Shown one piece after another: positions 1 through 64,000 of a stretch of DNA of 64,000 nt. The stretch comes from Campylobacter showae CSUNSWCD. Its GTDB lineage: Bacteria > Campylobacterota > Campylobacteria > Campylobacterales > Campylobacteraceae. The first letter of the stretch is position 1. Each line of letters begins with the position of its first letter. Under the pieces are notes generated by a model, which ran no database searches, was not told the origin of the DNA, and worked only from the letters and a program-made list of their open reading frames with translations. The position numbers and the translations under genes are program-made. Location: NCBI RefSeq assembly GCF_000313615.1, contig NZ_AMZQ01000012.1:1-64000 (forward strand), written 5' to 3'.

Positions 1-36
1 GCCTTTGCTTTGTTTTATTGATGGTATCATAGCATT

Positions 37-198
37 TTAAACCTTAAATAGCAATACATTTTTCATACAGAGCCTTAAATTTTTAAATTCTACAGATAAG
101 CGGGTCTTGCCCGTACCATTAAAAGCATAAATTAATTGTGCTTTTTTATTCAAATTTTTAAGCTTATTTGCTATTTCGTTAAGAGAGCCAGCAAACAC
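37..198 (-). pseudogene. Truncated AAA-type ATPase fragment behind hsdS
   Basis: A GTG codon at 198 lies 8 bases behind an AAGGAG ribosome site that sits inside the end of hsdS. It opens a 53-codon frame reading ...[15 protein letters not shown]..., a clear Walker A P-loop (GTGKTR) preceded by a [15 protein letters not shown] stretch, and then stops at 37. A P-loop so close to the N-terminus fits the large AAA/SMC-like ATPases often found inside Campylobacter type I restriction loci, but this frame ends about 20 residues after the P-loop. I infer a gene broken by a deletion or frameshift. Whether more of it continues in another frame to the left cannot be seen from this window. Confidence 0.55.
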
Positions 199-200
199 TA

Positions 201-1337
201 CTATATCTCCTTTTCAATTTCTGTAAAATTTAATAGCTTTTCCCTGTAATACTCATACTGCTTGCGTCTTAGCTCTATCTCATGCGGCAAACCATCGGTT
301 ATAGAATTTATTAGCGTATCAAATTTATCTAAAATACGGACTATTTCATGCTGTACTTCTATTTGAGGTACAGGGATCTTAATTTTAGAATATTTACTAA
401 TCCAATGCCGCTCATGGTTTGTCGGCTCGAATTTTATACATCTCATAGCATAATAAACAAATTTGAAATCAGTAGCTTTGTTGTCTTTATTGCTTAAAAT
501 TTTGATCGCCGATGATTTAACTTTAAAATCAAAATCCACCCACTGAAATGCCGTTGTAAAATCATCAAAAATCATAGCTGGCACCTCAGAAGCTTTGTAA
601 ATTCCAAATGCTTCATTTGTATAGCCCAATATAAAGCTTTTGCCAGCCGTCAAAACAGGAATGCCAACTTTATCATCGTATCTTGTGTCATCTACAATAA
701 AATTTGTGGGTTGAGTATAATCCAAAATTTCGTCAAGCATTCTTAACTCACACCCCCCCCCATTTTTATTGAGCTCGTCAAAGCTTAAAAGGAAGTCGCG
801 GTAAAATTCGTATTGCTTTTTCCTAGCTGTAAGCTCTGCTGTAAGCTCTGCTGTAAGCAGCGTGAAACAGTCCAAAATACGGACTATTTCACGCTGAACT
901 TCCAGAGGAGGCACAGGAAATCTAAAGGCTTCTAGCTCGGACTTTGCCAATGCAGGTATTCCAGCTCCATATTGACTTTGCATAAAATTTTGCTGGTTCT
1001 TTTTTAGATAATGATAAACGTATCTTTTTAAAACATATTTCTCTTTTGCTGTTATCACAAAAGCATGCGCTCCAGCAAAAAAACTGGTATTCATCCAATT
1101 TACATACCCCGCACTAGCTCCGCCTTGACTAATAACAGTGGTATCAGCTTCGTGACTGTATTCATGCCAATATCCAGAAGGATTTATGCCACCATTCATT
1201 ACTGGATATTTGCCGTTTTTAGAAAGTAGCGATTTGTTTAACTGTTTACCTTTTTCAATATCTGCAACCTCTCCAAGCTCCATAAACTCCACTCCATCTG
1301 GACAAAGTTCATTTATAAGATCAAAAATTTTACTCAT
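201..1337 (-). CDS. hsdS: Type I restriction-modification specificity subunit HsdS
   Basis: DNA-recognition subunit of a type I restriction-modification enzyme, 378 aa. It has the classic two-half layout: target recognition domain 1 (about residues 15-140), a conserved helical region ([16 protein letters not shown] then RKKQYEFYR), target recognition domain 2 (about 200-320), and a second copy of the helical region ([25 protein letters not shown]). The central spacer holds tandem TAEL units (residues about 159-170), as in EcoR124-family HsdS, where copy number changes the recognised sequence. Between the halves, residues 193-195 are Gly-Gly-Gly encoded by a G9 run. The start overlaps the stop of the small upstream ORF (ATGA), with AAAGG upstream. 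hsdM precedes it; hsdR is not in the window and may lie further left. Confidence 0.93.
753..761 (-). repeat. G9 homopolymer inside hsdS
   Basis: Nine C on the plus strand (nine G in the coding strand) between the two halves of hsdS. The present length keeps the frame open. Gain of one G gives GTG TGA directly after the run; loss of one gives GTG AGT TAA. Either change therefore stops translation within about three codons. Poly-G runs of this length are the usual slipped-strand switches in Campylobacter. Confidence 0.85.
826..861 (-). repeat. 12-bp tandem repeat encoding TAEL units in hsdS
   Basis: Two perfect copies of a 12-bp unit (plus strand gctgtaagctct) at 826-837 and 838-849, followed by a partial third at 850-861. 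They encode [11 protein letters not shown] in the spacer helix between the two recognition domains. In the EcoR124I/R124/3 pair, two versus three TAEL copies change the length of the non-specific spacer in the recognised sequence. The in-frame unit can gain or lose copies without breaking the gene. Confidence 0.85.
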
Positions 1338-1417
1338 TTCAAGCCTTTTAAAATTTTGCTCGGCTTCGCGAGCGAAATTTCGGAGCCATCGCTCACCGTG
1401 TAAATAATAGCTTTCAT
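1334..1417 (-). CDS. 27-codon ORF coupling hsdM to hsdS
   Basis: A 27-codon frame that starts at ATG 1417, overlapping the hsdM stop as ATGA, and ends at TGA 1336-1334, overlapping the hsdS start as ATGA. The peptide starts [15 protein letters not shown] and ends KILKGLK. I recognise no family. The exact 4-base overlap at both ends suggests either a real leader-like peptide that carries ribosomes from hsdM to hsdS, or the remnant of a longer gene whose coupling has survived. No separate ribosome site is needed at this spacing. Function is unknown, and chance cannot be excluded for a frame this short. Confidence 0.45.
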
Positions 1418-2970
1418 ATCTCGCCGTCCAAATTTATTTCCGCAACGATTTCGTCGATTTGTTCGCGTAAATTTGAAATTTTGGCTACCGTTTGTTTTAT
1501 TTGCAAATTTAACTCGTCTATATTAATAACCTCGCGCGTATCCTTTGCCTCGACATAGGAGCTAACGGCTAGATTATAGTCGTTTTGAACTATTTTTTCA
1601 TTATCTACAAGCGCGCAGACGTGAGCTACATCCTTTTTTTTATCAAACAGATCTATTATTTTTAAGATATGCTCGTTAGTTAGGACATTGTTGTTCGTCC
1701 TTTTTTCAAAAAACTCGCTAGCGTCGATAAACTGCGTTTTAGTCTCTGTTTTATGCTTTGAAAGAACAAGGATATTAACAGCTATCGGAGTGCCGTAGAA
1801 AAGATTTGGCGCGAGCGCGATGACGGTCTCGACGAAATTTTCTTTTACGAGGTATTCGCGGATCTTTTTTTCCGCGCCGCCTCTATAAAAGATGCCCGGG
1901 AAACTAACTATAGCGGCTCTGCCTTTTGCCGAAAGATAACTAAGCGCGTGTAAGATAAAGGCAAAATCGGCCTTGCTTTTTGGAGCCAGCACGCCGGCAG
2001 GCGCAAATCTAGGATCGTTTATGAGCGTCGGATCGTCGCTACCGATCCAGTTGATAGAGTATGGAGGATTTGAAACAATAGCATCAAAAGGCCTATCGTC
2101 GCTAAGCTTTGGATCTAGTAGCGTATCACCAAGCTCTATGTGAAATTTAGAGTAATTAACGTTGTGTAAAAACATATTCATACGCGCTAGGTTATATGTC
2201 GTGTGATTTATCTCCTGCCCGAAAAATCCCTGCTCAACCTTATGCTCGTCAAAGCGCTTTTTAGCCTGCAAAAGCAGCGAACCAGAACCGCATGCCGGAT
2301 CGTAAATTTTATTTACGCGCTCTTGTCCGTGCATGGCAAGCGCGGCTATGAGCTTTGAGACGTTTTGCGGAGTAAAAAACTCGCCGCCCGATTTTCCCGC
2401 GTTTGCGGCGTAGTTTGAGATAAGAAACTCATATGCATCGCCAAAAAGATCGATATGGTTGTCCTTAAAATCGCCGAAATCAAGCTCGGCTATGCCCTTT
2501 AAAACCGCCGTGAGTCGCCTGTTTTTCTCTGTAACGCTATTTCCTAAACGGTTGCTCGTAGTATCAAAATCAGCAAAAAGCCCTTTTATGTCCTGCTCTG
2601 ACTCATACCCGGCTGCCGAGCCTTCGATACTTTTAAAAATTTGATCTAAATCAGTATTTAAATTTGCGTTATTGTCGGCATTTTTTACGATTTTTTTAAA
2701 CAACTGACTAGGGTATATAAAATATCCCTTCGTAACAATAGTATCATGCTTTATCGCTTCAAGCGCCGGCGAATCGTCAGGCAAGCTTGCGTAGTCAAAA
2801 TCACCGTCGTCACCCTCTATATAATCCGTAAAATTTTCGCTGATAAATCTGTAAAATAGCGTACCTAGGACATACTGTTTAAAGTCCCAGCCGTCAACGG
2901 CGCCTCTTACTTCATTTGCAATACTCCAAATTTGGTTTTGCAAGGCCTTACGCTGCGTCTCTTCACTCAT
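1414..2970 (-). CDS. hsdM: Type I restriction-modification methyltransferase HsdM
   Basis: N6-adenine methyltransferase subunit, 518 aa, the usual length. It uses S-adenosylmethionine to modify adenines in sites chosen by HsdS and forms the M2S core of the complex. Visible signatures are the HsdM N-terminal helical domain (residues 1-150, starting [20 protein letters not shown]), SAM-binding motif [14 protein letters not shown] (about 224-236), and the catalytic motif IV NPPY (SNPPYS, about 301-306). The C-terminal coiled region (after about 480) should contact HsdS. The ATG has AGGAG 5-6 bases upstream, and a TATAAT lies about 55 bases upstream at 3025-3030. Confidence 0.95.
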
Positions 2971-3024
2971 TTTTTACTCCTAAATTTTTAATGCTTATTT
3001 TAACCATAAAATGATAATTTTTTA

Positions 3025-3030
3025 ATTATA
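3025..3030 (-). promoter_or_regulatory. Candidate -10 element for hsdM
   Basis: Reads CGTATAAT on the minus strand, in an AT-rich gap about 55 bases upstream of the hsdM ATG. No clear -35 is visible, which is normal for Campylobacter sigma70 promoters. Confidence 0.5.
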
Positions 3031-3121
3031 CGAAGGTTTTTGTAGTATTAAATTTTTGTTTTAGAAAAATAGCAAAATTTATTTGAAATCCAATTTTATA
3101 AAATAGAATAAAAAGCAGATA

Positions 3122-3162
3122 TAAAGAAAAAGGCGAATGTCTGATTTTTGACATTCACCTTT
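3122..3162 (-). terminator. Rho-independent terminator of the chemoreceptor gene
   Basis: A 13-bp inverted repeat (3129-3141 with 3150-3162, one G-T pair in the RNA) with an 8-base loop, followed on the minus strand by a T-rich tail (TTTTTCTTTAT). It begins about 10 bases after the chemoreceptor stop codon. Confidence 0.75.
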
Positions 3163-3172
3163 AAAGTTTGTT

Positions 3173-5134
3173 TTAAAATTTATTTTTTCTAACATCCGAG
3201 ACGATATTTTTAGCCATATCGTCTATCTCGGCCGTAACCTCATTTGTGGTATTTACGATCGAGATATTTTGGTGAGTGATGGAGTCGATTTGCGTGACTG
3301 ACTGATTTATCATATTTATGCCGTCGCTTTGTTCTTTGATGCTCTCGCTCATCTCGTTGATGCTTTGAGCTAGCACATTTGCGTTAGCTTCGATTTCGCT
3401 TAGGGATTTTTGAGTTCTTTCGGCCAGTTTTCTTACCTCATCGGCCACGACGGCAAAGCCTCGTCCGTGCTCTCCAGCGCGCGCTGCTTCGATAGCTGCG
3501 TTAAGAGCTAGCAGGTTTGTTTGATCGGCTATGTCGCGGATAACGACGATGATGTTTTTGATCTCCTCGCTTTGTCGCGTTACATCCTGCGCTTTTTGGC
3601 TGATGGCGTTCATCGAGCTACTCATCTGCTCGATTGCAGCAGCGCTTTCTTGGATAGAGTCTGCTTGCCTATGAGCGCCGTCGGTTAGATTTTTCATAGA
3701 TTCGGCTAGGATTTTGGCTTTTGCTTCTAGGCTTTCGGCCTCGTTTAGATTTTCTTTTAGCATATTGCTAACAGCTACACCGGCGCTCTCTATACCCATG
3801 ATCATATCTTTTAGATCGCTTTCTAGCTCATCTTTGAGCTCGATTTTAGCGGTGTAATCATTTTTGTTATATGAGTTTAGCACGCGAGCGATGTCTTTTA
3901 AATTTGAAGATATTGAGCTAAAGAATTTATTTAGCAAATCTTTTAGTTGCACGAGAGCGGGGTTGTTCGGATCTGCCTTTATAGTTGCGCCCATATGGCC
4001 TTTTATCATGAGATTTGCGATGCCATTCATCTCCTCGATCAGAGCGCTATCTTTTTTGATGCCATAGACTACTTTATCTATATTTTCGTTGATAGCCCTA
4101 CTCATAACGCCAAATTCATCCTGCGTATTTACGGCTAACTTTTCAGGAGCCTTAGATACCTCGTATGTGACGAATTTAAACGTATCCTCAAGCTTTTCTT
4201 GGATAGTTTTTATCGGACTGAGAGATTTTTTAAGTAGTACGTAGACAAAAATCGAAAGAGCGACTATAAATAACGCTGCTAGCGCAAGCTGAGCCTTAAG
4301 TAGAGGAAGGGTATTGCTAGAAAAAGTATCCGCTTCGATGGCGGCTACTGCTAGCCAGCCTTGATCATTTATCTCCAAAACCTTAGATGTTACATTTTCG
4401 CCTTTTGGATTTACATAAGGAATAAGACCATTTGAGTCAAATTGTTTATTAGTAAATTTAGATGAAATGATCTTTGTTTGCTCTAAAATTTTACCTACAA
4501 TTTCAGTATTAGAGTGCATAAGTATCACGCCGTCTTTATTCATTAAAAAGACATAACCATACTCGGTCTTGCCCATATCTAGGATTTTTTTGCTTAGTGT
4601 TTTTATATCGATATCTATACCTACTATACCGACAAATTTACCGTTTTTTACCGCAGGCGCCACGAAAGTTACGACCAAATCGTTAGTCGTAGTTAAACGC
4701 GGCTGCATGTAGATGGCTTTGTTTTCGTTTTTAGCCGCTCCGTACCAACCTCTAGTTCGCGGATCATAGTTATCAGCCAAGGTTGTTCTTTTACCGTCCG
4801 ATTGGAAAAAATAACCATCCTCGCGTCCATAGTAAACATAAGTAACTATTGAGCTTGCAAGCTCTTTTTCTAGCACCAAATGACGCATTTTATCATCGCC
4901 GTCGTCTGAAATTTTCTCGATATTTGCAGCTATTTTTTTGACCATAGCCAAATAATCTTCAAAAAACGAATTAGCAACAGTATCGACGTCTTTTAAAATT
5001 TGAGCCTGATTTTGGCTAACGAGCTGAACGACCTTATTCTCGGCTGTATAATAACTAACCGCCGAAATAGCGGCAAACGAAACGATCAGCGAGACGATAA
5101 GCATCACGGCGATCTTGTTCGTGATAGAACGCAT
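3173..5134 (-). CDS. Methyl-accepting chemotaxis protein with dCache sensor
   Basis: Inner-membrane chemoreceptor, 653 aa, reporting to CheA/CheW. In order: TM1 (about 8-28), periplasmic dCache_1 domain (about 35-275), TM2 (about 282-300), a HAMP-like linker with a second helical module, and a cytoplasmic signalling region whose hairpin tip is [18 protein letters not shown], the standard CheA/CheW contact. In the sensor, [11 protein letters not shown] followed later by VGIDID matches the pattern known from amino-acid-binding dCache domains (R, W, Y and a distal D), so the ligand may be an amino acid. There is no C-terminal CheR-tether pentapeptide. Ribosome site GGAGAG precedes the ATG, and a terminator follows. 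Confidence 0.93.
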
Positions 5135-5412
5135 TTTCTCTCCTTAGATTTTGATTAAAATTTCTATTTTACTACGTTAAAAATTAAATAAAATTAAAAC
5201 TTTACATTAACTATGTTTTAAAGCAAAATCCAGTCCAAATTTATTAAAAATAAAAATTAATTTTTATAAGAATAAAATATAAAGCGGTATGAAAGCAAAA
5301 TCAGCGTAGCAAAAATGATAAATTTGATATAAATTTTATCGCTCCGAGTTAAATTTAACGACTGAATTTTAAACACCTCGCCGAGTCAAATTTAACCTGG
5401 CGAGGCTTTATC

Positions 5413-5450
5413 AAATTTAAGCCGCAAATTTTAGTTCGCGGCTTAAATTT
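5413..5450 (-). terminator. Hairpin terminator at the torA stop; gap 5135-5448 otherwise empty
   Basis: A perfect 13-bp inverted repeat (5413-5425 with 5438-5450) with a 12-base loop touches the torA stop codon. A second hairpin (CCTCGCC/GGCGAGG, 5376-5405) follows. Together they probably end torA transcription, although the U-tract is weak. The rest of 5135-5448 is AT-rich; apart from being upstream DNA of the chemoreceptor gene I see nothing in it. Confidence 0.55.
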
Positions 5451-8007
5451 AAGCGAATTTCGGATCGCTAAACGCCGTTAGCTCAGGCGCCTTGCCTGTA
5501 AATTTCTCGATATTTACGAGCGCGGTGTGGCTGATGTTGCCGTTAGCTAGCTTGCTAGTCGGGATATCGATAGTTAGCACGTTTGGCGAGCCGTTTTTGC
5601 AAAGACCCGCGTCAAATCCGTCGTACCAAGCTCCCTCGGCTAGTTTTACGACGCCCTCTTTGATGTTTTTAGTGACATGAGCGCCCGCTAGCACCTCGCC
5701 GCGCGCATTAAATACGCGCACCAAATCACCGGTTTTTATGCCTTTTTTCGCGGCGTCTTTAGGGTGTATCCAGATCGGCTCGCGGTTTGCGATCGCGTAG
5801 TTTTCGCGCAGAGAGGTTTGGTTTAGCTGCGAGTGGAGGCGATCGGTCGGATGCGGGCTTAGCATGTGTAGCTCGGCAGGTTTATCTTTCATGCCTAGCC
5901 ACTCGATCGGCTCAAACCACATCGGATGCGCGCCGCAGTCGTCATAGCCCATTTTCTCGATGGTTTCGGAGTAAATTTCGATTAGACCGCTTGGCGTTCC
6001 TAGCGGATTTAGCACCGGATCTTCTCTAAACTCGCCAAATCTCACCCACGTATCGCTCTCGGGCGTCGAGGCAAAAGTTACCGGCTTATTTTCGTTCCAA
6101 AACTCCTCAAACGGCTTCATATCGGTTTGAAAATCAGGTATAGCTTTAACCTGCTCGTACGCCGCGCCGTAGTACTCTTTGATCCAGTCAAATTCGTCCT
6201 TGCCGTTGTCGGTGTAGGCTACGACTAAATTTTTAGCGTAGGCCTTGCAAAGATCGGTGAAAATTTGATAATCATCGCGCGCTTCGGCGTATTTTTCCAC
6301 GACTTGCTTCATCGGTACGATGTTCATATTTGAGTAGTCGCCCGTCATCGTTACGTCGTTGCGCTCGTATGCGGTAGTGGTTGGGAAGACGATATCAGCC
6401 ATCTTAGCCGTCGGCGTCCAGTAAGCTTCGTTTACGACTACCGTGCGAGGTTTGCGCCACGCTTCTAGCAGGCGGTTCGTCTCTTGATGATGAGCGAAAG
6501 GATTGCCGCCGACCCAGTAGATAAAGTCGATATCAGGATACGTGATTTTCTTGCCGTCATGATCGATCACTTTGCCTGGATTTAGCAGGGCGTCCGCGAT
6601 ACGAGCGACAGGGAATGCATAGTTTGTCGCCTTTTGCAGCCAGCTTTGACCCGTACCCGCAACCGCTGCAGCCTTAGCAACGAAGCGGCCGTTTGCGTCA
6701 AATTCTCCGCTATCGGTGCCGATAAACTCGCCCTCGTCGTTAAATTTACCCACGCTTGCGCTATTTACGCCGCCGATTACAGCACCCTTGCAAGTCGGAG
6801 CGCCGCCGTTTGAGTAGTGGTAGCTAAGGCCAAAACCTCCGCCAGGAAGTCCGATCTGACCTAACATAGCCGCCAAAGTCACCATCGCCCAGTGCGGCTG
6901 CTCGCCGTGATGCGCGCGCTGCATGCCCCAACCGCTCATTATCATCGTGCGGTTAGCGGCGAAGGTATCGGCAAGCTCTTTTATGAGGCTTGCTTGAAGG
7001 CCGCAAATTTTGCTCGCCCACTCCAAATTTTTAGGCGTGCCGTCTGTTTTACCGAGCAGATACGGCAAGAACTTATCAAAGCCGCTCGTATAGGTCTCGA
7101 TGAAGTTTTTATCGTATTTGCCGCTCTCGTATAGATAGTGCATCATACCTAGCATTATCGCGGTGTCGGTGTTTGGCATCGGAGCGATCCACTGAGCCTT
7201 ATCAAAGTACTGCGCCGTATCACTTCTGATTGGGTCGATGATGATCACTTTAATATCTTTTTTGTTTTTAAGCTCTTCAAAATACTTAAAGCCCTGCTCG
7301 TCGGTGCTAGTCCACGCTATGCGAAGGGTTGCCACCGGGTTTGCACCCCAAATGACGACTACTTTTGAGTTTTCTAGTACCACAGGCCAGCTGGTTTGCT
7401 GCTCATATACCTCGATACTGCCCACGACATGAGGCATGATGATCTGGCTAGCGCCCGTAGAATAATCGCCCAAAGAGCCGACGAATCCGCCGCTAAGGTT
7501 CATAAATCTATGAAGTAAAATTCTTGAGTTATGCACATTGCCGCTTGATTTCCAGCCGTAGCTACCCGCAAACACGCCCTCTAGTCCCTTTTGTTTTCTC
7601 GTTTTTTTTAGCTCTCTGGCCACTAGCTTTATCGCGTCCTCGTAGCGTACGCGTACCCAGCCGTCTTTACCTCTTAGCTCAGGTTTTGGCGAGTCTGGAT
7701 TTTCTAGATAGCTTTTGCGCACCATTGGGTATTTTATGCGTGATTTATAGACCATATCGGCGGTGTAGTGTTGTAGCGGATTATACACTTCGCTAGTTTT
7801 TTGAAACGGCTCTGATTTTACGATCTTGCCGTCTTTGACGCTAACTTTTAGCATGCCCCAGTGAGCAGCCGTTAGCACCTCGCCGTTACGTACGTTTGCC
7901 GTATTTAGCTCGGCACCGAGTAAATTTGACGCCGTTACGCTAGAAAACAATGGAGCTGCCGCAAGAGCCGCTCCGCCTTTTAATACATTTCGTCTTTGTA
8001 GGTTCAT
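5449..8007 (-). CDS. torA: Periplasmic TMAO/DMSO reductase, TorA/BisC type
   Basis: Molybdenum bis-MGD enzyme, 852 aa, close to TorA length. It reduces S- or N-oxides such as TMAO or DMSO in the periplasm as a terminal electron acceptor. A twin-arginine signal is visible (RRNVLKGGAALAAAP, residues 5-19). No N-terminal 4Fe-4S cysteine cluster is present, as in TorA/BisC/DorA rather than formate or nitrate enzymes. The YGWKSSG motif (residues 150-156) holds the serine that ligates molybdenum in this subfamily. The cytochrome gene upstream (8815-9393) is the probable electron donor; the Cj0264/Cj0265 pair of C. jejuni is arranged alike. Substrate preference among TMAO, DMSO and biotin or methionine sulfoxide cannot be read from sequence. 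Confidence 0.9.
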   Translation of the reverse strand: MNLQRRNVLKGGAALAAAPLFSSVTASNLLGAELNTANVRNGEVLTAAHWGMLKVSVKDGKIVKSEPFQKTSEVYNPLQHYTADMVYKSRIKYPMVRKSYLENPDSPKPELRGKDGWVRVRYEDAIKLVARELKKTRKQKGLEGVFAGSYGWKSSGNVHNSRILLHRFMNLSGGFVGSLGDYSTGASQIIMPHVVGSIEVYEQQTSWPVVLENSKVVVIWGANPVATLRIAWTSTDEQGFKYFEELKNKKDIKVIIIDPIRSDTAQYFDKAQWIAPMPNTDTAIMLGMMHYLYESGKYDKNFIETYTSGFDKFLPYLLGKTDGTPKNLEWASKICGLQASLIKELADTFAANRTMIMSGWGMQRAHHGEQPHWAMVTLAAMLGQIGLPGGGFGLSYHYSNGGAPTCKGAVIGGVNSASVGKFNDEGEFIGTDSGEFDANGRFVAKAAAVAGTGQSWLQKATNYAFPVARIADALLNPGKVIDHDGKKITYPDIDFIYWVGGNPFAHHQETNRLLEAWRKPRTVVVNEAYWTPTAKMADIVFPTTTAYERNDVTMTGDYSNMNIVPMKQVVEKYAEARDDYQIFTDLCKAYAKNLVVAYTDNGKDEFDWIKEYYGAAYEQVKAIPDFQTDMKPFEEFWNENKPVTFASTPESDTWVRFGEFREDPVLNPLGTPSGLIEIYSETIEKMGYDDCGAHPMWFEPIEWLGMKDKPAELHMLSPHPTDRLHSQLNQTSLRENYAIANREPIWIHPKDAAKKGIKTGDLVRVFNARGEVLAGAHVTKNIKEGVVKLAEGAWYDGFDAGLCKNGSPNVLTIDIPTSKLANGNISHTALVNIEKFTGKAPELTAFSDPKFA

Positions 8008-8025
8008 TTTCCTCTCCTATTTTTT

Positions 8026-8055
8026 ACTTCTCGGTCGAACAAAGTCCGACCTCCG
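8026..8055. repeat. 30-bp direct repeat, copy 1
   Basis: Identical to 8198-8227. Each copy contains an imperfect palindrome (GGTCG ... CGACC). Copy 1 lies just upstream of the torA ribosome site. Confidence 0.9.
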
Positions 8056-8197
8056 ATTTGTTTTTACCCATCGCTCGCATCGCCTATGCGATATGCTCCG
8101 CTCACTCGCTCCCGTACGGATGCCGAGCAGTCGGCATCCTCTAAAGACGGTCGCTCACCCACCTAAAGTCCCTACTGCGTAGGGTACCCTAAATCAA

Positions 8198-8227
8198 ACT
8201 TCTCGGTCGAACAAAGTCCGACCTCCG
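8198..8227. repeat. 30-bp direct repeat, copy 2
   Basis: Identical to 8026-8055 and in the same orientation, 172 bp away. It is followed directly by the 8-bp-stem palindrome at 8231-8248. Confidence 0.9.
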
Positions 8228-8814
8228 GGCGGGAGTATAAATACTCCCTGCACCCACCTAAAGCACAAAATCGCGTGTCAGCGATTTCGTATCTTTTTCA
8301 AATCTCACCGCTTTTTTAGAAGCGGTGTAAATTCGACTCATTTTTTTCTATTTTTGATTCCACGGATCAGCAAAGCCGATCTTTACAGGCGGAAGTGCAA
8401 GCGCTCCCTGCACCATTCTGCTTGCAGTTGCGAAGTCGCAGACGCAAGCAAGGCTAAAACACATCGCTTCTTTTAAAAGCGATTTAATTCGGCTTTTTAT
8501 CAGCCAACGAGCCGCGCCTTAGCACGGACTCAAATTTAAGCTTTTACGCTCAAATTTGACCGCTCTCTCGTCCAAAGCGTCAAATTTGACGGACTAAAAA
8601 ACAAAGCCTCGTTCGCGCGGTTTAGCCGCAAAGTAGTGGCTCAAATTTAGCGTGTATCTCGTCTTGCGCGCTAAATTTAACCTTATCACCAAACCTTTAA
8701 ATTTGACGTCTCGGCAAACAGCACTGCCGCGACTTTCATAAATTTAGCTCCCACAAATCTCGTCCACTTGCGAGCGCCTTAGGCGTAAATCCTCGTCAAA
8801 TTTACGCGCCGCTT

Positions 8815-9393
8815 TTACTTTTTCGCCACGTTCACGTCAGCAGAGTGCTTTTGCAAGTACTGTATCACCAGCCACTCATCGTCTTTGCCGATCGCCGTTC
8901 GCGCGATCATCGATTTTAGCAGGTTAGGCCACTGATTTGCCTTGTAGTGCGTGGTTTGATGTAGCGAATGGCACACGCCGCAGCTCTCTTTGTAAAGCTC
9001 GCCGCCCTTAGCAAAAAGTCCGTTTAGATCGCTCGTAAAGCCGTCTTTTTGCGCATAGACCACGGTCTCGACCTCGTCCCATTTGCCATTTGTGCCCTTT
9101 TTTACGACCTTTATATCAGGCGTCGCGGTTTTAGCAAACGCCACGGCGATGACGCGCTCGGAGTCGCTAAAATAAACGACGTTGCTAACGGCTGGATTTT
9201 GATAACCTTTAACGGAGATTTTCACGCGGTCGCCATGCGTGGCTAAAATTTTAACACCGTTCGTCGGCAAGAGTCTACCTATGCTTTTTTGCGACGTCGC
9301 GTCGGCGTAAACGTCTTTTACCGACGGGCTGTACACCTCGCCCGCTGCAAAGAGCGAACATGCTAGCAAGCTTGATAATAGAATTTTTTTCAT
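8815..9393 (-). CDS. Periplasmic monohaem cytochrome c, TorA partner
   Basis: 192 aa with a Sec signal peptide (MKKILLSSLLACSLFAAG) and a single haem-binding site CGVCH (residues 138-142) in the C-terminal third. The region before it (about 20-125) is a separate, mostly beta-type domain that I cannot name. This layout matches the C. jejuni Cj0265 family, the small cytochrome that passes electrons to the TorA-like reductase Cj0264. Distal haem ligand candidates are Met162 or the histidines after the haem site. The ATG has GGGAGAG upstream. Its link to torA is by homology and order, since 0.8 kb separates the two genes. Confidence 0.85.
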   Translation of the reverse strand: MKKILLSSLLACSLFAAGEVYSPSVKDVYADATSQKSIGRLLPTNGVKILATHGDRVKISVKGYQNPAVSNVVYFSDSERVIAVAFAKTATPDIKVVKKGTNGKWDEVETVVYAQKDGFTSDLNGLFAKGGELYKESCGVCHSLHQTTHYKANQWPNLLKSMIARTAIGKDDEWLVIQYLQKHSADVNVAKK

Positions 9394-9661
9394 TTCTCTC
9401 CCTTAAATTTAAGATGTAAAAGGATTATATAAGAAAAGTATGATGAAAGTATGATTTTATGAAGTTAAGATTTTATATTTGCACGGCTTATGCCGTAAAT
9501 TTGCGAGCAAAATTTGCAAATTGGGCGGTGAAAGCTTACGAAAAAATACTAATTCCGATTTTAAATTTTAAAAGCGAATTCGGTGATGTCATTGAAAGCA
9601 AATTTTAAAGCGGTAGCCCGCAAAATGCCGAAATTTAGGACGATTCGCGGGCCAAAAAATC

Positions 9662-10588
9662 CTACTGCGCGCTATAGCTTGAGAGCATATCAAAAGTAGG
9701 CACAAAAAAGAGCGCTCCGGTCATCGCCGTACTAAAATCAAGCAGCCTATCGGAGTTGCCGCGCGGTTCGCCGATAAACATCTTTTTTAGCATAGCTTCA
9801 ACCGTCGAAAATGTGCTAGCATACGCGATAAAGTACGTTCCCGTCACGCTTCCCTCGACAAAAGGCATATTTCCTCGCACGACTTTTTTATCGTCGCCCA
9901 CGTTTGCCGCGGCAGAGTGCGAGTTGCTTGGCTTTTCATCCTCGCTCATCTCGATATCGTAAGCTTTTGAGCGACCGATCACCTTTTCTTGCTCGCTCAC
10001 GCTAGTCGCGTTCCACTCTCTCATTTTATGTTTATATTTTTGTACAAATACGTAGCTACCGCCCTTAAATTTCGCGTCCTCATCGCCGACTTTAGCAAAA
10101 TAATCTCGGTCTTCGCCGTTTGGATTTTCAGTACCGTCTACAAAGCCGATGATCGCTCTGCCGTCGTGGTATTTAAAGCCTTGAGTTTCATCAGCAAGCT
10201 TGGCAAATTTAAAAAGCTCGGCCTTTATATTTTGCGCCATATCAAAACAGTCCGCCGCGTCTAACGCCCTAATATGCACGTGGATATCGCCCGCAGTGCT
10301 CACGGCTTCGTGTTTATCGCCTTTGATGGCTTTAAAATTTACAAGTTCCTTTGGCAACGGTTTGGGTAAGTCCAACTTTAGCCACGCGTCGTGTCCGACG
10401 GCGATAACGCAGTTTACGTTCGCCTCTGCGCCAAACCTTACTTTTGCCGTCTTATTTAGATTTACCACCAAAGCGCAAAGCCTCTCAAAGCCCTTTTTAC
10501 AGGCGTTTTCGTCGCCGCTTAGCAACCAAGTTTGAAAGACGGTGTTATTGCCCGGCGTCTGCGTTACTTCTTGCGAATTTATTTGCAT
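9662..10588 (-). CDS. DyP-type haem peroxidase (YfeX/TyrA class)
   Basis: Dye-decolourising peroxidase, 308 aa, the usual length for the cytoplasmic YfeX-type group. The family motif GXXDG is present as GFVDGTENP (about residues 148-156); its aspartate takes part in peroxide cleavage. The proximal haem histidine is probably His224 in the SNSHSAAANVG stretch. There is no signal peptide, so it is likely cytosolic, unlike the Tat-exported EfeB type. Physiological substrate is unknown; members reduce peroxides with various organic donors and some act on porphyrins. It stands alone, with ribosome site AAGGAGAG and AT-rich flanks. Confidence 0.88.
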   Translation of the reverse strand: MQINSQEVTQTPGNNTVFQTWLLSGDENACKKGFERLCALVVNLNKTAKVRFGAEANVNCVIAVGHDAWLKLDLPKPLPKELVNFKAIKGDKHEAVSTAGDIHVHIRALDAADCFDMAQNIKAELFKFAKLADETQGFKYHDGRAIIGFVDGTENPNGEDRDYFAKVGDEDAKFKGGSYVFVQKYKHKMREWNATSVSEQEKVIGRSKAYDIEMSEDEKPSNSHSAAANVGDDKKVVRGNMPFVEGSVTGTYFIAYASTFSTVEAMLKKMFIGEPRGNSDRLLDFSTAMTGALFFVPTFDMLSSYSAQ

Positions 10589-10866
10589 TTTCTCTCCTTA
10601 AATTAATATTTTAAAATTGATTTATAAGATTTTACGACTTAAATTCTAATATTTTATAAATATAAGCTTAAATAAGCAAGAAAATTGACTTATTTGCAAA
10701 TTAAAAAACGATATATTTCGGTAAATTTTAGTGACTGGGATTAAATTCAATTTAATATTAAATTACTAGTTAAGGATAAATTTTAGAGCGGTAAATTTGA
10801 CATTTTGGTAGCAGGATACAAAATCATTAAACTTCGTAAATAAATTTACATTCTGGTTTGTGCCTC

Positions 10867-11595
10867 TCAAACATAGCCGACCTGGCTCACCGTGCGCTGA
10901 TTTTGCTCGCCCAAGATAAGCGCATATCCGCTACCTTGCGCATTTTGGATGAGCTCTGGGTAGAGTTTTTTGCGTAGTTTATACACAAAGCTTCGTATTG
11001 CGTCGGCGGTGCAGCTACCCTCCTGCCAAACGCACGCCTCGATCATCTCAAAGCTCACGACGCGCCCTTGATTTTTTAGAAAAAGATGGAGTAAATTTTG
11101 CTCTTTTTTCGTTAGCGCCACAGGCTCACCGTCCTTTGTTAGCTGCCTGCTAAAGGCGTTAAATTTAAAGCCGTTTTTTAGATCGACCTCCGCAAAATCG
11201 TTTTTAAATTTGTTCGCCGCAAAGCTCATTTCCATGATGAGTTCGCGCTTTTCAAAGGGCTTTTTTAGTACCCCAAAGCTACCTAGCTCTATCGAGCTAA
11301 GCACGTTTTCGTCGCTATCATATGCGGTGAGAAAAATAATGGGCACGTCCTTATCCAGCCCCCTGATGCGAGCCGCCATCTCAAGCCCGTTCATGTGCGG
11401 CATGTTGATATCAGAAAGCACCAAATTTACGCCCTTTGCCTCAAAAACCTCCAGCGCTTCTTTGGCGTTTGCACAGGCGTAAACCTCGCTCACGTAGTTT
11501 TCGACCGACATTTTGATGCTTTCGCGCAGGCTCTCGTCATCCTCGACGATGAGCAAATTTACGCCGTTTAAGATATTTTTTATTTTGCTATACAC
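10867..11595 (-). CDS. OmpR-type response regulator
   Basis: 242 aa: receiver domain (about 10-125) with acidic pocket LIVEDDES (Asp19, Asp20), phospho-acceptor Asp62 in SDINMPHMNG and the conserved Lys in LKKPFEKRE; then a winged-helix DNA-binding domain (about 140-230, ending SFVYKLRKKL...GSGYALI). It starts with GTG, with GAGG 6 bases upstream. It follows the histidine kinase gene after 65 bases and is surely its partner. Targets cannot be deduced; neighbouring genes concern riboflavin synthesis, a DyP peroxidase and N/S-oxide respiration. Confidence 0.9.
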   Translation of the reverse strand: MYSKIKNILNGVNLLIVEDDESLRESIKMSVENYVSEVYACANAKEALEVFEAKGVNLVLSDINMPHMNGLEMAARIRGLDKDVPIIFLTAYDSDENVLSSIELGSFGVLKKPFEKRELIMEMSFAANKFKNDFAEVDLKNGFKFNAFSRQLTKDGEPVALTKKEQNLLHLFLKNQGRVVSFEMIEACVWQEGSCTADAIRSFVYKLRKKLYPELIQNAQGSGYALILGEQNQRTVSQVGYV

Positions 11596-11660
11596 GCTAG
11601 CCTCGTTTCTTGCTTGTGATTCTTAATTTATAAAACTAATTTTCCAATTTACAGCCACGT

Positions 11661-12761
11661 CTAAATTTCGCCCAAAAATAGCGTAAATTTAGTCGGATTT
11701 GCCGCATTTTCAAGCTCCAGCGACCCGCCTAGTTTTTTTACGGCAAGCTCCCTAGCTACGTTTAGCCCCGTGCCGGTGCCCGTATTTTTCGTCGTAAAAA
11801 ATAGCTCGAAAATTTTATCGCTATCTGCTTTTACCCCGCCGCCGTTATCGCTCACGCTCACGCAAAATAGCCCGCCCACCTTTTTTAGTTCGATCAAAAT
11901 TTGCGGCGTTTCGCATCCGCTATCAACCAGCGCGTCCTTGGCGTTTGAGAGCAAGGATAGCAGGATCTGCCTCACGTAGCTAGCGACGCTTTTAAGCTCG
12001 CATTTGCCGCTCTCGTGAGCAAATTTTAGCTCGATGCCGTGAGAGTTTAGCTCTGGCCTAACTATCAAAATAAGCTCGTTTATGATATTAACGAGATCAA
12101 ATTTCTCCGCTCCCTCGCCGCTTGAATAAAAATTTCTAAACGCCTTTATCGTTTCGTCCATGAGCCTTAGGCTCTTTTTGCAGGCTGCGATTTGAGCGGG
12201 TATGCGCTCAAATTCGCCCTCGTTCGCGCACTCCTCGATGTTATCTAGATACAGCCCCAGCGCGCTTAGAGGCTGGCGCTGCTGATGCGAGATGGAGTTT
12301 ATCATCTCGCCAACCAGCGCGGTTTTAGCGTGAACCAGAACCGAGCGCCTTTGCTCAAGCTCCTTTTTTTCGAGCTCTTTTTCGTGCGTGACGTCGGTGA
12401 CCGCGAGGATAAATCCGTCAAATTTCACCCCGCCCTCAAGCACGTTCGAGACATTTAGTCTGAAGCTTTTTTCGTCCTTTTTTACTATAAAATCGCTCGA
12501 GTTTAGCGGGCTATTTTTGAGATTTTCAAAGCTTTTTAGCTCGCCAAGCCCCTGCGCCGCGGCTATTAGCTCATCAAATTTAGCTCCGTAAAAAATTTTT
12601 GGCGCCAGAGCGAAAATATGCTCAAATTTTTTATTTATAAATTTTATGGTGCCATTTTTATCCGCGTACAAAAGCCCCAAATTTAGCGTCTTGGCAAAGG
12701 CTCGCGCTACCTCGCTAGGCCCGTTTGCGTTACTCTTTGTAGCCCGCGATGTCAAGCCCAA
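11661..12761 (-). CDS. Soluble PAS-domain sensor histidine kinase
   Basis: Up to 366 aa. It has no transmembrane segment, so it should sense a cytoplasmic signal. In order: PAS-like domain (about 22-125), a coiled linker, HisKA-type H-box SISHQQRQPLSA with His159, N-box LLSNAKDAL, G1 VSDNGGG and G2 GTGTGLNVARELA. There is no ATG near the N-terminus; the start given is TTG 12761, with a second TTG at 12755 an alternative. Both lie inside the end of ribBA (32-base out-of-frame overlap), with AAAGGG nearby as ribosome site. It forms an operon with ribBA upstream and the response regulator downstream. Confidence 0.85.
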   Translation of the reverse strand: MGLTSRATKSNANGPSEVARAFAKTLNLGLLYADKNGTIKFINKKFEHIFALAPKIFYGAKFDELIAAAQGLGELKSFENLKNSPLNSSDFIVKKDEKSFRLNVSNVLEGGVKFDGFILAVTDVTHEKELEKKELEQRRSVLVHAKTALVGEMINSISHQQRQPLSALGLYLDNIEECANEGEFERIPAQIAACKKSLRLMDETIKAFRNFYSSGEGAEKFDLVNIINELILIVRPELNSHGIELKFAHESGKCELKSVASYVRQILLSLLSNAKDALVDSGCETPQILIELKKVGGLFCVSVSDNGGGVKADSDKIFELFFTTKNTGTGTGLNVARELAVKKLGGSLELENAANPTKFTLFLGEI

Positions 12762-13740
12762 AGCCCTTTAATGCAACAAAATCTTTGTTTTTATTCGCGC
12801 TTAAAAGCTCGATACGGCTGACGCCTAGTTTGTGTAAAATTTGCGCGCCGATACCGTAATCCTTGACCTGTCCGCCGCACTTCTCCTCGCCTTGTAAAAA
12901 TACCGCGACGCCGCCGTTTTTAGCTAGATACTCGAGCGAGCCGCGCAAGTCGTCGAATTTACCCGAGCAAAGCAGCTCGACGTCGCTTGAAATTTGATGA
13001 AATTTGACCGCGGTTTTTTCTTTTATCTCGCCAAAAACAAAAGCATAGTGGCGCTCGCCCCTGTGATCCAGGATCTCGCATTTTAGCGCGTCAAAACCCG
13101 CTATCTTGGCCTCACTTTTTTCTTTTATCTCGATTAGGCTTTCGTGTTTTAGGCGGTACTGCACGAGCTCGGAGACCGAGACCATATTTAGTCCAAATTT
13201 CTCGCAAAACGCCTCTAGATCGGGTCTGCGAGCCATATTTCCGTCCTCTTTTACGATCTCGCAGATGACGGCTGCTTGCGTTAGACCTGCAAGCTTGCAT
13301 AGATCGACCGAGCCTTCGGTGTGCCCGGTGCGGCTTAGCACGCCGCCTTTTTTAGCGATGAGCGGGAAAATATGTCCCGGGCGCACGAAGTCCTCAGGCT
13401 TTGACATAGGGTCAGCCGCTAGGCGGATCGTGACGTCGCGCTCGTATGCGCTCACGCCCGTAGTCGTGTTTTTGGCGTCTATGGTGACTGTAAACGCCGT
13501 CTCGTGGCAAGATGTGTTTTTATCCACCATCAAATTTAGATCAAGACGACGCGCGATCTCCTCGTTTAGCGCGAGACACAGCACGCCTTTTGCGTGAGTG
13601 ATGGCGAAATTTACCTTTTGCGTGTCGCTAAACGTCGCCGCAAATACCAGATCGCCCTCGTTTTCGCGGTCTTCATCGTCGACCATGACGACCATTTTGC
13701 CGTTTTTGATGTCGTTTATGGCCTGCTCTACTCTATCCAT
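12730..13740 (-). CDS. ribBA: DHBP synthase with degenerate GTP cyclohydrolase II domain
   Basis: 336 aa. The N-terminal domain (1-200) is 3,4-dihydroxy-2-butanone-4-phosphate synthase, which makes the four-carbon unit of riboflavin from ribulose 5-phosphate; it has the acidic DDEDRENEGD loop (21-30) and RTGHTEGSVDL. The C-terminal third resembles GTP cyclohydrolase II (YGIGAQIL is recognisable), but the zinc-binding and catalytic region (G-D-x(4)-R-C-D-C-G) is replaced by LLCSGKFDDLRGSLEYL, so that activity is probably lost, as in related epsilonproteobacterial RibBA hybrids. A separate RibA would then be needed elsewhere. ATG with AAGGAA upstream; TGTATAAT promoter at 13770-13775. Confidence 0.9.
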   Translation of the reverse strand: MDRVEQAINDIKNGKMVVMVDDEDRENEGDLVFAATFSDTQKVNFAITHAKGVLCLALNEEIARRLDLNLMVDKNTSCHETAFTVTIDAKNTTTGVSAYERDVTIRLAADPMSKPEDFVRPGHIFPLIAKKGGVLSRTGHTEGSVDLCKLAGLTQAAVICEIVKEDGNMARRPDLEAFCEKFGLNMVSVSELVQYRLKHESLIEIKEKSEAKIAGFDALKCEILDHRGERHYAFVFGEIKEKTAVKFHQISSDVELLCSGKFDDLRGSLEYLAKNGGVAVFLQGEEKCGGQVKDYGIGAQILHKLGVSRIELLSANKNKDFVALKGFGLDIAGYKE

Positions 13741-13769
13741 TGTTATTCCTTGTTTAAAAATTTGGAATA

Positions 13770-13775
13770 ATTATA
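13770..13775 (-). promoter_or_regulatory. Extended -10 promoter of the ribBA operon
   Basis: TGTATAAT on the minus strand, about 30 bases before the ribBA ATG. I see no FMN-riboswitch-like conserved boxes in the short leader. Confidence 0.55.
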
Positions 13776-14425
13776 CATTTTTAGCTTTGAATTTAGGCTT
13801 TTGCGCGGGCTTGGCTTGAGATTTTACGGACTTTTAGACGTAGCCAAACGCGGCACGAACGGACTTTGGTTAAATTTAAACGAAGCAGCCAGGCTTGTAA
13901 GTTTTTGTTTAATTTTTACGGATTTATCAAATTTGACCGATTTTGGGCATAACCCGCACCTTGAAAATGCTAAAGGTTAAATTTGGCGATGTAGTAATAT
14001 GAACGAGGCAAATTTACAAGAATCGTTATTTTGGTTAAATTTGCCAAATCTTAAAATGGTGCGCGATACGATTTGGGTTGTTTTTCATCGCGGCAACCAA
14101 ATTTGATCAAACTTGCCGCTGATTGGAACTGTTTTGGAGCAAATTTGCCGACATCAAAAGCATAAACGCTCGCCTAGCGTTACGCGAGGGGTAAATCTTT
14201 TTAACGACCATATCCGCGCTCTTGCTCAAACGGTTTTATCGCACGCGCACTACGATCGGCAACTTCAGCTCTTATACCTTACTAATATCTATTTTTCAAA
14301 CGACTGCAAATGCTTTAAATAGTTGGTTTTTTGATTTAATAAATTTTGTACCGGCCAAATTTAACAGACGTATCTGCATGCAAATTTATGACAAAAAAGA
14401 TAGCGTTTACAAAATTTGACGATTT
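13776..14425. other. Gene-free stretch
   Basis: About 650 bases between the ribBA promoter and the end of the membrane nuclease-fold gene. It is rich in AAATTT words and contains a few frames of 60-70 codons without ribosome sites or recognisable proteins. I see no RNA gene or repeat in it. Confidence 0.5.
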
Positions 14426-14869
14426 TTACGGCTTTGGCCTGATTTGGTATTTTGCGCCGAGTTTTGCAAATTCTTTGGCGAAAAATGCGTTTAGATCGCG
14501 CAGGCTATCGTCGTTCATTTGGATGAGTTTTAGGCGGTTTTTCTTGTAAATTTTGATTTTTTTACTTTTTCTTTTTAGATATTGCGGCGTCTCAAGTCCC
14601 CAAAATTCGATATAAATTTCGCTTTGCGTCAGGTAAAAATCACTAATAACGCGCTCTTTGGTCGGCACCTTTTTCTCGTAGATAAACTCTATGCCGCGGT
14701 AAAATAGCCAATTTGCCACGATGAGCTCGGCGCGGCTTTTTACCGTATCGCCACTATCGCTTTTATATCTAGTTTGCTTGATTTTTTGCTTTTTAAATAG
14801 CTTTAAAGCCAGCAAAATAATTACGATCAACAACAAAATGATTAAAATTTGAGATACGTCAAAGCTCAT
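14426..14869 (-). CDS. Membrane-anchored PD-(D/E)XK-like nuclease-fold protein
   Basis: 147 aa. One N-terminal membrane helix (about 7-24) is followed by a basic stretch and a compact domain with the order of a PD-(D/E)XK fold: Glu48 in VKSRAELI, Asp77 in ISDFYL, Glu88 in IYIEFWG, then a lysine-rich helix and strand (YKKNRLKLIQM). The (P/S)DFYL...IYIE(F/Y)WG pattern is known from the nuclease-like domains attached to some UvrD-type helicases and from small stand-alone proteins. The usual lysine after the second acid is replaced (EFW), so activity may depend on a later lysine or be lost. It follows the tRNA pair by 63 bases and may be read through from their promoter. Function unknown. Confidence 0.6.
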   Translation of the reverse strand: MSFDVSQILIILLLIVIILLALKLFKKQKIKQTRYKSDSGDTVKSRAELIVANWLFYRGIEFIYEKKVPTKERVISDFYLTQSEIYIEFWGLETPQYLKRKSKKIKIYKKNRLKLIQMNDDSLRDLNAFFAKEFAKLGAKYQIRPKP

Positions 14870-14931
14870 AAATAATTTTCTTCAATTCAAAATTTGATTT
14901 TTTGGAGTAAGTGAAGGATAAATTTTAGATT

Positions 14932-15006
<75 letters not shown>

Positions 15007-15018
15007 ATGAAATTTGAG

Positions 15019-15093
15019 TGGATGGGGTAAGAGGATTCGAACCTCTGGATGATTGGACCAAAACCAATTGCCTTACCGCTTGGCGATACCCCA
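15019..15093 (-). tRNA. tRNA-Gln (TTG)
   Basis: 75 bases with encoded CCA, a T1-A72 acceptor end (TGGGGTA with TACCCCA), anticodon loop TTTTGGT giving TTG, and T-loop TTCGAAT. It is the first gene of the two-tRNA unit. Confidence 0.95.
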
Positions 15094-15112
15094 GCCTGTA
15101 AAAAGAAAGGTA

Positions 15113-15141
15113 ATTATATATATTTTTACCTTATTTGTCAA
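15113..15141 (-). promoter_or_regulatory. Full-consensus sigma70 promoter of the tRNA pair
   Basis: TTGACA (15136-15141), 17 bases, then TATAAT (15113-15118), reading on the minus strand. The -10 lies 19 bases before the first base of tRNA-Gln. Both hexamers and the spacing are exact consensus. Confidence 0.9.
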
Positions 15142-15167
15142 GCTTTTTGGCAAATTTCGCCGTTTTT

Positions 15168-15857
15168 TCAAAGTTTTTCCATAAAAGCCGTGCTATATGA
15201 GCCGTTTAAGCGTCTATTTATATCGTCCTGCCAGCTAGCAGGCAGCGCTTCTAGCGCTCTAAATTTGGGCAACAAATCCAAATTTTCGCTCGGATTAAAA
15301 AACAGTTTATTTATCTGCATCACGCTTAGAGCATTTTCGCTTTTTTGCAGGATTTCCACCTCGCAGCCAGCCTTACACGAGCCGTTTTCTAGTACTTTAT
15401 AGTACCAGCCGGTTAGCCCCGTGGCAAAAATTTCTTTAGTCAAATTTGCATTTCCCCACCGCTTTGCGAGCTTAAAACACGGTTTTCGCGGTTGGGTTAC
15501 TTGCAGCACTAGCGAGCCGATTTTATGCACGTCGCCCACGTTTACGCTATTTTCATCTAGCCCGCTAATGGTCAAATTTTCGCCCATCGCACCCAGCGGC
15601 AAATTTTTAAGCCCCAAATAAGCTTCCCACGCGGGATAGTTTTCGAGTGAATTTGCAAACACGGCTTTATTTACGCCGCCGTGATGCTTCGTGTCGGCCA
15701 CCTCGTCACCCTCAAAGCCAAGCTCGCCCGCGTAAATTTCGCCCGTCTGCGCATTTTTAAATATCGCCGAGCGCCACGCCTTGCCTAGCTCGTCCGTAGC
15801 CGCCACGCTACCATACTGCCTTGCTTTACCTATCAAAAGCGCTTTTAGAAATGCCAT
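15168..15857 (-). CDS. MOSC-domain protein (YiiM-like)
   Basis: 229 aa from the ATG at 15857, chosen over an earlier in-frame start at 15875 because GAGGG lies 5 bases upstream and homologues begin near MAFLKALLIGK. MOSC domains bind molybdenum cofactor or transfer sulfur to it; YiiM-type proteins reduce N-hydroxylated compounds. Visible features are the KHHGGVNKAVFA motif (around 55-65), GENLTISGLDE, and the conserved cysteine in TQPRKPCFKLA, the putative cofactor ligand. Cytosolic. Substrate is unknown, but the presence of molybdoenzymes such as TorA makes such a role coherent. It slightly overlaps the 5' region of the preceding gene's end. Confidence 0.82.
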   Translation of the reverse strand: MAFLKALLIGKARQYGSVAATDELGKAWRSAIFKNAQTGEIYAGELGFEGDEVADTKHHGGVNKAVFANSLENYPAWEAYLGLKNLPLGAMGENLTISGLDENSVNVGDVHKIGSLVLQVTQPRKPCFKLAKRWGNANLTKEIFATGLTGWYYKVLENGSCKAGCEVEILQKSENALSVMQINKLFFNPSENLDLLPKFRALEALPASWQDDINRRLNGSYSTAFMEKL

Positions 15858-15864
15858 CTTGCCC

Positions 15865-16551
15865 TCACGCCACATTTTGCAGATTTAGCTGAACCTGCTC
15901 ACCCTCGTCGTTAAACTCAAACCTAACCGCTCTAGCCCCAAAACTCTTTGCGATCGCCTCGAGCGTGTCGCGCGCGGACTTGTGGATCTTGGACTGGAGC
16001 TGATTTATCAGGCGCACGGACATCTTTTCGACCTCGGCGCGGGCCTCCTCGATGAGCCTATTTTTATCCTCCTCGCTAAAGCTGCTACCGAAAAATCCGT
16101 TTAGCGAATCAGGCAACAAAAACGGGATAAATTTGCCGTTTTTCTCGTCGTAAAATTTCATATTTGCGATCGAAAATTTGTATTTGCAAGGCGGCATCTT
16201 GATGAGATACTCCTCGCTCGCGACATTTACGATCTCTAGGCGCGGACTCGTTAGGTCGTAGATGAAGTTTATCTCAAACTCAAATATCATCGAGAGTTTT
16301 TTCTCGCTCACCAGCCAGCGCAGATACTCCTTGCCAAAACTGCCAAATGCATGGTCGGTTTTGGTCACGATCTCTTTGCTATAGACCTGAAAAACGGATA
16401 ACTCGCCGATGGATTTTAGCTGCGATATCTCGGTGCTAATCTGCGTATTCGCGGGCTTTTGCGCGGTTTTTAAGGCTTTATTAAATCTAAAAATCGTAAA
16501 TACGCAAATCGCCAGCAAAATCGCTAAAATAAGGCTTGTAACATCTATCAT
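15865..16551 (-). CDS. DUF4230-type membrane-anchored protein
   Basis: 228 aa. One N-terminal membrane helix (about 5-24) is followed by a domain resembling DUF4230: an LKSIGELSVFQVYSKEIV opening, then a beta-rich region with KMPPCKYKFSI, and a C-terminal helix with RARDTLEAIAKSFGA-like content. Members are of unknown function and typically sit in the periplasm with an N-terminal anchor. The ATG has GAGGAG upstream. The gene ends next to the MOSC gene start, so the two are probably one unit; I cannot derive a joint role. Confidence 0.6.
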   Translation of the reverse strand: MIDVTSLILAILLAICVFTIFRFNKALKTAQKPANTQISTEISQLKSIGELSVFQVYSKEIVTKTDHAFGSFGKEYLRWLVSEKKLSMIFEFEINFIYDLTSPRLEIVNVASEEYLIKMPPCKYKFSIANMKFYDEKNGKFIPFLLPDSLNGFFGSSFSEEDKNRLIEEARAEVEKMSVRLINQLQSKIHKSARDTLEAIAKSFGARAVRFEFNDEGEQVQLNLQNVA

Positions 16552-16777
16552 TTTTGCTCCTCTAAAATGGGATTTTAGCGAAATTCGTTAAAATAATCGT
16601 TAAATTTGAGCCTTTGATTGTTTTATATCGGTATAAATTTTGGATTGTAAATTTAAATTTAGCGAGCTTTTAGAGTCGGTGCGGTTTGGCAAGACCCGCA
16701 CCTTTAAGATACGGGTTTAAATTTGGCTCAAATTTACTCTAAATTTAGCAAGCAAATTTGAGCTCAAATTTAACCGC

Positions 16778-17989
16778 CTAAAACACCTGAATAAATTTAA
16801 AATCATGCTCTCTGAGCACTTTTTTGATGAGTTCTTGATGGTCTTCACCCTTGGTTTCGAGCGTGATCGTGATATTAGCGTCGCCGTACTCCAGGCTAGT
16901 GGAGAAGCGGTCGTAGTCAATCTTTACTATGTTGGCATTTGCGATCTTTAGACTATCGGTTAGACTCATGAGCGCACCGGGTTTATCTATCAGCGTGATT
17001 TGCAGCGCCATTTTGCGGTGCGACTTTATGAGGCCTTTTTCGATGATGACGTTTAGCATCTGCACGTCGATATTTCCGCCGCTTAGCACGATGCCGATAC
17101 GCTCGCCGGCTTTAAATTTGACCTTGTTGTGCAGGATACTAGCTACGCCGACTGCGCCCGCGCCTTCGACTACGATCTTTTGCGTCTCAAGCAGGAACAA
17201 AATCGCATTTGCGATCTCCTCGTCGTCGACCTGCACAAACTCATCTACGCACTCTAGGATATTTGCCAGAGTCGTCTCGCTCGCGTCTCGAACCGCGATA
17301 CCGTCGGCGATCGTGCGCACGGCTTTTGAGTTTATGCTTTTTTTAGCGCCAAAGCTATTAAACATAGCAGGCGCGCCCTTTGCGCTCACGGCGACCACGC
17401 GGATGTCTGGATTTACCTGTTTTACACAGCTTGATATGCCGCTGATTAGCCCGCCGCCGCCAACCGGTACGATGATAGTTTCAAGCTCAGCCAGATCATC
17501 AAGCATCTCTAGCCCCACCGTGCCCTGCCCGGCCATCACGTACTCGTCGTCAAATGGATGGATAAAGCTCATGCCCTGCTGTTTAGCATACTCGACCGCA
17601 TAGGCGTAGGCTTCGTCGAAGTTATCGCCCTTTAGGATAACCTCGGCGCCTAGATCTTTTGTGCCTAGCACCTTTAAAAGCGGTGTGGACTCAGGCATCA
17701 CGATGGTGGCAGGCGTCTTAAACTCGCGCGCTGAAATAGCCACACCCTGAGCATGATTGCCCGCACTTGCGGCGACTACGCCTTTTTTACGCTCCTGCGC
17801 GCTTAAATTTGCGATTTTATTATACGCGCCGCGGATCTTGTACGCGCCGGTGCGCTGGAGGTTTTCTTCTTTTAGGTAGATGAGCGCGCCGCTTGCGAGG
17901 CTTAGTTTTGCGCTGTAGGCAAACGGCGTCTTGTACACAAAGCCGCTTATCGTGCGCTTGGCTTGGATTATTTTATTTAGAGAGATCAT
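16778..17989 (-). CDS. ilvA: Threonine ammonia-lyase
   Basis: PLP enzyme converting threonine to 2-oxobutanoate and ammonia, the first step of isoleucine synthesis or threonine breakdown. 403 aa. The catalytic lysine is Lys51 in RTGAYKIRGAYNK. The glycine-rich phosphate loop VPVGGGGLISG (about 176-186) and serine-type C-terminal loop SGGNID are present. A single C-terminal ACT domain (about 325-400) makes it the 400-aa regulated type rather than the 500-aa enzyme with two ACT-like domains. Single gene on the minus strand, with a 7-bp-stem hairpin of unclear role at 16678-16702 beyond its end. Confidence 0.92.
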   Translation of the reverse strand: MISLNKIIQAKRTISGFVYKTPFAYSAKLSLASGALIYLKEENLQRTGAYKIRGAYNKIANLSAQERKKGVVAASAGNHAQGVAISAREFKTPATIVMPESTPLLKVLGTKDLGAEVILKGDNFDEAYAYAVEYAKQQGMSFIHPFDDEYVMAGQGTVGLEMLDDLAELETIIVPVGGGGLISGISSCVKQVNPDIRVVAVSAKGAPAMFNSFGAKKSINSKAVRTIADGIAVRDASETTLANILECVDEFVQVDDEEIANAILFLLETQKIVVEGAGAVGVASILHNKVKFKAGERIGIVLSGGNIDVQMLNVIIEKGLIKSHRKMALQITLIDKPGALMSLTDSLKIANANIVKIDYDRFSTSLEYGDANITITLETKGEDHQELIKKVLREHDFKFIQVF

Positions 17990-18159
17990 TTTAGCCTTTC
18001 GTTTTTGTTTAAATTTTACTTTTCATCGCTTTTACTTGCGCGTTTATTTACCGTATTTTTGCTTACGTTTTCTTTATTTTTATTTATATTTTTGTTTTTG
18101 CTGTTATCTGCTACGTTTACGGCGCCGCCTCAAAATCGTGCTTCGCCGTCAAATTTGGC

Positions 18160-18555
18160 CTAGTCAAGCCTTTGTAGCTCGATTTTTATGCACCTATCCT
18201 GCACGAAATTTATCCCGTTTTCGCGAGCAACCGATCCCGCCTCGTCGTTTGTTATACCAAGCTGCAGCCACAGCGTTTTTACACCTTTTTTGACGGCGTC
18301 TTTTACTAGCTCGCTAGCAAACTCGCCCTTTCTAAACATCACGGCGATGTCGATATTTTCATCTATTTGGATCAAATTTCGATAAACCTTTCGCCCTAAA
18401 ATTTCATCAGATTTTGGATAAATAGGAAATACGTTAAATCCGCGCTCGATTAGAAATTTCGCAACCTCGTTGCTAGGCTTGCTCTCATCTGGACTAAGGC
18501 CCACGACCGCGATATTTTTAGCGGAGGATAAAATTTGCCCTAGATCGCTAGGCAT
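18160..18555 (-). CDS. CoA-binding domain protein (YccU type)
   Basis: 131 aa, essentially a single CoA-binding Rossmann domain of the succinyl-CoA-synthetase alpha type: IAVVGLSPDESKPSNEVAKFL near the N-terminus, FPIYPKSDEILGRKVY, and a C-terminal KTLWLQLGITNDEA...NFVQDRCIKIE. Members of this small family bind CoA, and the true reaction is unknown. The ATG overlaps the end of trmA by 8 bases, so the two genes are translationally linked. Confidence 0.85.
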   Translation of the reverse strand: MPSDLGQILSSAKNIAVVGLSPDESKPSNEVAKFLIERGFNVFPIYPKSDEILGRKVYRNLIQIDENIDIAVMFRKGEFASELVKDAVKKGVKTLWLQLGITNDEAGSVARENGINFVQDRCIKIELQRLD

Positions 18556-19669
18556 TTTTACTCTTTAAAAGCACGCCACACTCGATGTGAGCGGTGTTTG
18601 CAAACTGATCAAACACGGCAAATTTGACCGCCTCGTGCGTTAAGGAAAGCTGCGCTAGATCGCGCTTGAGGCTCTGCGGCGAACAGGAGATATAGACGAT
18701 GTTTTCGTAGTTTTTGATGAAATTTATCACGCTCTCATCAAGTCCAGCGCGTGGCGGATCTACCAAAACGTGCGAGAAGTCATAGCTAAAGATATCAAGC
18801 TCTCTTAAACGGTTAAACTCGCGCTCGCGCCTAAACGCGCTCATCAGCTCCTCGGCGCTCATTCGTAAAAATTTGATGTTATCTACGCTGTTTAGTTCGC
18901 AGTTTTTGAGCGCATTTGCAATTGAGCTTTTGGATATCTCGGTTGCCAAAATGCGTTTAAATTTTTCCGCCATCGGAACAGTAAAGTTTCCGTGTCCGCA
19001 GTAAAGCTCAAGCAGATCCGCGCCGTGCTCTACACAGCCTTTCGCCCACGCGATCATCTTTTCGTTTACGGCGGTGTTTGGCTGGATAAAAGCTCCGTCG
19101 CCGAATGTAAATTTATAAATTTTACCGCCGATATTTAGGCAGTCCTCTAAATTTAACTCGCCGCTTAGTAGCTTTTGCCCCTTTGCTCTCGCCACTATCG
19201 TTACGCGGTGACCGGCAAGCTCACGCGCTAAGCTTTCTATCTCGCCCTGCTCGGTTTCGCCTAGACGCTTATGATAGAGCAGCGTCGCTAGTATCCCGCT
19301 CGCGCACGAGATAAACTCGGCGCCAAACAGCCTCTCTTTTAAAATTTGATTTTTAGTAAGCTCTTCAAGCAAACGCGACATCAAATTTACGATAGGAGAG
19401 GCTACTTTTGGGCATTCGTCTATAAAAATACGCTTAGTTTTAGTGCCGTGCATCGTGTATCTAAGCTCCTCGCCGTCGCGCCAGACCCCAAACTCCGCCC
19501 TAGTGCGGTAAGCGGCACTCTGCGAGGCGAAAAACTCAAATTCGCCGCTATAAAACGGCTCAAATTCGCACCTTATAAAATCAGTTTTAAATTTAACCTG
19601 CTCCTCGTAAGGCATATCAAGAGTGCAACTACCACACTCTCCTAAAAATTTGCAAAACTTATCGGGCAA
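18548..19669 (-). CDS. trmA: tRNA (uracil-5-)-methyltransferase
   Basis: Makes 5-methyluridine at position 54 of tRNA using S-adenosylmethionine. 373 aa. Visible: SAM motif DLLELYCGHGNFTVPMA, the VDPPRAGLD motif, the nucleophile Cys329 in YISCSPQSLKRDL, and the C-terminal catalytic Glu363 (HIECG). N-terminal CKFLGECGSC resembles the cysteine-rich start of related enzymes. There is no ATG at the expected position; TTG 19669 is supported by AAAGGG inside the end of the preceding antiporter gene, 2 bases away, so coupling is likely. Confidence 0.9.
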   Translation of the reverse strand: MPDKFCKFLGECGSCTLDMPYEEQVKFKTDFIRCEFEPFYSGEFEFFASQSAAYRTRAEFGVWRDGEELRYTMHGTKTKRIFIDECPKVASPIVNLMSRLLEELTKNQILKERLFGAEFISCASGILATLLYHKRLGETEQGEIESLARELAGHRVTIVARAKGQKLLSGELNLEDCLNIGGKIYKFTFGDGAFIQPNTAVNEKMIAWAKGCVEHGADLLELYCGHGNFTVPMAEKFKRILATEISKSSIANALKNCELNSVDNIKFLRMSAEELMSAFRREREFNRLRELDIFSYDFSHVLVDPPRAGLDESVINFIKNYENIVYISCSPQSLKRDLAQLSLTHEAVKFAVFDQFANTAHIECGVLLKSKNA

Positions 19670-19671
19670 AT

Positions 19672-21366
19672 TTAAACCCTTTGCCCTACGAATCTAACGA
19701 CCAAAGCCGTCACTAAAAGCCCCAAAGGAAGCACTATCCAGATACTTAGGCCAAGCGCGATCGGGAAGTATCCCGCAAAAATACTGATCGCGCAAACCGC
19801 AAGCGCATAAGGCATCTGCGTCTGGACGTGATCGATGTGGTTACACCCGGCACCCATAGACGAAAGTATCGTAGTATCCGAGATCGGAGAGCAGTGGTCG
19901 CCAAATATCGCGCCAGTTAAAACGGCTGAGATATTTACTATCATATACGCGTGCAAGGCGTCGCCCTCTAGTCCGCTGTGCATGCCCACCGCGCTAGCTA
20001 AAGGTATCGCGAGCGGCATCAAAATGCCCATCGTACCGTAGCTGGTGCCGGTAGAAAAGCTGATAAACGAACCCAGCATAAAAATCGCCGCCGGAAGGAC
20101 GATCTTTGGCGTAGACTGCGAAAGCAGATCGACTAGATAGCGAGATGTGCCAAGCTCCTTGATAACCGAGCTTAACGACCACGCAAGAAGCAGGATAATA
20201 ATCGTAGTTATCATGGTTTTCCAGCCCTTACCCCATGTTTCTATCGCCTCGCGCACGGTTAAAATTTTTCTATAAACAGCCATAAATATCGCCACCACCG
20301 TAGCTAGCAAAGCCGACTGAAATAGTGCCACGGACGCATCGGCAGCGCCGAACGTAGCTTGGAAAGTGTAGAACGTAAGCGGATGAGCCTTCGCGCTCTC
20401 AAGAGCCTCGCCCTCAAGCGCGCCCAGACCGCTAAAGTAAAAGCTAACAAACGCGCCCAAAATAAGCACCAAAAGCGGAACGACGGCGTTTGAGCTTTGT
20501 AGTTTGATATTTTCTTTAGGCTCTAGCGTCTTGTCCTCGACGTCCTCGATCATAGCTCCGTCCCGTCTAGGGTGCAGTTCGCCGGCTCTAGCTCTGCGCT
20601 CGGCTTTTAGCATACCTGCAAATTCGCGCCCCATAAACGCGGTGCAGACGATGAAAAACAGCATGAAAAGGTTGTAAAATCTATAAGGCATCGTCTCTAC
20701 AAAGATACTAAAAGCGTTTATGTTCGTTATGCCGATGAGCTCGTAGCCTTGCTTAATCAGTGATATCTCAAGTCCGACCCAAGTCGAGATGACGGCTAGA
20801 CCTGCGATCGGAGCAGCAGTTGCGTCGATGATAAAGGCTAGCTTTTCGCGAGAGACTTTAAATTTGTCCGTTATCGGGCGCATGATAGGACCCACGATGA
20901 GGGAGTTCGCGTAGTCGTCGAAAAAGACGAAAAGTCCCATCACCCAAGTTGAAATTTGAGCTGAAACGCCTGTTTTAGCCTTTTTGCTCAGCCATATCGC
21001 CACAGCCTTGGTTCCGCCCATTTTGGTGATGAGCGCGACCACGCCGCCGATACAAAGCACCTGAAGCACGATGCCCGCATTCCAGCTATCAGCCAGCGAG
21101 CCCACAACCCTTTTTACGATGTCGGTAAAGCCCTTTACAAAAGTCATCGGGATGCTTGAATCGATGACGTTTATGAGAAACGTTCCGCTAAAAACGCCGA
21201 TAAACAGCGACAAAACGACGTCTTTGGTGATAAACGCCAAAACTATCGCCACCACAGGCGGGATGAGCGTCCAAAAACCGAAAATTTCGGCATTTTTTTT
21301 CGCTACTTCGGGATCTACGGCTAGCGCCAAGATAGGCAAAAGCGACAAAAATAAAATCTTTTTCAT
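19672..21366 (-). CDS. Na+/H+ antiporter family protein (NhaC type)
   Basis: 564 aa from ATG 21366, chosen for AAAAGGAG 6 bases upstream; a longer in-frame start at 21402 is less likely. A signal-like N-terminus (MKKILFLSLLPILALAVDP) precedes about 12 membrane segments. Conserved features of the Na_H_antiporter family include FVFFDDYANSLIVGPIMRPITDK and the C-terminal GDHCSPISDTTILSSMGAGC, which carry ion-binding acidic residues. Related proteins exchange Na+ for protons, in some cases with malate and lactate. It precedes trmA directly. Confidence 0.85.
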   Translation of the reverse strand: MKKILFLSLLPILALAVDPEVAKKNAEIFGFWTLIPPVVAIVLAFITKDVVLSLFIGVFSGTFLINVIDSSIPMTFVKGFTDIVKRVVGSLADSWNAGIVLQVLCIGGVVALITKMGGTKAVAIWLSKKAKTGVSAQISTWVMGLFVFFDDYANSLIVGPIMRPITDKFKVSREKLAFIIDATAAPIAGLAVISTWVGLEISLIKQGYELIGITNINAFSIFVETMPYRFYNLFMLFFIVCTAFMGREFAGMLKAERRARAGELHPRRDGAMIEDVEDKTLEPKENIKLQSSNAVVPLLVLILGAFVSFYFSGLGALEGEALESAKAHPLTFYTFQATFGAADASVALFQSALLATVVAIFMAVYRKILTVREAIETWGKGWKTMITTIIILLLAWSLSSVIKELGTSRYLVDLLSQSTPKIVLPAAIFMLGSFISFSTGTSYGTMGILMPLAIPLASAVGMHSGLEGDALHAYMIVNISAVLTGAIFGDHCSPISDTTILSSMGAGCNHIDHVQTQMPYALAVCAISIFAGYFPIALGLSIWIVLPLGLLVTALVVRFVGQRV

Positions 21367-21677
21367 CAAAAACTCCTTTTTGTTTTTCGTCGGTTTAATC
21401 AAATTTTCCGCACCGCGTGTCGTCGGTCGGTATTTAAGGCATAAATTTAGCTAAATGCGGCTTAAATTTTTGTTTTAAATTCGCTTATAATTCAAAAATT
21501 TTAGTTCTTTATTAAAAATTTATGTTAAAAATGAGGCTTTTGTGGAAATTTTGGTTTTGGCGAGGCTTGGCATTAAAATTTGGTTTTTTACAAAAAATTA
21601 TGGCAGTTTTGTATATTTGAACCGTTTATAATCAAATTTAGGCTTTTATTCTAGCCTTTTTAGTCAAAATTTAGCGG

Positions 21678-22130
21678 CTAGCGCACAGCGATATCATTGA
21701 TAAAATTTTCAATATCCGTAGCCTGCTTAGAATTTAAACCCATTATCGTAAAAGTTTTTAATCGCCATATTTGCCTAGCTTTTTTACTGATTGTTACTTT
21801 TTTGGGGATAAACGGACGATCAAACGCCGAGCAAGAAAAAATATCGGTGTTTTTGATCACGATATCTCCAAATATAAATCTGTTTATAATAACCCTATCT
21901 TCATAGATTTCAATATAATTAAACAAAATAATTTCAAAAATAGGCATAATAAATAGCAAAGAAACCGCAAAGCCAAATGCAAGAAAAAAGCCCGTTAAAT
22001 AAGCCGCTACCGATGAAATTATTATTAACGACAAAAATCCAAACCCAGCCAAGTCAATCAAAACTAGAAATAAGCTTCTTTTATCTAGTCTATAAAGCTG
22101 TTTTACATTTTCATTAAAATCTCTTTGCAT
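21678..22130 (-). CDS. Small membrane protein with PH-like C-terminal domain
   Basis: 150 aa. Two close membrane helices (about 22-46 and 50-72) are followed by a beta-rich segment (YIEIYEDRVIINRFIFGDIVIKNTDIFSCSAF) of the kind seen in bacterial PH-like domains. I cannot assign a family with certainty. ATG 22130 has GGAG close upstream; TTG 22142 is an alternative start. It resembles in layout the protein at 40398-40967. Function unknown. Confidence 0.55.
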   Translation of the reverse strand: MQRDFNENVKQLYRLDKRSLFLVLIDLAGFGFLSLIIISSVAAYLTGFFLAFGFAVSLLFIMPIFEIILFNYIEIYEDRVIINRFIFGDIVIKNTDIFSCSAFDRPFIPKKVTISKKARQIWRLKTFTIMGLNSKQATDIENFINDIAVR

Positions 22131-22142
22131 TTGCTCCGCCAA

Positions 22143-22553
22143 ATTTAATTTTTCTACTCGTAGCGGCTTTAAACCGCTAAAAATCGCCGCGATGTCGCGC
22201 GGTTCAACGTACTTTTATCTCAATTACGAAACGGCGACGGAATTTTAAGAGCGTCAAATTTTGAGAGAAAATTTGATATTAAATTCGGTACAGTCTCGGC
22301 ACTAAAATTTGACGACAAATTTGCACAAATTTCAGCGCGCGTTTCTCCCGTCACCGCAAGCGCAAATTTGCAAATCCAGCTTCAAATTCATGCGGGTCAA
22401 GCCCCGCAAAAGCAAATTTAAACGGCGCACAAAAACATATAAAAATCGCGCGCCGTAAAGCCCGGCGGCAAATTTAACTCAAATTTATGTGGCAAAGCAA
22501 CTAAATTTTACGCGAAATCCAGCCGCCTATCCCGCAAATTTAATGCTAAACGC
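22143..22553. other. Gene-free stretch rich in AAATTT words
   Basis: No ORF with support. The sequence is a dense field of CAAATTTG-type words in both orientations, plus upstream DNA of the small membrane-protein gene. I see no promoter or RNA gene that stands out. Confidence 0.5.
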
Positions 22554-23300
22554 CTACTTTTTCTCTATAAAAAGCCCAGCCCAAGTCTGCTGCGTCGACA
22601 TCGCCTCGACGACGTTGATATTTACGCGGTGAGGCATATTTAGGCAGTTTAGCACGATTTGCGCGATATCCTCGGCAGTGATGTACTCCACGCCCTCGTA
22701 AACCGCGTCGGCCTTAGCCTTATCACCGCCGAAGCGAACCTCGCTAAACTCAGTCTTGCAGATACCAGGAGCTATCTCTGTCACGCGGATGCCAGTGCCA
22801 CGGATGTCGTTGCGCAGATTTCTACTAAACTGCTTTACAAATGCCTTGCTAGCACCATAAACGTGACTGCCCGGATACGGCCATGCGCCCGCGGTTGAGC
22901 CTAGATTAAAGATATAGCCGCTCTTTCGCGCGATCATAAGCGGTAAAACGGCCTTGGTCGAATATAAAAAGCCCTTGATGTTGGTATCGACCATCGTCTC
23001 AAAGTCCTCGATGCTAGTCTGCGCCACGCCTTCAAGCCCCAGCGCCAGGCCTGCGTTATTTACGAGCACTTCGATATCGCGAAACTCCTGCGGCAAATTT
23101 GCCACGCCGTCAAAAACCGCCTTTTTATCGCGGATATCGGCGACGATGATGTGAGTGTTTCCAAGCTCTTTTGCCAAGGCTTCAAGCCTTTCTTTACGGC
23201 GAGCCAGCGCTACGATCTTGTAGCCTTCGCGGCTGAGCATCCTAGCTATCGCCTCGCCAAAACCTGACGTAGCTCCCGTGATAAAAGCCGTTCCTTTCAT
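22554..23300 (-). CDS. Short-chain dehydrogenase (YdfG-like)
   Basis: 248 aa, classical SDR. Cofactor motif TGATSGFG (8-15), ARR at 33-35 suggesting NADP(H), NNAG (81-84), and catalytic Ser135, Tyr148, Lys152 (YGASK). The overall sequence resembles E. coli YdfG, an NADP-dependent serine/3-hydroxy acid dehydrogenase, so a 3-hydroxy acid is the best guess for substrate. It follows the ankyrin gene with a 9-base gap. Confidence 0.87.
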   Translation of the reverse strand: MKGTAFITGATSGFGEAIARMLSREGYKIVALARRKERLEALAKELGNTHIIVADIRDKKAVFDGVANLPQEFRDIEVLVNNAGLALGLEGVAQTSIEDFETMVDTNIKGFLYSTKAVLPLMIARKSGYIFNLGSTAGAWPYPGSHVYGASKAFVKQFSRNLRNDIRGTGIRVTEIAPGICKTEFSEVRFGGDKAKADAVYEGVEYITAEDIAQIVLNCLNMPHRVNINVVEAMSTQQTWAGLFIEKK

Positions 23301-23309
23301 ATTTTCTCC

Positions 23310-24521
23310 TTATTCGGTGATCAAATTTGACTCAAGCCCCATCGCCCTTAGATACTGCGCGTTGATCTCTTTTTTGCCGATGATGGCGTAGTCTAGGGCG
23401 TTTAGTCCGTTATCATCCACTGCCTTCACGTCCGCGCCGTTATCTATCAAAAGCTGCAATATTTCCACGTCCGCCGCCCCTGCCGCGCTCATCAGCACGC
23501 TTTTTGATGCCCCGTCAAAGTCGCAGAGCTTTACGAAACTTGGCAACTGAACGCTCAAATTTGCGCTATATGCAAGCTTGGTGCTCATGTCTATCAGCCT
23601 TTTGTTTACTAGAGCTCCGTTTCCTAGTAAAAATTTGACTAAATTTATATCGTTTAGCTGCACGGCATTAAAAAGCGGAGTGACGCCGAGCAGATTTGCA
23701 TAGTTTACGTCCGCGCCGCTAGCAACCAGGAGCTTTACGTTGTTTAAATTTTTAAGCGCGAAAAACAGCGAACTCTCAAATCCGTAGTTTAAATTTACAC
23801 CCGCGCGCAAGAATTCCTTTATGATGTCCTCGCTTTTTTCGTAAAGAAGCGCGGCGTTAAATGCGTTTTGAAGCGAGGCTTGTGACACGGAGCCAGAATA
23901 TATCGCCTCATTTATGCCGTATTTTGTAAAGGTCGGGTCGCTAACTTTTCTAGCAAACTCGTCCATATCGCCGTTTTGCAGAGTCGCGGCGGCAAATTTT
24001 AAAAACTCGTTTGCAACCTTTGAAGCGTAATAAATCGCGCTGCCTTCATCTATTTTGAAATTTGATTTGTAGTAGTTTACGAGCGACTCAAGAGCGGCGT
24101 TATAGTCTTTGTTAAAGTCCTTAAAAACCGTGAAATTACTTAGGCTTTGATGTCCCCAGTAACGAAGTCTGGCTCTGTTTTGCGATACGAGTTTTTCGTA
24201 TTCGCCCGGACTTTCTAGCTCTTTTGCGTAAATTTCAGGTGCATAGGAAGCTTTTAAGATCTTAAATTTAAACTCGTTTAAATTCTTAGTCGCCAAATTT
24301 CCGACGCAAGCAAGGCTTTCGGCGCGGATCTTTTGAGCGGCCGAGAGTAAAATTTGAACCTCTTTTAGCCCCAAGATAGAGTCGTTGCAGTTTGGCTCAA
24401 ATTCTCCCGAAAAGGTTAAATTTTGCGAGAAAAATCGCTGCTTATCAGCCAAAGCGTCATCACAGCCAAAGCCAGCAAAAACAAAAGAAAACGATAAAAG
24501 TATCGGCAAAATAAATCTCAT
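23310..24521 (-). CDS. Secreted ankyrin-repeat protein
   Basis: 403 aa. Sec signal peptide (MRFILPILLSFSFVFAGFGC) whose tail, FAGFGC, does not closely fit a lipobox. A helical N-terminal domain (about 25-215) has no recognised family. From about 215 to 400 several ankyrin repeats are visible (VKLLVASGADVNYANLLGVTPLF; VKFLLGNGALVN; LQLLIDNGADVKAVDDNGLNALDYA). Ankyrin repeats bind proteins; bacterial periplasmic forms often neighbour catalase or envelope genes, but nothing here identifies a partner. The gene comes 63 bases after the HIT gene. Confidence 0.8.
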   Translation of the reverse strand: MRFILPILLSFSFVFAGFGCDDALADKQRFFSQNLTFSGEFEPNCNDSILGLKEVQILLSAAQKIRAESLACVGNLATKNLNEFKFKILKASYAPEIYAKELESPGEYEKLVSQNRARLRYWGHQSLSNFTVFKDFNKDYNAALESLVNYYKSNFKIDEGSAIYYASKVANEFLKFAAATLQNGDMDEFARKVSDPTFTKYGINEAIYSGSVSQASLQNAFNAALLYEKSEDIIKEFLRAGVNLNYGFESSLFFALKNLNNVKLLVASGADVNYANLLGVTPLFNAVQLNDINLVKFLLGNGALVNKRLIDMSTKLAYSANLSVQLPSFVKLCDFDGASKSVLMSAAGAADVEILQLLIDNGADVKAVDDNGLNALDYAIIGKKEINAQYLRAMGLESNLITE

Positions 24522-24584
24522 CGTATGCCTTAATATCTTTTAATTTTGATAATTCTACCAAAAAATAATTTGGTAAAAATAAAT

Positions 24585-25082
24585 TTACCGCTCATTAAAG
24601 CAAACGTCCGCAAATGCGGCTTTTAGCTTCTCGTAAAGCGGAGTAAATGGAACGCCGTTTACGCGTACCTCGGCGATGGAGGTGATGAAATTCGTATCGC
24701 CGCTCCAGCGTGGCACTAGATGATAGTGCACGTGCTCTGCGATGCCCGCACCCCCTGCTTTGCCCAGATTCATCCCGATATTTACGCCCGCCGCATTTAG
24801 TTCGCGTTTTAAAATTTTCACGCCCTCGCGCACGTAGGCGCTCATCTCCGACCACGTCTGCTCGTCTAGGCTTTCGATATTATCGGTGTGCACATACGGT
24901 ATCACCATAAAGTGCCCCGGCGTATACGGATAAAGATTCATGATCCCAAAACACCGCTTTGCACGAAATAAAACGCCCGTCTGCGCGTCTTTTTCGGGGT
25001 GATTTACGACGTTGCAAAAGACGCAGCCCTGCTCCTTTTTACCGAAATATTCGCTCCTCCACGGCGCGCAAATGTGCTCCAT
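24585..25082 (-). CDS. HIT-family nucleotide hydrolase/phosphorylase
   Basis: 165 aa. The histidine triad is HVHYHLVPRW (His117, His119, His121). N-terminal CVFCN (Cys20, Cys23) with a later His suits the zinc-binding type of FHIT/AP4A-phosphorylase-like HIT proteins. These cleave dinucleoside polyphosphates or nucleoside phosphoramidates; the true substrate is not evident. GGAGGG precedes the ATG, and trpC ends 1 base upstream of this gene. Confidence 0.88.
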   Translation of the reverse strand: MEHICAPWRSEYFGKKEQGCVFCNVVNHPEKDAQTGVLFRAKRCFGIMNLYPYTPGHFMVIPYVHTDNIESLDEQTWSEMSAYVREGVKILKRELNAAGVNIGMNLGKAGGAGIAEHVHYHLVPRWSGDTNFITSIAEVRVNGVPFTPLYEKLKAAFADVCFNER

Positions 25083-25083
25083 A

Positions 25084-25869
25084 TCAGCCCTCCTTTACGG
25101 TTTTAACGGCTTTTGCCAAGTCCTCTTGCCTCATAAAATGCTCGCCTATCAAAAACGCGTCGGCTCCTTGCGCGTGAAGCTCTTTTAGCTGCGAGTGCTC
25201 ATAGATGCCGCTTTCAGCGACGATGACGCTTGCGTTTTTGATTTTAGAAAACAGCTTCTCGCAAAGACTCATATCCATCTCAAACGTGCTTAAATTTCGG
25301 TGATTTACGCCGACTATCTTTGCGCATGCAAAATTTGACTTTTCCACATCCTCTTCGTCGTGCGTCTCTACTAGGGCCTCAAGCCCCAAAGAACGCGCGT
25401 AATCAAGTAGCCGCTTTAGCTCATCAGCGCCAAGAGCCTTTGCGATAAGTAGGATAAAATCGGCTCCGTAAACGAGCGCTTCTAAAATTTGATACTCGTC
25501 TACGATAAAATCCTTGCGAAGCAGCGGCAGCGAGCTTTCGCATCTTATGGCCGCCAGGTACTCCAAATTTCCTTTAAAAAAATGCGGCTCGGTTAGAACC
25601 GAGATAGCGTTTGCTCCGCCTTTTTCATACTCTTTAGCTATCTCTACGGGCGCAAAATTTGGCCTTATTAGCCCCTTGCTAGGGCTTGCTTTTTTAACCT
25701 CGGCGATGATGCGATACGGCTCGTCTGCGCTGCTTTTTAGTGCTTTTACCGCGTCTTTTATCTCGCGCGGATTTTTCGCCGCAAGCTCTTGTAGTTTTTC
25801 AAAAGGCATTTGCGATTTTCGCAGCGCCAAGTCCTCTTTGGTTTGCTTGATTATCTGATCTAATATCAT
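25084..25869 (-). CDS. trpC: Indole-3-glycerol phosphate synthase
   Basis: Fourth step from chorismate in tryptophan synthesis, closing the indole ring. 261 aa, single-domain TrpC. TIM-barrel signatures: [14 protein letters not shown] (phosphate and catalytic Lys), [39 protein letters not shown], and the C-terminal [10 protein letters not shown]. The start overlaps the stop of the TPR gene (ATGA). It is away from other trp genes, inside a mixed operon. Confidence 0.95.
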
Positions 25870-27131
25870 CTTTTACCCTTTTTTAGGCACTCTTTGATAG
25901 TGTTTATATGCTCTTTACCCTCGGGCGAATTTACAAATTCCTCATCATGCAGGACTTGTTGCATTATCTCGTCGGCCTTTTTGCACTCGCCTAGCTTATA
26001 GTATCCCCACGCCAGCGAATCTAGATAAAACACCGACCCAGGCTCTAGCTCTAGGGCTCTGTTTACTAGCTCTATGCCCTTTTTCGCGTCTATATCGTGA
26101 TCGATGAGCAGGTAGCCGTAGTAGTTTAGATATAGCGCGTTATTTAGCTTTACGGCCGATTTTTCAAAGTTATTTATGACTTGCTTTAGACTATCTTTGT
26201 CTATCTTTTTGGTTTGTTTGTTTGTGTCTCTTTCGTATTGATATATCGCCATTTTGGCTTGATATTCGAGATTAAAGCTCTTATCAAAGGCCTCCTGCGC
26301 CTTTTTATACGCCTTGGCAAAATCCCCCGTCGCAGCATAAAGATCCATCAGCGCATCGTCATTGTATGAGTATTTTTGTAAAAATTTGATCGCCGCGTCA
26401 TAGTTTTTTTGAAAAACGTAAACGCCGAGCGCTTTTTCGAGATAGATTTTTTCTTTCGTCACTTCAAAAAGACTCTCGTAAACATCGATCATATCGGAGT
26501 AGCGGCCGTCCTGCGCGTAGATATCTACTAGCGCCGTGCAGGTCTCTACCTCGCAGCCGTCGATACGGCGCGAGCTCTCTAGCTGCCTGATCGCCTCTTT
26601 TTTGTCGTTCATTTTATTGTATAAAAGATCGACTATTCGCAGTAGATTTTCCACGCTCCTATCTAGCTCGTACGCGCGTTCAAGCTCGGCTAGGGCGGCT
26701 TTGTTGTCGTTTTGCATCGAGTAGACGGCAGAGAGCATGACGTGATTTTTAGAGATGTCCTCTTTTTTGACTAGCTCTTGCATTATCTTTGCGGCTTCGT
26801 CGAGTTTGTTTTCGCTCATCAAATTTGCACCCTGTATGCGAAGTACGTCCACGTCGTCTTTTAGTACCTTTTGGCTGAGCGCTAAAATGCTTTTAAAATT
26901 TACGTTTTTAGAAAAAAACGCGAGTCTGAGCGCCTCTTTTAGATAGTCGGTGTTTTTGGTTTTTTCGTAAAGCTGCTCGTAAAGCTCGGTCGCCTCGTCG
27001 TGATTAGCGTTTTCGACCGCCAAAAGCGCCTTGATAACGTATAAATTCTCGTCAAAACCGTCTTTGGCGGTAGCAAAACAAACAAGCAAGGCCGCCAATA
27101 TAAATTTTAAAATCGCCTTATTCCCGCGCAT
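25866..27131 (-). CDS. Exported TPR-repeat protein
   Basis: 421 aa with a signal sequence (about 5-22) and a full-length array of TPR-like helical pairs, for example [23 protein letters not shown] at 40-62 and [11 protein letters not shown], and a better-preserved pair near the C-terminus ([43 protein letters not shown]). TPR arrays act as protein scaffolds. It is likely periplasmic; partners are unknown. The start overlaps ykgJ-like DNA by 25 bases. Confidence 0.82.
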
Positions 27132-27484
27132 TCTTTCTCCAATTCATTGATTTTATCCTTAAAATAGTCCCAAAACGGAAAGGTGCGGCACTGGCTCGGG
27201 CGAAAGTCGTAAACCGAGCAGTTTTTTGCCGTTTCGTCAAAAAATATGCACGCAAACCCGCCGTCGTAGGGCTTTTCTTTGAGGCTAAATTTATATCCGA
27301 ATTTATCTAAAAATCGCGATCTAAACTCATCCTCGCTTATTTTCAAATGTTCCGCCAGAGCCGAAATTTCCGCTGAGCTTATCCATATATAGCCGCTTTC
27401 TCCCGTGCAGCACTTGCCGCCGCACAGCTCGCACTTGCTAGCGTCAAATTCATAACCAAAACCGCTTTGTCTTAGCAAATTCAC
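27107..27484 (-). CDS. YkgJ-family cysteine-cluster protein
   Basis: 125 aa with the family's zinc- or iron-chelating cysteines: CELCGGKCCTG near the N-terminus, then CIFFDETAKNCSVYDFRPSQCRTFPF. Members bind a metal and their function is undefined. The start is GTG 27484, overlapping the stop of trmN6 (GTGA). It overlaps the TPR gene by 25 bases at the other end. Confidence 0.82.
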   Translation of the reverse strand: MNLLRQSGFGYEFDASKCELCGGKCCTGESGYIWISSAEISALAEHLKISEDEFRSRFLDKFGYKFSLKEKPYDGGFACIFFDETAKNCSVYDFRPSQCRTFPFWDYFKDKINELEKECAGIRRF

Positions 27485-28176
27485 TCCGCCGCGTCCCTAC
27501 TTTGCGTGTTTGCTGTAGCGAAAATTTTAGCTGCCTTTTTACTATAAACACCGCCTTCAAAAACAAAAATCGGCGGTAAAATTTGAGTCAAGGATTTTGA
27601 ACTTTTTTTAGCCTCAATTAGTACCAAATTTGCCGTGCCATCCGCTTTTGGATGCACAAAACAAAGCCTAGTAAGCGTAAATTTAAATTCGCTCAAACAA
27701 AGCACAACTTCAGCTAGGCGCTTAGCGTCGTAGCAAAAGCTAAAAACTCCGCGCGGCTTTAGCAGCGAATTTGCGCTACCTACAAGCTCGCTAAGAGGTA
27801 AATTTTCGCTGTATCTAGCGGCGCGAAGGTGTTCGTTTTCGCTTTTTTTTGCGCCGTCGTGATAAAAAGGCGGGTTTGAGACGATGAGATCATATCTTTT
27901 TTCACTCTTAAATTTAGCAAAATCAGCCGTTATGAACTCGGCTTCAATGCCGTTTTGGCTAGCGTTTGCAGCGGCTAAATTTACGTTAGTTTCTAAAATA
28001 TCGAGCAAACTAAGCGAAATTTTAGGAAAATCGCGCTTTAAAAGCAACCCCAAAACCCCACTACCGCAACCAACCTCTAGCACCTCGCCGCGCACTCCGC
28101 CCTCACGGATAAAGTCATACAAAAACATCGTATCGCTGTTGTAGCGGTAGCCGTTTTTGGGCTGAGTGATTATCAT
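27481..28176 (-). CDS. trmN6: tRNA1(Val) adenine-37-N6 methyltransferase-like protein
   Basis: 231 aa SAM-dependent methyltransferase. N-terminal ITQPKNGYRYNSDTMFLYDFI is the YfiC/TrmN6 opening. SAM motif I is EVLEVGCGSGVLGLLL, and the catalytic NPPF is in VSNPPFYHDGAKK. E. coli TrmN6 methylates A37 of tRNA-Val1; the same target is inferred. The start overlaps the stop of the coiled-coil gene (ATGA). Confidence 0.85.
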   Translation of the reverse strand: MIITQPKNGYRYNSDTMFLYDFIREGGVRGEVLEVGCGSGVLGLLLKRDFPKISLSLLDILETNVNLAAANASQNGIEAEFITADFAKFKSEKRYDLIVSNPPFYHDGAKKSENEHLRAARYSENLPLSELVGSANSLLKPRGVFSFCYDAKRLAEVVLCLSEFKFTLTRLCFVHPKADGTANLVLIEAKKSSKSLTQILPPIFVFEGGVYSKKAAKIFATANTQSRDAAE

Positions 28177-30155
28177 CTATATACCTTGATGATAAATCCT
28201 TGCTTATCCTGAGAGGTGATTATGTCATTGCTGTACGATATGCGCGAAAAGTCGCCGAATTCATCTTTTATCATCTCGCCGGCAACCTTGGCGCGCTCTT
28301 TGCCGATACCGAAATTTGCGTATGAATCGATCTTTTCAAGCTCTTCTTGTGGGATCACTTTTGCCGCTTTTGACGTGGCGATAAAGTTACCGCGGCTCAC
28401 TATCGGCGTGATCTCGAAATAATAATTTGAATTATAACTCTGCAAAAAGTCGCTTACTTTGTTTTTACAAACTTGCGTCGGCCTGTCTGAGCCCGCGCTC
28501 ATATCAGAACACTCGACCGAGGCGATGAAAACAACCTTTTTAGGCACTTCGGCTTTAAAATTTAGCTGGATTATCTTTTTTAGATTTTCATTTTCGCTCA
28601 TCAGTTCTTCGTTTTTAGTTAGTATCTGTGCCACTTCACCCTTTGCGATGTTTTTTTGCGTACTCGTTTTGGCTAAATTTTCCTTCGTGTCGCTTAGATC
28701 TTTAGCTCCGTCTTGCATCTGTTTTCTTAGAGTCGCGAGCTCTGCGTCTTTTTGCGTCAAAAGCTCATTTAAAGCATCTAGTTGCTCTTTGTTTTCCTTG
28801 GCTGTTTTAATATTGTTTTCAACCAATGTCGTGATTTTGTTATTTAAAATTTTATAGTTTTGGATGTTTTTTTTACCAGCAGCGATCTCGTCCGCTAGCA
28901 GTTCTTTTTGGATATTTAGCGACTCGTTTAGCTCTGCAACCTTAGCTTCCGCACTTTGCAGTGAGCTATCTTTTTGCGAAATTTGATTTTCTAACTCATA
29001 AATTTTACTCTTTAGTTCCGCCACGTTTTGCTCGGTTTCTTGGCGCTCGTTTTCAATCTGATTTTTTAGCTTTTCAAGCTCGGTTTTATATATAGCCTCG
29101 TTTTGTTCAATCTCTTTTTCAAATCCTTGTTTTTCTTTCTCGAGCTTTGCTACTAACTCTTTATTCGTCGCGTTTAGCTCATCATTTATCGCTTTTAGCT
29201 TAGCTTTTGACTCGGCTTTTTTGTTTGCGTTTTCAAGGCTCGCTTCAAGCTCGCTTATTTTTTTCTTGTCCGCGTCTTGTTCTTTTTCTAGGGCGGCGAT
29301 CCTATTTTTGGATAAATTTTGAGCATTTAGAGCCTGAGCGTTATACTCGCTAGCGATCCTTTTTATCTCGCTATCTTTTAGGGCTAGCTCGTTTGCGAGC
29401 CTAGCATTTTCGCTCTTTAGTTTTGCAACCTCTTCATTTACCGCTCTTAGTTCGCTTTCAAATTTAGCTTTGCTAGTTAGTGCTTCGTTCTTCAACTCGT
29501 CGTTTTGAGCCTCGAGCCGTTTTAGCGTATTTTGATTTTCGCTTTGCGTTTTGGCGCTTGATTTATCAAGCTCGCTTTGCTTTTTTTCAAGCTCGGATTT
29601 CAGGCTTTTTATTTCTTCACGAAGCGAAGTTAAATTTTGCTCCAAATTTTTGTTTTTCTCGTTTTCTTCCTGCGCTTTTGCTAGTTTTTTATTTAACTCA
29701 TCAATCATACTTAAACGTTGTTTATCGTTAGCGCTGGCAGCTTGTTTTCGCCTAGTTTCCAACTCGGCTTTTTGAGAACTTAGAAGATTTAATATTTCCA
29801 GATTTTTATCAACCAAATCAACATTATCGTCATACAGTAGCCTATTTTGAGCGCGCAAAACGCGTATTTGCTCTTTTAACTCGGCTTCATCGCCTAAAAT
29901 TGGCGCATCCGTATCATTTAAATCCACATTTCTAGTATACTTTTCCTGCGATAAAACCTGGCTTTGGTTTGTCAAATTTTTCTCGCCTACAGTACTTATG
30001 CTTTCATTTTTAGGCGCTTCTTCGACGTTCATTATTTGCACGGCGAGTTCCGTAGACTTTGCAGACGGTTTTGTAAACTCGAAATACAAATAATATCCGC
30101 CCAGCGTGAGTAAACAACCGCAGATAAAAAATAAGACTAAATTTAACGCTCTCAA
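28173..30155 (-). CDS. Long coiled-coil membrane protein with OmpA-like C-terminus
   Basis: 660 aa. One N-terminal membrane helix (about 6-26), then about 430 residues of almost continuous heptad-type coiled coil (E/K/L/N rich), then a globular domain of about 115 residues (VVFIASVECSDMSAGSD... onward). The last part (NFGIGKERAKVAGEMIKDEFG) resembles the peptidoglycan-binding helix of OmpA/MotB-type domains, so the protein may span the periplasm from the inner membrane to the wall. The start is TTG, with AAGGA 9 bases upstream. It lies 2 bases after the FAD oxidoreductase and overlaps trmN6. I do not recognise a named family. Confidence 0.72.
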   Translation of the reverse strand: MRALNLVLFFICGCLLTLGGYYLYFEFTKPSAKSTELAVQIMNVEEAPKNESISTVGEKNLTNQSQVLSQEKYTRNVDLNDTDAPILGDEAELKEQIRVLRAQNRLLYDDNVDLVDKNLEILNLLSSQKAELETRRKQAASANDKQRLSMIDELNKKLAKAQEENEKNKNLEQNLTSLREEIKSLKSELEKKQSELDKSSAKTQSENQNTLKRLEAQNDELKNEALTSKAKFESELRAVNEEVAKLKSENARLANELALKDSEIKRIASEYNAQALNAQNLSKNRIAALEKEQDADKKKISELEASLENANKKAESKAKLKAINDELNATNKELVAKLEKEKQGFEKEIEQNEAIYKTELEKLKNQIENERQETEQNVAELKSKIYELENQISQKDSSLQSAEAKVAELNESLNIQKELLADEIAAGKKNIQNYKILNNKITTLVENNIKTAKENKEQLDALNELLTQKDAELATLRKQMQDGAKDLSDTKENLAKTSTQKNIAKGEVAQILTKNEELMSENENLKKIIQLNFKAEVPKKVVFIASVECSDMSAGSDRPTQVCKNKVSDFLQSYNSNYYFEITPIVSRGNFIATSKAAKVIPQEELEKIDSYANFGIGKERAKVAGEMIKDEFGDFSRISYSNDIITSQDKQGFIIKVYR

Positions 30156-30157
30156 CT

Positions 30158-31108
30158 CTATTTTTCCTTGATGTCTTGGACTACCTTGTGCGCGTGATTT
30201 AGCGCGAGTACGATCGAGCCGCCGTTTTTTAGCACGATGTCGCCGCCGATATATAGGCCGGATACGCTGCTTTCATAGTGCTCGTTTACGACCGGGTCCT
30301 TATCCGCATCGAGCTCAACTCCGCATTTTTGTAAAAAATCCACCGGAGTCGAGCCGCCGATAGCGTAGACGACTCTGTCGTAGACTCTGATTTTTCCGTT
30401 TGAAAAGTGCACTCTCACGCGCCCCGATTCGTTTTCGATCTCGGTAATATCGTGATTTAGTCGCACTTTTAGCTTATTTGCTTTTTCTAGCTCCCACAGC
30501 GCCGTTACGTTTACGTCATTTACGCGGCTAAATTTGTCCTTGCGGTACGCTAGCGTGGTTTTATTGTATTGGCATAGCTCGATAGCGTACTCCACGGCCG
30601 AGTTTCCGCCGCCCACCACGAGCACCTTTTCGCCGCTGGAACAGGAGTTTAGATTAAAATTTACGACTCCATTTAGCGAAGGCGGGATTTTATAGTTCGG
30701 CTTGTTTGGACGTCCCATTTTACCGATGCTTATCATCACGTTTTTAGCCTTATAGTCGCCCTTTGCGGTGTGCACGAAAAACAAATCGTCCTTTTTCTTT
30801 ACGCTTTCGACCTCGGAGTTAAACACGGCCTCGATCTTTTCCTCGTCTAGCAACTTATCGAAATAATCAAGCGTGCTCTCCTTCGTGCCGTCCTCAAAGG
30901 ACACGATGCCGTGGATGGTGCTGTCTTGACCTTTGTACTCCTTATCCACGCGCTTGTTGTCTTTGTAAAATTTTCTTATAGTTTGGCTGTGGTTATCGCC
31001 CTTTTCGAGAAGCAAGACTTTTTTTAATCCATTGGCTCTCGCCTCTACGACGGTCGCGATGCCGCAAGGGCCGCCGCCTATCACGATAATGTCGTAAACA
31101 TCGCTCAT
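30158..31108 (-). CDS. FAD-dependent NAD(P)H oxidoreductase (thioredoxin-reductase-like)
   Basis: 316 aa. FAD-binding GGGPCGIAT near the N-terminus and a second Rossmann motif VVGGGNSAVEYAIEL (about 165-179). No CxxC pair is visible between the domains, so it is not a true thioredoxin reductase; it looks like the YpdA-type or ferredoxin-NADP reductase-like group. C-terminal VSGLYIGGDIV is the FAD-ribityl contact. Acceptor is unknown. First gene of a compact gene series on the minus strand; GGAGAG precedes the ATG. Confidence 0.83.
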   Translation of the reverse strand: MSDVYDIIVIGGGPCGIATVVEARANGLKKVLLLEKGDNHSQTIRKFYKDNKRVDKEYKGQDSTIHGIVSFEDGTKESTLDYFDKLLDEEKIEAVFNSEVESVKKKDDLFFVHTAKGDYKAKNVMISIGKMGRPNKPNYKIPPSLNGVVNFNLNSCSSGEKVLVVGGGNSAVEYAIELCQYNKTTLAYRKDKFSRVNDVNVTALWELEKANKLKVRLNHDITEIENESGRVRVHFSNGKIRVYDRVVYAIGGSTPVDFLQKCGVELDADKDPVVNEHYESSVSGLYIGGDIVLKNGGSIVLALNHAHKVVQDIKEK

Positions 31109-31346
31109 TGATTCTCTCCAATTTGATATTTTTTCATTAATGTAGCGAAAATTGTATTAAATTTTAAGAAATTCGCGAAATTTGGGGTAAATTTAATTTA
31201 AAAAAGACAAAAACGGTCAAATTTGAAAGATAAAAGGCGAGCGGGGGCAAATTTGGCTCATATAAATTCGGTAAATTTGAGAGCCAAATTTGAAGCGCGT
31301 CAAATTTAAAGGGACGCAAATTTAACCAAATTTACGCCCGCTAAAG

Positions 31347-32684
31347 CTAAATTTTCTTTAAAAACTCAGCGATTAAAAATGCTAGTTCTAGCGACTGATC
31401 GGCGTTTAAGCGCGGATCGCACTGCGTTTCGTATCTGTGCGCCAGATCATCCTCGTTTAGCTTAAACGACCCGCCCGTACATTCGGTCACGTCCTGGCCC
31501 GTCATCTCTAGATGCACGCCGCCAGCATGCGTGCCCTCGGCTCTATGTATCTCAAAAAAGCTCTGCACTTCGGCTAGGATTTTATCAAATTCGCGCGTTT
31601 TGTAGCCGTTTGCGGCTTTTATCGTGTTGCCGTGCATAGGATCGATGCTGTAGACGATATTTAGGCCTTCGCGTTTTACTTCGCGTAGGATTTTAGGTAG
31701 CCGCTCGCCGATTTTATCCGCGCCCATTCTGATTATTACGTTTAGTCTACCCGCTTCGTTTTGCGGATTTAGCGCATTTGCGAGCGCGATGACGTCCTGC
31801 GCGGTTGCGTTTGGTCCGATCTTTACGCCTAAAGGATTGTGCACGCCGCTTAGAAAATGCACGTGAGCATCGTTTACGCCGCGCGTGCGCTCGCCGATCC
31901 AGAGCATATGCGCCGAGCAGTCGTACCAGTCGCCAGTGAGGCTATCCTCTCTAGTTAGAGCCTCCTCGTACGGCAGCAAAAGCGCCTCGTGCGAGGTGTA
32001 GACCTTGGTTTCGCTAAGCGCGGGAGTATTTGAGGCATTTATACCGCAAGCGCCCATAAATGCTAGTGTTTGGCTCAGCTGCCTAGCTAGTTCGCCGTAT
32101 TTGGCGTCAAGCTCGGGTTTTTTGATAAAGCCAAGATTCCAGCGATTTACCTCGTGAAGATCGGCTAGACCGCCGCGAGAAAAGGCGCGAAGCAGGTTCA
32201 TCGTGGATGCGCTTTGATAATACGCTTCGATCATGCGGTTTGGATCGGCCACGCGAGCCTCGGCATTAAATTCAAAACCGTTTATGATGTCGCCGCGGTA
32301 GCTGGGTAACTTTACGCCGCCTTGCTCCTCGTAGTCCGAGCTTCTAGGCTTGGCAAACTGACCAGCCACGCGCCCTACTTTTACGACGGGACAGCGTCCG
32401 GCAAACGTCAAAACGATCGCCATTTGCAGCATCACTTTAAACATATCGCGGATATTTACGGCGTTAAAATTTGAAAAGCTCTCCGCACAGTCGCCCCCTT
32501 GCAATAAAAACGCTTCGCCGTTGCAAACTTTAGCTAGGTCTTGCTTTAGGTTTCTAGCCTCGCCGGCAAAAACTAGCGGCGGCATCGTTTTTAGCTTATC
32601 CTCGGCCTTTTTTAGCAAGACCTCGTCTGGGTAGCTGGGCTGCTGCAAGATATTAAATTTTCTCCACGAATCTCTGCTCCACAT
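31347..32684 (-). CDS. aroG: Class II DAHP synthase
   Basis: 3-deoxy-D-arabino-heptulosonate-7-phosphate synthase, first step of the shikimate pathway, condensing PEP and erythrose 4-phosphate. 445 aa from ATG 32684; a longer frame to 32858 would overlap rarD and is rejected. It is the plant-like class II type: N-terminal [37 protein letters not shown] (phosphate binding), [24 protein letters not shown], and metal-site histidine in [19 protein letters not shown]. Symbol is by function; class II enzymes are also named aroF or aroG. Divergent from rarD. Confidence 0.93.
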
Positions 32685-32847
32685 CTTTAAACCTTTTTTA
32701 AAAATAACCCCGATTTTAGCTAAAAGAACTTTTATTACAGATAAAATTTCAAATTTTAGCCCCAAATTTACCCTCGCTGCGCTTTTTTGAGCCACATAAG
32801 CTTTGATTAACGACAAATAAATATAATTTCGCCAAAAAAGCGGAAAA

Positions 32848-33738
32848 ATGCAAGACAAAAATCAAACCAAAATCGGCTTCATCTACGGCCTATTGGTCTT
32901 TATGATCTGGGGTGTTTTTCCTATTTATTTTAAACAGCTCAGCGCGCTTTCGGCCACCGAGATCGTCGCTCACCGTATCATTTGGTCGGTGCTACTTTTG
33001 TTTTTGCTACTCAAATTTGGCCGCAAACTAGGCGCAGCGGAGAAAATTTTAAGCAATAAGAAAACCACGTTTTGGCTATTTGTCACGGGACTTCTCATCG
33101 CCGCCAACTGGTGGATCTACGTCTATGCCGTAAATATCGGCAAGATCGTAGAAACCAGCCTAGGATACTTCATAAATCCTCTCGTAAATATGCTCCTTGG
33201 CGTGCTGATTTTAAAAGAAAAGCTATCGCGCGCGGGCAAATTTGCCATCGCTATCGTCTTCGTCGCTATCGGCGTTCAAATTTACGACGCGGGCGGCCTA
33301 CCTATCATATCTATCATTTTGCCTATCACGTTTGGATTTTATTCGCTCATTAGAAAGCGCCTTAGCGTGCCCTCTTTAGAGGGGCTTTTCGTCGAGACCG
33401 CACTCATTGCTCCTATCGCGCTCGTCGCGCTATTTTTCGTAGCCGCTAGCGGACAAAATCACTTTAGCTTTTCGTGGTTCGGGCTTTTGATCGCTCTTTG
33501 CGGGCCTGCGACCGTCGTGCCGCTTTTACTTTTTAACTCGGCGGCTACTAGGCTAAATTTAAGCACGATCGGCTATTTGCAGTATATTTCGCCTTCGATG
33601 CAGCTTTTGCTTGCCGTTTTTTACTACGGTGAGCAAATTAGCGCGCTCAAAGCGCTGTCGTTTTTGCTGATCTGGAGCGCGCTAGCGGTGGTTAGCTTTA
33701 GCGCGATTTATAGTAAAAAAAGCAAAATTTCAGTATAA
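32848..33738 (+). CDS. rarD: EamA-family transporter RarD
   Basis: 296 aa, about ten membrane helices in two EamA halves. The opening [22 protein letters not shown] and the [23 protein letters not shown] block are typical of RarD (chloramphenicol-sensitive protein). It likely exports or imports small metabolites; substrate is unknown. First gene of a plus-strand group, 163 bases from the divergent DAHP synthase start. GCGG precedes the ATG. Confidence 0.88.
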
Positions 33739-33767
33739 CCGCAAATTTAAATCAAAAAAGGAAACCT

Positions 33768-34226
33768 ATGTCATCTATCGCATTTTACGCCGTCATCTGC
33801 GTCGTAGTCGCGCTTGTGCTCTACACGCAGATACAAAAAATAACGAGAAAGATCGACGAGAACGGCACTCTAGCAAACAACTCCCCAGAGGCCGTACGTC
33901 AAATTTCAGTGCAAAAGTACAAGGATTTTTGCGAGATAATAAACGGCGAGCTAAGAGAGCTAAAGATGAAAGCGCTCTACGACGACGCCCTAAAAAACGA
34001 GGATCTAAAAGAAAAATTTTTAGAAAGCCTAAGCGAGATGAGCAAGAAGCTGACATTTATCGAGACGATGAACACCGCTAGAAACCCAGATAAATGGGAA
34101 AGCGAGCTCTTTGAGGTGCTTAGCCGCCTAGACGATCTCGTCACGGAAAATTTCAAAGACGGCGAGCGCGCGGGCGACGAGATTAGGGAGCGTCTGGGCG
34201 CGGAGTTTAGCAAGCTGCAAAATTAA
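33768..34226 (+). CDS. Conserved membrane-anchored helical protein
   Basis: 152 aa: one N-terminal membrane helix (about 4-20) and an all-helical, charged remainder (KYKDFCEIINGELRELKMKALYD onward). No named family recognised. AAAAGGAAA precedes the ATG. It sits between rarD and pyrB, 30 and 67 bases from them, and is probably cotranscribed. Confidence 0.72.
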   Translation: MSSIAFYAVICVVVALVLYTQIQKITRKIDENGTLANNSPEAVRQISVQKYKDFCEIINGELRELKMKALYDDALKNEDLKEKFLESLSEMSKKLTFIETMNTARNPDKWESELFEVLSRLDDLVTENFKDGERAGDEIRERLGAEFSKLQN

Positions 34227-34293
34227 ATCTTAAGTAAAAACGGGGTAATATCGCTTTTTTGATTTAACTCTATCTTTCTAAGGAAAAAAACGG

Positions 34294-35226
34294 ATGAGCT
34301 ATACCAAAAAAGACCTCGTAACCGCTGCAAATTTAACCAAAGACGAAATTTACCATTTCCTAAATTTAGCCAAGGAGTTTAAGGCGCTAAACAACTCCGA
34401 GACCAAAAAAGCCAAGTCGCTCTACGGCAAAACGACCGTAAACGCCTTTTTCGAAAACTCGACTAGGACGCGAACGAGCTTTGAAATCGCGGCTAAGCGC
34501 CTAGGAGCCGACGCTATAAATTTCACCGCCTCAAGCTCCAGCACTAAAAAGGGCGAAACACTCATCGACACCGTTCACAACATCGTCGCGATGAAAACGG
34601 ATATCGTAGTAGTGCGCCACTACAGCTCGGGTGCGGCTAAATTTATCGCCGAGAATACCGACGCTCACGTCATAAACGCAGGCGACGGCCTAAACGAGCA
34701 CCCTAGCCAAGCGCTGCTTGATCTTTTTACTATACTGGAAAATCGCGGCAGCCTAGAAAATCTCACGGTCGCCATCATCGGAGATATCTTTCACAGCCGC
34801 GTGGCGCGCTCAAATATCTACGTCCTAAAAACGCTCGGAGCCAAGGTTAAGCTCTTTGGTCCGCCGATGTTTTTAACGGGTATGGAGGCTTTTGGCTGTC
34901 AAATTTGCTCCGATATGCAAGGGGCGATCGAGGACTCGGACGTCATCATCATGCTACGTATCCAGCTAGAGCGCCAGGACGATGAGATCGCATTTCCGTC
35001 CGTGCGCGAATACTCTAAATTTTTCGGCCTAACCCAAGCCAAAATGAAATACGCCAAAGATGGCGTCATGATCCTACACCCAGGCCCGATAAACCGCGGC
35101 GTCGAGATAAACTCCGACGTAGCCGACGATCCGCGCTACTCGCACGTGCTAAATCAGGTCGAAAACGGCGTCGCCGTCAGGATGGCGATCCTAGATACTC
35201 TCATCAAAAACAAAGGCGCAAAATGA
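34294..35226 (+). CDS. pyrB: Aspartate carbamoyltransferase catalytic subunit
   Basis: Transfers carbamoyl phosphate to aspartate in the first committed step of pyrimidine synthesis. 310 aa. Carbamoyl-phosphate motif STRTRTSFE (56-64), FTASSSSTKKGETLIDT, the HPSQALLDLFTI motif with catalytic His, and the C-terminal MILHPGPINRGVEI. AAGGAAAAAAACGG precedes the ATG. pyrC overlaps its stop. No regulatory subunit gene lies beside it. Confidence 0.96.
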   Translation: MSYTKKDLVTAANLTKDEIYHFLNLAKEFKALNNSETKKAKSLYGKTTVNAFFENSTRTRTSFEIAAKRLGADAINFTASSSSTKKGETLIDTVHNIVAMKTDIVVVRHYSSGAAKFIAENTDAHVINAGDGLNEHPSQALLDLFTILENRGSLENLTVAIIGDIFHSRVARSNIYVLKTLGAKVKLFGPPMFLTGMEAFGCQICSDMQGAIEDSDVIIMLRIQLERQDDEIAFPSVREYSKFFGLTQAKMKYAKDGVMILHPGPINRGVEINSDVADDPRYSHVLNQVENGVAVRMAILDTLIKNKGAK

Positions 35227-36503
35227 AAACTCTCATCAAAAACGGCACGATCGTAAATCATAACGGCTCGCAAAAAGCAAACGTCTTTATAGATGGCGAC
35301 AAGATCGCTCTAGTCACCGCGGACGAACCGGCGGCGGATAAGGTAATAGACGCTAGCGGCAAGCTCGTGATGCCGGGACTTATCGATATGCACGTGCATT
35401 TTAGGGATCCAGGCCTTGAGTATAAAGACGATATAAACACAGGCTCTGAAACCGCGGTCGCTGGCGGCGTAACCACCTGCTGCCCGATGGCCAACACAAA
35501 CCCCGTAAACGACAACGCCGTCGTCACGCGCGATATGGTAGCTAAAGCTAAAGCCCGAGGCCTCATCGACCTGCTACCAATCGGTGCGATAACGAGCAAG
35601 ATGGACGGCAAAAAATGCGTAGAGATGGGCGATATGACTGAGGCGGGCGCAGTGGCGTTTAGCGACGACGGCCTACCCGTAGCTAGCAGCGACGTGATGA
35701 GATACGCGCTTGAGTACTCAAAGCACTTCGGCAGCTTCGTCATCAACCACTCCCAAGACTGCTCGCTGTGCCGCGGTGGCCACATGAACGAGGGCCGCGT
35801 CTCGGCGATACTAGGCATCAAGGGCATGCCGCGCGAGCAAGAAGAGATTATGGTCTCGCGCGATCTACTACTAGCCAAGCTAACAGGCGGCCACATCCAC
35901 ATCGCGCACGTTAGCTCCGAGTGGTCGCTAAAACTCATCGCGCAGGCTCGCGCAGCCGGCATAAACGTGACCTGCGAGGCGACTCCGCACCACTTTACCT
36001 ATACCGAGGACGAGCTGCTAGGCTACGATACGAATTTTAAAATGTCGCCGCCGCTTCGCACGAAATCAGACGTAGAGGCGATCAGAGATGGTCTAAAAAG
36101 CGGCCTCATCGACGTCATCGTGACCGACCACGCTCCGCACCATAACGACGAGAAATTTTTAGAATTCGACAAGGCGCCGTTTGGAATACTCGGCCTACAA
36201 ACCCTCGTACCTATGACGCTAGAGTTGGTAAACGACGGCGTGATAAGTATCGAACAGATGGCGGCTCTGACGTCCTATAATGCAGCTAAAATTTTAAAAC
36301 TAAAAGACAAGGGCGTTATCGCAGAAGGCTACCTCGCCGACATCACGATAATCGATCCAGGTTTCGAGTATCTATACGACAAAAGCCTAAATAAATCAAA
36401 ATCCCAAAACTCCCCGCTGCTAGGCAAAATGCTAAAAGGCGCGGCGGTAATCACGATAAAAAGCGGCAAAACGGTGTTTGAGTTTCCAAACGTCGTGGCG
36501 TGA
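35223..36503 (+). CDS. pyrC: Dihydroorotase
   Basis: Closes N-carbamoyl-aspartate to dihydroorotate. 426 aa, the long class I type typical of PyrC next to PyrB. Metal-binding MHVHFRDPG (His57, His59), the hydroxylated or carbamylated-Lys region in FVINHSQDCSLC..., HIAHVSS, and the catalytic TDHAPHH. ATG overlaps the pyrB stop by 4 bases, so translation is coupled. Confidence 0.95.
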   Translation: MKTLIKNGTIVNHNGSQKANVFIDGDKIALVTADEPAADKVIDASGKLVMPGLIDMHVHFRDPGLEYKDDINTGSETAVAGGVTTCCPMANTNPVNDNAVVTRDMVAKAKARGLIDLLPIGAITSKMDGKKCVEMGDMTEAGAVAFSDDGLPVASSDVMRYALEYSKHFGSFVINHSQDCSLCRGGHMNEGRVSAILGIKGMPREQEEIMVSRDLLLAKLTGGHIHIAHVSSEWSLKLIAQARAAGINVTCEATPHHFTYTEDELLGYDTNFKMSPPLRTKSDVEAIRDGLKSGLIDVIVTDHAPHHNDEKFLEFDKAPFGILGLQTLVPMTLELVNDGVISIEQMAALTSYNAAKILKLKDKGVIAEGYLADITIIDPGFEYLYDKSLNKSKSQNSPLLGKMLKGAAVITIKSGKTVFEFPNVVA

Positions 36504-36666
36504 TCCGATCAAATTTAGCGTAAATTTGAAATTTGACTTTGCGGCGGTTAAGGCTGTCGCGAGGTCAAATTTTAACAACGACTAAAACAAAATTTAAAAC
36601 CATAAGGCGAGTATCGCAAAATAAACCCGCGACCAAAACCGTCAAAAATACAAAGTAGCGGTTTTT

Positions 36667-37191
36667 TGAAAACATTTTTATCGCTTATGTCGTCGCCTCT
36701 TTTGGGATTTTTATCATCCCCGAGGATATATTATCTAGTTGCAAAATTTGCCGCAGTTTCGTAGAAGCCATGAAGCAAATCTTTCCAAATATCCAAATTT
36801 TTAGCGACATAAGTCCATTTAAGCAAGAGATAGAATTTTACGCGAGCCATATGCAGGTGCTTGGACTGCTACAGGCGATAATTTTGAGTGTGTTATTCGT
36901 TATGTCCGGTAAACGCAAAGCGCGCCGATCATAAGCTGGCCGATGTCGATGCTTGGTCTTATACTTAGCGCATTTATTATATATGATTATTTCTTTGGTT
37001 GCGTAGGCGTAGACGGCATAGTTTTACAGGGCGGAACTCGTATCGAGATAACATTTGATACAAAATTTGAAATATTTGCCGTCATAACGGTTTTTCAACT
37101 TTTTTTCTCTTTACTTGGGCTGTTTTCATCGGCCATCTTGTTGCGAGATTTATTTTTTAAGATTTTCTACCTGGAAAAAGAGAGCAAATAA
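36667..37191 (+). pseudogene. Frameshifted four-helix membrane protein
   Basis: The first part reads GIFIIPEDILSSCKICRSFVE..., with a membrane helix at each end, and stops at 36932. A second frame carrying two more membrane helices starts effectively at APIISWPMSMLG (ATG 36943) and runs to 37191. Joining them by one base change near 36920 gives one continuous protein of about 165 residues. The N-terminus also lacks a start codon, and a T6 run at 36661-36667 may mark another shift. Family unknown: the CKIC pair and periplasmic-looking loop suggest a small redox or structural membrane protein. Broken gene or sequencing error. Confidence 0.6.
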
Positions 37192-37418
37192 ATTTAAATC
37201 AGTTTAAAATTTGCGGTTTTGATATCGGCAAATTTGCCTTGTCGCCGCACAGTTTCAACGACTCTATTTAACCCGCCAAATTTACGACCGACTGCCGAGC
37301 AATTTAACCGCCGAATTTACCAAATTTACGCCGCCGCGCTGGCTCAATCGATGATTAAAAAACCGATCAAGCCGAGCGCAAGCGACGCAAATTCGTCAAG
37401 TTTGGTTCAAATTTACCC

Positions 37419-38738
37419 TCACGCGTCCTTGCCGTTTATCGCGTATGCCGAGCGTAAAAACACGTCCGTGCCAGATAGCAGAGCGCTCTCGTCAAAGTCA
37501 AACGCACCGTTGTGATGCCCAGCGGCCAGCTTGGTGCCGATCATCAGGTAGCCGCTCTTGCCGCCTGCTTTTTGCACGGCGTGCATAAAGTGCGCGAAGT
37601 CCTCGCAAGCGCCGAAATTTAGATCCCGCACGATGAGCTCGTCCTTGATAAAAGGCGACTGACGCGCGGCGCGCTCGTAGATATCGGTGATCTCCTCGCT
37701 GCTGTCGCCTCCGCTCGTGCCGCCGGTTAGCTTCACGTCGTACTGCACGCCGTACATCTGCGCAACGCCTGCAACGATATCCATACATTTTTTAAACATA
37801 AATTCGTTTAGCTCGGTAGTTTCGCCGCGCGTTTCGCAGGCGATGTAGCCATTTGGTGCGATGACGTTTCGCCCCTCGCCCGCTCGCAAAACGCCCACGT
37901 TTATGCGCGTGACGCCGTCTGCATGACGCGTGATACCGTGCATAGCTAGAGCAGCCTGGGCCGCGGCCAGTAGAGCGTTTGCGCCTTCTTGCGGAGCGCC
38001 CGCCGCGTGAGCCGATCTACCCGTAAAATTTACGTCAAATTTCGATGTCGCAAGAAGCTTGTTCGTGCCGCAGATGATGCCGCCGCTAGTCTTTGCCTGA
38101 AAGCCGATGTGACCGCCTAGCAGGTAATCCACGCCCTCTAGCACGCCCGCTTGCTCCATCGGCACGGCGCCTCTGGTGCCCTCCTCGGCGGTTTGAAATA
38201 TAAATCTAAATTTGCCCTCAAAATCGTCCAAATTTTGCGCGATGAGTTTAGCCATCGCTAGGCCAATCGTGATGTGCCCGTCATGCCCGCAGGCGTGCGT
38301 GATGCCGTCTATATCGGCTCTAAAGCCCTCCTTAAACGGCCTGTGCGCCTCATCCTTGCTCTCGGTCACGTCCACACCGTCGATGTCGAATCTAAACGCA
38401 AGCGTCTTGCCCGGCCTGCCCGTATCAAGCTCGGCTATTACGCCCGTTAGCCCATCCTCCATCACGGGCAAAAACTCTCGCTCATCAGCGCTTAGCAGGC
38501 TTTTTGCACGCTCTAGATATTTTTCTTTATCTTTTTCGCTGCCAAGCCCAGCTCTAGCTTCAGGTTTCATTATCTCGCGTCCCATTTTTAGGCTGTAGCC
38601 GAGCTTTTTTAGCTCGCTAGCGATCTTTGCCGTCGTAAAAAACGTGAAAAAACCCGTCTCGGGATGAGAGTGAAAAAACCGCCTATTTTTCACCATTTCG
38701 TCTTTTAGCGCTTCTACTTTTGCTGCTACCTCGTCCAT
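37419..38738 (-). CDS. M20D amidohydrolase, AbgA-like
   Basis: 439 aa zinc-type amidohydrolase of the aminoacylase/p-aminobenzoyl-glutamate hydrolase (AbgA) group. FFHSHPETGFFT at about 22-33, active-site CGHDGH (about 157-162), EEGTRGAVP, and a dimerisation-domain GRSAHAAGAPQEGANALL. Such enzymes release the acyl or aromatic group from N-acyl amino acids; the AbgA subgroup is suggested by the long N-terminal insert, while the true substrate is unknown. Ribosome site AAGGAG and a TGTATAAT promoter at 38785-38790 are clear. Single gene. Confidence 0.85.
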   Translation of the reverse strand: MDEVAAKVEALKDEMVKNRRFFHSHPETGFFTFFTTAKIASELKKLGYSLKMGREIMKPEARAGLGSEKDKEKYLERAKSLLSADEREFLPVMEDGLTGVIAELDTGRPGKTLAFRFDIDGVDVTESKDEAHRPFKEGFRADIDGITHACGHDGHITIGLAMAKLIAQNLDDFEGKFRFIFQTAEEGTRGAVPMEQAGVLEGVDYLLGGHIGFQAKTSGGIICGTNKLLATSKFDVNFTGRSAHAAGAPQEGANALLAAAQAALAMHGITRHADGVTRINVGVLRAGEGRNVIAPNGYIACETRGETTELNEFMFKKCMDIVAGVAQMYGVQYDVKLTGGTSGGDSSEEITDIYERAARQSPFIKDELIVRDLNFGACEDFAHFMHAVQKAGGKSGYLMIGTKLAAGHHNGAFDFDESALLSGTDVFLRSAYAINGKDA

Positions 38739-38784
38739 TTTCGCTCCTTAAATTTGAAATTTTTATTATTTTTCTTAAAGATAT

Positions 38785-38790
38785 ATTATA
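38785..38790 (-). promoter_or_regulatory. Extended -10 promoter of the M20D gene
   Basis: TGTATAAT on the minus strand, about 45 bases before the ATG of the amidohydrolase gene. No -35 is evident. Confidence 0.5.
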
Positions 38791-39125
38791 CATTAAGACT
38801 AATTTTAAAAGCTTAAATTTAGGCTCTAAAATGATAAATTTGACTCTAATTTTTGTAGGGTGACCTTGCTTGGTGCAAATTTGTCTAGGACTGTTTTTTA
38901 AACCCCTATTTGCATAAAAGCGGTGCGGCTAATGTAAGGTAAAATTTGATCAAATGAAGCAAATTTGTATTTTAGCGGAGCGGTTTTGAGATAAAATTTA
39001 GGGTGCTAAATTTGACTTAAATTTAAAATTTGCATCAAATTTGGTCGACGAATTTATAAAAATACAAAGAGCAAATTTGACTTCAGCTATCGTGCTAGAA
39101 ACTCAAATTTACCCCCGCAATTGGC
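38791..39125. other. Gene-free stretch
   Basis: AAATTT-rich DNA between nagZ and the amidohydrolase promoter, with many overlapping CAAATTTG/TAAATTTA words. I see no gene or RNA. Confidence 0.5.
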
Positions 39126-40211
39126 CTATTGTAAGCTATTTTTTAGTTTCATTATCCGCTCGTAGGATTCCTCGATACGCTCTTTTGGTATCTGCTTGGC
39201 GCCAACTGCGTCTACGACTAGCTGCGTGACGAGCTCTGCGGTCCTGCGCCCGTCTATCTTGTAGTCGCTAAAGAGCATCACGTCGCCGCCTGCGTTGATA
39301 AAGTTTATCACCCTTTCTTGCAGCGCAAAGTCCTTTAGTCCGCCCATGAGCATGTCGTCGCTGATGACTACGCCGTCAAATTTTAGCTCGCCGCGCAGTA
39401 AGCCGTCGATGATCGCCGGCGAGAGCGAGGCCGGTAGCTCGGTATCGCGCTGCATGAGGTAGATGTGGCCGACCATTATCATCTTGGCTTCGTTTTTGCG
39501 AACCGCGTCAAAATACGGCTTAAGCTCGGTATAGTCGAATTTTTCGATCACGACCTTGGCAGTGTGACTGTCGGCCTCGACGTTACCGTGGCCTGGAAAG
39601 TGCTTCATCGCAGCTATCACGCCGCGAGCTTGCGAGGCCTTCATAAACTCGCTTGCGTACAGCGAAACCTCGTCTATATCGGCGCTAAACGCTCTGCCGC
39701 GCGAGCCGATGATGGTGGATTTTGGATTTAGCACGTCGGCTACTGGGGCGAAATTTACGTTCACGCCGACGTCTTTTAGTTGCTGCGCCATCTTAGCGTA
39801 AAGCTCGCCAGCAGCAGCTAGATCGAGCGTTTTTGCTACTTTTTGCGCCGAGATAAAGGTCTCAAACCCGCTCTTATCCTTAAATCTCGTGATTTGCCCG
39901 CCCTCCTCGTCGATAGCGATGAAAATGCCTTTTTGCGCCTCTTTAAATGCGCTTGTTAACGCCTTGAGGTTCTTTTTGTCCGAGATATTTTTACCGAGCA
40001 ACATCACGCCGCCGAAACGCTGATATTTGGCCTCCGAGACGGCTTCTTTGGCGGTTTTGGGATCAGAGCCGTTGAAGCCGACCATTATCATTTGGGCTAT
40101 CATTTTGCGAAGAGTCGGCTTTTCTTGTGCTTGCGCATCTGTGGCGTTTAGCGCGGTCGGCAAACCCGCTAAAAATAGCGCCGAAAAAAGCGCGGCGATA
40201 AACTTTTTCAT
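39126..40211 (-). CDS. nagZ: Beta-N-acetylhexosaminidase, GH3 (NagZ-like)
   Basis: Glycoside hydrolase family 3 enzyme, 361 aa, cleaving N-acetylglucosamine from muropeptides in peptidoglycan recycling. Sec signal peptide (MKKFIAALFSALFLAGLPTALNA), so it acts outside the cytoplasm, unlike E. coli NagZ. Family hallmark KHFPGHGNVEADSHTA contains the catalytic acid/base Asp-His loop; the nucleophile aspartate is in VVISDDMLMGGL. AAAGG precedes the ATG. Confidence 0.88.
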   Translation of the reverse strand: MKKFIAALFSALFLAGLPTALNATDAQAQEKPTLRKMIAQMIMVGFNGSDPKTAKEAVSEAKYQRFGGVMLLGKNISDKKNLKALTSAFKEAQKGIFIAIDEEGGQITRFKDKSGFETFISAQKVAKTLDLAAAGELYAKMAQQLKDVGVNVNFAPVADVLNPKSTIIGSRGRAFSADIDEVSLYASEFMKASQARGVIAAMKHFPGHGNVEADSHTAKVVIEKFDYTELKPYFDAVRKNEAKMIMVGHIYLMQRDTELPASLSPAIIDGLLRGELKFDGVVISDDMLMGGLKDFALQERVINFINAGGDVMLFSDYKIDGRRTAELVTQLVVDAVGAKQIPKERIEESYERIMKLKNSLQ

Positions 40212-40397
40212 ATCTTTCCTTTTTTTGTTTTTGTGGATTTTACACTATTTTATATAAATTTAAGAAATTTGAAACGGGGGGTTAGGTGCTATTAGGCGCT
40301 TTTTGCGACTGATCGCTCATAAATTTAGATTGGCATTAATAAAATATTTGATATAATTTTTGAAAATATTGTTTAAAATTTAGTCAAAAGGGCATAT

Positions 40398-40967
40398 GTG
40401 ATAAATTTAGATACTAATTGTGCTATAAATATCCCGCCAAAAAACGATATCAAGCTAGATAAAGACGAGTATATTTTATGTGAATATAAGGAAAAACACA
40501 TTAAAAATCTTTTTATTAAATTTATATTTGCCGTGGTTTGTATAGCTGTATTTATATATACGGTAATATCTAAAGACTTCGCAGATCAAAGCCTATTTCT
40601 AAAGGTTTGCGCTGCTATTTTTGTTATTTTTTGCATGTTATTAATATATATTTTTATTGTAAATTTGATCCACAAAGGCTTATATGTAACAAACAAAAAC
40701 TTAATAGCTTTTAACGGGGCGAGATTTGATTTAGATTCTATTTTTATACTTGATACGAGTGCTCGTGAGCATACGGGATTTCGCATTTGCAAGGGATGGA
40801 GAAGTATTTTAGAGATAAAATGTACGAATAACGACGCGCAACTAGATGCCTTTTTACTATCGCTATCTGCGGTTTCCGGCAATAAAATTATTTTAAGATT
40901 TGGCTCAAAAGAACTAAAAGAAAAAGCCGACTCGGCGAATTTGGTTAGATTTAAATTGACGACATAA
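40398..40967 (+). CDS. AT-rich two-helix membrane protein with PH-like domain
   Basis: 189 aa from GTG 40398, with AAGGG 6 bases upstream. Two adjacent membrane helices (about 36-57 and 68-91), then a beta-rich segment (KGLYVTNKNLIAFNGARFDLDSIFIL) like bacterial PH domains. Visibly richer in A+T than its neighbours, with few of the GC-rich codons they use, which suggests recent acquisition. Same layout as 21678-22130. Function unknown. Confidence 0.6.
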   Translation: MINLDTNCAINIPPKNDIKLDKDEYILCEYKEKHIKNLFIKFIFAVVCIAVFIYTVISKDFADQSLFLKVCAAIFVIFCMLLIYIFIVNLIHKGLYVTNKNLIAFNGARFDLDSIFILDTSAREHTGFRICKGWRSILEIKCTNNDAQLDAFLLSLSAVSGNKIILRFGSKELKEKADSANLVRFKLTT

Positions 40968-41160
40968 AACAGACTAAATACTAGCCAGAATCCAAATTTT
41001 ACGGCGCTTTAAATCCAAATCCAGCATAAAAATTCGGCAAATTTGGATTATTTAAACAAGCCAAAGAAGCCAGCTATTTAAAAACCGCTGTCCGCCATCA
41101 AATTTTCAAATTTTATAGCAGCTGTGGGCCTCCGTAGAATGCACGACTTTAAACCAAAAT

Positions 41161-42051
41161 TTATTTTTTACTTAGTAGATCTCTCAGGCTTTCCTGCACG
41201 TCTTTACCGCGCAGCATCGCCGCGACCTCGTTTACTATCGGCGTATAGATGCCCTTGCCGGCGGCGATCTTTTCTATCGCGTAGGAGGTATCCACGCCCT
41301 CTGCGACCTCGCCTAGATCGTTTAGGATTTTATTGAGGCTCTCGTTTTTGGCAAGTCCTAAGCCTACGCGGTAGTTACGCGAGAGTACCGATGAAGCCGT
41401 GAGAAACAGATCGCCCGCCCCGCTAAGACCCAAAAAGGTCTGCTGCTGCGCGCCGAAATACTCGCCAAATCTCGCCATCTCGACGAGTCCGCGCGAAATA
41501 AGGCTGGCGCGAGCGCTATTGCCAAGCCCGAGTCCGTCGCAGATACCGCCTGCGATAGCGATGACGTTTTTATACGCGCCCGCGATCTCGGCACCGATAA
41601 CGTCACTGCTAGCGTAGGCTTTGATATTTTGCGGGAAAAGCTCTGAGATCTCGCGTGCTAGGGCTTCGTTTTTGGAGTTTATCACAAGCGCGCAAGGAAG
41701 GTCGTTTTGTATCTCTTTAGCAAAGCTAGGGCCCGATAAAAAGGCCAAATTTGCCGCACTAACGTGCTGCTCGTAAATCTCATCCAAAAAACGTAAGCTC
41801 GATGTTTCGATACCTTTTGAGGCGACTAAAATTTTCTGTCCAAAGTTTTTAAAATGCTCTTTTAGCCAACCGCTAACGGACTGAGAAGGTATGGCAACGA
41901 CCAGCAGATCACGCTTTAGCGCCTCCTCTAAGCCGACAAAATGCACGCCTTCAAGCTGTCTGCGCGAGCTGATAACGCAGTCGTTTCTTTGCGAAAGCGC
42001 ATGAAAAAGCGCGCTGCCCCACTTCCCCGCTCCGATGATGGCTATTTTCAT
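41161..42051 (-). CDS. gpsA: Glycerol-3-phosphate dehydrogenase [NAD(P)+]
   Basis: Makes sn-glycerol 3-phosphate from dihydroxyacetone phosphate for phospholipid synthesis. 296 aa. N-terminal Rossmann motif IGAGKWGSALFHAL, VASKGIET, LSGPSFAKEI, the catalytic-lysine stretch AGAYKNVIAIAGGICDGLGLG, and GDLFLTASS. The C-terminal KIAAGKGIYTPIVNEV completes the family pattern. It is shorter than E. coli GpsA (339) but normal for this group. Confidence 0.93.
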   Translation of the reverse strand: MKIAIIGAGKWGSALFHALSQRNDCVISSRRQLEGVHFVGLEEALKRDLLVVAIPSQSVSGWLKEHFKNFGQKILVASKGIETSSLRFLDEIYEQHVSAANLAFLSGPSFAKEIQNDLPCALVINSKNEALAREISELFPQNIKAYASSDVIGAEIAGAYKNVIAIAGGICDGLGLGNSARASLISRGLVEMARFGEYFGAQQQTFLGLSGAGDLFLTASSVLSRNYRVGLGLAKNESLNKILNDLGEVAEGVDTSYAIEKIAAGKGIYTPIVNEVAAMLRGKDVQESLRDLLSKK

Positions 42052-42195
42052 TTTTTCTCTTTTTTGTGATTTACGTTTGTTTTAGCTAAATTTGACCGAC
42101 CCACTCGCAAGTCCAAATCTTACTTTTGCAAAAATTAAACGGATTAAATTTGACTACGCTGCCAAATAAAGTCAAAACAGCGGCGCAAGCCAAAT

Positions 42196-43617
42196 TTATC
42201 CTAATTTTTCTTTTAAAAGCTCATTTACTTTTGCGGGATTAAACGCGCCTTTGCCTTCTTTCATCGTTTGGCCGACGAAAAATCCAAAAAGCTTGTCCTT
42301 GCCGCTCTTATACTCAGCTACCTTGTCGGCGTTCGCACTTAAAATTTGATCTATTATCGCTACGATAGCCGAGTCGTCGCTCACCTGTTTTAATCCCAAT
42401 TTTTCGATGACGCCGTCCACACTCGCGTCATTTTCCATAAGATAGTCAAGTACTTCTTTTGCCGCCTTGGCGCTTATCGTGCCGTCTTCTATGCGGCGCA
42501 AAAGCTCTATCATCTTAGCCGAATTTACTGGCGATGTCTCGATCGTAGCACCGTTTTTAAGACGCCCCAAAAGCTCGACGATGAGCCACGTTACGGCAAG
42601 CTTCGGCGATATCTTAGCATCCACGAGCTCCTCGAAATACTTCGCCGTCTCCACGCTGCTAGTTAAAATCAGCGCATCGTCCTCTTTGATGCCAAGCTCA
42701 CGCTCGTATCTAGCGACTTTTTGCTCGGCAAGCTCAGGGATCTTGATCGCTTCGTTATACATCTCCTCCGGGATCTCGACAGGTAGCAGGTCTGGATCTG
42801 GAAAATATCTATACTCGGCGCTATCTTCCTTGCCTCGCATAGAGCGCGTGACCAAATTTACGGTATCAAAAAGGCGAGTCTCTTGATAAACTTCTTCATC
42901 GTATTTGCCGTCTTCCCACGCCGCACTTTGACGCTCGACCTCGTAGTCGATCGCTTTTTGGATAAATCTAAACGAGTTTAAATTTTTAATCTCGACACGC
43001 GTATAAAGCTTGCTGTCGCCCTTTGGACGGATGGAGACGTTAGCGTCGCAGCGGAAGCTTCCTTCCTGCATATTGGCGTCGCTAATGTTTAAAAATCGCA
43101 AAATCGAGTGCAGTTTTTTTAGGTACGCGACCGCTTCGTCGGAGCTGCGCAAGTCAGGCTCGCTCACGATCTCAAGCAGCGGCGTGCCAGCGCGGTTTAG
43201 ATCGACTAGGCTTTGTCCGCTCTCGTGGATGTTTTTGCCCGCGTCCTCTTCAAGGTGCGCGCGAGTGATGCCGATGCGTTTTTTCTCGCCGTTTACATCA
43301 ATAAAAAGCTCGCCTTTTTCCACTATCGGTATCTCAAACTGCGAAATTTGATAGGCTTTTGGAAGGTCGGGATAAAAGTAATTTTTACGGTTAAAAACCG
43401 AGCGTTTATTTATAGTCGCATTTACCGCCGCGCCAAAGCTTATCGCCTTTCTCACGGCTTCTTTGTTTAGCACTGGCAAAGATCCAGGTAACGCCAGGCA
43501 GGTCGGACAAACGTGCGTATTTGCCTCATCGCCGAAGCTCGTGGAGCAAGAGCAGAAAATTTTAGTTTTTGTATTAAGCTGAGTGTGAACCTCAAGCCCG
43601 ATAACGACTTCAAACAT
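42196..43617 (-). CDS. gatB: Asp/Glu-tRNA amidotransferase subunit B
   Basis: 473 aa, normal length. It is part of GatCAB, which converts Glu-tRNA(Gln) and Asp-tRNA(Asn) into Gln- and Asn-tRNA. N-terminal [13 protein letters not shown] with zinc cysteines CSCST...CPTC, the [16 protein letters not shown] block, and a C-terminal YqeY-like tail domain (from about 320). The tRNA-Gln gene in this window is one of its substrates. GatA and GatC are not nearby. Ribosome site AAAAGG. Confidence 0.96.
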
Positions 43618-43691
43618 AATTTGCCTTTTATTTAAAATTTAGGGCTTATTTTAGCAGGATTTTTATTTAAGTTAGATAAAAAGAAGGGGTT

Positions 43692-43729
43692 GCGCCCGCC
43701 GATTTTAGCGTATTTTAGCTGGCGGACGC
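43692..43729 (-). terminator. Hairpin terminator after atpB
   Basis: GCG-C-CCGCC at 43692-43700 pairs with GGCGG-A-CGC at 43721-43729 (one mismatch) with a 20-base loop. It lies about 13 bases past the atpB stop and is followed on the minus strand by CCCCTTCTTTTTATC. Confidence 0.5.
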
Positions 43730-43742
43730 GTAAATTTAAATT

Positions 43743-44450
43743 TTAGTGCTCGTCGTGGCTGATTAAAATCGCGCCGGCAAGATACACGTAAGTAAGAATC
43801 ATAAAGATAAATGTTTGCAAGCATGCCATAAACGTAAGCAAGACAAACGCCGGGAGCGCAGCGTAAGACGCGAGAGCAAGCACAACCAAAAGAAACAAAT
43901 CATCGCCCTTGATGTTACCGAAAAGTCGGAAAGAAAGCGATACTACGCGAGACAGATGCGAAACGATCTCGACGATAAACATTATCGGAGCTAGCCATTT
44001 GTTTGGCCCCATGAAGTGAGCAAAATACTTAACCACGCCGTTTACGCGGATACCTTCGTAGTGGTAAAACACGAAAACCACGAGTGCTAGAGTGAGGGTC
44101 AAATTTAAGCTCGAAGTCGGGGCCTCAAATCCAGGTATTATGCCTATTATGTTACTTACGAATACGATCAAACCGATGGTCGCGACTAGCGGCAGGTATT
44201 TTCTAGATAGCGCTTCGCTACCTAGCACGTCCTTGCCCATGGATACGACGCCTTCTAAATACGCTTCGAGGATGTTTTGCGTTCCGCGAGGCACGAGTTG
44301 CAAATTTTTAGTTGCAAATTTTGCCACGATGAGCACGATAATCGCGACTAAAACGAGATGTCCCGCGTAATTTACCGCGTGGATAACATGCTCGTTGTCG
44401 GTAAACAAAGAAGCGATCCAACCTGTAAACAAAAACAAATTTTCTTGCAT
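43743..44450 (-). CDS. atpB: ATP synthase F0 subunit a
   Basis: Proton-channel subunit of F0, 235 aa, five to six membrane helices. The essential arginine is Arg175 in [13 protein letters not shown], followed by the usual C-terminal helix ([22 protein letters not shown]). It stands alone between gatB and a permease gene, away from the rest of the atp genes; the same isolation occurs in other Campylobacterota. Ribosome site AAGG. Confidence 0.95.
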
Positions 44451-44597
44451 GGATTAACCTTAGATTTATGAAATTTATCGGCAATTTTATCCAAATAAAC
44501 GTTAAAAGTTTTTTAAGCTTACCTCAAATTTCGCCCAAATTTTAGCTTTTTTGTCAAATTTAGCTCAAATTTCGATGTCGTTTTTTAAAATCAGCAC

Positions 44598-45365
44598 TCA
44601 CGCGAAAAATCTATCGTAAACAAGCTTTAGTATCGTCGCACCTACGACGGCTAAAAACACGACTCTAACAAATTTAACGTCCTTTTTCATGACCATATTT
44701 GAGCCAAAGTACGCGCCTAAAACCTGCCCTACGCCCATCAAAAGCCCGACCGTCCAAAGTATCTGTCCGCCCGCGATGAAAACGACTAGAGAGACGATGT
44801 TGCTGGTAAAATTTAGGATTTTCGTATGCGCGACGGCTTTTTTCATATTTAGCCCGATGAGCGCAACCATCGCAAACGTCCAAAAACTGCCCGCTCCAGG
44901 CCCGAAAAATCCGTCGTAAAAGCCTAAAATTAGGCCAAATATCACGTAAAAGGCTCGCGCGTTCATTCGGGCAGCCCTATCCTCGTCGCCGACTTTTGGC
45001 ATCAAAAGCGTATAGATGAAAATCGCTATCAAACAAAACGGGATAATAACGCGCAAAAACTCGGCGCTCAAAAACAAAATAAGCACCGTGCCGATGCACG
45101 CGCCAATAAAGGTAAAAACGATGCCAATAAAAACTTCGCGGAAATTTATCATGCCTTTTTGAGCAAAATTTAGCGCCGCGGTGAAGCTACCGAAAGTGCC
45201 TTGAAGCTTGTTTGTAGCTAGCGCCACGTGAGGCGGTACGCCCATAGCCATGATCGTGGGTAGCGCGATCAGTCCGCCTCCGCCCGCGATCGCATCGACG
45301 AAGCCCGCCGCAAACGCCACCGCAAAAAATATCAAATACGCCGTAACGCCGAAGTCAAAGTCCAT
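44598..45365 (-). CDS. TauE/SafE-family sulfite/sulfonate exporter-type permease
   Basis: 255 aa from ATG 45365, with AAGGGG upstream; an in-frame start at 45380 is weaker. About eight membrane helices in two TSUP halves. GFVDAIAGGGGLIALPTIMAMG near the N-terminus and FYDGFFGPGAGSFW in the second half are family signatures. Substrates of the family are sulfur-containing anions, though assignments are often unproven. Single gene. Confidence 0.85.
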   Translation of the reverse strand: MDFDFGVTAYLIFFAVAFAAGFVDAIAGGGGLIALPTIMAMGVPPHVALATNKLQGTFGSFTAALNFAQKGMINFREVFIGIVFTFIGACIGTVLILFLSAEFLRVIIPFCLIAIFIYTLLMPKVGDEDRAARMNARAFYVIFGLILGFYDGFFGPGAGSFWTFAMVALIGLNMKKAVAHTKILNFTSNIVSLVVFIAGGQILWTVGLLMGVGQVLGAYFGSNMVMKKDVKFVRVVFLAVVGATILKLVYDRFFA

Positions 45366-45769
45366 TTTTCGCCCCTTCAAAAAACAAAATCATACTACGA
45401 AAAATTTAAAAATTTATAAAATTTGGCTTTTTGTTTTATTGCGGTTAAAATTTAATAAAGCGGCGAGTAAATTTTGCCAAGCGGGATTAAATTTAGCAAT
45501 TTGGGTTGCGGCGTATTCTGTAAAATTTGCCGGCGCAGTCGGCGATTTTATTTTAAAATTTTGGAATAAATTTCGTAAATTTATATACCAAAATTTGAGT
45601 CAAATTTAATAAGGGTAAATTTGACATAGTTTTTAAAATTTCATTTGTAAAATAGCGCATAAATTTACATTTAAAAGATGCGAGGTTAAAAAGAAGGCTA
45701 TCAAATTTAACGTCCAAAATGCTTTTAAGGCAAATTTAAATCGCGTCAAATTTGAGTAAGAAAAAGAAG
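45366..45769. other. Gene-free stretch
   Basis: Upstream DNA of the TSUP permease gene and the 3' flank of sodC. It is AT-rich, with repeated CAAATTT words. I see no gene. Confidence 0.5.
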
Positions 45770-45802
45770 TTCGCCGACCGCCAAGAGCGGCAAATCGGCG
45801 AA
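45770..45802 (-). terminator. Rho-independent terminator of sodC
   Basis: TTCGCCGA at 45770-45777 pairs with TCGGCGAA at 45795-45802 around an inner CCGC/GCGG stem. On the minus strand it is followed by a T-rich tail (CTTCTTTTTCTT). It begins 8 bases after the sodC stop. Confidence 0.75.
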
Positions 45803-45809
45803 TACGGGA

Positions 45810-46358
45810 TTATTTTATAACGCCGCAAACCATTCTAGCGCCGCCGCCGCCAAGAGGCTTTGGATGGTCGCTGTGGTTATCGCCGCCAACGTGGATCATT
45901 AGAGAGTGACCTTTTAGCTCATCGATAGTTTTGATTTTCGGAGCTAGCACAGGATAAACCGCGTTACCCTCGGCATCAACGAAAAGCGCAGGCAAATCGC
46001 CCTTGTGGCCGTTGTCATCCCATGCAAAAGAGTGTTTTTTGGTGTCGCTTGGATCCCAGTGACCGCCCGCTTTCATGCCTAGACCCTTCTCATTTGCGCC
46101 GCAGTCAGCATTTTGATGCACGTGAAATCCGTGCGCGCCGCCCTCAAGGCCTTTAAGGTTCGGGAATAACGCCACGCCGTAGTTAGTCTCGATCGCTACG
46201 ACCTCGCCAACGACTGTGTTGCCTTTTTCGCTTAGTTGCTCCATAGTTACGACTAGGTGCTTGCCAGCCTTTGGATCAAAGACTTTTTCCTCGTGCGCAA
46301 GGGCGCTAGTGGCGAGTAGGCAGCCTAGAGCCGCGCTAGCTAAAACGATTTTTTTCAT
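45810..46358 (-). CDS. sodC: Periplasmic Cu/Zn superoxide dismutase
   Basis: 182 aa with Sec signal peptide ([21 protein letters not shown]). It dismutates superoxide in the periplasm. Copper and zinc ligands are visible in [11 protein letters not shown] (two of the copper His), GGHWDP, and later [15 protein letters not shown]; the C-terminal [14 protein letters not shown] gives the second Cys of the disulfide. Ribosome site AAGGAG. Single gene with its own terminator. Confidence 0.95.
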
Positions 46359-46492
46359 TTTTTCTCCTTAAAATGTAATTGCAAGGTAACTATAGCCTAA
46401 ATTTGATTAATTTAGGCTTTAAATTTTCTTAAATTTAATGCGCCGTAAGGGCTTAACTTTCCTCCATTTAGCGCGAGAAAAACCCATCAAAT

Positions 46493-47254
46493 TTACTTTA
46501 TCTCGCTTAAAATTTGCGCTAGTTCGCCGCTTTGCCCAATTCGGTAGAGCGAGAAGTCGTATTTGATCGGGTCGGCTGGGTCAAATTCGCAAAGCTTGTC
46601 CGTTAGCTCGCGCACGGCCCTAAAATCATAGCTTTTGCGAGAGATTAAGCCCAAATTTAGCGAAACTCGGTGCGTATGCACGTCAAGAGGCATGAGTAGC
46701 TTGCTTTTTGGTAGGCTTTTAAAGAGCCCAAGGTCGATGTCGCTATCGCGCACCATCCAGCGCAGGAACATATTGTAGCGTTTATACGGGCTTTGCGGCG
46801 CTTTTTCGTATGGCTTGCCAAAAAAAAACTCATACCCCTCCGAGCGGTAAGGGTTTAGCGAATAGATAAATTTAATAAGCTCGTTTACGCCATCTATCAT
46901 CGAGCCGCTTTTTTCAAAGCCCGTTCTCACCGCACTCTCGATATCGCCGTGTTTTTTTAGGCGTGAAACGGTGATAAAAATCTGCCGCACGTCCTCGCAG
47001 CTTTGAAAGCGGTATTTGTGTCGCGTCAAATTTGAAATGATTTGCTCCTCGCTTTTATCCAGCAGCGAGAAGTCGAGAGAATTTAGAAAATTTACGATTA
47101 GCTTTGCGTTGCCGTATGCAAAAAGCGCGCATATGAGCGAGATCTCGGGCGTTTTAAATTTGCTAGCGACTTGGAGCGGATCGGCTGCGGCAAACAGATC
47201 TGCATGAGTATTTTTAGAGATTACGTTTTGATCTAGGAGGGTTTTTAAGTCCAT
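46493..47254 (-). CDS. TIGR02757/DUF2400-family protein
   Basis: 253 aa. It matches the TIGR02757 family of unknown function: FAYGNAKLIVNFLNSLDFSL, RYNMFLRWMVRDSDIDLGLF, and the strongly conserved LMPLDVHTHRVSLNLGLISRKS. Its fold is thought to be helical and related to DNA glycosylase-like helix-hairpin-helix proteins. No function is established. Single gene upstream of flgK's terminator region, with weak ribosome site. Confidence 0.82.
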   Translation of the reverse strand: MDLKTLLDQNVISKNTHADLFAAADPLQVASKFKTPEISLICALFAYGNAKLIVNFLNSLDFSLLDKSEEQIISNLTRHKYRFQSCEDVRQIFITVSRLKKHGDIESAVRTGFEKSGSMIDGVNELIKFIYSLNPYRSEGYEFFFGKPYEKAPQSPYKRYNMFLRWMVRDSDIDLGLFKSLPKSKLLMPLDVHTHRVSLNLGLISRKSYDFRAVRELTDKLCEFDPADPIKYDFSLYRIGQSGELAQILSEIK

Positions 47255-47308
47255 TTTTAGCCTTTTTGGACGAGATTTTAAACCAAAAAGGCTAAAAGAA
47301 ATTTAAAT

Positions 47309-49162
47309 TTATTGCTTTAGCGTGAGCAAGGTATCGAGCATCTTTTCTACGGTCGTGATGATTTTAGCCGCCGCACCGTAACTGCTTTGAAAGCGTATGA
47401 GGTTTGTCAGCTCCTCGTTTAAATTTACGCCGCTAACCGACTGGTACTCAGACATAGCAACTTTATGGATAGCTGTATTTGCGTCGTTTAGATCATTATT
47501 TGCCTGAGTTTGGCTAGCTAGATCGGTGGTGATATAGCGGTAGTATCCCTCGACACTCTCCTCCTTGTCTGCATGCTTGTCGGAGTAAAATATGATTTTT
47601 TTATACTGCATTTGCACCATATCGTTTGCGACTTCATTGTTGCCAGGAGTCGGATTTGAGTAGGCTTTTAGCTTGTGCGGATTTTCCATCAGCTCGCTTT
47701 TTACGCTCATATTTTTAGCTTTATCGCCCTCAAAAACCCTATTTAGTCCAATGATACCCGGGAAATTGGTACCTTTATCGACGAAAGCGACGCTGTATTC
47801 GCCGGCATTTCTTTTAGCTGTTACGCCAAACGTGCCTTTGCCCGTTGCTGCGTCGTATTGGTAGTTTGCCTGAAAATAATCGTCCACGTCGTTTAGCGAG
47901 TTATTGTCGCCGTTGTCGTCAGTGTCGGAGTTAAAGTCCCGCACGATAGAGTTGCCGCGAGTATTGTCATTTATAGTAGTAGAGGCGTTTATGTTTATCG
48001 TTTTTCGAGCGACCTCTTGACCTTGGTTGTTATAAACTACGACGTCAAAGCTACCGTGCTTGATATCGTCGTTAAAATTCATCAGCGTCCTAGAGTCGCT
48101 TAGACCGTCTAACTCGTCGGTTACGGCGTTTTCTACGGCCGATCTCGCGTAGATATTGTTTGTCTCATTTATGATACCTTTGGCGAAGGTATTTAGGTTG
48201 TCAATGTATTTTTGTATGGTTCCGTCTTGAAATTCGCCGTTATCATCCACTCTTCGTCCGCGCAGATCTAGTGCGGCGCCTAGTTTACCGCCCGAGATTC
48301 GTCCGTTTAGATCGACTTTCTTGCTATCGTCTCTTTCGAAAAATACACCTTTAAAATCGCTCTTGTCGCTTATCCTATCAACTGTTAGCGGATGATACGT
48401 CGTACCGTCTACGATATTAAATCCTGAAATATTTATCTGATGCTTGGTACCCATATCGGTTACGGTCGGATCGATATTGTTGCTTTGTAGTTGCCCCTTA
48501 AATACGCTTATGCCGGCAAATTTCGACATCGCTAGTTCGAGCTGATCGCGTTTGTCGCGTAGGTCGTTTGCTCTAGTAGTGCCGACTGACTCGACACGCA
48601 CGATCTCTTTATTTATCTGCGCGATTTGCTTGGCGTATTTGTTTATTTCATTTACGGCAACTTCTATCTGCGAGTCCACGTCCTTTTGGATCTTGGTTAG
48701 CATATCGTGAGCTTTACTTATGCTATTTGATAGCGTCGCGGCCGAATTTAGTAGATTTACCTTCTGAGAACCCTCGGTTGGGTTAGAAGCGAGGTTGTTC
48801 CATGCATTAAAATAATTTTGCAAATCCCTGCCTATGCCTACGCTTTGTAGATCAGGGAAGCGCTGCGAAATCTCCTCTAAAATTTGCTTTTTGTATTCAC
48901 TTGATTCTAAATTTATATTTGAAGTACGGAGCCTAGCAAAAGTAAACTCATCATGCACGCGTACGACCGTATCGACCTTGGTGCCAGTACCGATGTCACC
49001 CGGCATATCGTGAAAAGGCTCTCTAGCAGACTGCACAACGCGCTGTCTAGTGTAGTGCTCACTGTCGGCGTTTGTGATGTTGTGTCCTGTTGTAGTGATC
49101 TGCGTCTGCGCGGCATCTAAACCGCTAACTCCAATATGTAAAGACGAAAATATATTAGCCAT
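47309..49162 (-). CDS. flgK: Flagellar hook-filament junction protein FlgK
   Basis: Hook-associated protein 1, 617 aa. N-terminal rod/hook domain SSLHIGVSGLDAAQTQITTTGHNITNADSEHYTRQRV and C-terminal D0 helix (ELTNLIRFQSSYGAAAKIITTVEKMLDTLLTL) are the axial-protein signatures. A larger central region (about 250-560) is variable. It follows the FlgN-like chaperone by 3 bases, the standard order. Exported by the flagellar type III system. Confidence 0.95.
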   Translation of the reverse strand: MANIFSSLHIGVSGLDAAQTQITTTGHNITNADSEHYTRQRVVQSAREPFHDMPGDIGTGTKVDTVVRVHDEFTFARLRTSNINLESSEYKKQILEEISQRFPDLQSVGIGRDLQNYFNAWNNLASNPTEGSQKVNLLNSAATLSNSISKAHDMLTKIQKDVDSQIEVAVNEINKYAKQIAQINKEIVRVESVGTTRANDLRDKRDQLELAMSKFAGISVFKGQLQSNNIDPTVTDMGTKHQINISGFNIVDGTTYHPLTVDRISDKSDFKGVFFERDDSKKVDLNGRISGGKLGAALDLRGRRVDDNGEFQDGTIQKYIDNLNTFAKGIINETNNIYARSAVENAVTDELDGLSDSRTLMNFNDDIKHGSFDVVVYNNQGQEVARKTININASTTINDNTRGNSIVRDFNSDTDDNGDNNSLNDVDDYFQANYQYDAATGKGTFGVTAKRNAGEYSVAFVDKGTNFPGIIGLNRVFEGDKAKNMSVKSELMENPHKLKAYSNPTPGNNEVANDMVQMQYKKIIFYSDKHADKEESVEGYYRYITTDLASQTQANNDLNDANTAIHKVAMSEYQSVSGVNLNEELTNLIRFQSSYGAAAKIITTVEKMLDTLLTLKQ

Positions 49163-49165
49163 TTT

Positions 49166-49594
49166 TTAAACCCTTGTTTTAAATAAACTTTCAGGCGTCA
49201 AGCCTTCTTTATCGTAGCTGCCGGACTCGCTTTTAAACATATTTTTTAGCAAGCTATCGAAAAATTCTTTCACTCCGACGACGTATTTTGCGTATTCTTT
49301 GTTTTTTGAGTAGAGCTCTTCAAGTTTTGAGCGCATAAGAGTTAGAGATGTTTTCACCTCATCATCAAGGATAGAGCTTAAATTTACCCCGCCGTTTTCC
49401 CTTGAGACTCTTAAAAGCTCTTTATCTAGCAGCGATTTTACGGATTCAAATTTTTTAACTAGCTCATTTTTGCGCCTGACACTATCATCGACCTTAGTGT
49501 GATCGGCTAGTTTTATCTTTTCTATATCTTCCGTAGTTTGAGCGATGAGCTCGTCTAGTACGCCCATCGCCTCATCCAAATATCTTTTAAGCAT
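49166..49594 (-). CDS. FlgN-like flagellar export chaperone
   Basis: 142 aa, almost entirely helical (LDEAMGVLDELIAQTTEDIEKIKLADHTKVDD...). Position directly before flgK and size match FlgN, which binds FlgK and FlgL before export. Sequence similarity is weak, as usual for this family, so the call rests on context plus helical pattern. AGGAC precedes the ATG. Confidence 0.72.
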   Translation of the reverse strand: MLKRYLDEAMGVLDELIAQTTEDIEKIKLADHTKVDDSVRRKNELVKKFESVKSLLDKELLRVSRENGGVNLSSILDDEVKTSLTLMRSKLEELYSKNKEYAKYVVGVKEFFDSLLKNMFKSESGSYDKEGLTPESLFKTRV

Positions 49595-49629
49595 TTTTGT
49601 CCTTTCTTTTTACGCAAGGACAAAAAATC

Positions 49630-49839
49630 TTATAAAAGCGTATCAGCAATGGCTTTTGCAGTCTTAGACATATCTAGTTTATATGTTCCGTTTGCGATCT
49701 GCTCGGCTATCTTTGCGACCTTGCTTTCTTCTTTGCCTTGTGTTTTTTCCATGTTTTCGCTCTTTTTTACGTCGTTTGAGCGAGTGATTTGCTGCGGGCT
49801 CATGCCCAGTTTAGCTCCCAAAGTTCCTATCATTTTCAA
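49630..49839 (-). CDS. flgM: Anti-sigma28 factor FlgM
   Basis: 69 aa. The small size, N-terminal MIGTLGAKLGMSPQQITRSNDVKKSEN and C-terminal KVAKIAEQIANGTYKLDMSKTAKAIADTLL are the FlgM pattern: a C-terminal helix block binds sigma28 (FliA) until FlgM is exported. It sits between the rod gene and flgN, with a sigma28-type promoter at 49864-49890, so it is regulated by its own target. Confidence 0.88.
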   Translation of the reverse strand: MKMIGTLGAKLGMSPQQITRSNDVKKSENMEKTQGKEESKVAKIAEQIANGTYKLDMSKTAKAIADTLL

Positions 49840-49863
49840 GCCTTTTTAGATTTGTTAGAAACT

Positions 49864-49890
49864 AAATCGGCAAATTTTGAAATTTCTTAA
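49864..49890 (-). promoter_or_regulatory. Sigma28-type promoter of flgM
   Basis: TTAA, 15 bases, GCCGATTT on the minus strand; compare the FliA consensus TAAA-N15-GCCGATAA. Its -35 coincides with the stop codon of the rod gene, and the ATG of flgM is 25 bases downstream of the -10. Confidence 0.7.
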
Positions 49891-50198
49891 GCCCTTTCTT
49901 TCAAATAATTGAATAAAAGTTCGCTAAAGCCTAAATTTCCGCTCAGAGCCTTGCTCATAGTATCGTTATACATCGAGTGATAGATCTCATCTCCGGCATC
50001 TTTGCCAAATAATGGATTTTCGTCTTTTAGCGCGATATCCAGCACGCTTTTAACTAAAAACGCCTCAAAAGCGTCGGTTTGCTCTTTTAAAAGCGCATCT
50101 TGCTCGCTTTGAGGCTTATCTGCACGTCTATTTTCGATTGAACTAGTGGCAAATTTATTATACGAGCTTAAAGCCGCCGAAGTATCTACGTTTAGCAT
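49887..50198 (-). CDS. flgJ: Flagellar rod-binding protein (FlgJ N-terminal domain)
   Basis: 103 aa. Only the rod-assembly domain of FlgJ is present (LLKEQTDAFEAFLVKSVLDIALKDENPLFGKDAGDEIYHSMYNDTMSKAL); no muramidase domain follows, as in other Campylobacterota. It probably caps rod growth in the periplasm. Its ATG shares bases with the flgI stop (TAATG), with GGAG upstream. Confidence 0.82.
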   Translation of the reverse strand: MLNVDTSAALSSYNKFATSSIENRRADKPQSEQDALLKEQTDAFEAFLVKSVLDIALKDENPLFGKDAGDEIYHSMYNDTMSKALSGNLGFSELLFNYLKERA

Positions 50199-51259
50199 TA
50201 TATTATCTCCAAATTTACGTGTATGGCGCCCACGCGTTTTAGATTTTCCATTATCGCGATGATATCGCTAGGTGTCGCGCCCATCTTACTTAGCGCCCTT
50301 GCGACGCTAGCTACGGTGGTTTTTTCGCCGCTGATTTTTAGCATATTAGTTAGCGGATCAACCGCTGCGCCGTCTTGCAGATCGATTGTTTGCTGATTTG
50401 CCGCCATATCGTCGTATGAGCTAGGCTCTATCTTTATCGTGATATCGCCGTGGGTGATGACGACGGGATCAACAGTGATATTTATACCGCTTACTATCGT
50501 GCCGGTGCGCTCGTCGATTACGATCTTATCTAGCGCTTTATAATCCACGTCCAAATTTAACACCCTGGCTACGAAATCAACCATATTTGCGCCGTTTGGC
50601 TTAGCGATCCTGATCGTTCGAGAGTCGACGGCTACGGCGCTATCGCCGCCTACATTTAAATTTACGGCTCTTTGGATATTTGAAGCAGTATCGAAATTTG
50701 ACTCTTTTAAGCTTAAAAATATCGCTTCTTGATTGTAGATATCGTACGCTATCTCGCGCTCCACGATAGCGCCGCTTGGGATCGTGCCCGCGGTTACGTG
50801 GTTGCCGCCTTTACTTCCGCCTCCGCGAGATGCGGTTTTACCGCCTATGGTTAGCGACCCCTGTGCTAGAGCGTAAATGTCGCCGTCCACGCCTTTAAGC
50901 GGAGTCATCAAAAGCGTTCCGCCCTGAAGGCTCTTTGCATCGCCGATAGATGAGATCACGACATCAAGCTTATCGCCTTGCCTAGCAAACGGCGGTAGCT
51001 TTGCGATAACCATTACCGCGGCGGTATTTTTTGATTTGATGTCGTCTGGCTTGATTTTTACGTTTACGCTTTGAAGCATATTTGAAAGAGACTGGATCGT
51101 AAACTCCGAGCTACTGCCGTCGCCAGAGCCGTTTAGACCGACGACCAGGCCGTATCCGATCAGCTGATTTTCCCTCACGCCCACGACGTTTGCGATGTCT
51201 TTTATCTGCGCAGCAAAAGCCGATATAGCAAGGGTTAGCAAGCATGCCGCTAGTTTCAT
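50198..51259 (-). CDS. flgI: Flagellar P-ring protein FlgI
   Basis: 353 aa from ATG 51259 (AAGGA 6 bases upstream; a longer frame to 51298 is rejected). Sec signal (MKLAACLLTLAISAFA), then the family start QIKDIANVVGVRENQLIGYGLVVGLNGSGDG. It forms the periplasmic P ring around the rod. Typical GINITVDPVVITHGDITI and C-terminal NLKRVGAIHVNLEII. It carries a GG-N10-GC sigma54 promoter at 51293-51311. Confidence 0.94.
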   Translation of the reverse strand: MKLAACLLTLAISAFAAQIKDIANVVGVRENQLIGYGLVVGLNGSGDGSSSEFTIQSLSNMLQSVNVKIKPDDIKSKNTAAVMVIAKLPPFARQGDKLDVVISSIGDAKSLQGGTLLMTPLKGVDGDIYALAQGSLTIGGKTASRGGGSKGGNHVTAGTIPSGAIVEREIAYDIYNQEAIFLSLKESNFDTASNIQRAVNLNVGGDSAVAVDSRTIRIAKPNGANMVDFVARVLNLDVDYKALDKIVIDERTGTIVSGINITVDPVVITHGDITIKIEPSSYDDMAANQQTIDLQDGAAVDPLTNMLKISGEKTTVASVARALSKMGATPSDIIAIMENLKRVGAIHVNLEII

Positions 51260-51292
51260 TTTCGTCCTTAAATTTGTATTTTCAAGGAGTAA

Positions 51293-51311
51293 AAGCAATT
51301 AGCATTCCAAA
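51293..51311 (-). promoter_or_regulatory. Sigma54 promoter of flgI
   Basis: TTTGGAAT-GCTAA-TTGCTT on the minus strand, with GG at 51307-51308 and GC at 51295-51296 separated by exactly 10 bases, the sigma54 -24/-12 spacing. It ends about 35 bases before the flgI ATG. The sequence matches the C. jejuni RpoN form closely. Confidence 0.85.
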
Positions 51312-51325
51312 TTTGACGCAAAAAT

Positions 51326-51892
51326 CTAAGAATAGTAGCTAAGCGAGGTGTTTCCGAATTTTTTAGATTTTAAAAGCGTAAATGCGCCGATATTTTCGGG
51401 TAAATTTAGATGGCTAGCATGCTCGAAAGCGATTATATAAATTTTATCTTTAGGCAAATTTCGCGCCAAATTTGCGCACTTTTCATAAACGTCCGCAAAG
51501 CCGTCTCTGATATCAAAAGGCGGGTCAAGATACAAGATAACGGGCAAATTTTGCCTCGCGACGATAGCTGGCGTCATCTCAAAAGTATCGCCGTTTACGA
51601 TTTCCAGCTCGTCGCCGATAAGCTTGGCGTTTTGCAACGCGATTTTATAAGCGTTTTTGTCGATTTCTACCGCGTAGGCCTTTGCAGCGCCATTACTTAG
51701 CGCTTCTGCAGCCATCAGCGCGCTACCGCCGAAAGCCTCAACAAAAATTTTACCTGCTAGCTCGTAACGAAACGAGTCGAAAAACGAACCTTTGACGATG
51801 CTTTTGGTGCTTCTTGTAGTTTGAAGCGAGGGCAAAAGCAGCTTTTTACCTTTAAATTTACCACTTGAAATCGTGGCGTAGAGATTTTTCAA
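51326..51892 (-). CDS. rsmD: 16S rRNA (guanine966-N2)-methyltransferase
   Basis: 188 aa. Opening SGKFKGKKLLLPSLQTTRSTKSIVKGSFFD is the RsmD signature; SAM-binding FVEAFGGSALMAAEALSNGA; catalytic LYLDPPFDIRD. It methylates G966 of 16S rRNA (E. coli numbering). Start is TTG 51892, overlapping the stop of the preceding gene (TTGA). flgI's sigma54 promoter lies at its 3' side. Confidence 0.9.
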   Translation of the reverse strand: MKNLYATISSGKFKGKKLLLPSLQTTRSTKSIVKGSFFDSFRYELAGKIFVEAFGGSALMAAEALSNGAAKAYAVEIDKNAYKIALQNAKLIGDELEIVNGDTFEMTPAIVARQNLPVILYLDPPFDIRDGFADVYEKCANLARNLPKDKIYIIAFEHASHLNLPENIGAFTLLKSKKFGNTSLSYYS

Positions 51893-52275
51893 CGAGTTTT
51901 CCTTAAAAGTGCGAGCAGCTCTTCTTTAAATTTATCTATCAAATTTGAAACTTCAAGCTCCAAATTTGAGCCATTTTGCGGTGCGGCTTCTTCTTTTATA
52001 ACAAATGCTGGCACGTTCGTGCGAGAAGGCGCAATGGGCTCTGAAAACTGAATCGCCGAATAAAACTCCTCAAGCGCGGAGATAAGGGCCTCTTTGCTAA
52101 AAGGGATTTTTAGATGCGGCGAATGCTCGGTGATCACGAAAACGGGCTTTTTGGCCTCTATCTTTTTATCCGCCACGATAAAGTCGCAATCTTTTCTAGG
52201 CGAGATAAAATCCCTCAAAAATAGCCTTAGCGACTCTCCTAGCAAAATACAGTCGCATTCAAACGAAATTTTCAC
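51889..52275 (-). CDS. Conserved hypothetical protein next to rsmD
   Basis: 128 aa from GTG 52275, with GGAGAAATC upstream. The N-terminal half is an alpha/beta domain (DCILLGESLRLFLRDFI, VFVITEHSPHLKIPFSKEALISALEEFY); the C-terminal end is a helix (LELEVSNLIDKFKEELLALLRK). I recognise no family. It overlaps rsmD, so it is translationally coupled to it, and it is divergent from flaG. Confidence 0.65.
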   Translation of the reverse strand: MKISFECDCILLGESLRLFLRDFISPRKDCDFIVADKKIEAKKPVFVITEHSPHLKIPFSKEALISALEEFYSAIQFSEPIAPSRTNVPAFVIKEEAAPQNGSNLELEVSNLIDKFKEELLALLRKTR

Positions 52276-52366
52276 GATTTCTCCTTTTTTCTCGCCTTAA
52301 TTTAGGCTGGATTTTAACAAATTTATGCGAAAATTTAAATTAAGCAAAAATTTTCCCGAACGGGGC

Positions 52367-52393
52367 TAAAAAAATTTACAAATTTGACGATAT
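52367..52393 (+). promoter_or_regulatory. Sigma28 promoter of flaG-fliD-fliS
   Basis: TAAA (52367-52370), 15 bases, then GACGATAT (52386-52393). Spacing is exactly that of FliA promoters, with six of eight bases in the -10 box as consensus. The flaG ATG is 30 bases downstream. Confidence 0.8.
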
Positions 52394-52423
52394 AGAAGCT
52401 AGCAAATATTTAAAGGAGAAAAT

Positions 52424-52795
52424 ATGGAAATTTTCAAAGTAGCAAGCCAACCGATGGCAAACGTAGCTACAAGCTCACACGCGCAAAGCTCTACGCAAAC
52501 TAGAGAGGTCGAAAGGACGCAGATCCAACAAGATACGACACGCAATCTAACCGAGCAAAACAACGAAACGCTAAGCAAAGAAGTAAAAGAAGCCACCGAA
52601 AAACTAAATAAACAAATGGAAGATCTAGGCACTAGCATACGCTTTGGTTATAATGATAAGATAGGCGCGATGTACGTAAACGTCATGGAGATGAAAACGG
52701 GCGAAGTTATTCGCAAAATCCCGACCGAGCAGGCAATGAAGCTAAGCGAGTATTTTAAAGAAGCCGTCGGCGTATTATTTGACAAGGAGAGCTAA
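52424..52795 (+). CDS. flaG: FlaG-family flagellar protein
   Basis: 123 aa. A low-complexity, Gln/Ser/Thr-rich N-terminal half and the conserved FlaG domain (LNKQMEDLGTSIRFGYNDKIGAMYVNVMEMKTGEVIRKIPTEQAMKLSEYF). In relatives it limits filament length. First gene of flaG-fliD-fliS, with ribosome site AAAGGAG and a sigma28 promoter upstream. Confidence 0.93.
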   Translation: MEIFKVASQPMANVATSSHAQSSTQTREVERTQIQQDTTRNLTEQNNETLSKEVKEATEKLNKQMEDLGTSIRFGYNDKIGAMYVNVMEMKTGEVIRKIPTEQAMKLSEYFKEAVGVLFDKES

Positions 52796-52797
52796 AA

Positions 52798-54531
52798 ATG
52801 GCACTAGGTAAGGTTTCTTCGCTTGGCTTTGGAAGCCAAGTTTTAACGCAAGACGTTATAGATAAGCTAAAAGCTGCTGACGAAGCGGGTCAGATAAAAC
52901 CCGTAACCGCTAAAATCACGGCAAATGCGACAAAGCAAAAAGATCTGACGGCTCTAAAAACACTAATAGGCACTTTTCGCTCCTCGGTTTCAACCCTAGC
53001 AGACGACAGCTCGTATCAAAAAAGAACCACTAGCTCGGACGGTAAAAGCGCAGATATAAGCGTGAGTGCGGGCGTCGCAGTACAAGATATCGACATAGAT
53101 GTTAAGCAATTAGCCAAAAAAGACGTTTATCAAAGTACTAAATTTGGCACCTCAAGCTCGTTTATTGGCAAAAACGGAACCTTTGGTATAAAAGTCGGAG
53201 ACCAAACCTATAAAATCGAGGTTAAAAACTCCACTACGCTAGAAGAGCTAGCCGATAAGATCAACGAGGTCACAAACGGCGCCGTCTCGGCAAAAGCGAT
53301 GAAGGTTGGCGGCGAAGATCCGTATCAGCTTATATTGCAGTCCAAAGAAACTGGCGCGGAAAACAAGATCGAAATCACAGACGTAGATAGCGATGGATCG
53401 GCCCTAAGCGGCGCATCGGACGTCTTGCAAAAGCTCGGCTGGGATAGCGCAAATATCGCTAACAATAAAATCTCAACGGCACAAGACGCCGAGTTCGTCT
53501 ACAACGGCATTACGATAAAACGAAGCGGCAACGAGGTAAAAGATCTAAATTTAGGAATGACGATAAAACTAAAAGATACGGGCAAGACGACTTTTAGCGT
53601 CAAAGAGGACACCAGCGCGATAAAAGAAAGCATGCAAAGCATGGTGACGGCGTATAACAATCTCGTAAACAACCTAAAAGTCGCTACAGATTATGATTCG
53701 GACACTAAAAAATCTGGTACATTCCAGGGCGTAAGCGAGATAAATACGATAAAATCGACGCTAAATAAAATTTTATTCGGCAATCAGACCTATACGAAAG
53801 ATAACGTAACAAAGACGGCAAATTTAGCCGACTACGGTCTAAGCCTAAATAAAGAAGGCCTGCTAGAGCTAAATAGCTCAAAGCTAACCTCAAAACTAGA
53901 TCAAGACCTAGAAAGCGTGCAAAAGATATTTGCCGGCGGCACTACCTACGGCACGGCTCAGGTTCTTAGCTCAAAACCGGTAGATAGCGGCGCGCTCACT
54001 CTAGGCGGCGACGATCTAGTGATAAACGGCAAAAAGATAAATTTAGCCGCTACGCCTGCGTCAAATTCGGCAAAAGAAAACGCGCTAGCGCTGCTAAAAG
54101 CTATAAACGACGCCGGGATATCGGGCATACAAGCGACTCTAACCGCAAACGAAGACGGCATATCGCTAAAAACTGCAAACGGTACGGCGATAAGCATAAA
54201 AGGCTCTGCCGCAGCGCTAAATGCAGTGGGTTTTAGCGAATCGACCGTAACGCCGAAAAACACGACAGTAAACGGGATATTTGCGTCTACTAAAAAAGCC
54301 GTAGATAGACTAATTAACTCAAAAGACGGTTCTTTAACCAAGTACAACCAAAGCCTGATCGACGAGAAAAAGTCGCTGGACTCGGAAAAAGAAAAAACGC
54401 AAAAGTCGCTCGATGCAAAATACGCCACGATGGAAGAGCGATTTTTGGCATACGACAAGATCATCAGCAAGCTAAACAACGACTTTTCGTCGCTAAAATC
54501 GATGATCGAAGCCGAATATAACAAGAAATAA
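52798..54531 (+). CDS. fliD: Filament cap protein FliD
   Basis: Hook-associated protein 2, 577 aa. It forms the cap under which flagellin is inserted. N-terminal D0/D1 segment (LGKVSSLGFGSQVLTQDVIDKLKAADEAGQ), central variable domains with IDIDVKQLAKKDVYQSTKF, and a C-terminal coiled coil (SLDSEKEKTQKSLDAKYATMEERFLAYDKIISKLN) typical of FliD. Two bases after flaG. Confidence 0.94.
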   Translation: MALGKVSSLGFGSQVLTQDVIDKLKAADEAGQIKPVTAKITANATKQKDLTALKTLIGTFRSSVSTLADDSSYQKRTTSSDGKSADISVSAGVAVQDIDIDVKQLAKKDVYQSTKFGTSSSFIGKNGTFGIKVGDQTYKIEVKNSTTLEELADKINEVTNGAVSAKAMKVGGEDPYQLILQSKETGAENKIEITDVDSDGSALSGASDVLQKLGWDSANIANNKISTAQDAEFVYNGITIKRSGNEVKDLNLGMTIKLKDTGKTTFSVKEDTSAIKESMQSMVTAYNNLVNNLKVATDYDSDTKKSGTFQGVSEINTIKSTLNKILFGNQTYTKDNVTKTANLADYGLSLNKEGLLELNSSKLTSKLDQDLESVQKIFAGGTTYGTAQVLSSKPVDSGALTLGGDDLVINGKKINLAATPASNSAKENALALLKAINDAGISGIQATLTANEDGISLKTANGTAISIKGSAAALNAVGFSESTVTPKNTTVNGIFASTKKAVDRLINSKDGSLTKYNQSLIDEKKSLDSEKEKTQKSLDAKYATMEERFLAYDKIISKLNNDFSSLKSMIEAEYNKK

Positions 54532-54543
54532 AAAGGTAAATTT

Positions 54544-54936
54544 ATGCAATACAACACTGCACACGCGGCGTATTCGCAAAATACGGTAGGCGGCATCGAG
54601 TCGCCTACCAAGCTCATCGAGATGCTTTACGAGGGTGTTTTGAGATTTATTTTTAGAGCTAGAAAAGCAATGCAAGATAACGACGTGGAGAAAAAAGTAT
54701 ATTTCATAAACCGCACGAACGCCATTTTTATCGAGCTTTTAAACTCGCTAGACTACAACCAAGGTAGCATCGCGCACTATCTAAGCGGGCTTTATACGAG
54801 GCAGATCCAACTGCTGTCAATGGCAAATATAAACAACGACGAGCAGAGCCTAAACGAGGTCGTGAGTGTAACCAAACAGCTGCTTGAAGCATGGAAAGAG
54901 ACGACAAACGCAGGACAAGCCGATGTGGCTGGATGA
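54544..54936 (+). CDS. fliS: Flagellin export chaperone FliS
   Basis: 130 aa. Opening YNTAHAAYSQNTVGGIESPTKLIEMLYEGVLRFIFRARKAM is the FliS signature. It binds the flagellin C-terminus and prevents early polymerisation. Thirteen bases after fliD; overlaps the next gene by 14 bases. Confidence 0.94.
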   Translation: MQYNTAHAAYSQNTVGGIESPTKLIEMLYEGVLRFIFRARKAMQDNDVEKKVYFINRTNAIFIELLNSLDYNQGSIAHYLSGLYTRQIQLLSMANINNDEQSLNEVVSVTKQLLEAWKETTNAGQADVAG

Positions 54937-55141
54937 GCTAAAAATAGCCGTCGCTAGCAATGACGCGGAGGCTATCGCGGCACTAGCGGGCGAGACTCCT
55001 AGTAAATTTGACAGCCTAGAGGAAGCCCTGCAAGCTCAGGAACTCCTCGGCGCAGCGATAAATTTGATACAAAAAAACAGAACCGAGCTCGGCAAAGAGC
55101 TAGAAAAACTAAAAAACGTAAAAAAATATATAGCGTCGTAA
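54923..55141 (+). CDS. FliT-position small helical protein
   Basis: 72 aa from ATG 54923, inside the end of fliS in another frame. Predicted as two or three helices (SKFDSLEEALQAQELLGAAINLIQKNRTELGKELEKLKNVKKYI). Its place after fliS, size and helical nature suggest a FliT-like chaperone for FliD, but sequence similarity is not convincing. Confidence 0.62.
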   Translation: MWLDELKIAVASNDAEAIAALAGETPSKFDSLEEALQAQELLGAAINLIQKNRTELGKELEKLKNVKKYIAS

Positions 55142-55212
55142 ATAATTTCTCAAATTTACGGCGCTTTTTATCTCAAATTCTCTTCTAAATTTTATCCCGC
55201 AAAGGCAAAGAT

Positions 55213-55629
55213 ATGACGAAAAATGCTATAAAGGACGCTTTAAAAAATAGACTCGGCGCGGATATAGCGGGCGATTTTAGAGTGCTAAAGGAGCACGAGC
55301 TAGTTAAATTTAACGATGAAGCGAAATTTGTCTTTGAAGGCGAGAGCGAGATATTGCGAGAGTTTTATATCTTTGCAGATACTGGCACGGGCGATCTTTG
55401 GCTTGTCTGTTTAGATGACGGCAAGGTTGCTTTTTACGACCACGACGCGGGATATCTTTGCGCGTCAAATTTGGTTAAATTTAATCTGGATATGGCAGGC
55501 TGGCTTGAGATCGCCGAGATGTTTGGAAAATTTGAAACCATAAACGAGCCAAACGACGAACAAAAATCTAAATTTAAGCTAGCCGTTAATACTATGTGCC
55601 CGCAAATTTTAGAAATTTGGAGTATTTAG
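55213..55629 (+). CDS. SMI1/KNR4-like protein
   Basis: 138 aa. The stretch REFYIFADTGTGDLWLVCLDDGKVAFYDHDAG resembles the core of SMI1/KNR4 (SUKH) domains, which in bacteria are most often immunity proteins against nuclease or other polymorphic toxins. No toxin gene is in the window. It ends about 240 bases before the rnpB 3' end. Fold call is by pattern only. Confidence 0.55.
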   Translation: MTKNAIKDALKNRLGADIAGDFRVLKEHELVKFNDEAKFVFEGESEILREFYIFADTGTGDLWLVCLDDGKVAFYDHDAGYLCASNLVKFNLDMAGWLEIAEMFGKFETINEPNDEQKSKFKLAVNTMCPQILEIWSI

Positions 55630-55867
55630 GCTCCAAAAACGCGCCTTGCGCCGTTTCAAACTTAAACCCTGTCCGTAGCCGTCAAATTTAAACCCGATTC
55701 CGCCTCGCCAAATTTGATCAAATTTTACTCTGCTGCTCGCCGCAAACCTCAGCTTAAATTTGCCAAGCTTCGCAAAACGCGCCGTCCAGATAGCGGTTTA
55801 TCGCAACCAAACCCACGAATTTAAAAAATCCAAGCTAGCTAAATTTGATGAAATAAAAGTAGTAAAA

Positions 55868-56190
55868 AGGCATGGCGATAAGCCGAGTTCTGTCGTGAGT
55901 GATTATTTATCTACTCCAAATTTTACAATTTGGCTCTAGCGAAGGGTTTGACATAAGACTCAAAACCATCCCTTCTTGCTGCGAGTTGGGTTTATATAGC
56001 CGCCGCGCTTGCACGCCGCGCTGGTGGGCTCTTACCCCGCCGTTTCACCTTTACCGCCGAAGCGGCAGTTTGCTTTCTGTTACACTGTCCCTTGGGTCGC
56101 CCCAGCCATCCGTTAGATGGAACTCCGTCTTATTGCAGCTCGGACTTTCCTCTTTTGCCTACGCAAAAGCAATCACTTGCCATACCTTGG
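55868..56190 (-). ncRNA. rnpB: RNase P RNA, rnpB
   Basis: Catalytic RNA that removes tRNA 5' leaders. Universal landmarks read on the minus strand: GAGGAAAGTCCGAGC near the 5' end (CR I), GGTAAAGGTGAAACGGCGGGGTAAGAG in the middle with an exact run ACCTTTACC on the plus strand, and ACAGAACTCGGCTTAT near the 3' end (CR V). The P1 helix is closed by GGTATGGC (56179-56186) with GCCATGCC (55869-55876), followed by a T5 run. TATAAT is at 56196-56201. Ends are estimated to within a few bases. Confidence 0.95.
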
Positions 56191-56195
56191 GCGCG

Positions 56196-56201
56196 ATTAT
56201 A
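56196..56201 (-). promoter_or_regulatory. -10 element of rnpB
   Basis: TATAAT on the minus strand, about 6 bases before the estimated rnpB 5' end. No -35 consensus is visible; the upstream part overlaps the 3' end of the next gene. Confidence 0.75.
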
Positions 56202-56227
56202 GCTTTTTCGGGTTTAAGGATAGCTTT

Positions 56228-56833
56228 TTAACGCACGCTATAATGCCCTAAAGTATTTATTTGAATCATATTAAACTCGGGATATAAAATCACCTCATGA
56301 TCATATTTTATCGGCTGCCCCCACGGTATATGATCCTCTTTGTGCCATATCTGTCTTTTGTCGTTCATTAACACGGTTAGGTTTAAATTTTCAGTCGAAC
56401 CGTAAATCAAATACTCCCGACTGCCGGCATAGTGATAAAACGGTGCTACCCACGATAATTTCAATTCATGTAAATTTTTAGTTTGTGCTACACAGTCGGA
56501 CTTGGGAACAAGATCATAGCCATCTAGCGTCATCGTTTGTTGCGTTGTAGTAAAAGGCCCATCCGCTTTTATAAAATGCGTATAACAGATACAAGTCTGC
56601 CATTTATTAAAACAAACACCATCAGGAACTTTCTTGCGATATATCAGTAGAGTTTTGCCTTCTAAACCAGTCAATGCTTTAAATTTAATCAAATCTCGAT
56701 CTTTTACGTACGGAAATTTAAAAAACGGCGAAATTTGAATAGCTAAATACGCTATCAATAAGAAAAACAGTACAACAACTATAAAAAACGCCGCAATCTT
56801 AACAACTCTGCTTAATATTTTTAATATATACAT
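56228..56833 (-). CDS. Membrane-anchored hypothetical protein
   Basis: 201 aa from ATG 56833 (AAAGACGG upstream); GTG 56878 and ATG 56872 are alternative starts. One strong membrane helix (about 10-34), then a domain of about 160 residues containing four cysteines (DGVCFNKWQTCICYTHF, KSDCVAQ) likely facing the periplasm and disulfide-bonded. No family recognised. Less GC-rich than its neighbours. Confidence 0.55.
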   Translation of the reverse strand: MYILKILSRVVKIAAFFIVVVLFFLLIAYLAIQISPFFKFPYVKDRDLIKFKALTGLEGKTLLIYRKKVPDGVCFNKWQTCICYTHFIKADGPFTTTQQTMTLDGYDLVPKSDCVAQTKNLHELKLSWVAPFYHYAGSREYLIYGSTENLNLTVLMNDKRQIWHKEDHIPWGQPIKYDHEVILYPEFNMIQINTLGHYSVR

Positions 56834-56892
56834 ATCCGTCTTTAATAAACGACTTGCACGCCGCCAGCGCATAATCACCGCGCAAATTTAAA

Positions 56893-57102
56893 CTAAGCCT
56901 TCTTTAAAAACTCCGTCTTTAGCACGATAACGCCCATTTTATCGATTCTGCCTTCTATCTCTTTGTCATTATCCGTGATTTTTATATTTTTTACCATAGT
57001 TCCGCGCTTTAGCGTAGCGCCCGCGCCTTTTACTTTTAGGTCTTTGATTAGAGTTACGTTATCTCCGGCGTTTAGTTCGGTTCCGTTTGCGTCTTTTGGC
57101 AT
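56893..57102 (-). CDS. PhnA-domain protein (YjdM-like, short)
   Basis: 69 aa from ATG 57102 (AAAGGAG 5 bases upstream; the frame upstream is not likely coding). It consists of the C-terminal domain of PhnA/YjdM (KDANGTELNAGDNVTLIKDLKVKGAGATLKRGTMVKNI). The N-terminal zinc ribbon of the full-length type is absent, which is normal for one branch. The name does not imply a proven role in phosphonate metabolism. Confidence 0.85.
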   Translation of the reverse strand: MPKDANGTELNAGDNVTLIKDLKVKGAGATLKRGTMVKNIKITDNDKEIEGRIDKMGVIVLKTEFLKKA

Positions 57103-57320
57103 ATTTTCTCCTTTAAATTTAGCGCTCATTTTACTAAAAAATAAACAAAAAACAAAGCTTAAACTGTTAAAATTAAAAAAACGAGCCAAATTTACATGTT
57201 GTCGTTAAGTAAAGTCGTTAATTTGATTTTATTTTGGTAAGCTTGCGATAGTCGAAACAGTAAACTCTTCTCCAAATTTTAAACAGAAAGCTTTTGGAGA
57301 TTTTAATTTTTAAAATTTAA

Positions 57321-57351
57321 GGCAAAAGGAATCAAATTTGACCCCTTTGCC
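57321..57351 (-). terminator. Hairpin after the M20 peptidase gene
   Basis: GGCAAAAGG (57321-57329) pairs with CCCCTTTGCC (57342-57351), one mismatch, with a 12-base loop. It lies 8 bases past the stop and is followed on the minus strand by a TTAAATTTT tract. Confidence 0.5.
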
Positions 57352-57358
57352 GTTAAAT

Positions 57359-58477
57359 TTAAATAAGCTTTTTGATGACGTCTAGCACTAGGTTGCATTT
57401 TGGCACTACAGAGCTAGCGTCCATATACTCGTTTTTAGTGTGCATATTTCCGCCAGTAGGCCCCAGTCCGTCGATCGTCGGGCAGCCAGCCGATGCCGTG
57501 ATGTTACCGTCGCTTAGACCGCCGGCGTCCACCCAGCTCACCTTCATGCCCGTTTCTTTGGCGACCTCGTCAAAGACCGCTTTGATCCTCGGCAAATTTT
57601 GCTCGTCTATCATCGGCGCTTCTTCGTTGATTAGTACCTTTTTATGCGTTACTCCGTTTATGAACGGCTTGCTTAGGATTTCGTCCAGCTTTTTATTAAA
57701 AAACTCGACCGAGGAGGCAAATTTATACCTCATCTCGCAGGTCACGCTAGCAAACTCTGGCACGACGTTGTGCGCAGTGCCGCCGTTTGTGATGATGGAG
57801 TTAAAGGTATGTCCCGCCGCAAAATCAGTCAGCTTGGATAGCTCGACTACGAAATTTGCCGCCTCGACTAGCGCCGAACGGCCAAGCTCGGGGTGATTGC
57901 CCGCATGCGCGCCCACGCCGTGAAAATCTATCACGTAGGTCATCACGCCCTTTCTAGTCGCCACCATCGAGCCGTCCTCGCGAGCAGGCTCCATCACGAG
58001 GCAAAATTTGGACTTTCTTGCGTATTCACGGATCTTTTCTTTGGCAAAATTTGACCCCGTCTCCTCGTGTGAGTTTAAAAACAAAGCGATGTTGATTTTG
58101 CTAAGATCAAGCTCCTTGATGACGTAGAGCGACAGTAGCGCACTGCCCTTGTCGTCGATGACGCCTAGCGCGTTTACCCTGCCCTCATTTTGGGTAAAAG
58201 GAGTGTTTTGCACCGAGCCTACAGGAAAAACCGTATCCATGTGTGCGACGAAAAGCACGTCAAATTTCGCCGCGTTCGGGTTGTTTGAGATGAGCAGGCA
58301 GTCAGCGACCTTATCGGTGCCCAGTGCGACCTTTTCATGCTTTAGGCCGAGCGTTTCTGCCTTATTCATAAACCACTTCGCGACGCTGTTTACACCCTCT
58401 ACGCTAGACGTCGGACTCTCGATATCGGTTAGCTCCTTTAGCTCAGCTAGATATTGTTTTAGCTCCTCTTGTTTCAT
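57359..58477 (-). CDS. M20-family metallopeptidase (carboxypeptidase G2-like)
   Basis: 372 aa zinc peptidase. Metal-binding and catalytic residues: FVAHMDTVFPVG, GVIDDKGSALLSL, NSHEETGSN, VMEPAREDG, and a C-terminal MHTKNEYMD. It resembles glutamate carboxypeptidases and other dipeptide-cleaving M20A enzymes; there is no signal peptide, so it should be cytosolic. It is the last gene of the yjiH-yjiG-peptidase operon, and probably acts on a compound that the membrane pair brings in. Confidence 0.88.
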   Translation of the reverse strand: MKQEELKQYLAELKELTDIESPTSSVEGVNSVAKWFMNKAETLGLKHEKVALGTDKVADCLLISNNPNAAKFDVLFVAHMDTVFPVGSVQNTPFTQNEGRVNALGVIDDKGSALLSLYVIKELDLSKINIALFLNSHEETGSNFAKEKIREYARKSKFCLVMEPAREDGSMVATRKGVMTYVIDFHGVGAHAGNHPELGRSALVEAANFVVELSKLTDFAAGHTFNSIITNGGTAHNVVPEFASVTCEMRYKFASSVEFFNKKLDEILSKPFINGVTHKKVLINEEAPMIDEQNLPRIKAVFDEVAKETGMKVSWVDAGGLSDGNITASAGCPTIDGLGPTGGNMHTKNEYMDASSVVPKCNLVLDVIKKLI

Positions 58478-58487
58478 AGACCGTCCT

Positions 58488-58952
58488 TTATACGATGAGG
58501 CTCATGACAAACATCGCTAGATAGGCGTTTAGGATACATATGCCAAATAACACCAAGTAGTGCTTGCCAGGGATGCCCAGTACGCCCAGCACGCGTCCCA
58601 TATACTGCACCGTAGAGCCTACTAGCGCCATGCCAGGGATCAGTACAGCGATATCTGGAGCCGTTAGGGTACCGCCCTGAACTAGCGCTACTAGTACGCC
58701 AGCAGATCCGCCCCAGCTAAGAAACGCCGCCATGATAACCGCTATCGACTCGCCAGGAAGCCCAAGCGGCAGCATAACAAAGCCAAGATACTTGCCTATG
58801 ATATCAAGCGCGCCCGAGACCTTTAGGATGTGGATGATCACAAAAGCCATAAGGACATTTGGGATAGTGTTGTGAACAGCGATATCCCAGCCCTTTCTAG
58901 CGCCTTCTACGAAAACGTCGGTTAATAATTTATTATTAGCTTGCTCGCTCAT
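58488..58952 (-). CDS. yjiG: YjiG-family membrane protein (Gate domain)
   Basis: 154 aa, four or five helices. Matches the nucleoside-recognition (Gate) domain family: GWDIAVHNTIPNVLMAFVIIHILKVSG and MLPLGLPGESIAVIMAAFLSWGGSAGVLVALVQ. It overlaps yjiH by 4 bases, so the two halves form one transporter-like unit. Substrate unknown. Confidence 0.85.
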   Translation of the reverse strand: MSEQANNKLLTDVFVEGARKGWDIAVHNTIPNVLMAFVIIHILKVSGALDIIGKYLGFVMLPLGLPGESIAVIMAAFLSWGGSAGVLVALVQGGTLTAPDIAVLIPGMALVGSTVQYMGRVLGVLGIPGKHYLVLFGICILNAYLAMFVMSLIV

Positions 58953-59587
58953 GCTTCAGTCTCCCCGTCTTTTACGAATTTTTTAACGTAAAGTCTCATC
59001 AAATTTGCCCCAAATACCTTAAACACCAAAATGATTCCCAAGCCAGCCGCGATAGATATAGGCGCTAGGGCTCCATTTTTATCGGCTACCGTGAGCAACG
59101 GAGCGAAAGATGCTAGGAAATTCGTGATCATCGCGCCTGCGCTAAACTGAAACGCGGCAAATATCAAAAGCTCTTTGTGAGTAATCTTGCCGTCTTGTCG
59201 TAAAAATTTAGCCGTAGAGCTACCTGCGTCGGTGCTTTGCGTACTAGCTATGAGCGAGATCGAGCAGCAGCCCGGGATACCGATGAGAGGCTTTAGCACG
59301 GGAGTGAGCCAGCGTGAAGCCGCGTAAAGCGCGTAATATCTCTCAAATATCGCAACAAACCCGAGAGCGAGCATGATCGCTGGAACCAAGCTAAGCGCAA
59401 ATATAAAACCGCCCTTAGCGCTTGTACCGCCTGCGGTCTTAAACCACTCCGGAAACTGACCGGTTAACTTACCGAAATCAAAAATACCGCCCGCGACATC
59501 CTTTAAGAAACCGCCGAAAAAGACGATAGCTAGGATCAAGGCAACGGTGCCGATCGCTAGCTTTTTGCCGTCGTTTGCCTCTTGCAT
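58949..59587 (-). CDS. yjiH: YjiH-family membrane protein (Gate domain)
   Basis: 212 aa, about five helices. Contains LALGFVAIFERYYALYAASRWLTPVLKPLIGIPGCCSISLIASTQSTDAGSS, typical of YjiH. It pairs with YjiG. In E. coli the yjiH-yjiG pair lies beside iadA (isoaspartyl dipeptidase); here an M20 peptidase takes that place. First gene of the operon, GGAGG upstream of the ATG. Confidence 0.85.
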   Translation of the reverse strand: MQEANDGKKLAIGTVALILAIVFFGGFLKDVAGGIFDFGKLTGQFPEWFKTAGGTSAKGGFIFALSLVPAIMLALGFVAIFERYYALYAASRWLTPVLKPLIGIPGCCSISLIASTQSTDAGSSTAKFLRQDGKITHKELLIFAAFQFSAGAMITNFLASFAPLLTVADKNGALAPISIAAGLGIILVFKVFGANLMRLYVKKFVKDGETEA

Positions 59588-60102
59588 AAAGCCTCCTTAA
59601 AAATAAAGTAAATACATAGGTAATATACAGTCGCGAACCTTAGGAATGATTAAAAAGGAAATTAAGATAATGAATAATATTTAGTTCTTTTAGTTAATGT
59701 TACTTTTAGATACTTTGATTTTAAAACGATCAAATTTAATAAAAACAATCGTAAATTTGTAGCTTTAATAATACGAGCGCGAGGCATGAGGCAAGCTAGC
59801 AATAGAGTTGAAATTTGACAAAAACAAGGCAAGCGGCTCATCTAGTCAAATTTAATGCTCTACTGTAGTCGCCAAAATTTAAAGTAGAAATTTGCAAATT
59901 TAACCGAATATAACGCCAAATTTGAACATAGAAAGTTAGGGCGAAGTATCTTGAGACGGTTCTTGGGGTTGTGCAGATAAAATTTTGCGTAAACTAGACT
60001 TTGCTTGAAGTCGCTAGCAAAGCGAAGCATAAATAGTCTGCCGAGCGAAATTTTAGCAAACCACACAAAAGTACTCCAAAATACAAGCCGTTTTGTTCTA
60101 GA
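59588..60102. other. Gene-free stretch
   Basis: About 515 bases. The right-hand part is AT-rich upstream DNA of truD's 3' flank; the left-hand part is the upstream region of yjiH, where TATATTAC and TATGTATTT are only weak promoter candidates. A 68-codon frame at 59860-60066 lacks a ribosome site and any family signal. Confidence 0.5.
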
Positions 60103-61227
60103 TTATTCAAAAATATTTTTGTGTAAAATTTCCTCCAGCACCACCGTCGCGTAGCTTCCTTTTTGCAGCGTGAAATTTATCGTAAAATGCGCCTTTTCCT
60201 CGTTGTATTTGTAACCGGCATCCTCCAAATAACACCACGCAAAGCGCCTTGAGCCCGTCATCTTGGCTTTATATTCATTCGCCTGCGCGAAAATTTGATC
60301 CTCTACCACCTTCGCCGCACCCTGCGCCTCATACGCCTTAGCGCCCGCGATCAGCCCGCAGCTAGTGATATCTCTCGCGTCAAAGCGTGCCCCCTCCGCG
60401 TCCAAATCCTCGCACAAAAAGCACTTGCCGTGCGGGTAATGCCCTAAAACTTCGCCCTCAATAAGCTTAAAAAATCTCTTTTGCGATTTTAAATTTTTCA
60501 AAATCGCGCCGTCAAAATAAGGGTAAATTTGAGCTAACTCAGAGAGGCTAAAATCCTGCGCAAATCTCGAGATTTCAACGCGTTTGCTAAGCCAGCGGTT
60601 AAAAAGATCGCTTTGATATGCCGAGATCAAAAAGTCGTTTAGCTTTGGATTTTTGCTCTTTTTGCCATTTACGGTACCCGATTTTAGCAGCTCCAGCCCA
60701 CTTTGCGCGTTATCTCCGTATTTGCCGAAGCGCTGATAGCCAAAGTAGTTAGCATATCCCGCCTCACCCACGTTTCGCACGGCTTGTTCCAGCTTTGCCG
60801 CCTCGCTTGGCATCACCTTTTTTAGGCGGATGAAAAAACTATTGCCCTTTAGGTGCCCGATGCGAAGTTTATTGTCGTGTGCGGCTAGGCTTAAAATTTT
60901 CATCTTATCGTGGCTAAAATTTGCAAGAGCCGCCTCAAATTTACGCGGCATCGAGATAAACTGCGTCGTCATACCCTGCTTGTCTTTTAGCCCCGCGTAG
61001 CCAAAATCACGCATCTTTACGCCGCTAACCTCGCTTAGAGCGTGCAAGGCTTCTTGCGTCGTCATATCTTTTTTGCAGATTTCTACGATGAGGTGCTCGC
61101 CCTGCCCGCTAAATGCGTAAAGCGGGATCTCGCGCACCACAAAATCGTCCGAATTTTTACTAAAATACGCGTTAATGGGCGCGTGAGTGAGCGCGTAGAG
61201 AGGCTTAAAAATGGTGGTTTCTTGCAT
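60103..61227 (-). CDS. truD: tRNA pseudouridine-13 synthase TruD
   Basis: Converts U13 of tRNA-Glu to pseudouridine. 374 aa from ATG 61227; the frame extends to a TTG at 61260, but its ribosome site AAAGG lies between the two, and the ATG fits homologues better. Catalytic motif [16 protein letters not shown] holds the aspartate. [14 protein letters not shown] and [15 protein letters not shown] are further TruD motifs. It overlaps the end of thiL by 23 bases. Confidence 0.92.
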
Positions 61228-62038
61228 TGCTTTTAAATTTTCCTTTCGTGATTTTGGCAAAGATCGTGATTTTTGTGCGGGTTTTGCGAGCGAGGCTTAA
61301 AATTTTGGCGCGGTTTTTCGGACTAAATGTAAATAAAATCTCGTACTCCTCGCCGCTATTTAGCTCTTGCTTACTTAGCCGCTTGATAAATTTAGCACCA
61401 CACCGACTCTGCGCGCAAAGCTTGGCTAGATCAGTGCAAAGCCCGTCTGAGACGTCCATAGCGGCGTTTATCTTATCCGCTGCGGCATAGAAAAATTTAT
61501 CTTTTAAAACGGGTCTTTTAAAGCGTGAATTTGACGCGATCCGCCCGCCGTTTAAAAGCGTCCTAAGACCTTTTAGACTCTGACCTAGCTCGCCGGTAAA
61601 AGCGACTAGATCGCCTTTTTTCGCGCCGCTTCGCAAAACCGCCTTGCCGCAAAGCCGAGAGATAACGGTAACGCTAAGTAAAATTTTATCGCTGCCGATC
61701 GTGTCGCCGCCGATGATAGTTACGCCGTATTCGTCGCAAACGTCCGCAAATCCCTTGCGTAGCGCCGATATCTGCGCCGCGCTCGTTTTTTTGGGCAGCC
61801 CAAGCCCCAAAAGCGCAAATTTAGGCTCGGCGTTCATCGCGACGGCATCGGAGAGATTTACGAGCATCGCCTTGCGCGCGATCTCCTCCATGCTAAGCCA
61901 GCCTGCTAGGAAGTGCGTCCCCTCGCAAAAAAGATCCTTGCTATACACCCACTCTCCGCGCTCATGCGCCACTACAGCGCCGTCGTCGCCGATGAAGGAG
62001 TTGCTAAATTTATCGATTATTAGGCGTTCTTTATCCAT
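61205..62038 (-). CDS. thiL: Thiamine-monophosphate kinase
   Basis: Last step of thiamine diphosphate synthesis. 277 aa, at the short end of the family. [10 protein letters not shown] near the N-terminus, [42 protein letters not shown], and [12 protein letters not shown]. These acidic clusters bind magnesium and ATP. Overlaps truD. No TPP-type riboswitch is seen upstream. Confidence 0.9.
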
Positions 62039-62139
62039 TTTGCGATTTTATAAAATTCGGGCTAAAAAGGCGCTTGAAAAACAAATTTATTTAAGCGGCT
62101 CGGCAAATTTAACCTCTCAAATTTGCCGAGTTTAAAAAT

Positions 62140-63948
62140 CTATCCGAAAATCTCAAATTTGCTAAACAGCTCTGGCTCATCTTTCACCACGCCACGCTTC
62201 ACAAGAGTAGCCACCACTTCGCGGTCGCAGTCAGTTTGCATAGGCCAGCCACGTGTATAGCCCTCTAGCTCGTCCTTGCTCGTCGCATCTACGCAAAAAT
62301 GCTCGCCATCTGCGTAGATATCACGCATGGCGTCGATGTTATTTGTCACGCGCCAAAGCAGCATATATGGGTTTTCCAGGCGGTTTTCGGGACCGACGAA
62401 AACAAGTAGTTTAAAGTGCTCTTTAAATTTCAAAAGCTCATCAAAAACCTCTTTTACTAGGCGATTTTTGTCAAATTTGACGACGCAAATCGGTGTTTTG
62501 GTGTTTGTTTTAAACTGCACGAGCTGCGTTAAATTTGGCTCTACTTCTTTAAATTTAGCAAGTAGCGCGGCATCATCCAAAAGCACGGGCGCAGGCGTAG
62601 AAAAGTCCTGCGTAGCGTCGATTCCCAGCTTACCGCCAAAGCACGAGTTTGGGCTCGCGTGATCAAGCTGATCGCACACGCCCTCGCTGATTAGTAGGCT
62701 TTTATCGCCGAAACGGTTTAAAATATACTCCGTAAGCGCGTCATAATCGCTCAAATTTGGCCCATCCTCGCCCACAAAAACCGCGTGTTTGACGAAGCTC
62801 ATCTGCCCCACGCCCCAAAACGCGTGCATCGCCTGCTTTGCGTGCGCTGGATAAAGGGCATTTATCTTAGCTAGGATAAGGTTGTGAAAGACGCCATTTT
62901 CAGGCATGTTGTAGTCAAGTAGCTCAGGCACGGTCGTTCGCAAAAGTGGTAAGAAGATGCGCTCCGTCGCCCAGCCCATGTACTTATCTTCAAGCGGCGG
63001 CTTGCCAACTACGGTCGCGTGAAACAGGGGCTCACGCTTGCTAGTTATCGCCGTGACCTCCATCACCGGAAACGGCTCGATCGGTGTATAAAAGCCGGTG
63101 TGATCGCCAAACGGTCCCTCAAGCTCAAATTTATCCGTATCAACAAAGCCCTCGATCACGTAGTCCGCGTCGTGCGGGACGTAAATTTCATTAGTGAGCG
63201 ACTTTACTAGCTTTGCTGGCTCTTTACGGATAAAGCCATAAAGCAGCAGCTCAAAGACGCCCTTTGGCAGCGGAGCCTGACCGCACCAGATATATAGCGG
63301 ATCGCCACCGATCGCTACTGAGACTGGCATCTTTTTACCCGCACGCTTATACTCGTGAAAGAAATTTGCGCCGTCTTTGTGTATCTGCCAGTGCATACCA
63401 AGGCGGTTTTTATCATAAATTTGCAGTCTATACATGCCTAAATTTTGCAGCGCGCCATCTAGGCTTTGCGTATAGACCTGCCCCATCGTGATAAAAGCGC
63501 CTCCGTCATGCGGCCAGGTCTTTAGCGCAGGCAGGCTCAAAAGATCGGCCTGCTCGCCTATAAATTTGACCTGCTGGCACTCGCCCTCGCCCTTTAGCCT
63601 TTTGGTAAATATCTTTCTCATATTAAAAAGATAAGATAAAAAGTCAAGCTTTTCTTTGAAATTCTCAGGTTTTTTGGGCTTTAAAAGCTTTTCTATCTCG
63701 CTTGCGATCTCGTCTGGCTCGCGTCCAAAGATAAGCTCTAAAGCGCGCTTTGAGCCGTAGATGTTTGTTAGCACGGGGGCAAATTTACGCCCCGTTTTTT
63801 TGCAGATGGGATTTGTAAAAAGTAGCGCCTGCGAGTTTTCGCGCTTGACCTCGATGTAGCTTGCGTGCGCGATCTCCAGATCGATATCCGCGGGCTCGTA
63901 GATGACGCGCAACAGGCCGTTATCTTTTAGAAGCTTGATATAGTCCAT
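62140..63948 (-). CDS. UbiD-family decarboxylase, futalosine menaquinone pathway
   Basis: 602 aa from ATG 63948 (AAAAGGCG upstream); an in-frame TTG at 63984 is rejected. It matches the long UbiD relatives (SCO4490/TIGR03701 type) that remove a carboxyl group from the 1,4-dihydroxy-6-naphthoate-derived intermediate in the futalosine route. Motifs: GMYRLQIYDKNRLGMHWQIHKDG, PVSVAIGGDPLYIW, EGPFGDHTGFYTP, HATVVGKPPLEDKYMGWATERI. prFMN cofactor is inferred from the family. Confidence 0.87.
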   Translation of the reverse strand: MDYIKLLKDNGLLRVIYEPADIDLEIAHASYIEVKRENSQALLFTNPICKKTGRKFAPVLTNIYGSKRALELIFGREPDEIASEIEKLLKPKKPENFKEKLDFLSYLFNMRKIFTKRLKGEGECQQVKFIGEQADLLSLPALKTWPHDGGAFITMGQVYTQSLDGALQNLGMYRLQIYDKNRLGMHWQIHKDGANFFHEYKRAGKKMPVSVAIGGDPLYIWCGQAPLPKGVFELLLYGFIRKEPAKLVKSLTNEIYVPHDADYVIEGFVDTDKFELEGPFGDHTGFYTPIEPFPVMEVTAITSKREPLFHATVVGKPPLEDKYMGWATERIFLPLLRTTVPELLDYNMPENGVFHNLILAKINALYPAHAKQAMHAFWGVGQMSFVKHAVFVGEDGPNLSDYDALTEYILNRFGDKSLLISEGVCDQLDHASPNSCFGGKLGIDATQDFSTPAPVLLDDAALLAKFKEVEPNLTQLVQFKTNTKTPICVVKFDKNRLVKEVFDELLKFKEHFKLLVFVGPENRLENPYMLLWRVTNNIDAMRDIYADGEHFCVDATSKDELEGYTRGWPMQTDCDREVVATLVKRGVVKDEPELFSKFEIFG

Positions 63949-64000
63949 ATTTCGCCTTTTTGATTTTTGGGCGATTTTAGCCAAAAATAGCTGAAAAAGG

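Follow-up and report, generated by a model that had tools for sequence, protein, structure and literature searches.

A G tract at the joint of a Type IC-like hsdS gene in Campylobacter showae, a probable NgoAV-like switch between whole and half specificity subunits

Introduction

In gonococcal NgoAV, as described in the available excerpts of the source, hsdS1 ends at a polyG tract and encodes the specificity subunit, a protein of 208 aa; when one G is lost, hsdS1 and hsdS2 are fused and the recognised motif changes from GCAN8TGC to GCAN7STCA, and the tract ranges from 6 to 9 G across 92 strains (PMC9577141). NgoAV also carries LEAT repeats (0–3), whose number accompanies the motif together with poly-G length, according to the portion available of PMC6789123. 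Half-length HsdS proteins act as homodimers in NgoAV, EcoR124I and EcoDXXI in the accounts excerpted (PMC9577141, PMC3874165), which agrees with the claim of a preliminary description of the present locus that such halves dimerise elsewhere. EcoDXXI halves, which arise by transposon insertion or deletion, are described as reading a palindrome when present alone and as giving wild-type activity when both are present, while in EcoR124 the copy number of TAEL sets the gap between the half-sites at N6 or N7 (PMC3874165).

A comparable arrangement is reported for HpyUM032XIII of Helicobacter pylori, where G12 separates S1 from S2 and G11 fuses them with a change of specificity (PMC4450513, in part). 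HsdS proteins with a single domain or with three domains occur naturally in H. pylori, and JHP0785, with one domain, reads a palindromic motif; not all halves work, however, since TRD1 of JHP1422, a first domain, was inactive alone (all from excerpts of PMC3936762). In the excerpts available from the open-licence literature on Campylobacter hsdS/poly-G and on phase variation in C. concisus, no tract at the hsdS joint is described.

Results

Anatomy of the locus

The window (the whole 64-kb stretch of DNA analysed) begins at base 1 of contig C12 of the C. showae CSUNSWCD draft assembly (2.12 Mb, 23 contigs); its relevant features are given in Table 1. HsdS matches Methylase_S in two stretches (Pfam, E 3.6e-42), and HsdM contains N6_Mtase (E 9.6e-117) and HsdM_N (E 2.7e-16) domains, so that a two-domain HsdS adjoins an N6-adenine HsdM, as in EcoR124-like Type IC systems. 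HsdS also matches the EcoR124 specificity chain (7bst, a solved relative, compared at sequence level; E 3.7e-74). Among the 306 relatives in genome_contigs, the closest hsdS is from a record named Campylobacter concisus.

Table 1 Features of the hsdS region of the window.
Feature	Coordinates	Strand	Basis or remark
End of IS1595-type element	1..74		Recurs reversed at start of contig C6
AAA-type gene, 5′ part, behind hsdS, interrupted by IS1595-type element	75..198	minus	AAA_13
hsdS, Type IC-like specificity subunit, 378 aa; G9 = whole state	201..1337	minus	Methylase_S in two stretches
ATG in second-half frame, candidate restart in slipped states	738..740	minus	Counted on sequence
Slippage stop codons, TGA 750-748 (G10) and TAA 745-743 (G8)	743..750	minus	Computed
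G9 tract, joint between central helix and second recognition domain, Gly193-195	753..761	minus	Counted on sequence
TAEL repeat, 12-bp unit, two full and one partial copy, central spacer helix	826..858	minus	Counted on sequence
hsdM, N6-adenine methylase subunit, 518 aa	1414..2970	minus	Upstream of hsdS

The G9 tract lies in frame at the junction of the hsdS halves, as in NgoAV, and separates them as the preliminary description had stated; coordinates given there were accurate to within 3 nt. Computed slip products are 196 aa for G10 (one Val, then TGA) and 197 aa for G8 (Val-Ser, then TAA), matching the earlier account of a +1 slip to TGA and a −1 slip to TAA just after the run, whereas G6 and G12 preserve the reading frame. 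On slipping, a stop directly follows the tract, and one domain and the helix remain, again as in NgoAV. The half-length HsdS that had been claimed to keep the first recognition domain is upheld as a predicted product, and includes the whole central helix. The ATG placed just past both stops was found in position, 2 nt beyond the G8 stop and 7 nt beyond the G10 stop.

As far as the NgoAV excerpts go, the two loci share a G tract between hsdS halves at which a slip shifts between whole and half forms (410 versus 208 aa in NgoAV) with new specificity, as well as tetrapeptide repeats in the same gene, the NgoAV repeats being variable and associated with different gaps. They differ in repeat (LEAT versus TAEL), genus and recognition domains, and in the reference state, which is half in NgoAV (7G in FA1090) and whole in the window (G9). 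The window also has an ATG directly past the stops, and the C. showae tract is known from a single genome. The novelty attached earlier to a dual design of tract plus repeat was overrated, as both are already present in NgoAV (PMC6789123, in part).

EcoR124I and EcoR124II belong to the same family as the window HsdS and share the TAEL repeat, but the excerpts of PMC3874165 mention no G tract at their joint; there, truncated S of EcoR124I works as a homodimer, a parallel to the half predicted here. EcoDXXI halves differ in their origin, the predicted half of the window being produced by the tract. HpyUM032XIII, in the part of its description available, is a BcgI-like Type IIG protein combining methylase and nuclease, and not a Type I system.

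Alleles in close relatives

Eight joints were aligned (the window and seven relatives). In this alignment G9 is in frame in the window, in C. concisus H32O-S2 (L003) and in G014 (L087), while C. concisus AAUH-20UCf (L051) has G8 and a split gene, with two frames of 210 and 196 aa (stop to stop) that each give a nearly full Methylase_S match (Pfam). Over the 40 nt upstream of the tract, L051 matches L003 at every position and the window at 93%; over the 30 nt downstream, its identity is 87% to L003 and 70% to the window. Run lengths in related genomes, a comparison suggested by the preliminary description, thus include a G8 half allele beside G9 alleles at near-identical joints, the two states being found in separate records that share the name C. 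concisus. The L051 sequence is from a draft assembly and its G8 could be a consensus error. The closest alleles differ in their recognition domains too, and not in G count alone. Elsewhere, Haemophilus haemolyticus (G10) and H. quentini (G13) have the upstream 40 nt in common, and the frame is identical at both lengths.

In the comparison with 7bst, the second recognition domain of the window HsdS (residues 192-324) aligns with residues 12-146 of EcoR124, which form the first domain there. In another genome of the same genus (L084, G019:C1:1135910-1136332), the second domain of the window (residues 202-342, 77% identity) is found in first position, preceded by a match to window residues 1-26; domains have shifted from one position to another.

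Survey of hsdS joints

Repeats in hsdS genes have reportedly been surveyed by Atack and colleagues, said to be the source of the following figure. Simple repeats are present in 7.9% of hsdS genes, as quoted in the part available of PMC7394358. For the present survey, the best 80 of the 306 relatives in genome_contigs were combined with genus and phylum searches (matches in 13/48 genomes at E 1e-3 and in 73/397 at E 1e-20, respectively). A joint was defined by an RKKQY-type motif after at least 100 open codons, with a second such motif 330–950 nt further on. This gave 114 joints in 106 loci, 72 from the 80 genome_contigs loci and 42 from whole genomes, window counted; the definition relies on motifs and open frames and not on Pfam for each joint, and the set includes a few joints that belong to arrays or tandem genes. 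Motifs lacking a second motif downstream (146/260) were left uncounted, and seven of these 146 are followed by G7 or longer.

A run of G8 or longer lies behind the first motif at 23 of the 114 joints (18 open, 5 split; 12 of the 23 from the 80 top-ranked of the 306 genome_contigs relatives), with joint G runs of up to 10–13, in frame or split. G tracts at this one hsdS joint in four phyla are an addition of the present survey. From the record names, we take the named carriers to represent Campylobacterota (L003, L011, L051, L065), Bacteroidota (L012, L034, L035, L044), Bacillota (L017, one MAG) and Pseudomonadota (L021, Neisseria wadsworthii). Two variants were also seen: G19 behind a motif at position 1996 of L143 (genome G189), which has no second motif and is the longest among the 33 joints listed, and a C14 run replacing G behind the motif in an Elusimicrobiota MAG (L022:6497).

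Position within the gene bears on whether a slipped half is simply inactive, the tract then doing nothing but switch the system off, which we consider unlikely. An off switch would be free to sit anywhere, yet 24 of the 25 distinct G8+ runs in the surveyed genes lie 52–78 nt past an RKKQY-type motif, at the joint, leaving a complete half. The exception (L172, G11) is near the start of its reading frame, as is a C11 run in L148, both where an off switch would be expected; the four distinct C8+ runs comprise one at the joint, one near a frame start and two within a first domain. Published activities point both ways, with one H. pylori first domain inactive alone (excerpts of PMC3936762) but several Type IC halves active (excerpts of PMC3874165).

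Stops and start codons behind the tract

The 23 tract joints were compared with 48 controls that have an open frame and a G run 3–7 long, the other 43 joints (split or with a run <3) being excluded. Both alternative frames are closed within six codons in 19/23 tract genes and 8/48 controls (after clustering, 11/14 versus 4/38; Fisher p 6e-6). Codon-level tuning of these stops was rejected: synonymous reshuffling of 22 of the 23 tract genes (L175, containing N letters, was left out; L011 was assigned p 1 without simulation) yields stops that come just as early (median p 0.45, combined p 0.62), so that their early position is due to the residues behind the tract and not to codon choice. A cruder control using other positions in the same genes (median p 0.049, combined 4e-10) is given no weight, because the genes it compares are related to one another and it takes no account of which residues follow the tract.

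Translation could also restart at ATG740 in slipped states, which is possible at this locus; if both halves were made, first-first, second-second and first-second pairs would form. The ATG is 2 nt past the G8 stop, a geometry suited to coupled restart, and a matching ATG is present in 5 of the 7 aligned relatives. Activity restored by co-expressed EcoDXXI halves (PMC3874165, in part) is also consistent with such pairing. Across the survey an ATG lies within 15 nt in 8/23 tract genes (window counted) and 6/48 controls, but counted by clusters it is not enriched (2/14 versus 5/38) and thus not a general feature of these tract genes, and NgoAV hsdS2 is said, in the excerpt available, to encode no active protein (PMC9577141). 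Mixed pairing of this kind has a low probability.

Early stops without codon tuning would equally be expected if Gly runs were harmless in the joint loop and G tracts had drifted upwards unselected, and in an alignment of 33 proteins the tract does encode Gly in a length-variable linker past the central helix. We nonetheless regard a merely tolerated linker as quite improbable, given joint G runs of 10–13, the G19 in a gene with no second motif, and the split state of 5 of the 23 tract genes, with both L051 halves retaining their domain (Pfam).

Chance and sequencing error

G9 is the only run of G or C of 7 or longer in the window, where G and C runs together number 89 of length 4, nine of length 5, one of length 6, none of length 7 or 8, and one of length 9. 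A 5th-order Markov model, trained on the window itself with the tract left in, predicts 0.08 runs of 9 or longer per window (60 simulations). Length alone is nevertheless no proof of significance, because about 20 G8+ runs are expected genome-wide for independent bases at window GC (our arithmetic) and 12 are present. Two of the 12 reach length 13 (expectation ~0.01), and at least four fall in restriction-modification genes. A chance origin of G9 was rejected because of the position and conservation of the tract, which carry the case. A homopolymer length wrong through sequencing or assembly is very unlikely, despite a draft genome in 23 contigs, as 8 or 9 G are found at four joints with near-identical flanks, each in a separate record, one of which (G014) comes from a genome assembled into two contigs, the one concerned being 2.03 Mb long.

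TAEL repeat

The central helix, including TAELTAEL, aligns without gaps to 7bst and carries a tetrapeptide repeat of the Type IC kind. A 12-bp TAEL unit had been described in the spacer helix and is there, although its extent is that given in Table 1 and not 826-861. TAEL copy number in relatives, another comparison raised earlier, is the same as in the window in the three nearest alleles and one 12-nt unit lower only in C. portucalensis among the seven aligned relatives; no sign of fast TAEL switching was seen in these seven, and the case for TAEL as a second switch is weak. An association of repeat with tract was rejected: exact 12-bp tandem repeats are present in 16/23 tract genes and 32/48 controls, so that the repeat is an ordinary feature of the family, independent of the tract. 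As judged from these sequences, TAEL appears to be a spacing determinant that changes between species rather than a quick switch. Of the on, half and length-shifted states proposed for this one gene, the half state is supported (as a predicted product, with a G8 allele in a relative); length switching by TAEL is less well supported.

Other G-tract genes

In two Flavobacteriaceae MAGs (L012:3851-6176 and L034:4119-6493), hsdM is followed by a four-module specificity array and hsdR, each module consisting of a domain and a helix, with G8–G10 tracts at all three joints; the reading state is AB|CD in L012 and ABC|D in L034. These four-module arrays, in which every joint carries a G tract, are likewise an addition of the present survey.

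The genome of the window carries a methylase-specificity fusion (L125:1501; G000:C13:36431) with N6_Mtase followed by Methylase_S on either side of a G9 tract, which thus lies between two recognition domains; its alternative frames stop 3 or 6 codons past the tract. In a C-5 cytosine methylase gene of the same genome (L116:1501; G000:C7:88429), G9 is at the 5′ end, and the gene may be in an off state, because its family match lacks the first 21 profile positions.

Region downstream of hsdS

The 5′ part of the AAA-type gene encodes 41 residues and matches AAA_13 at E 0.00056 with 19.2 bits, short of the curated cut-off (36). After the 74 bases shared with the window, contig C6 carries a DDE_Tnp_IS1595 transposase gene, an HSDR_N_2 fragment with a G8 tract and an N6 methylase gene, within an IS1595-type element of ~5.2 kb with inverted ends (L164:1-5242; G000:C6), whose second end is at C6:5242. 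The sequence AAATTTAA flanks the element on both the C6 side and the window side (duplication). The remainder of the AAA gene (G000:C6:5193-6212; AAA_13, E 4.7e-10) is followed by hsdR (HSDR_N at G000:C6:6308). We infer that C12 and C6 adjoin, in which case the element interrupts the AAA-type gene that separates hsdS from hsdR. In C. concisus H32O-S2, hsdR (HSDR_N and EcoR124_C) lies directly behind hsdS.

Discussion

The hsdS gene of the window is most probably a phase-variable Type IC specificity gene that operates like gonococcal NgoAV, by switching between a whole and a half subunit. With G9, one HsdS with two recognition domains would join two HsdM and read an asymmetric two-part site. 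Replication slippage to G8 or G10, if it occurs within this species, would end translation no more than three codons past the tract, giving a half subunit of 196–197 aa that comprises the first recognition domain and the entire central helix. Two such halves, if active, would take the place of one HsdS and recognise a palindrome built from the first half-site, and the switch would therefore alter specificity, rather than plainly turning the system off. TAEL would set the gap between half-sites, at about N6 in the whole form, as the analogous EcoR124I with its two copies would suggest. The design is already known from NgoAV; the window is a further case and the mechanism is not new.

More tentatively, and at somewhat less than an even chance in our estimation, the G tract may be a general evolved joint of Type IC specificity genes, by which modules are used alone or joined, recurring 52–78 nt past an RKKQY-type motif in hsdS of four phyla, with a G9 also between the two recognition domains of the methylase-specificity fusion in the genome of the window; the Flavobacteriaceae loci would then be combinatorial specificity arrays driven by slippage. 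The four-module arrays, if this is true, would be a richer version of the whole/half switch.

These observations now place a probable NgoAV-like whole/half specificity switch in Campylobacter. On the evidence of the survey, Type IC systems in several phyla may have such a switch too. If this reading is correct, some hsdS pairs annotated as broken would be such a switch in its half state, and asymmetric and palindromic motifs would be found together in the methylome of one population.
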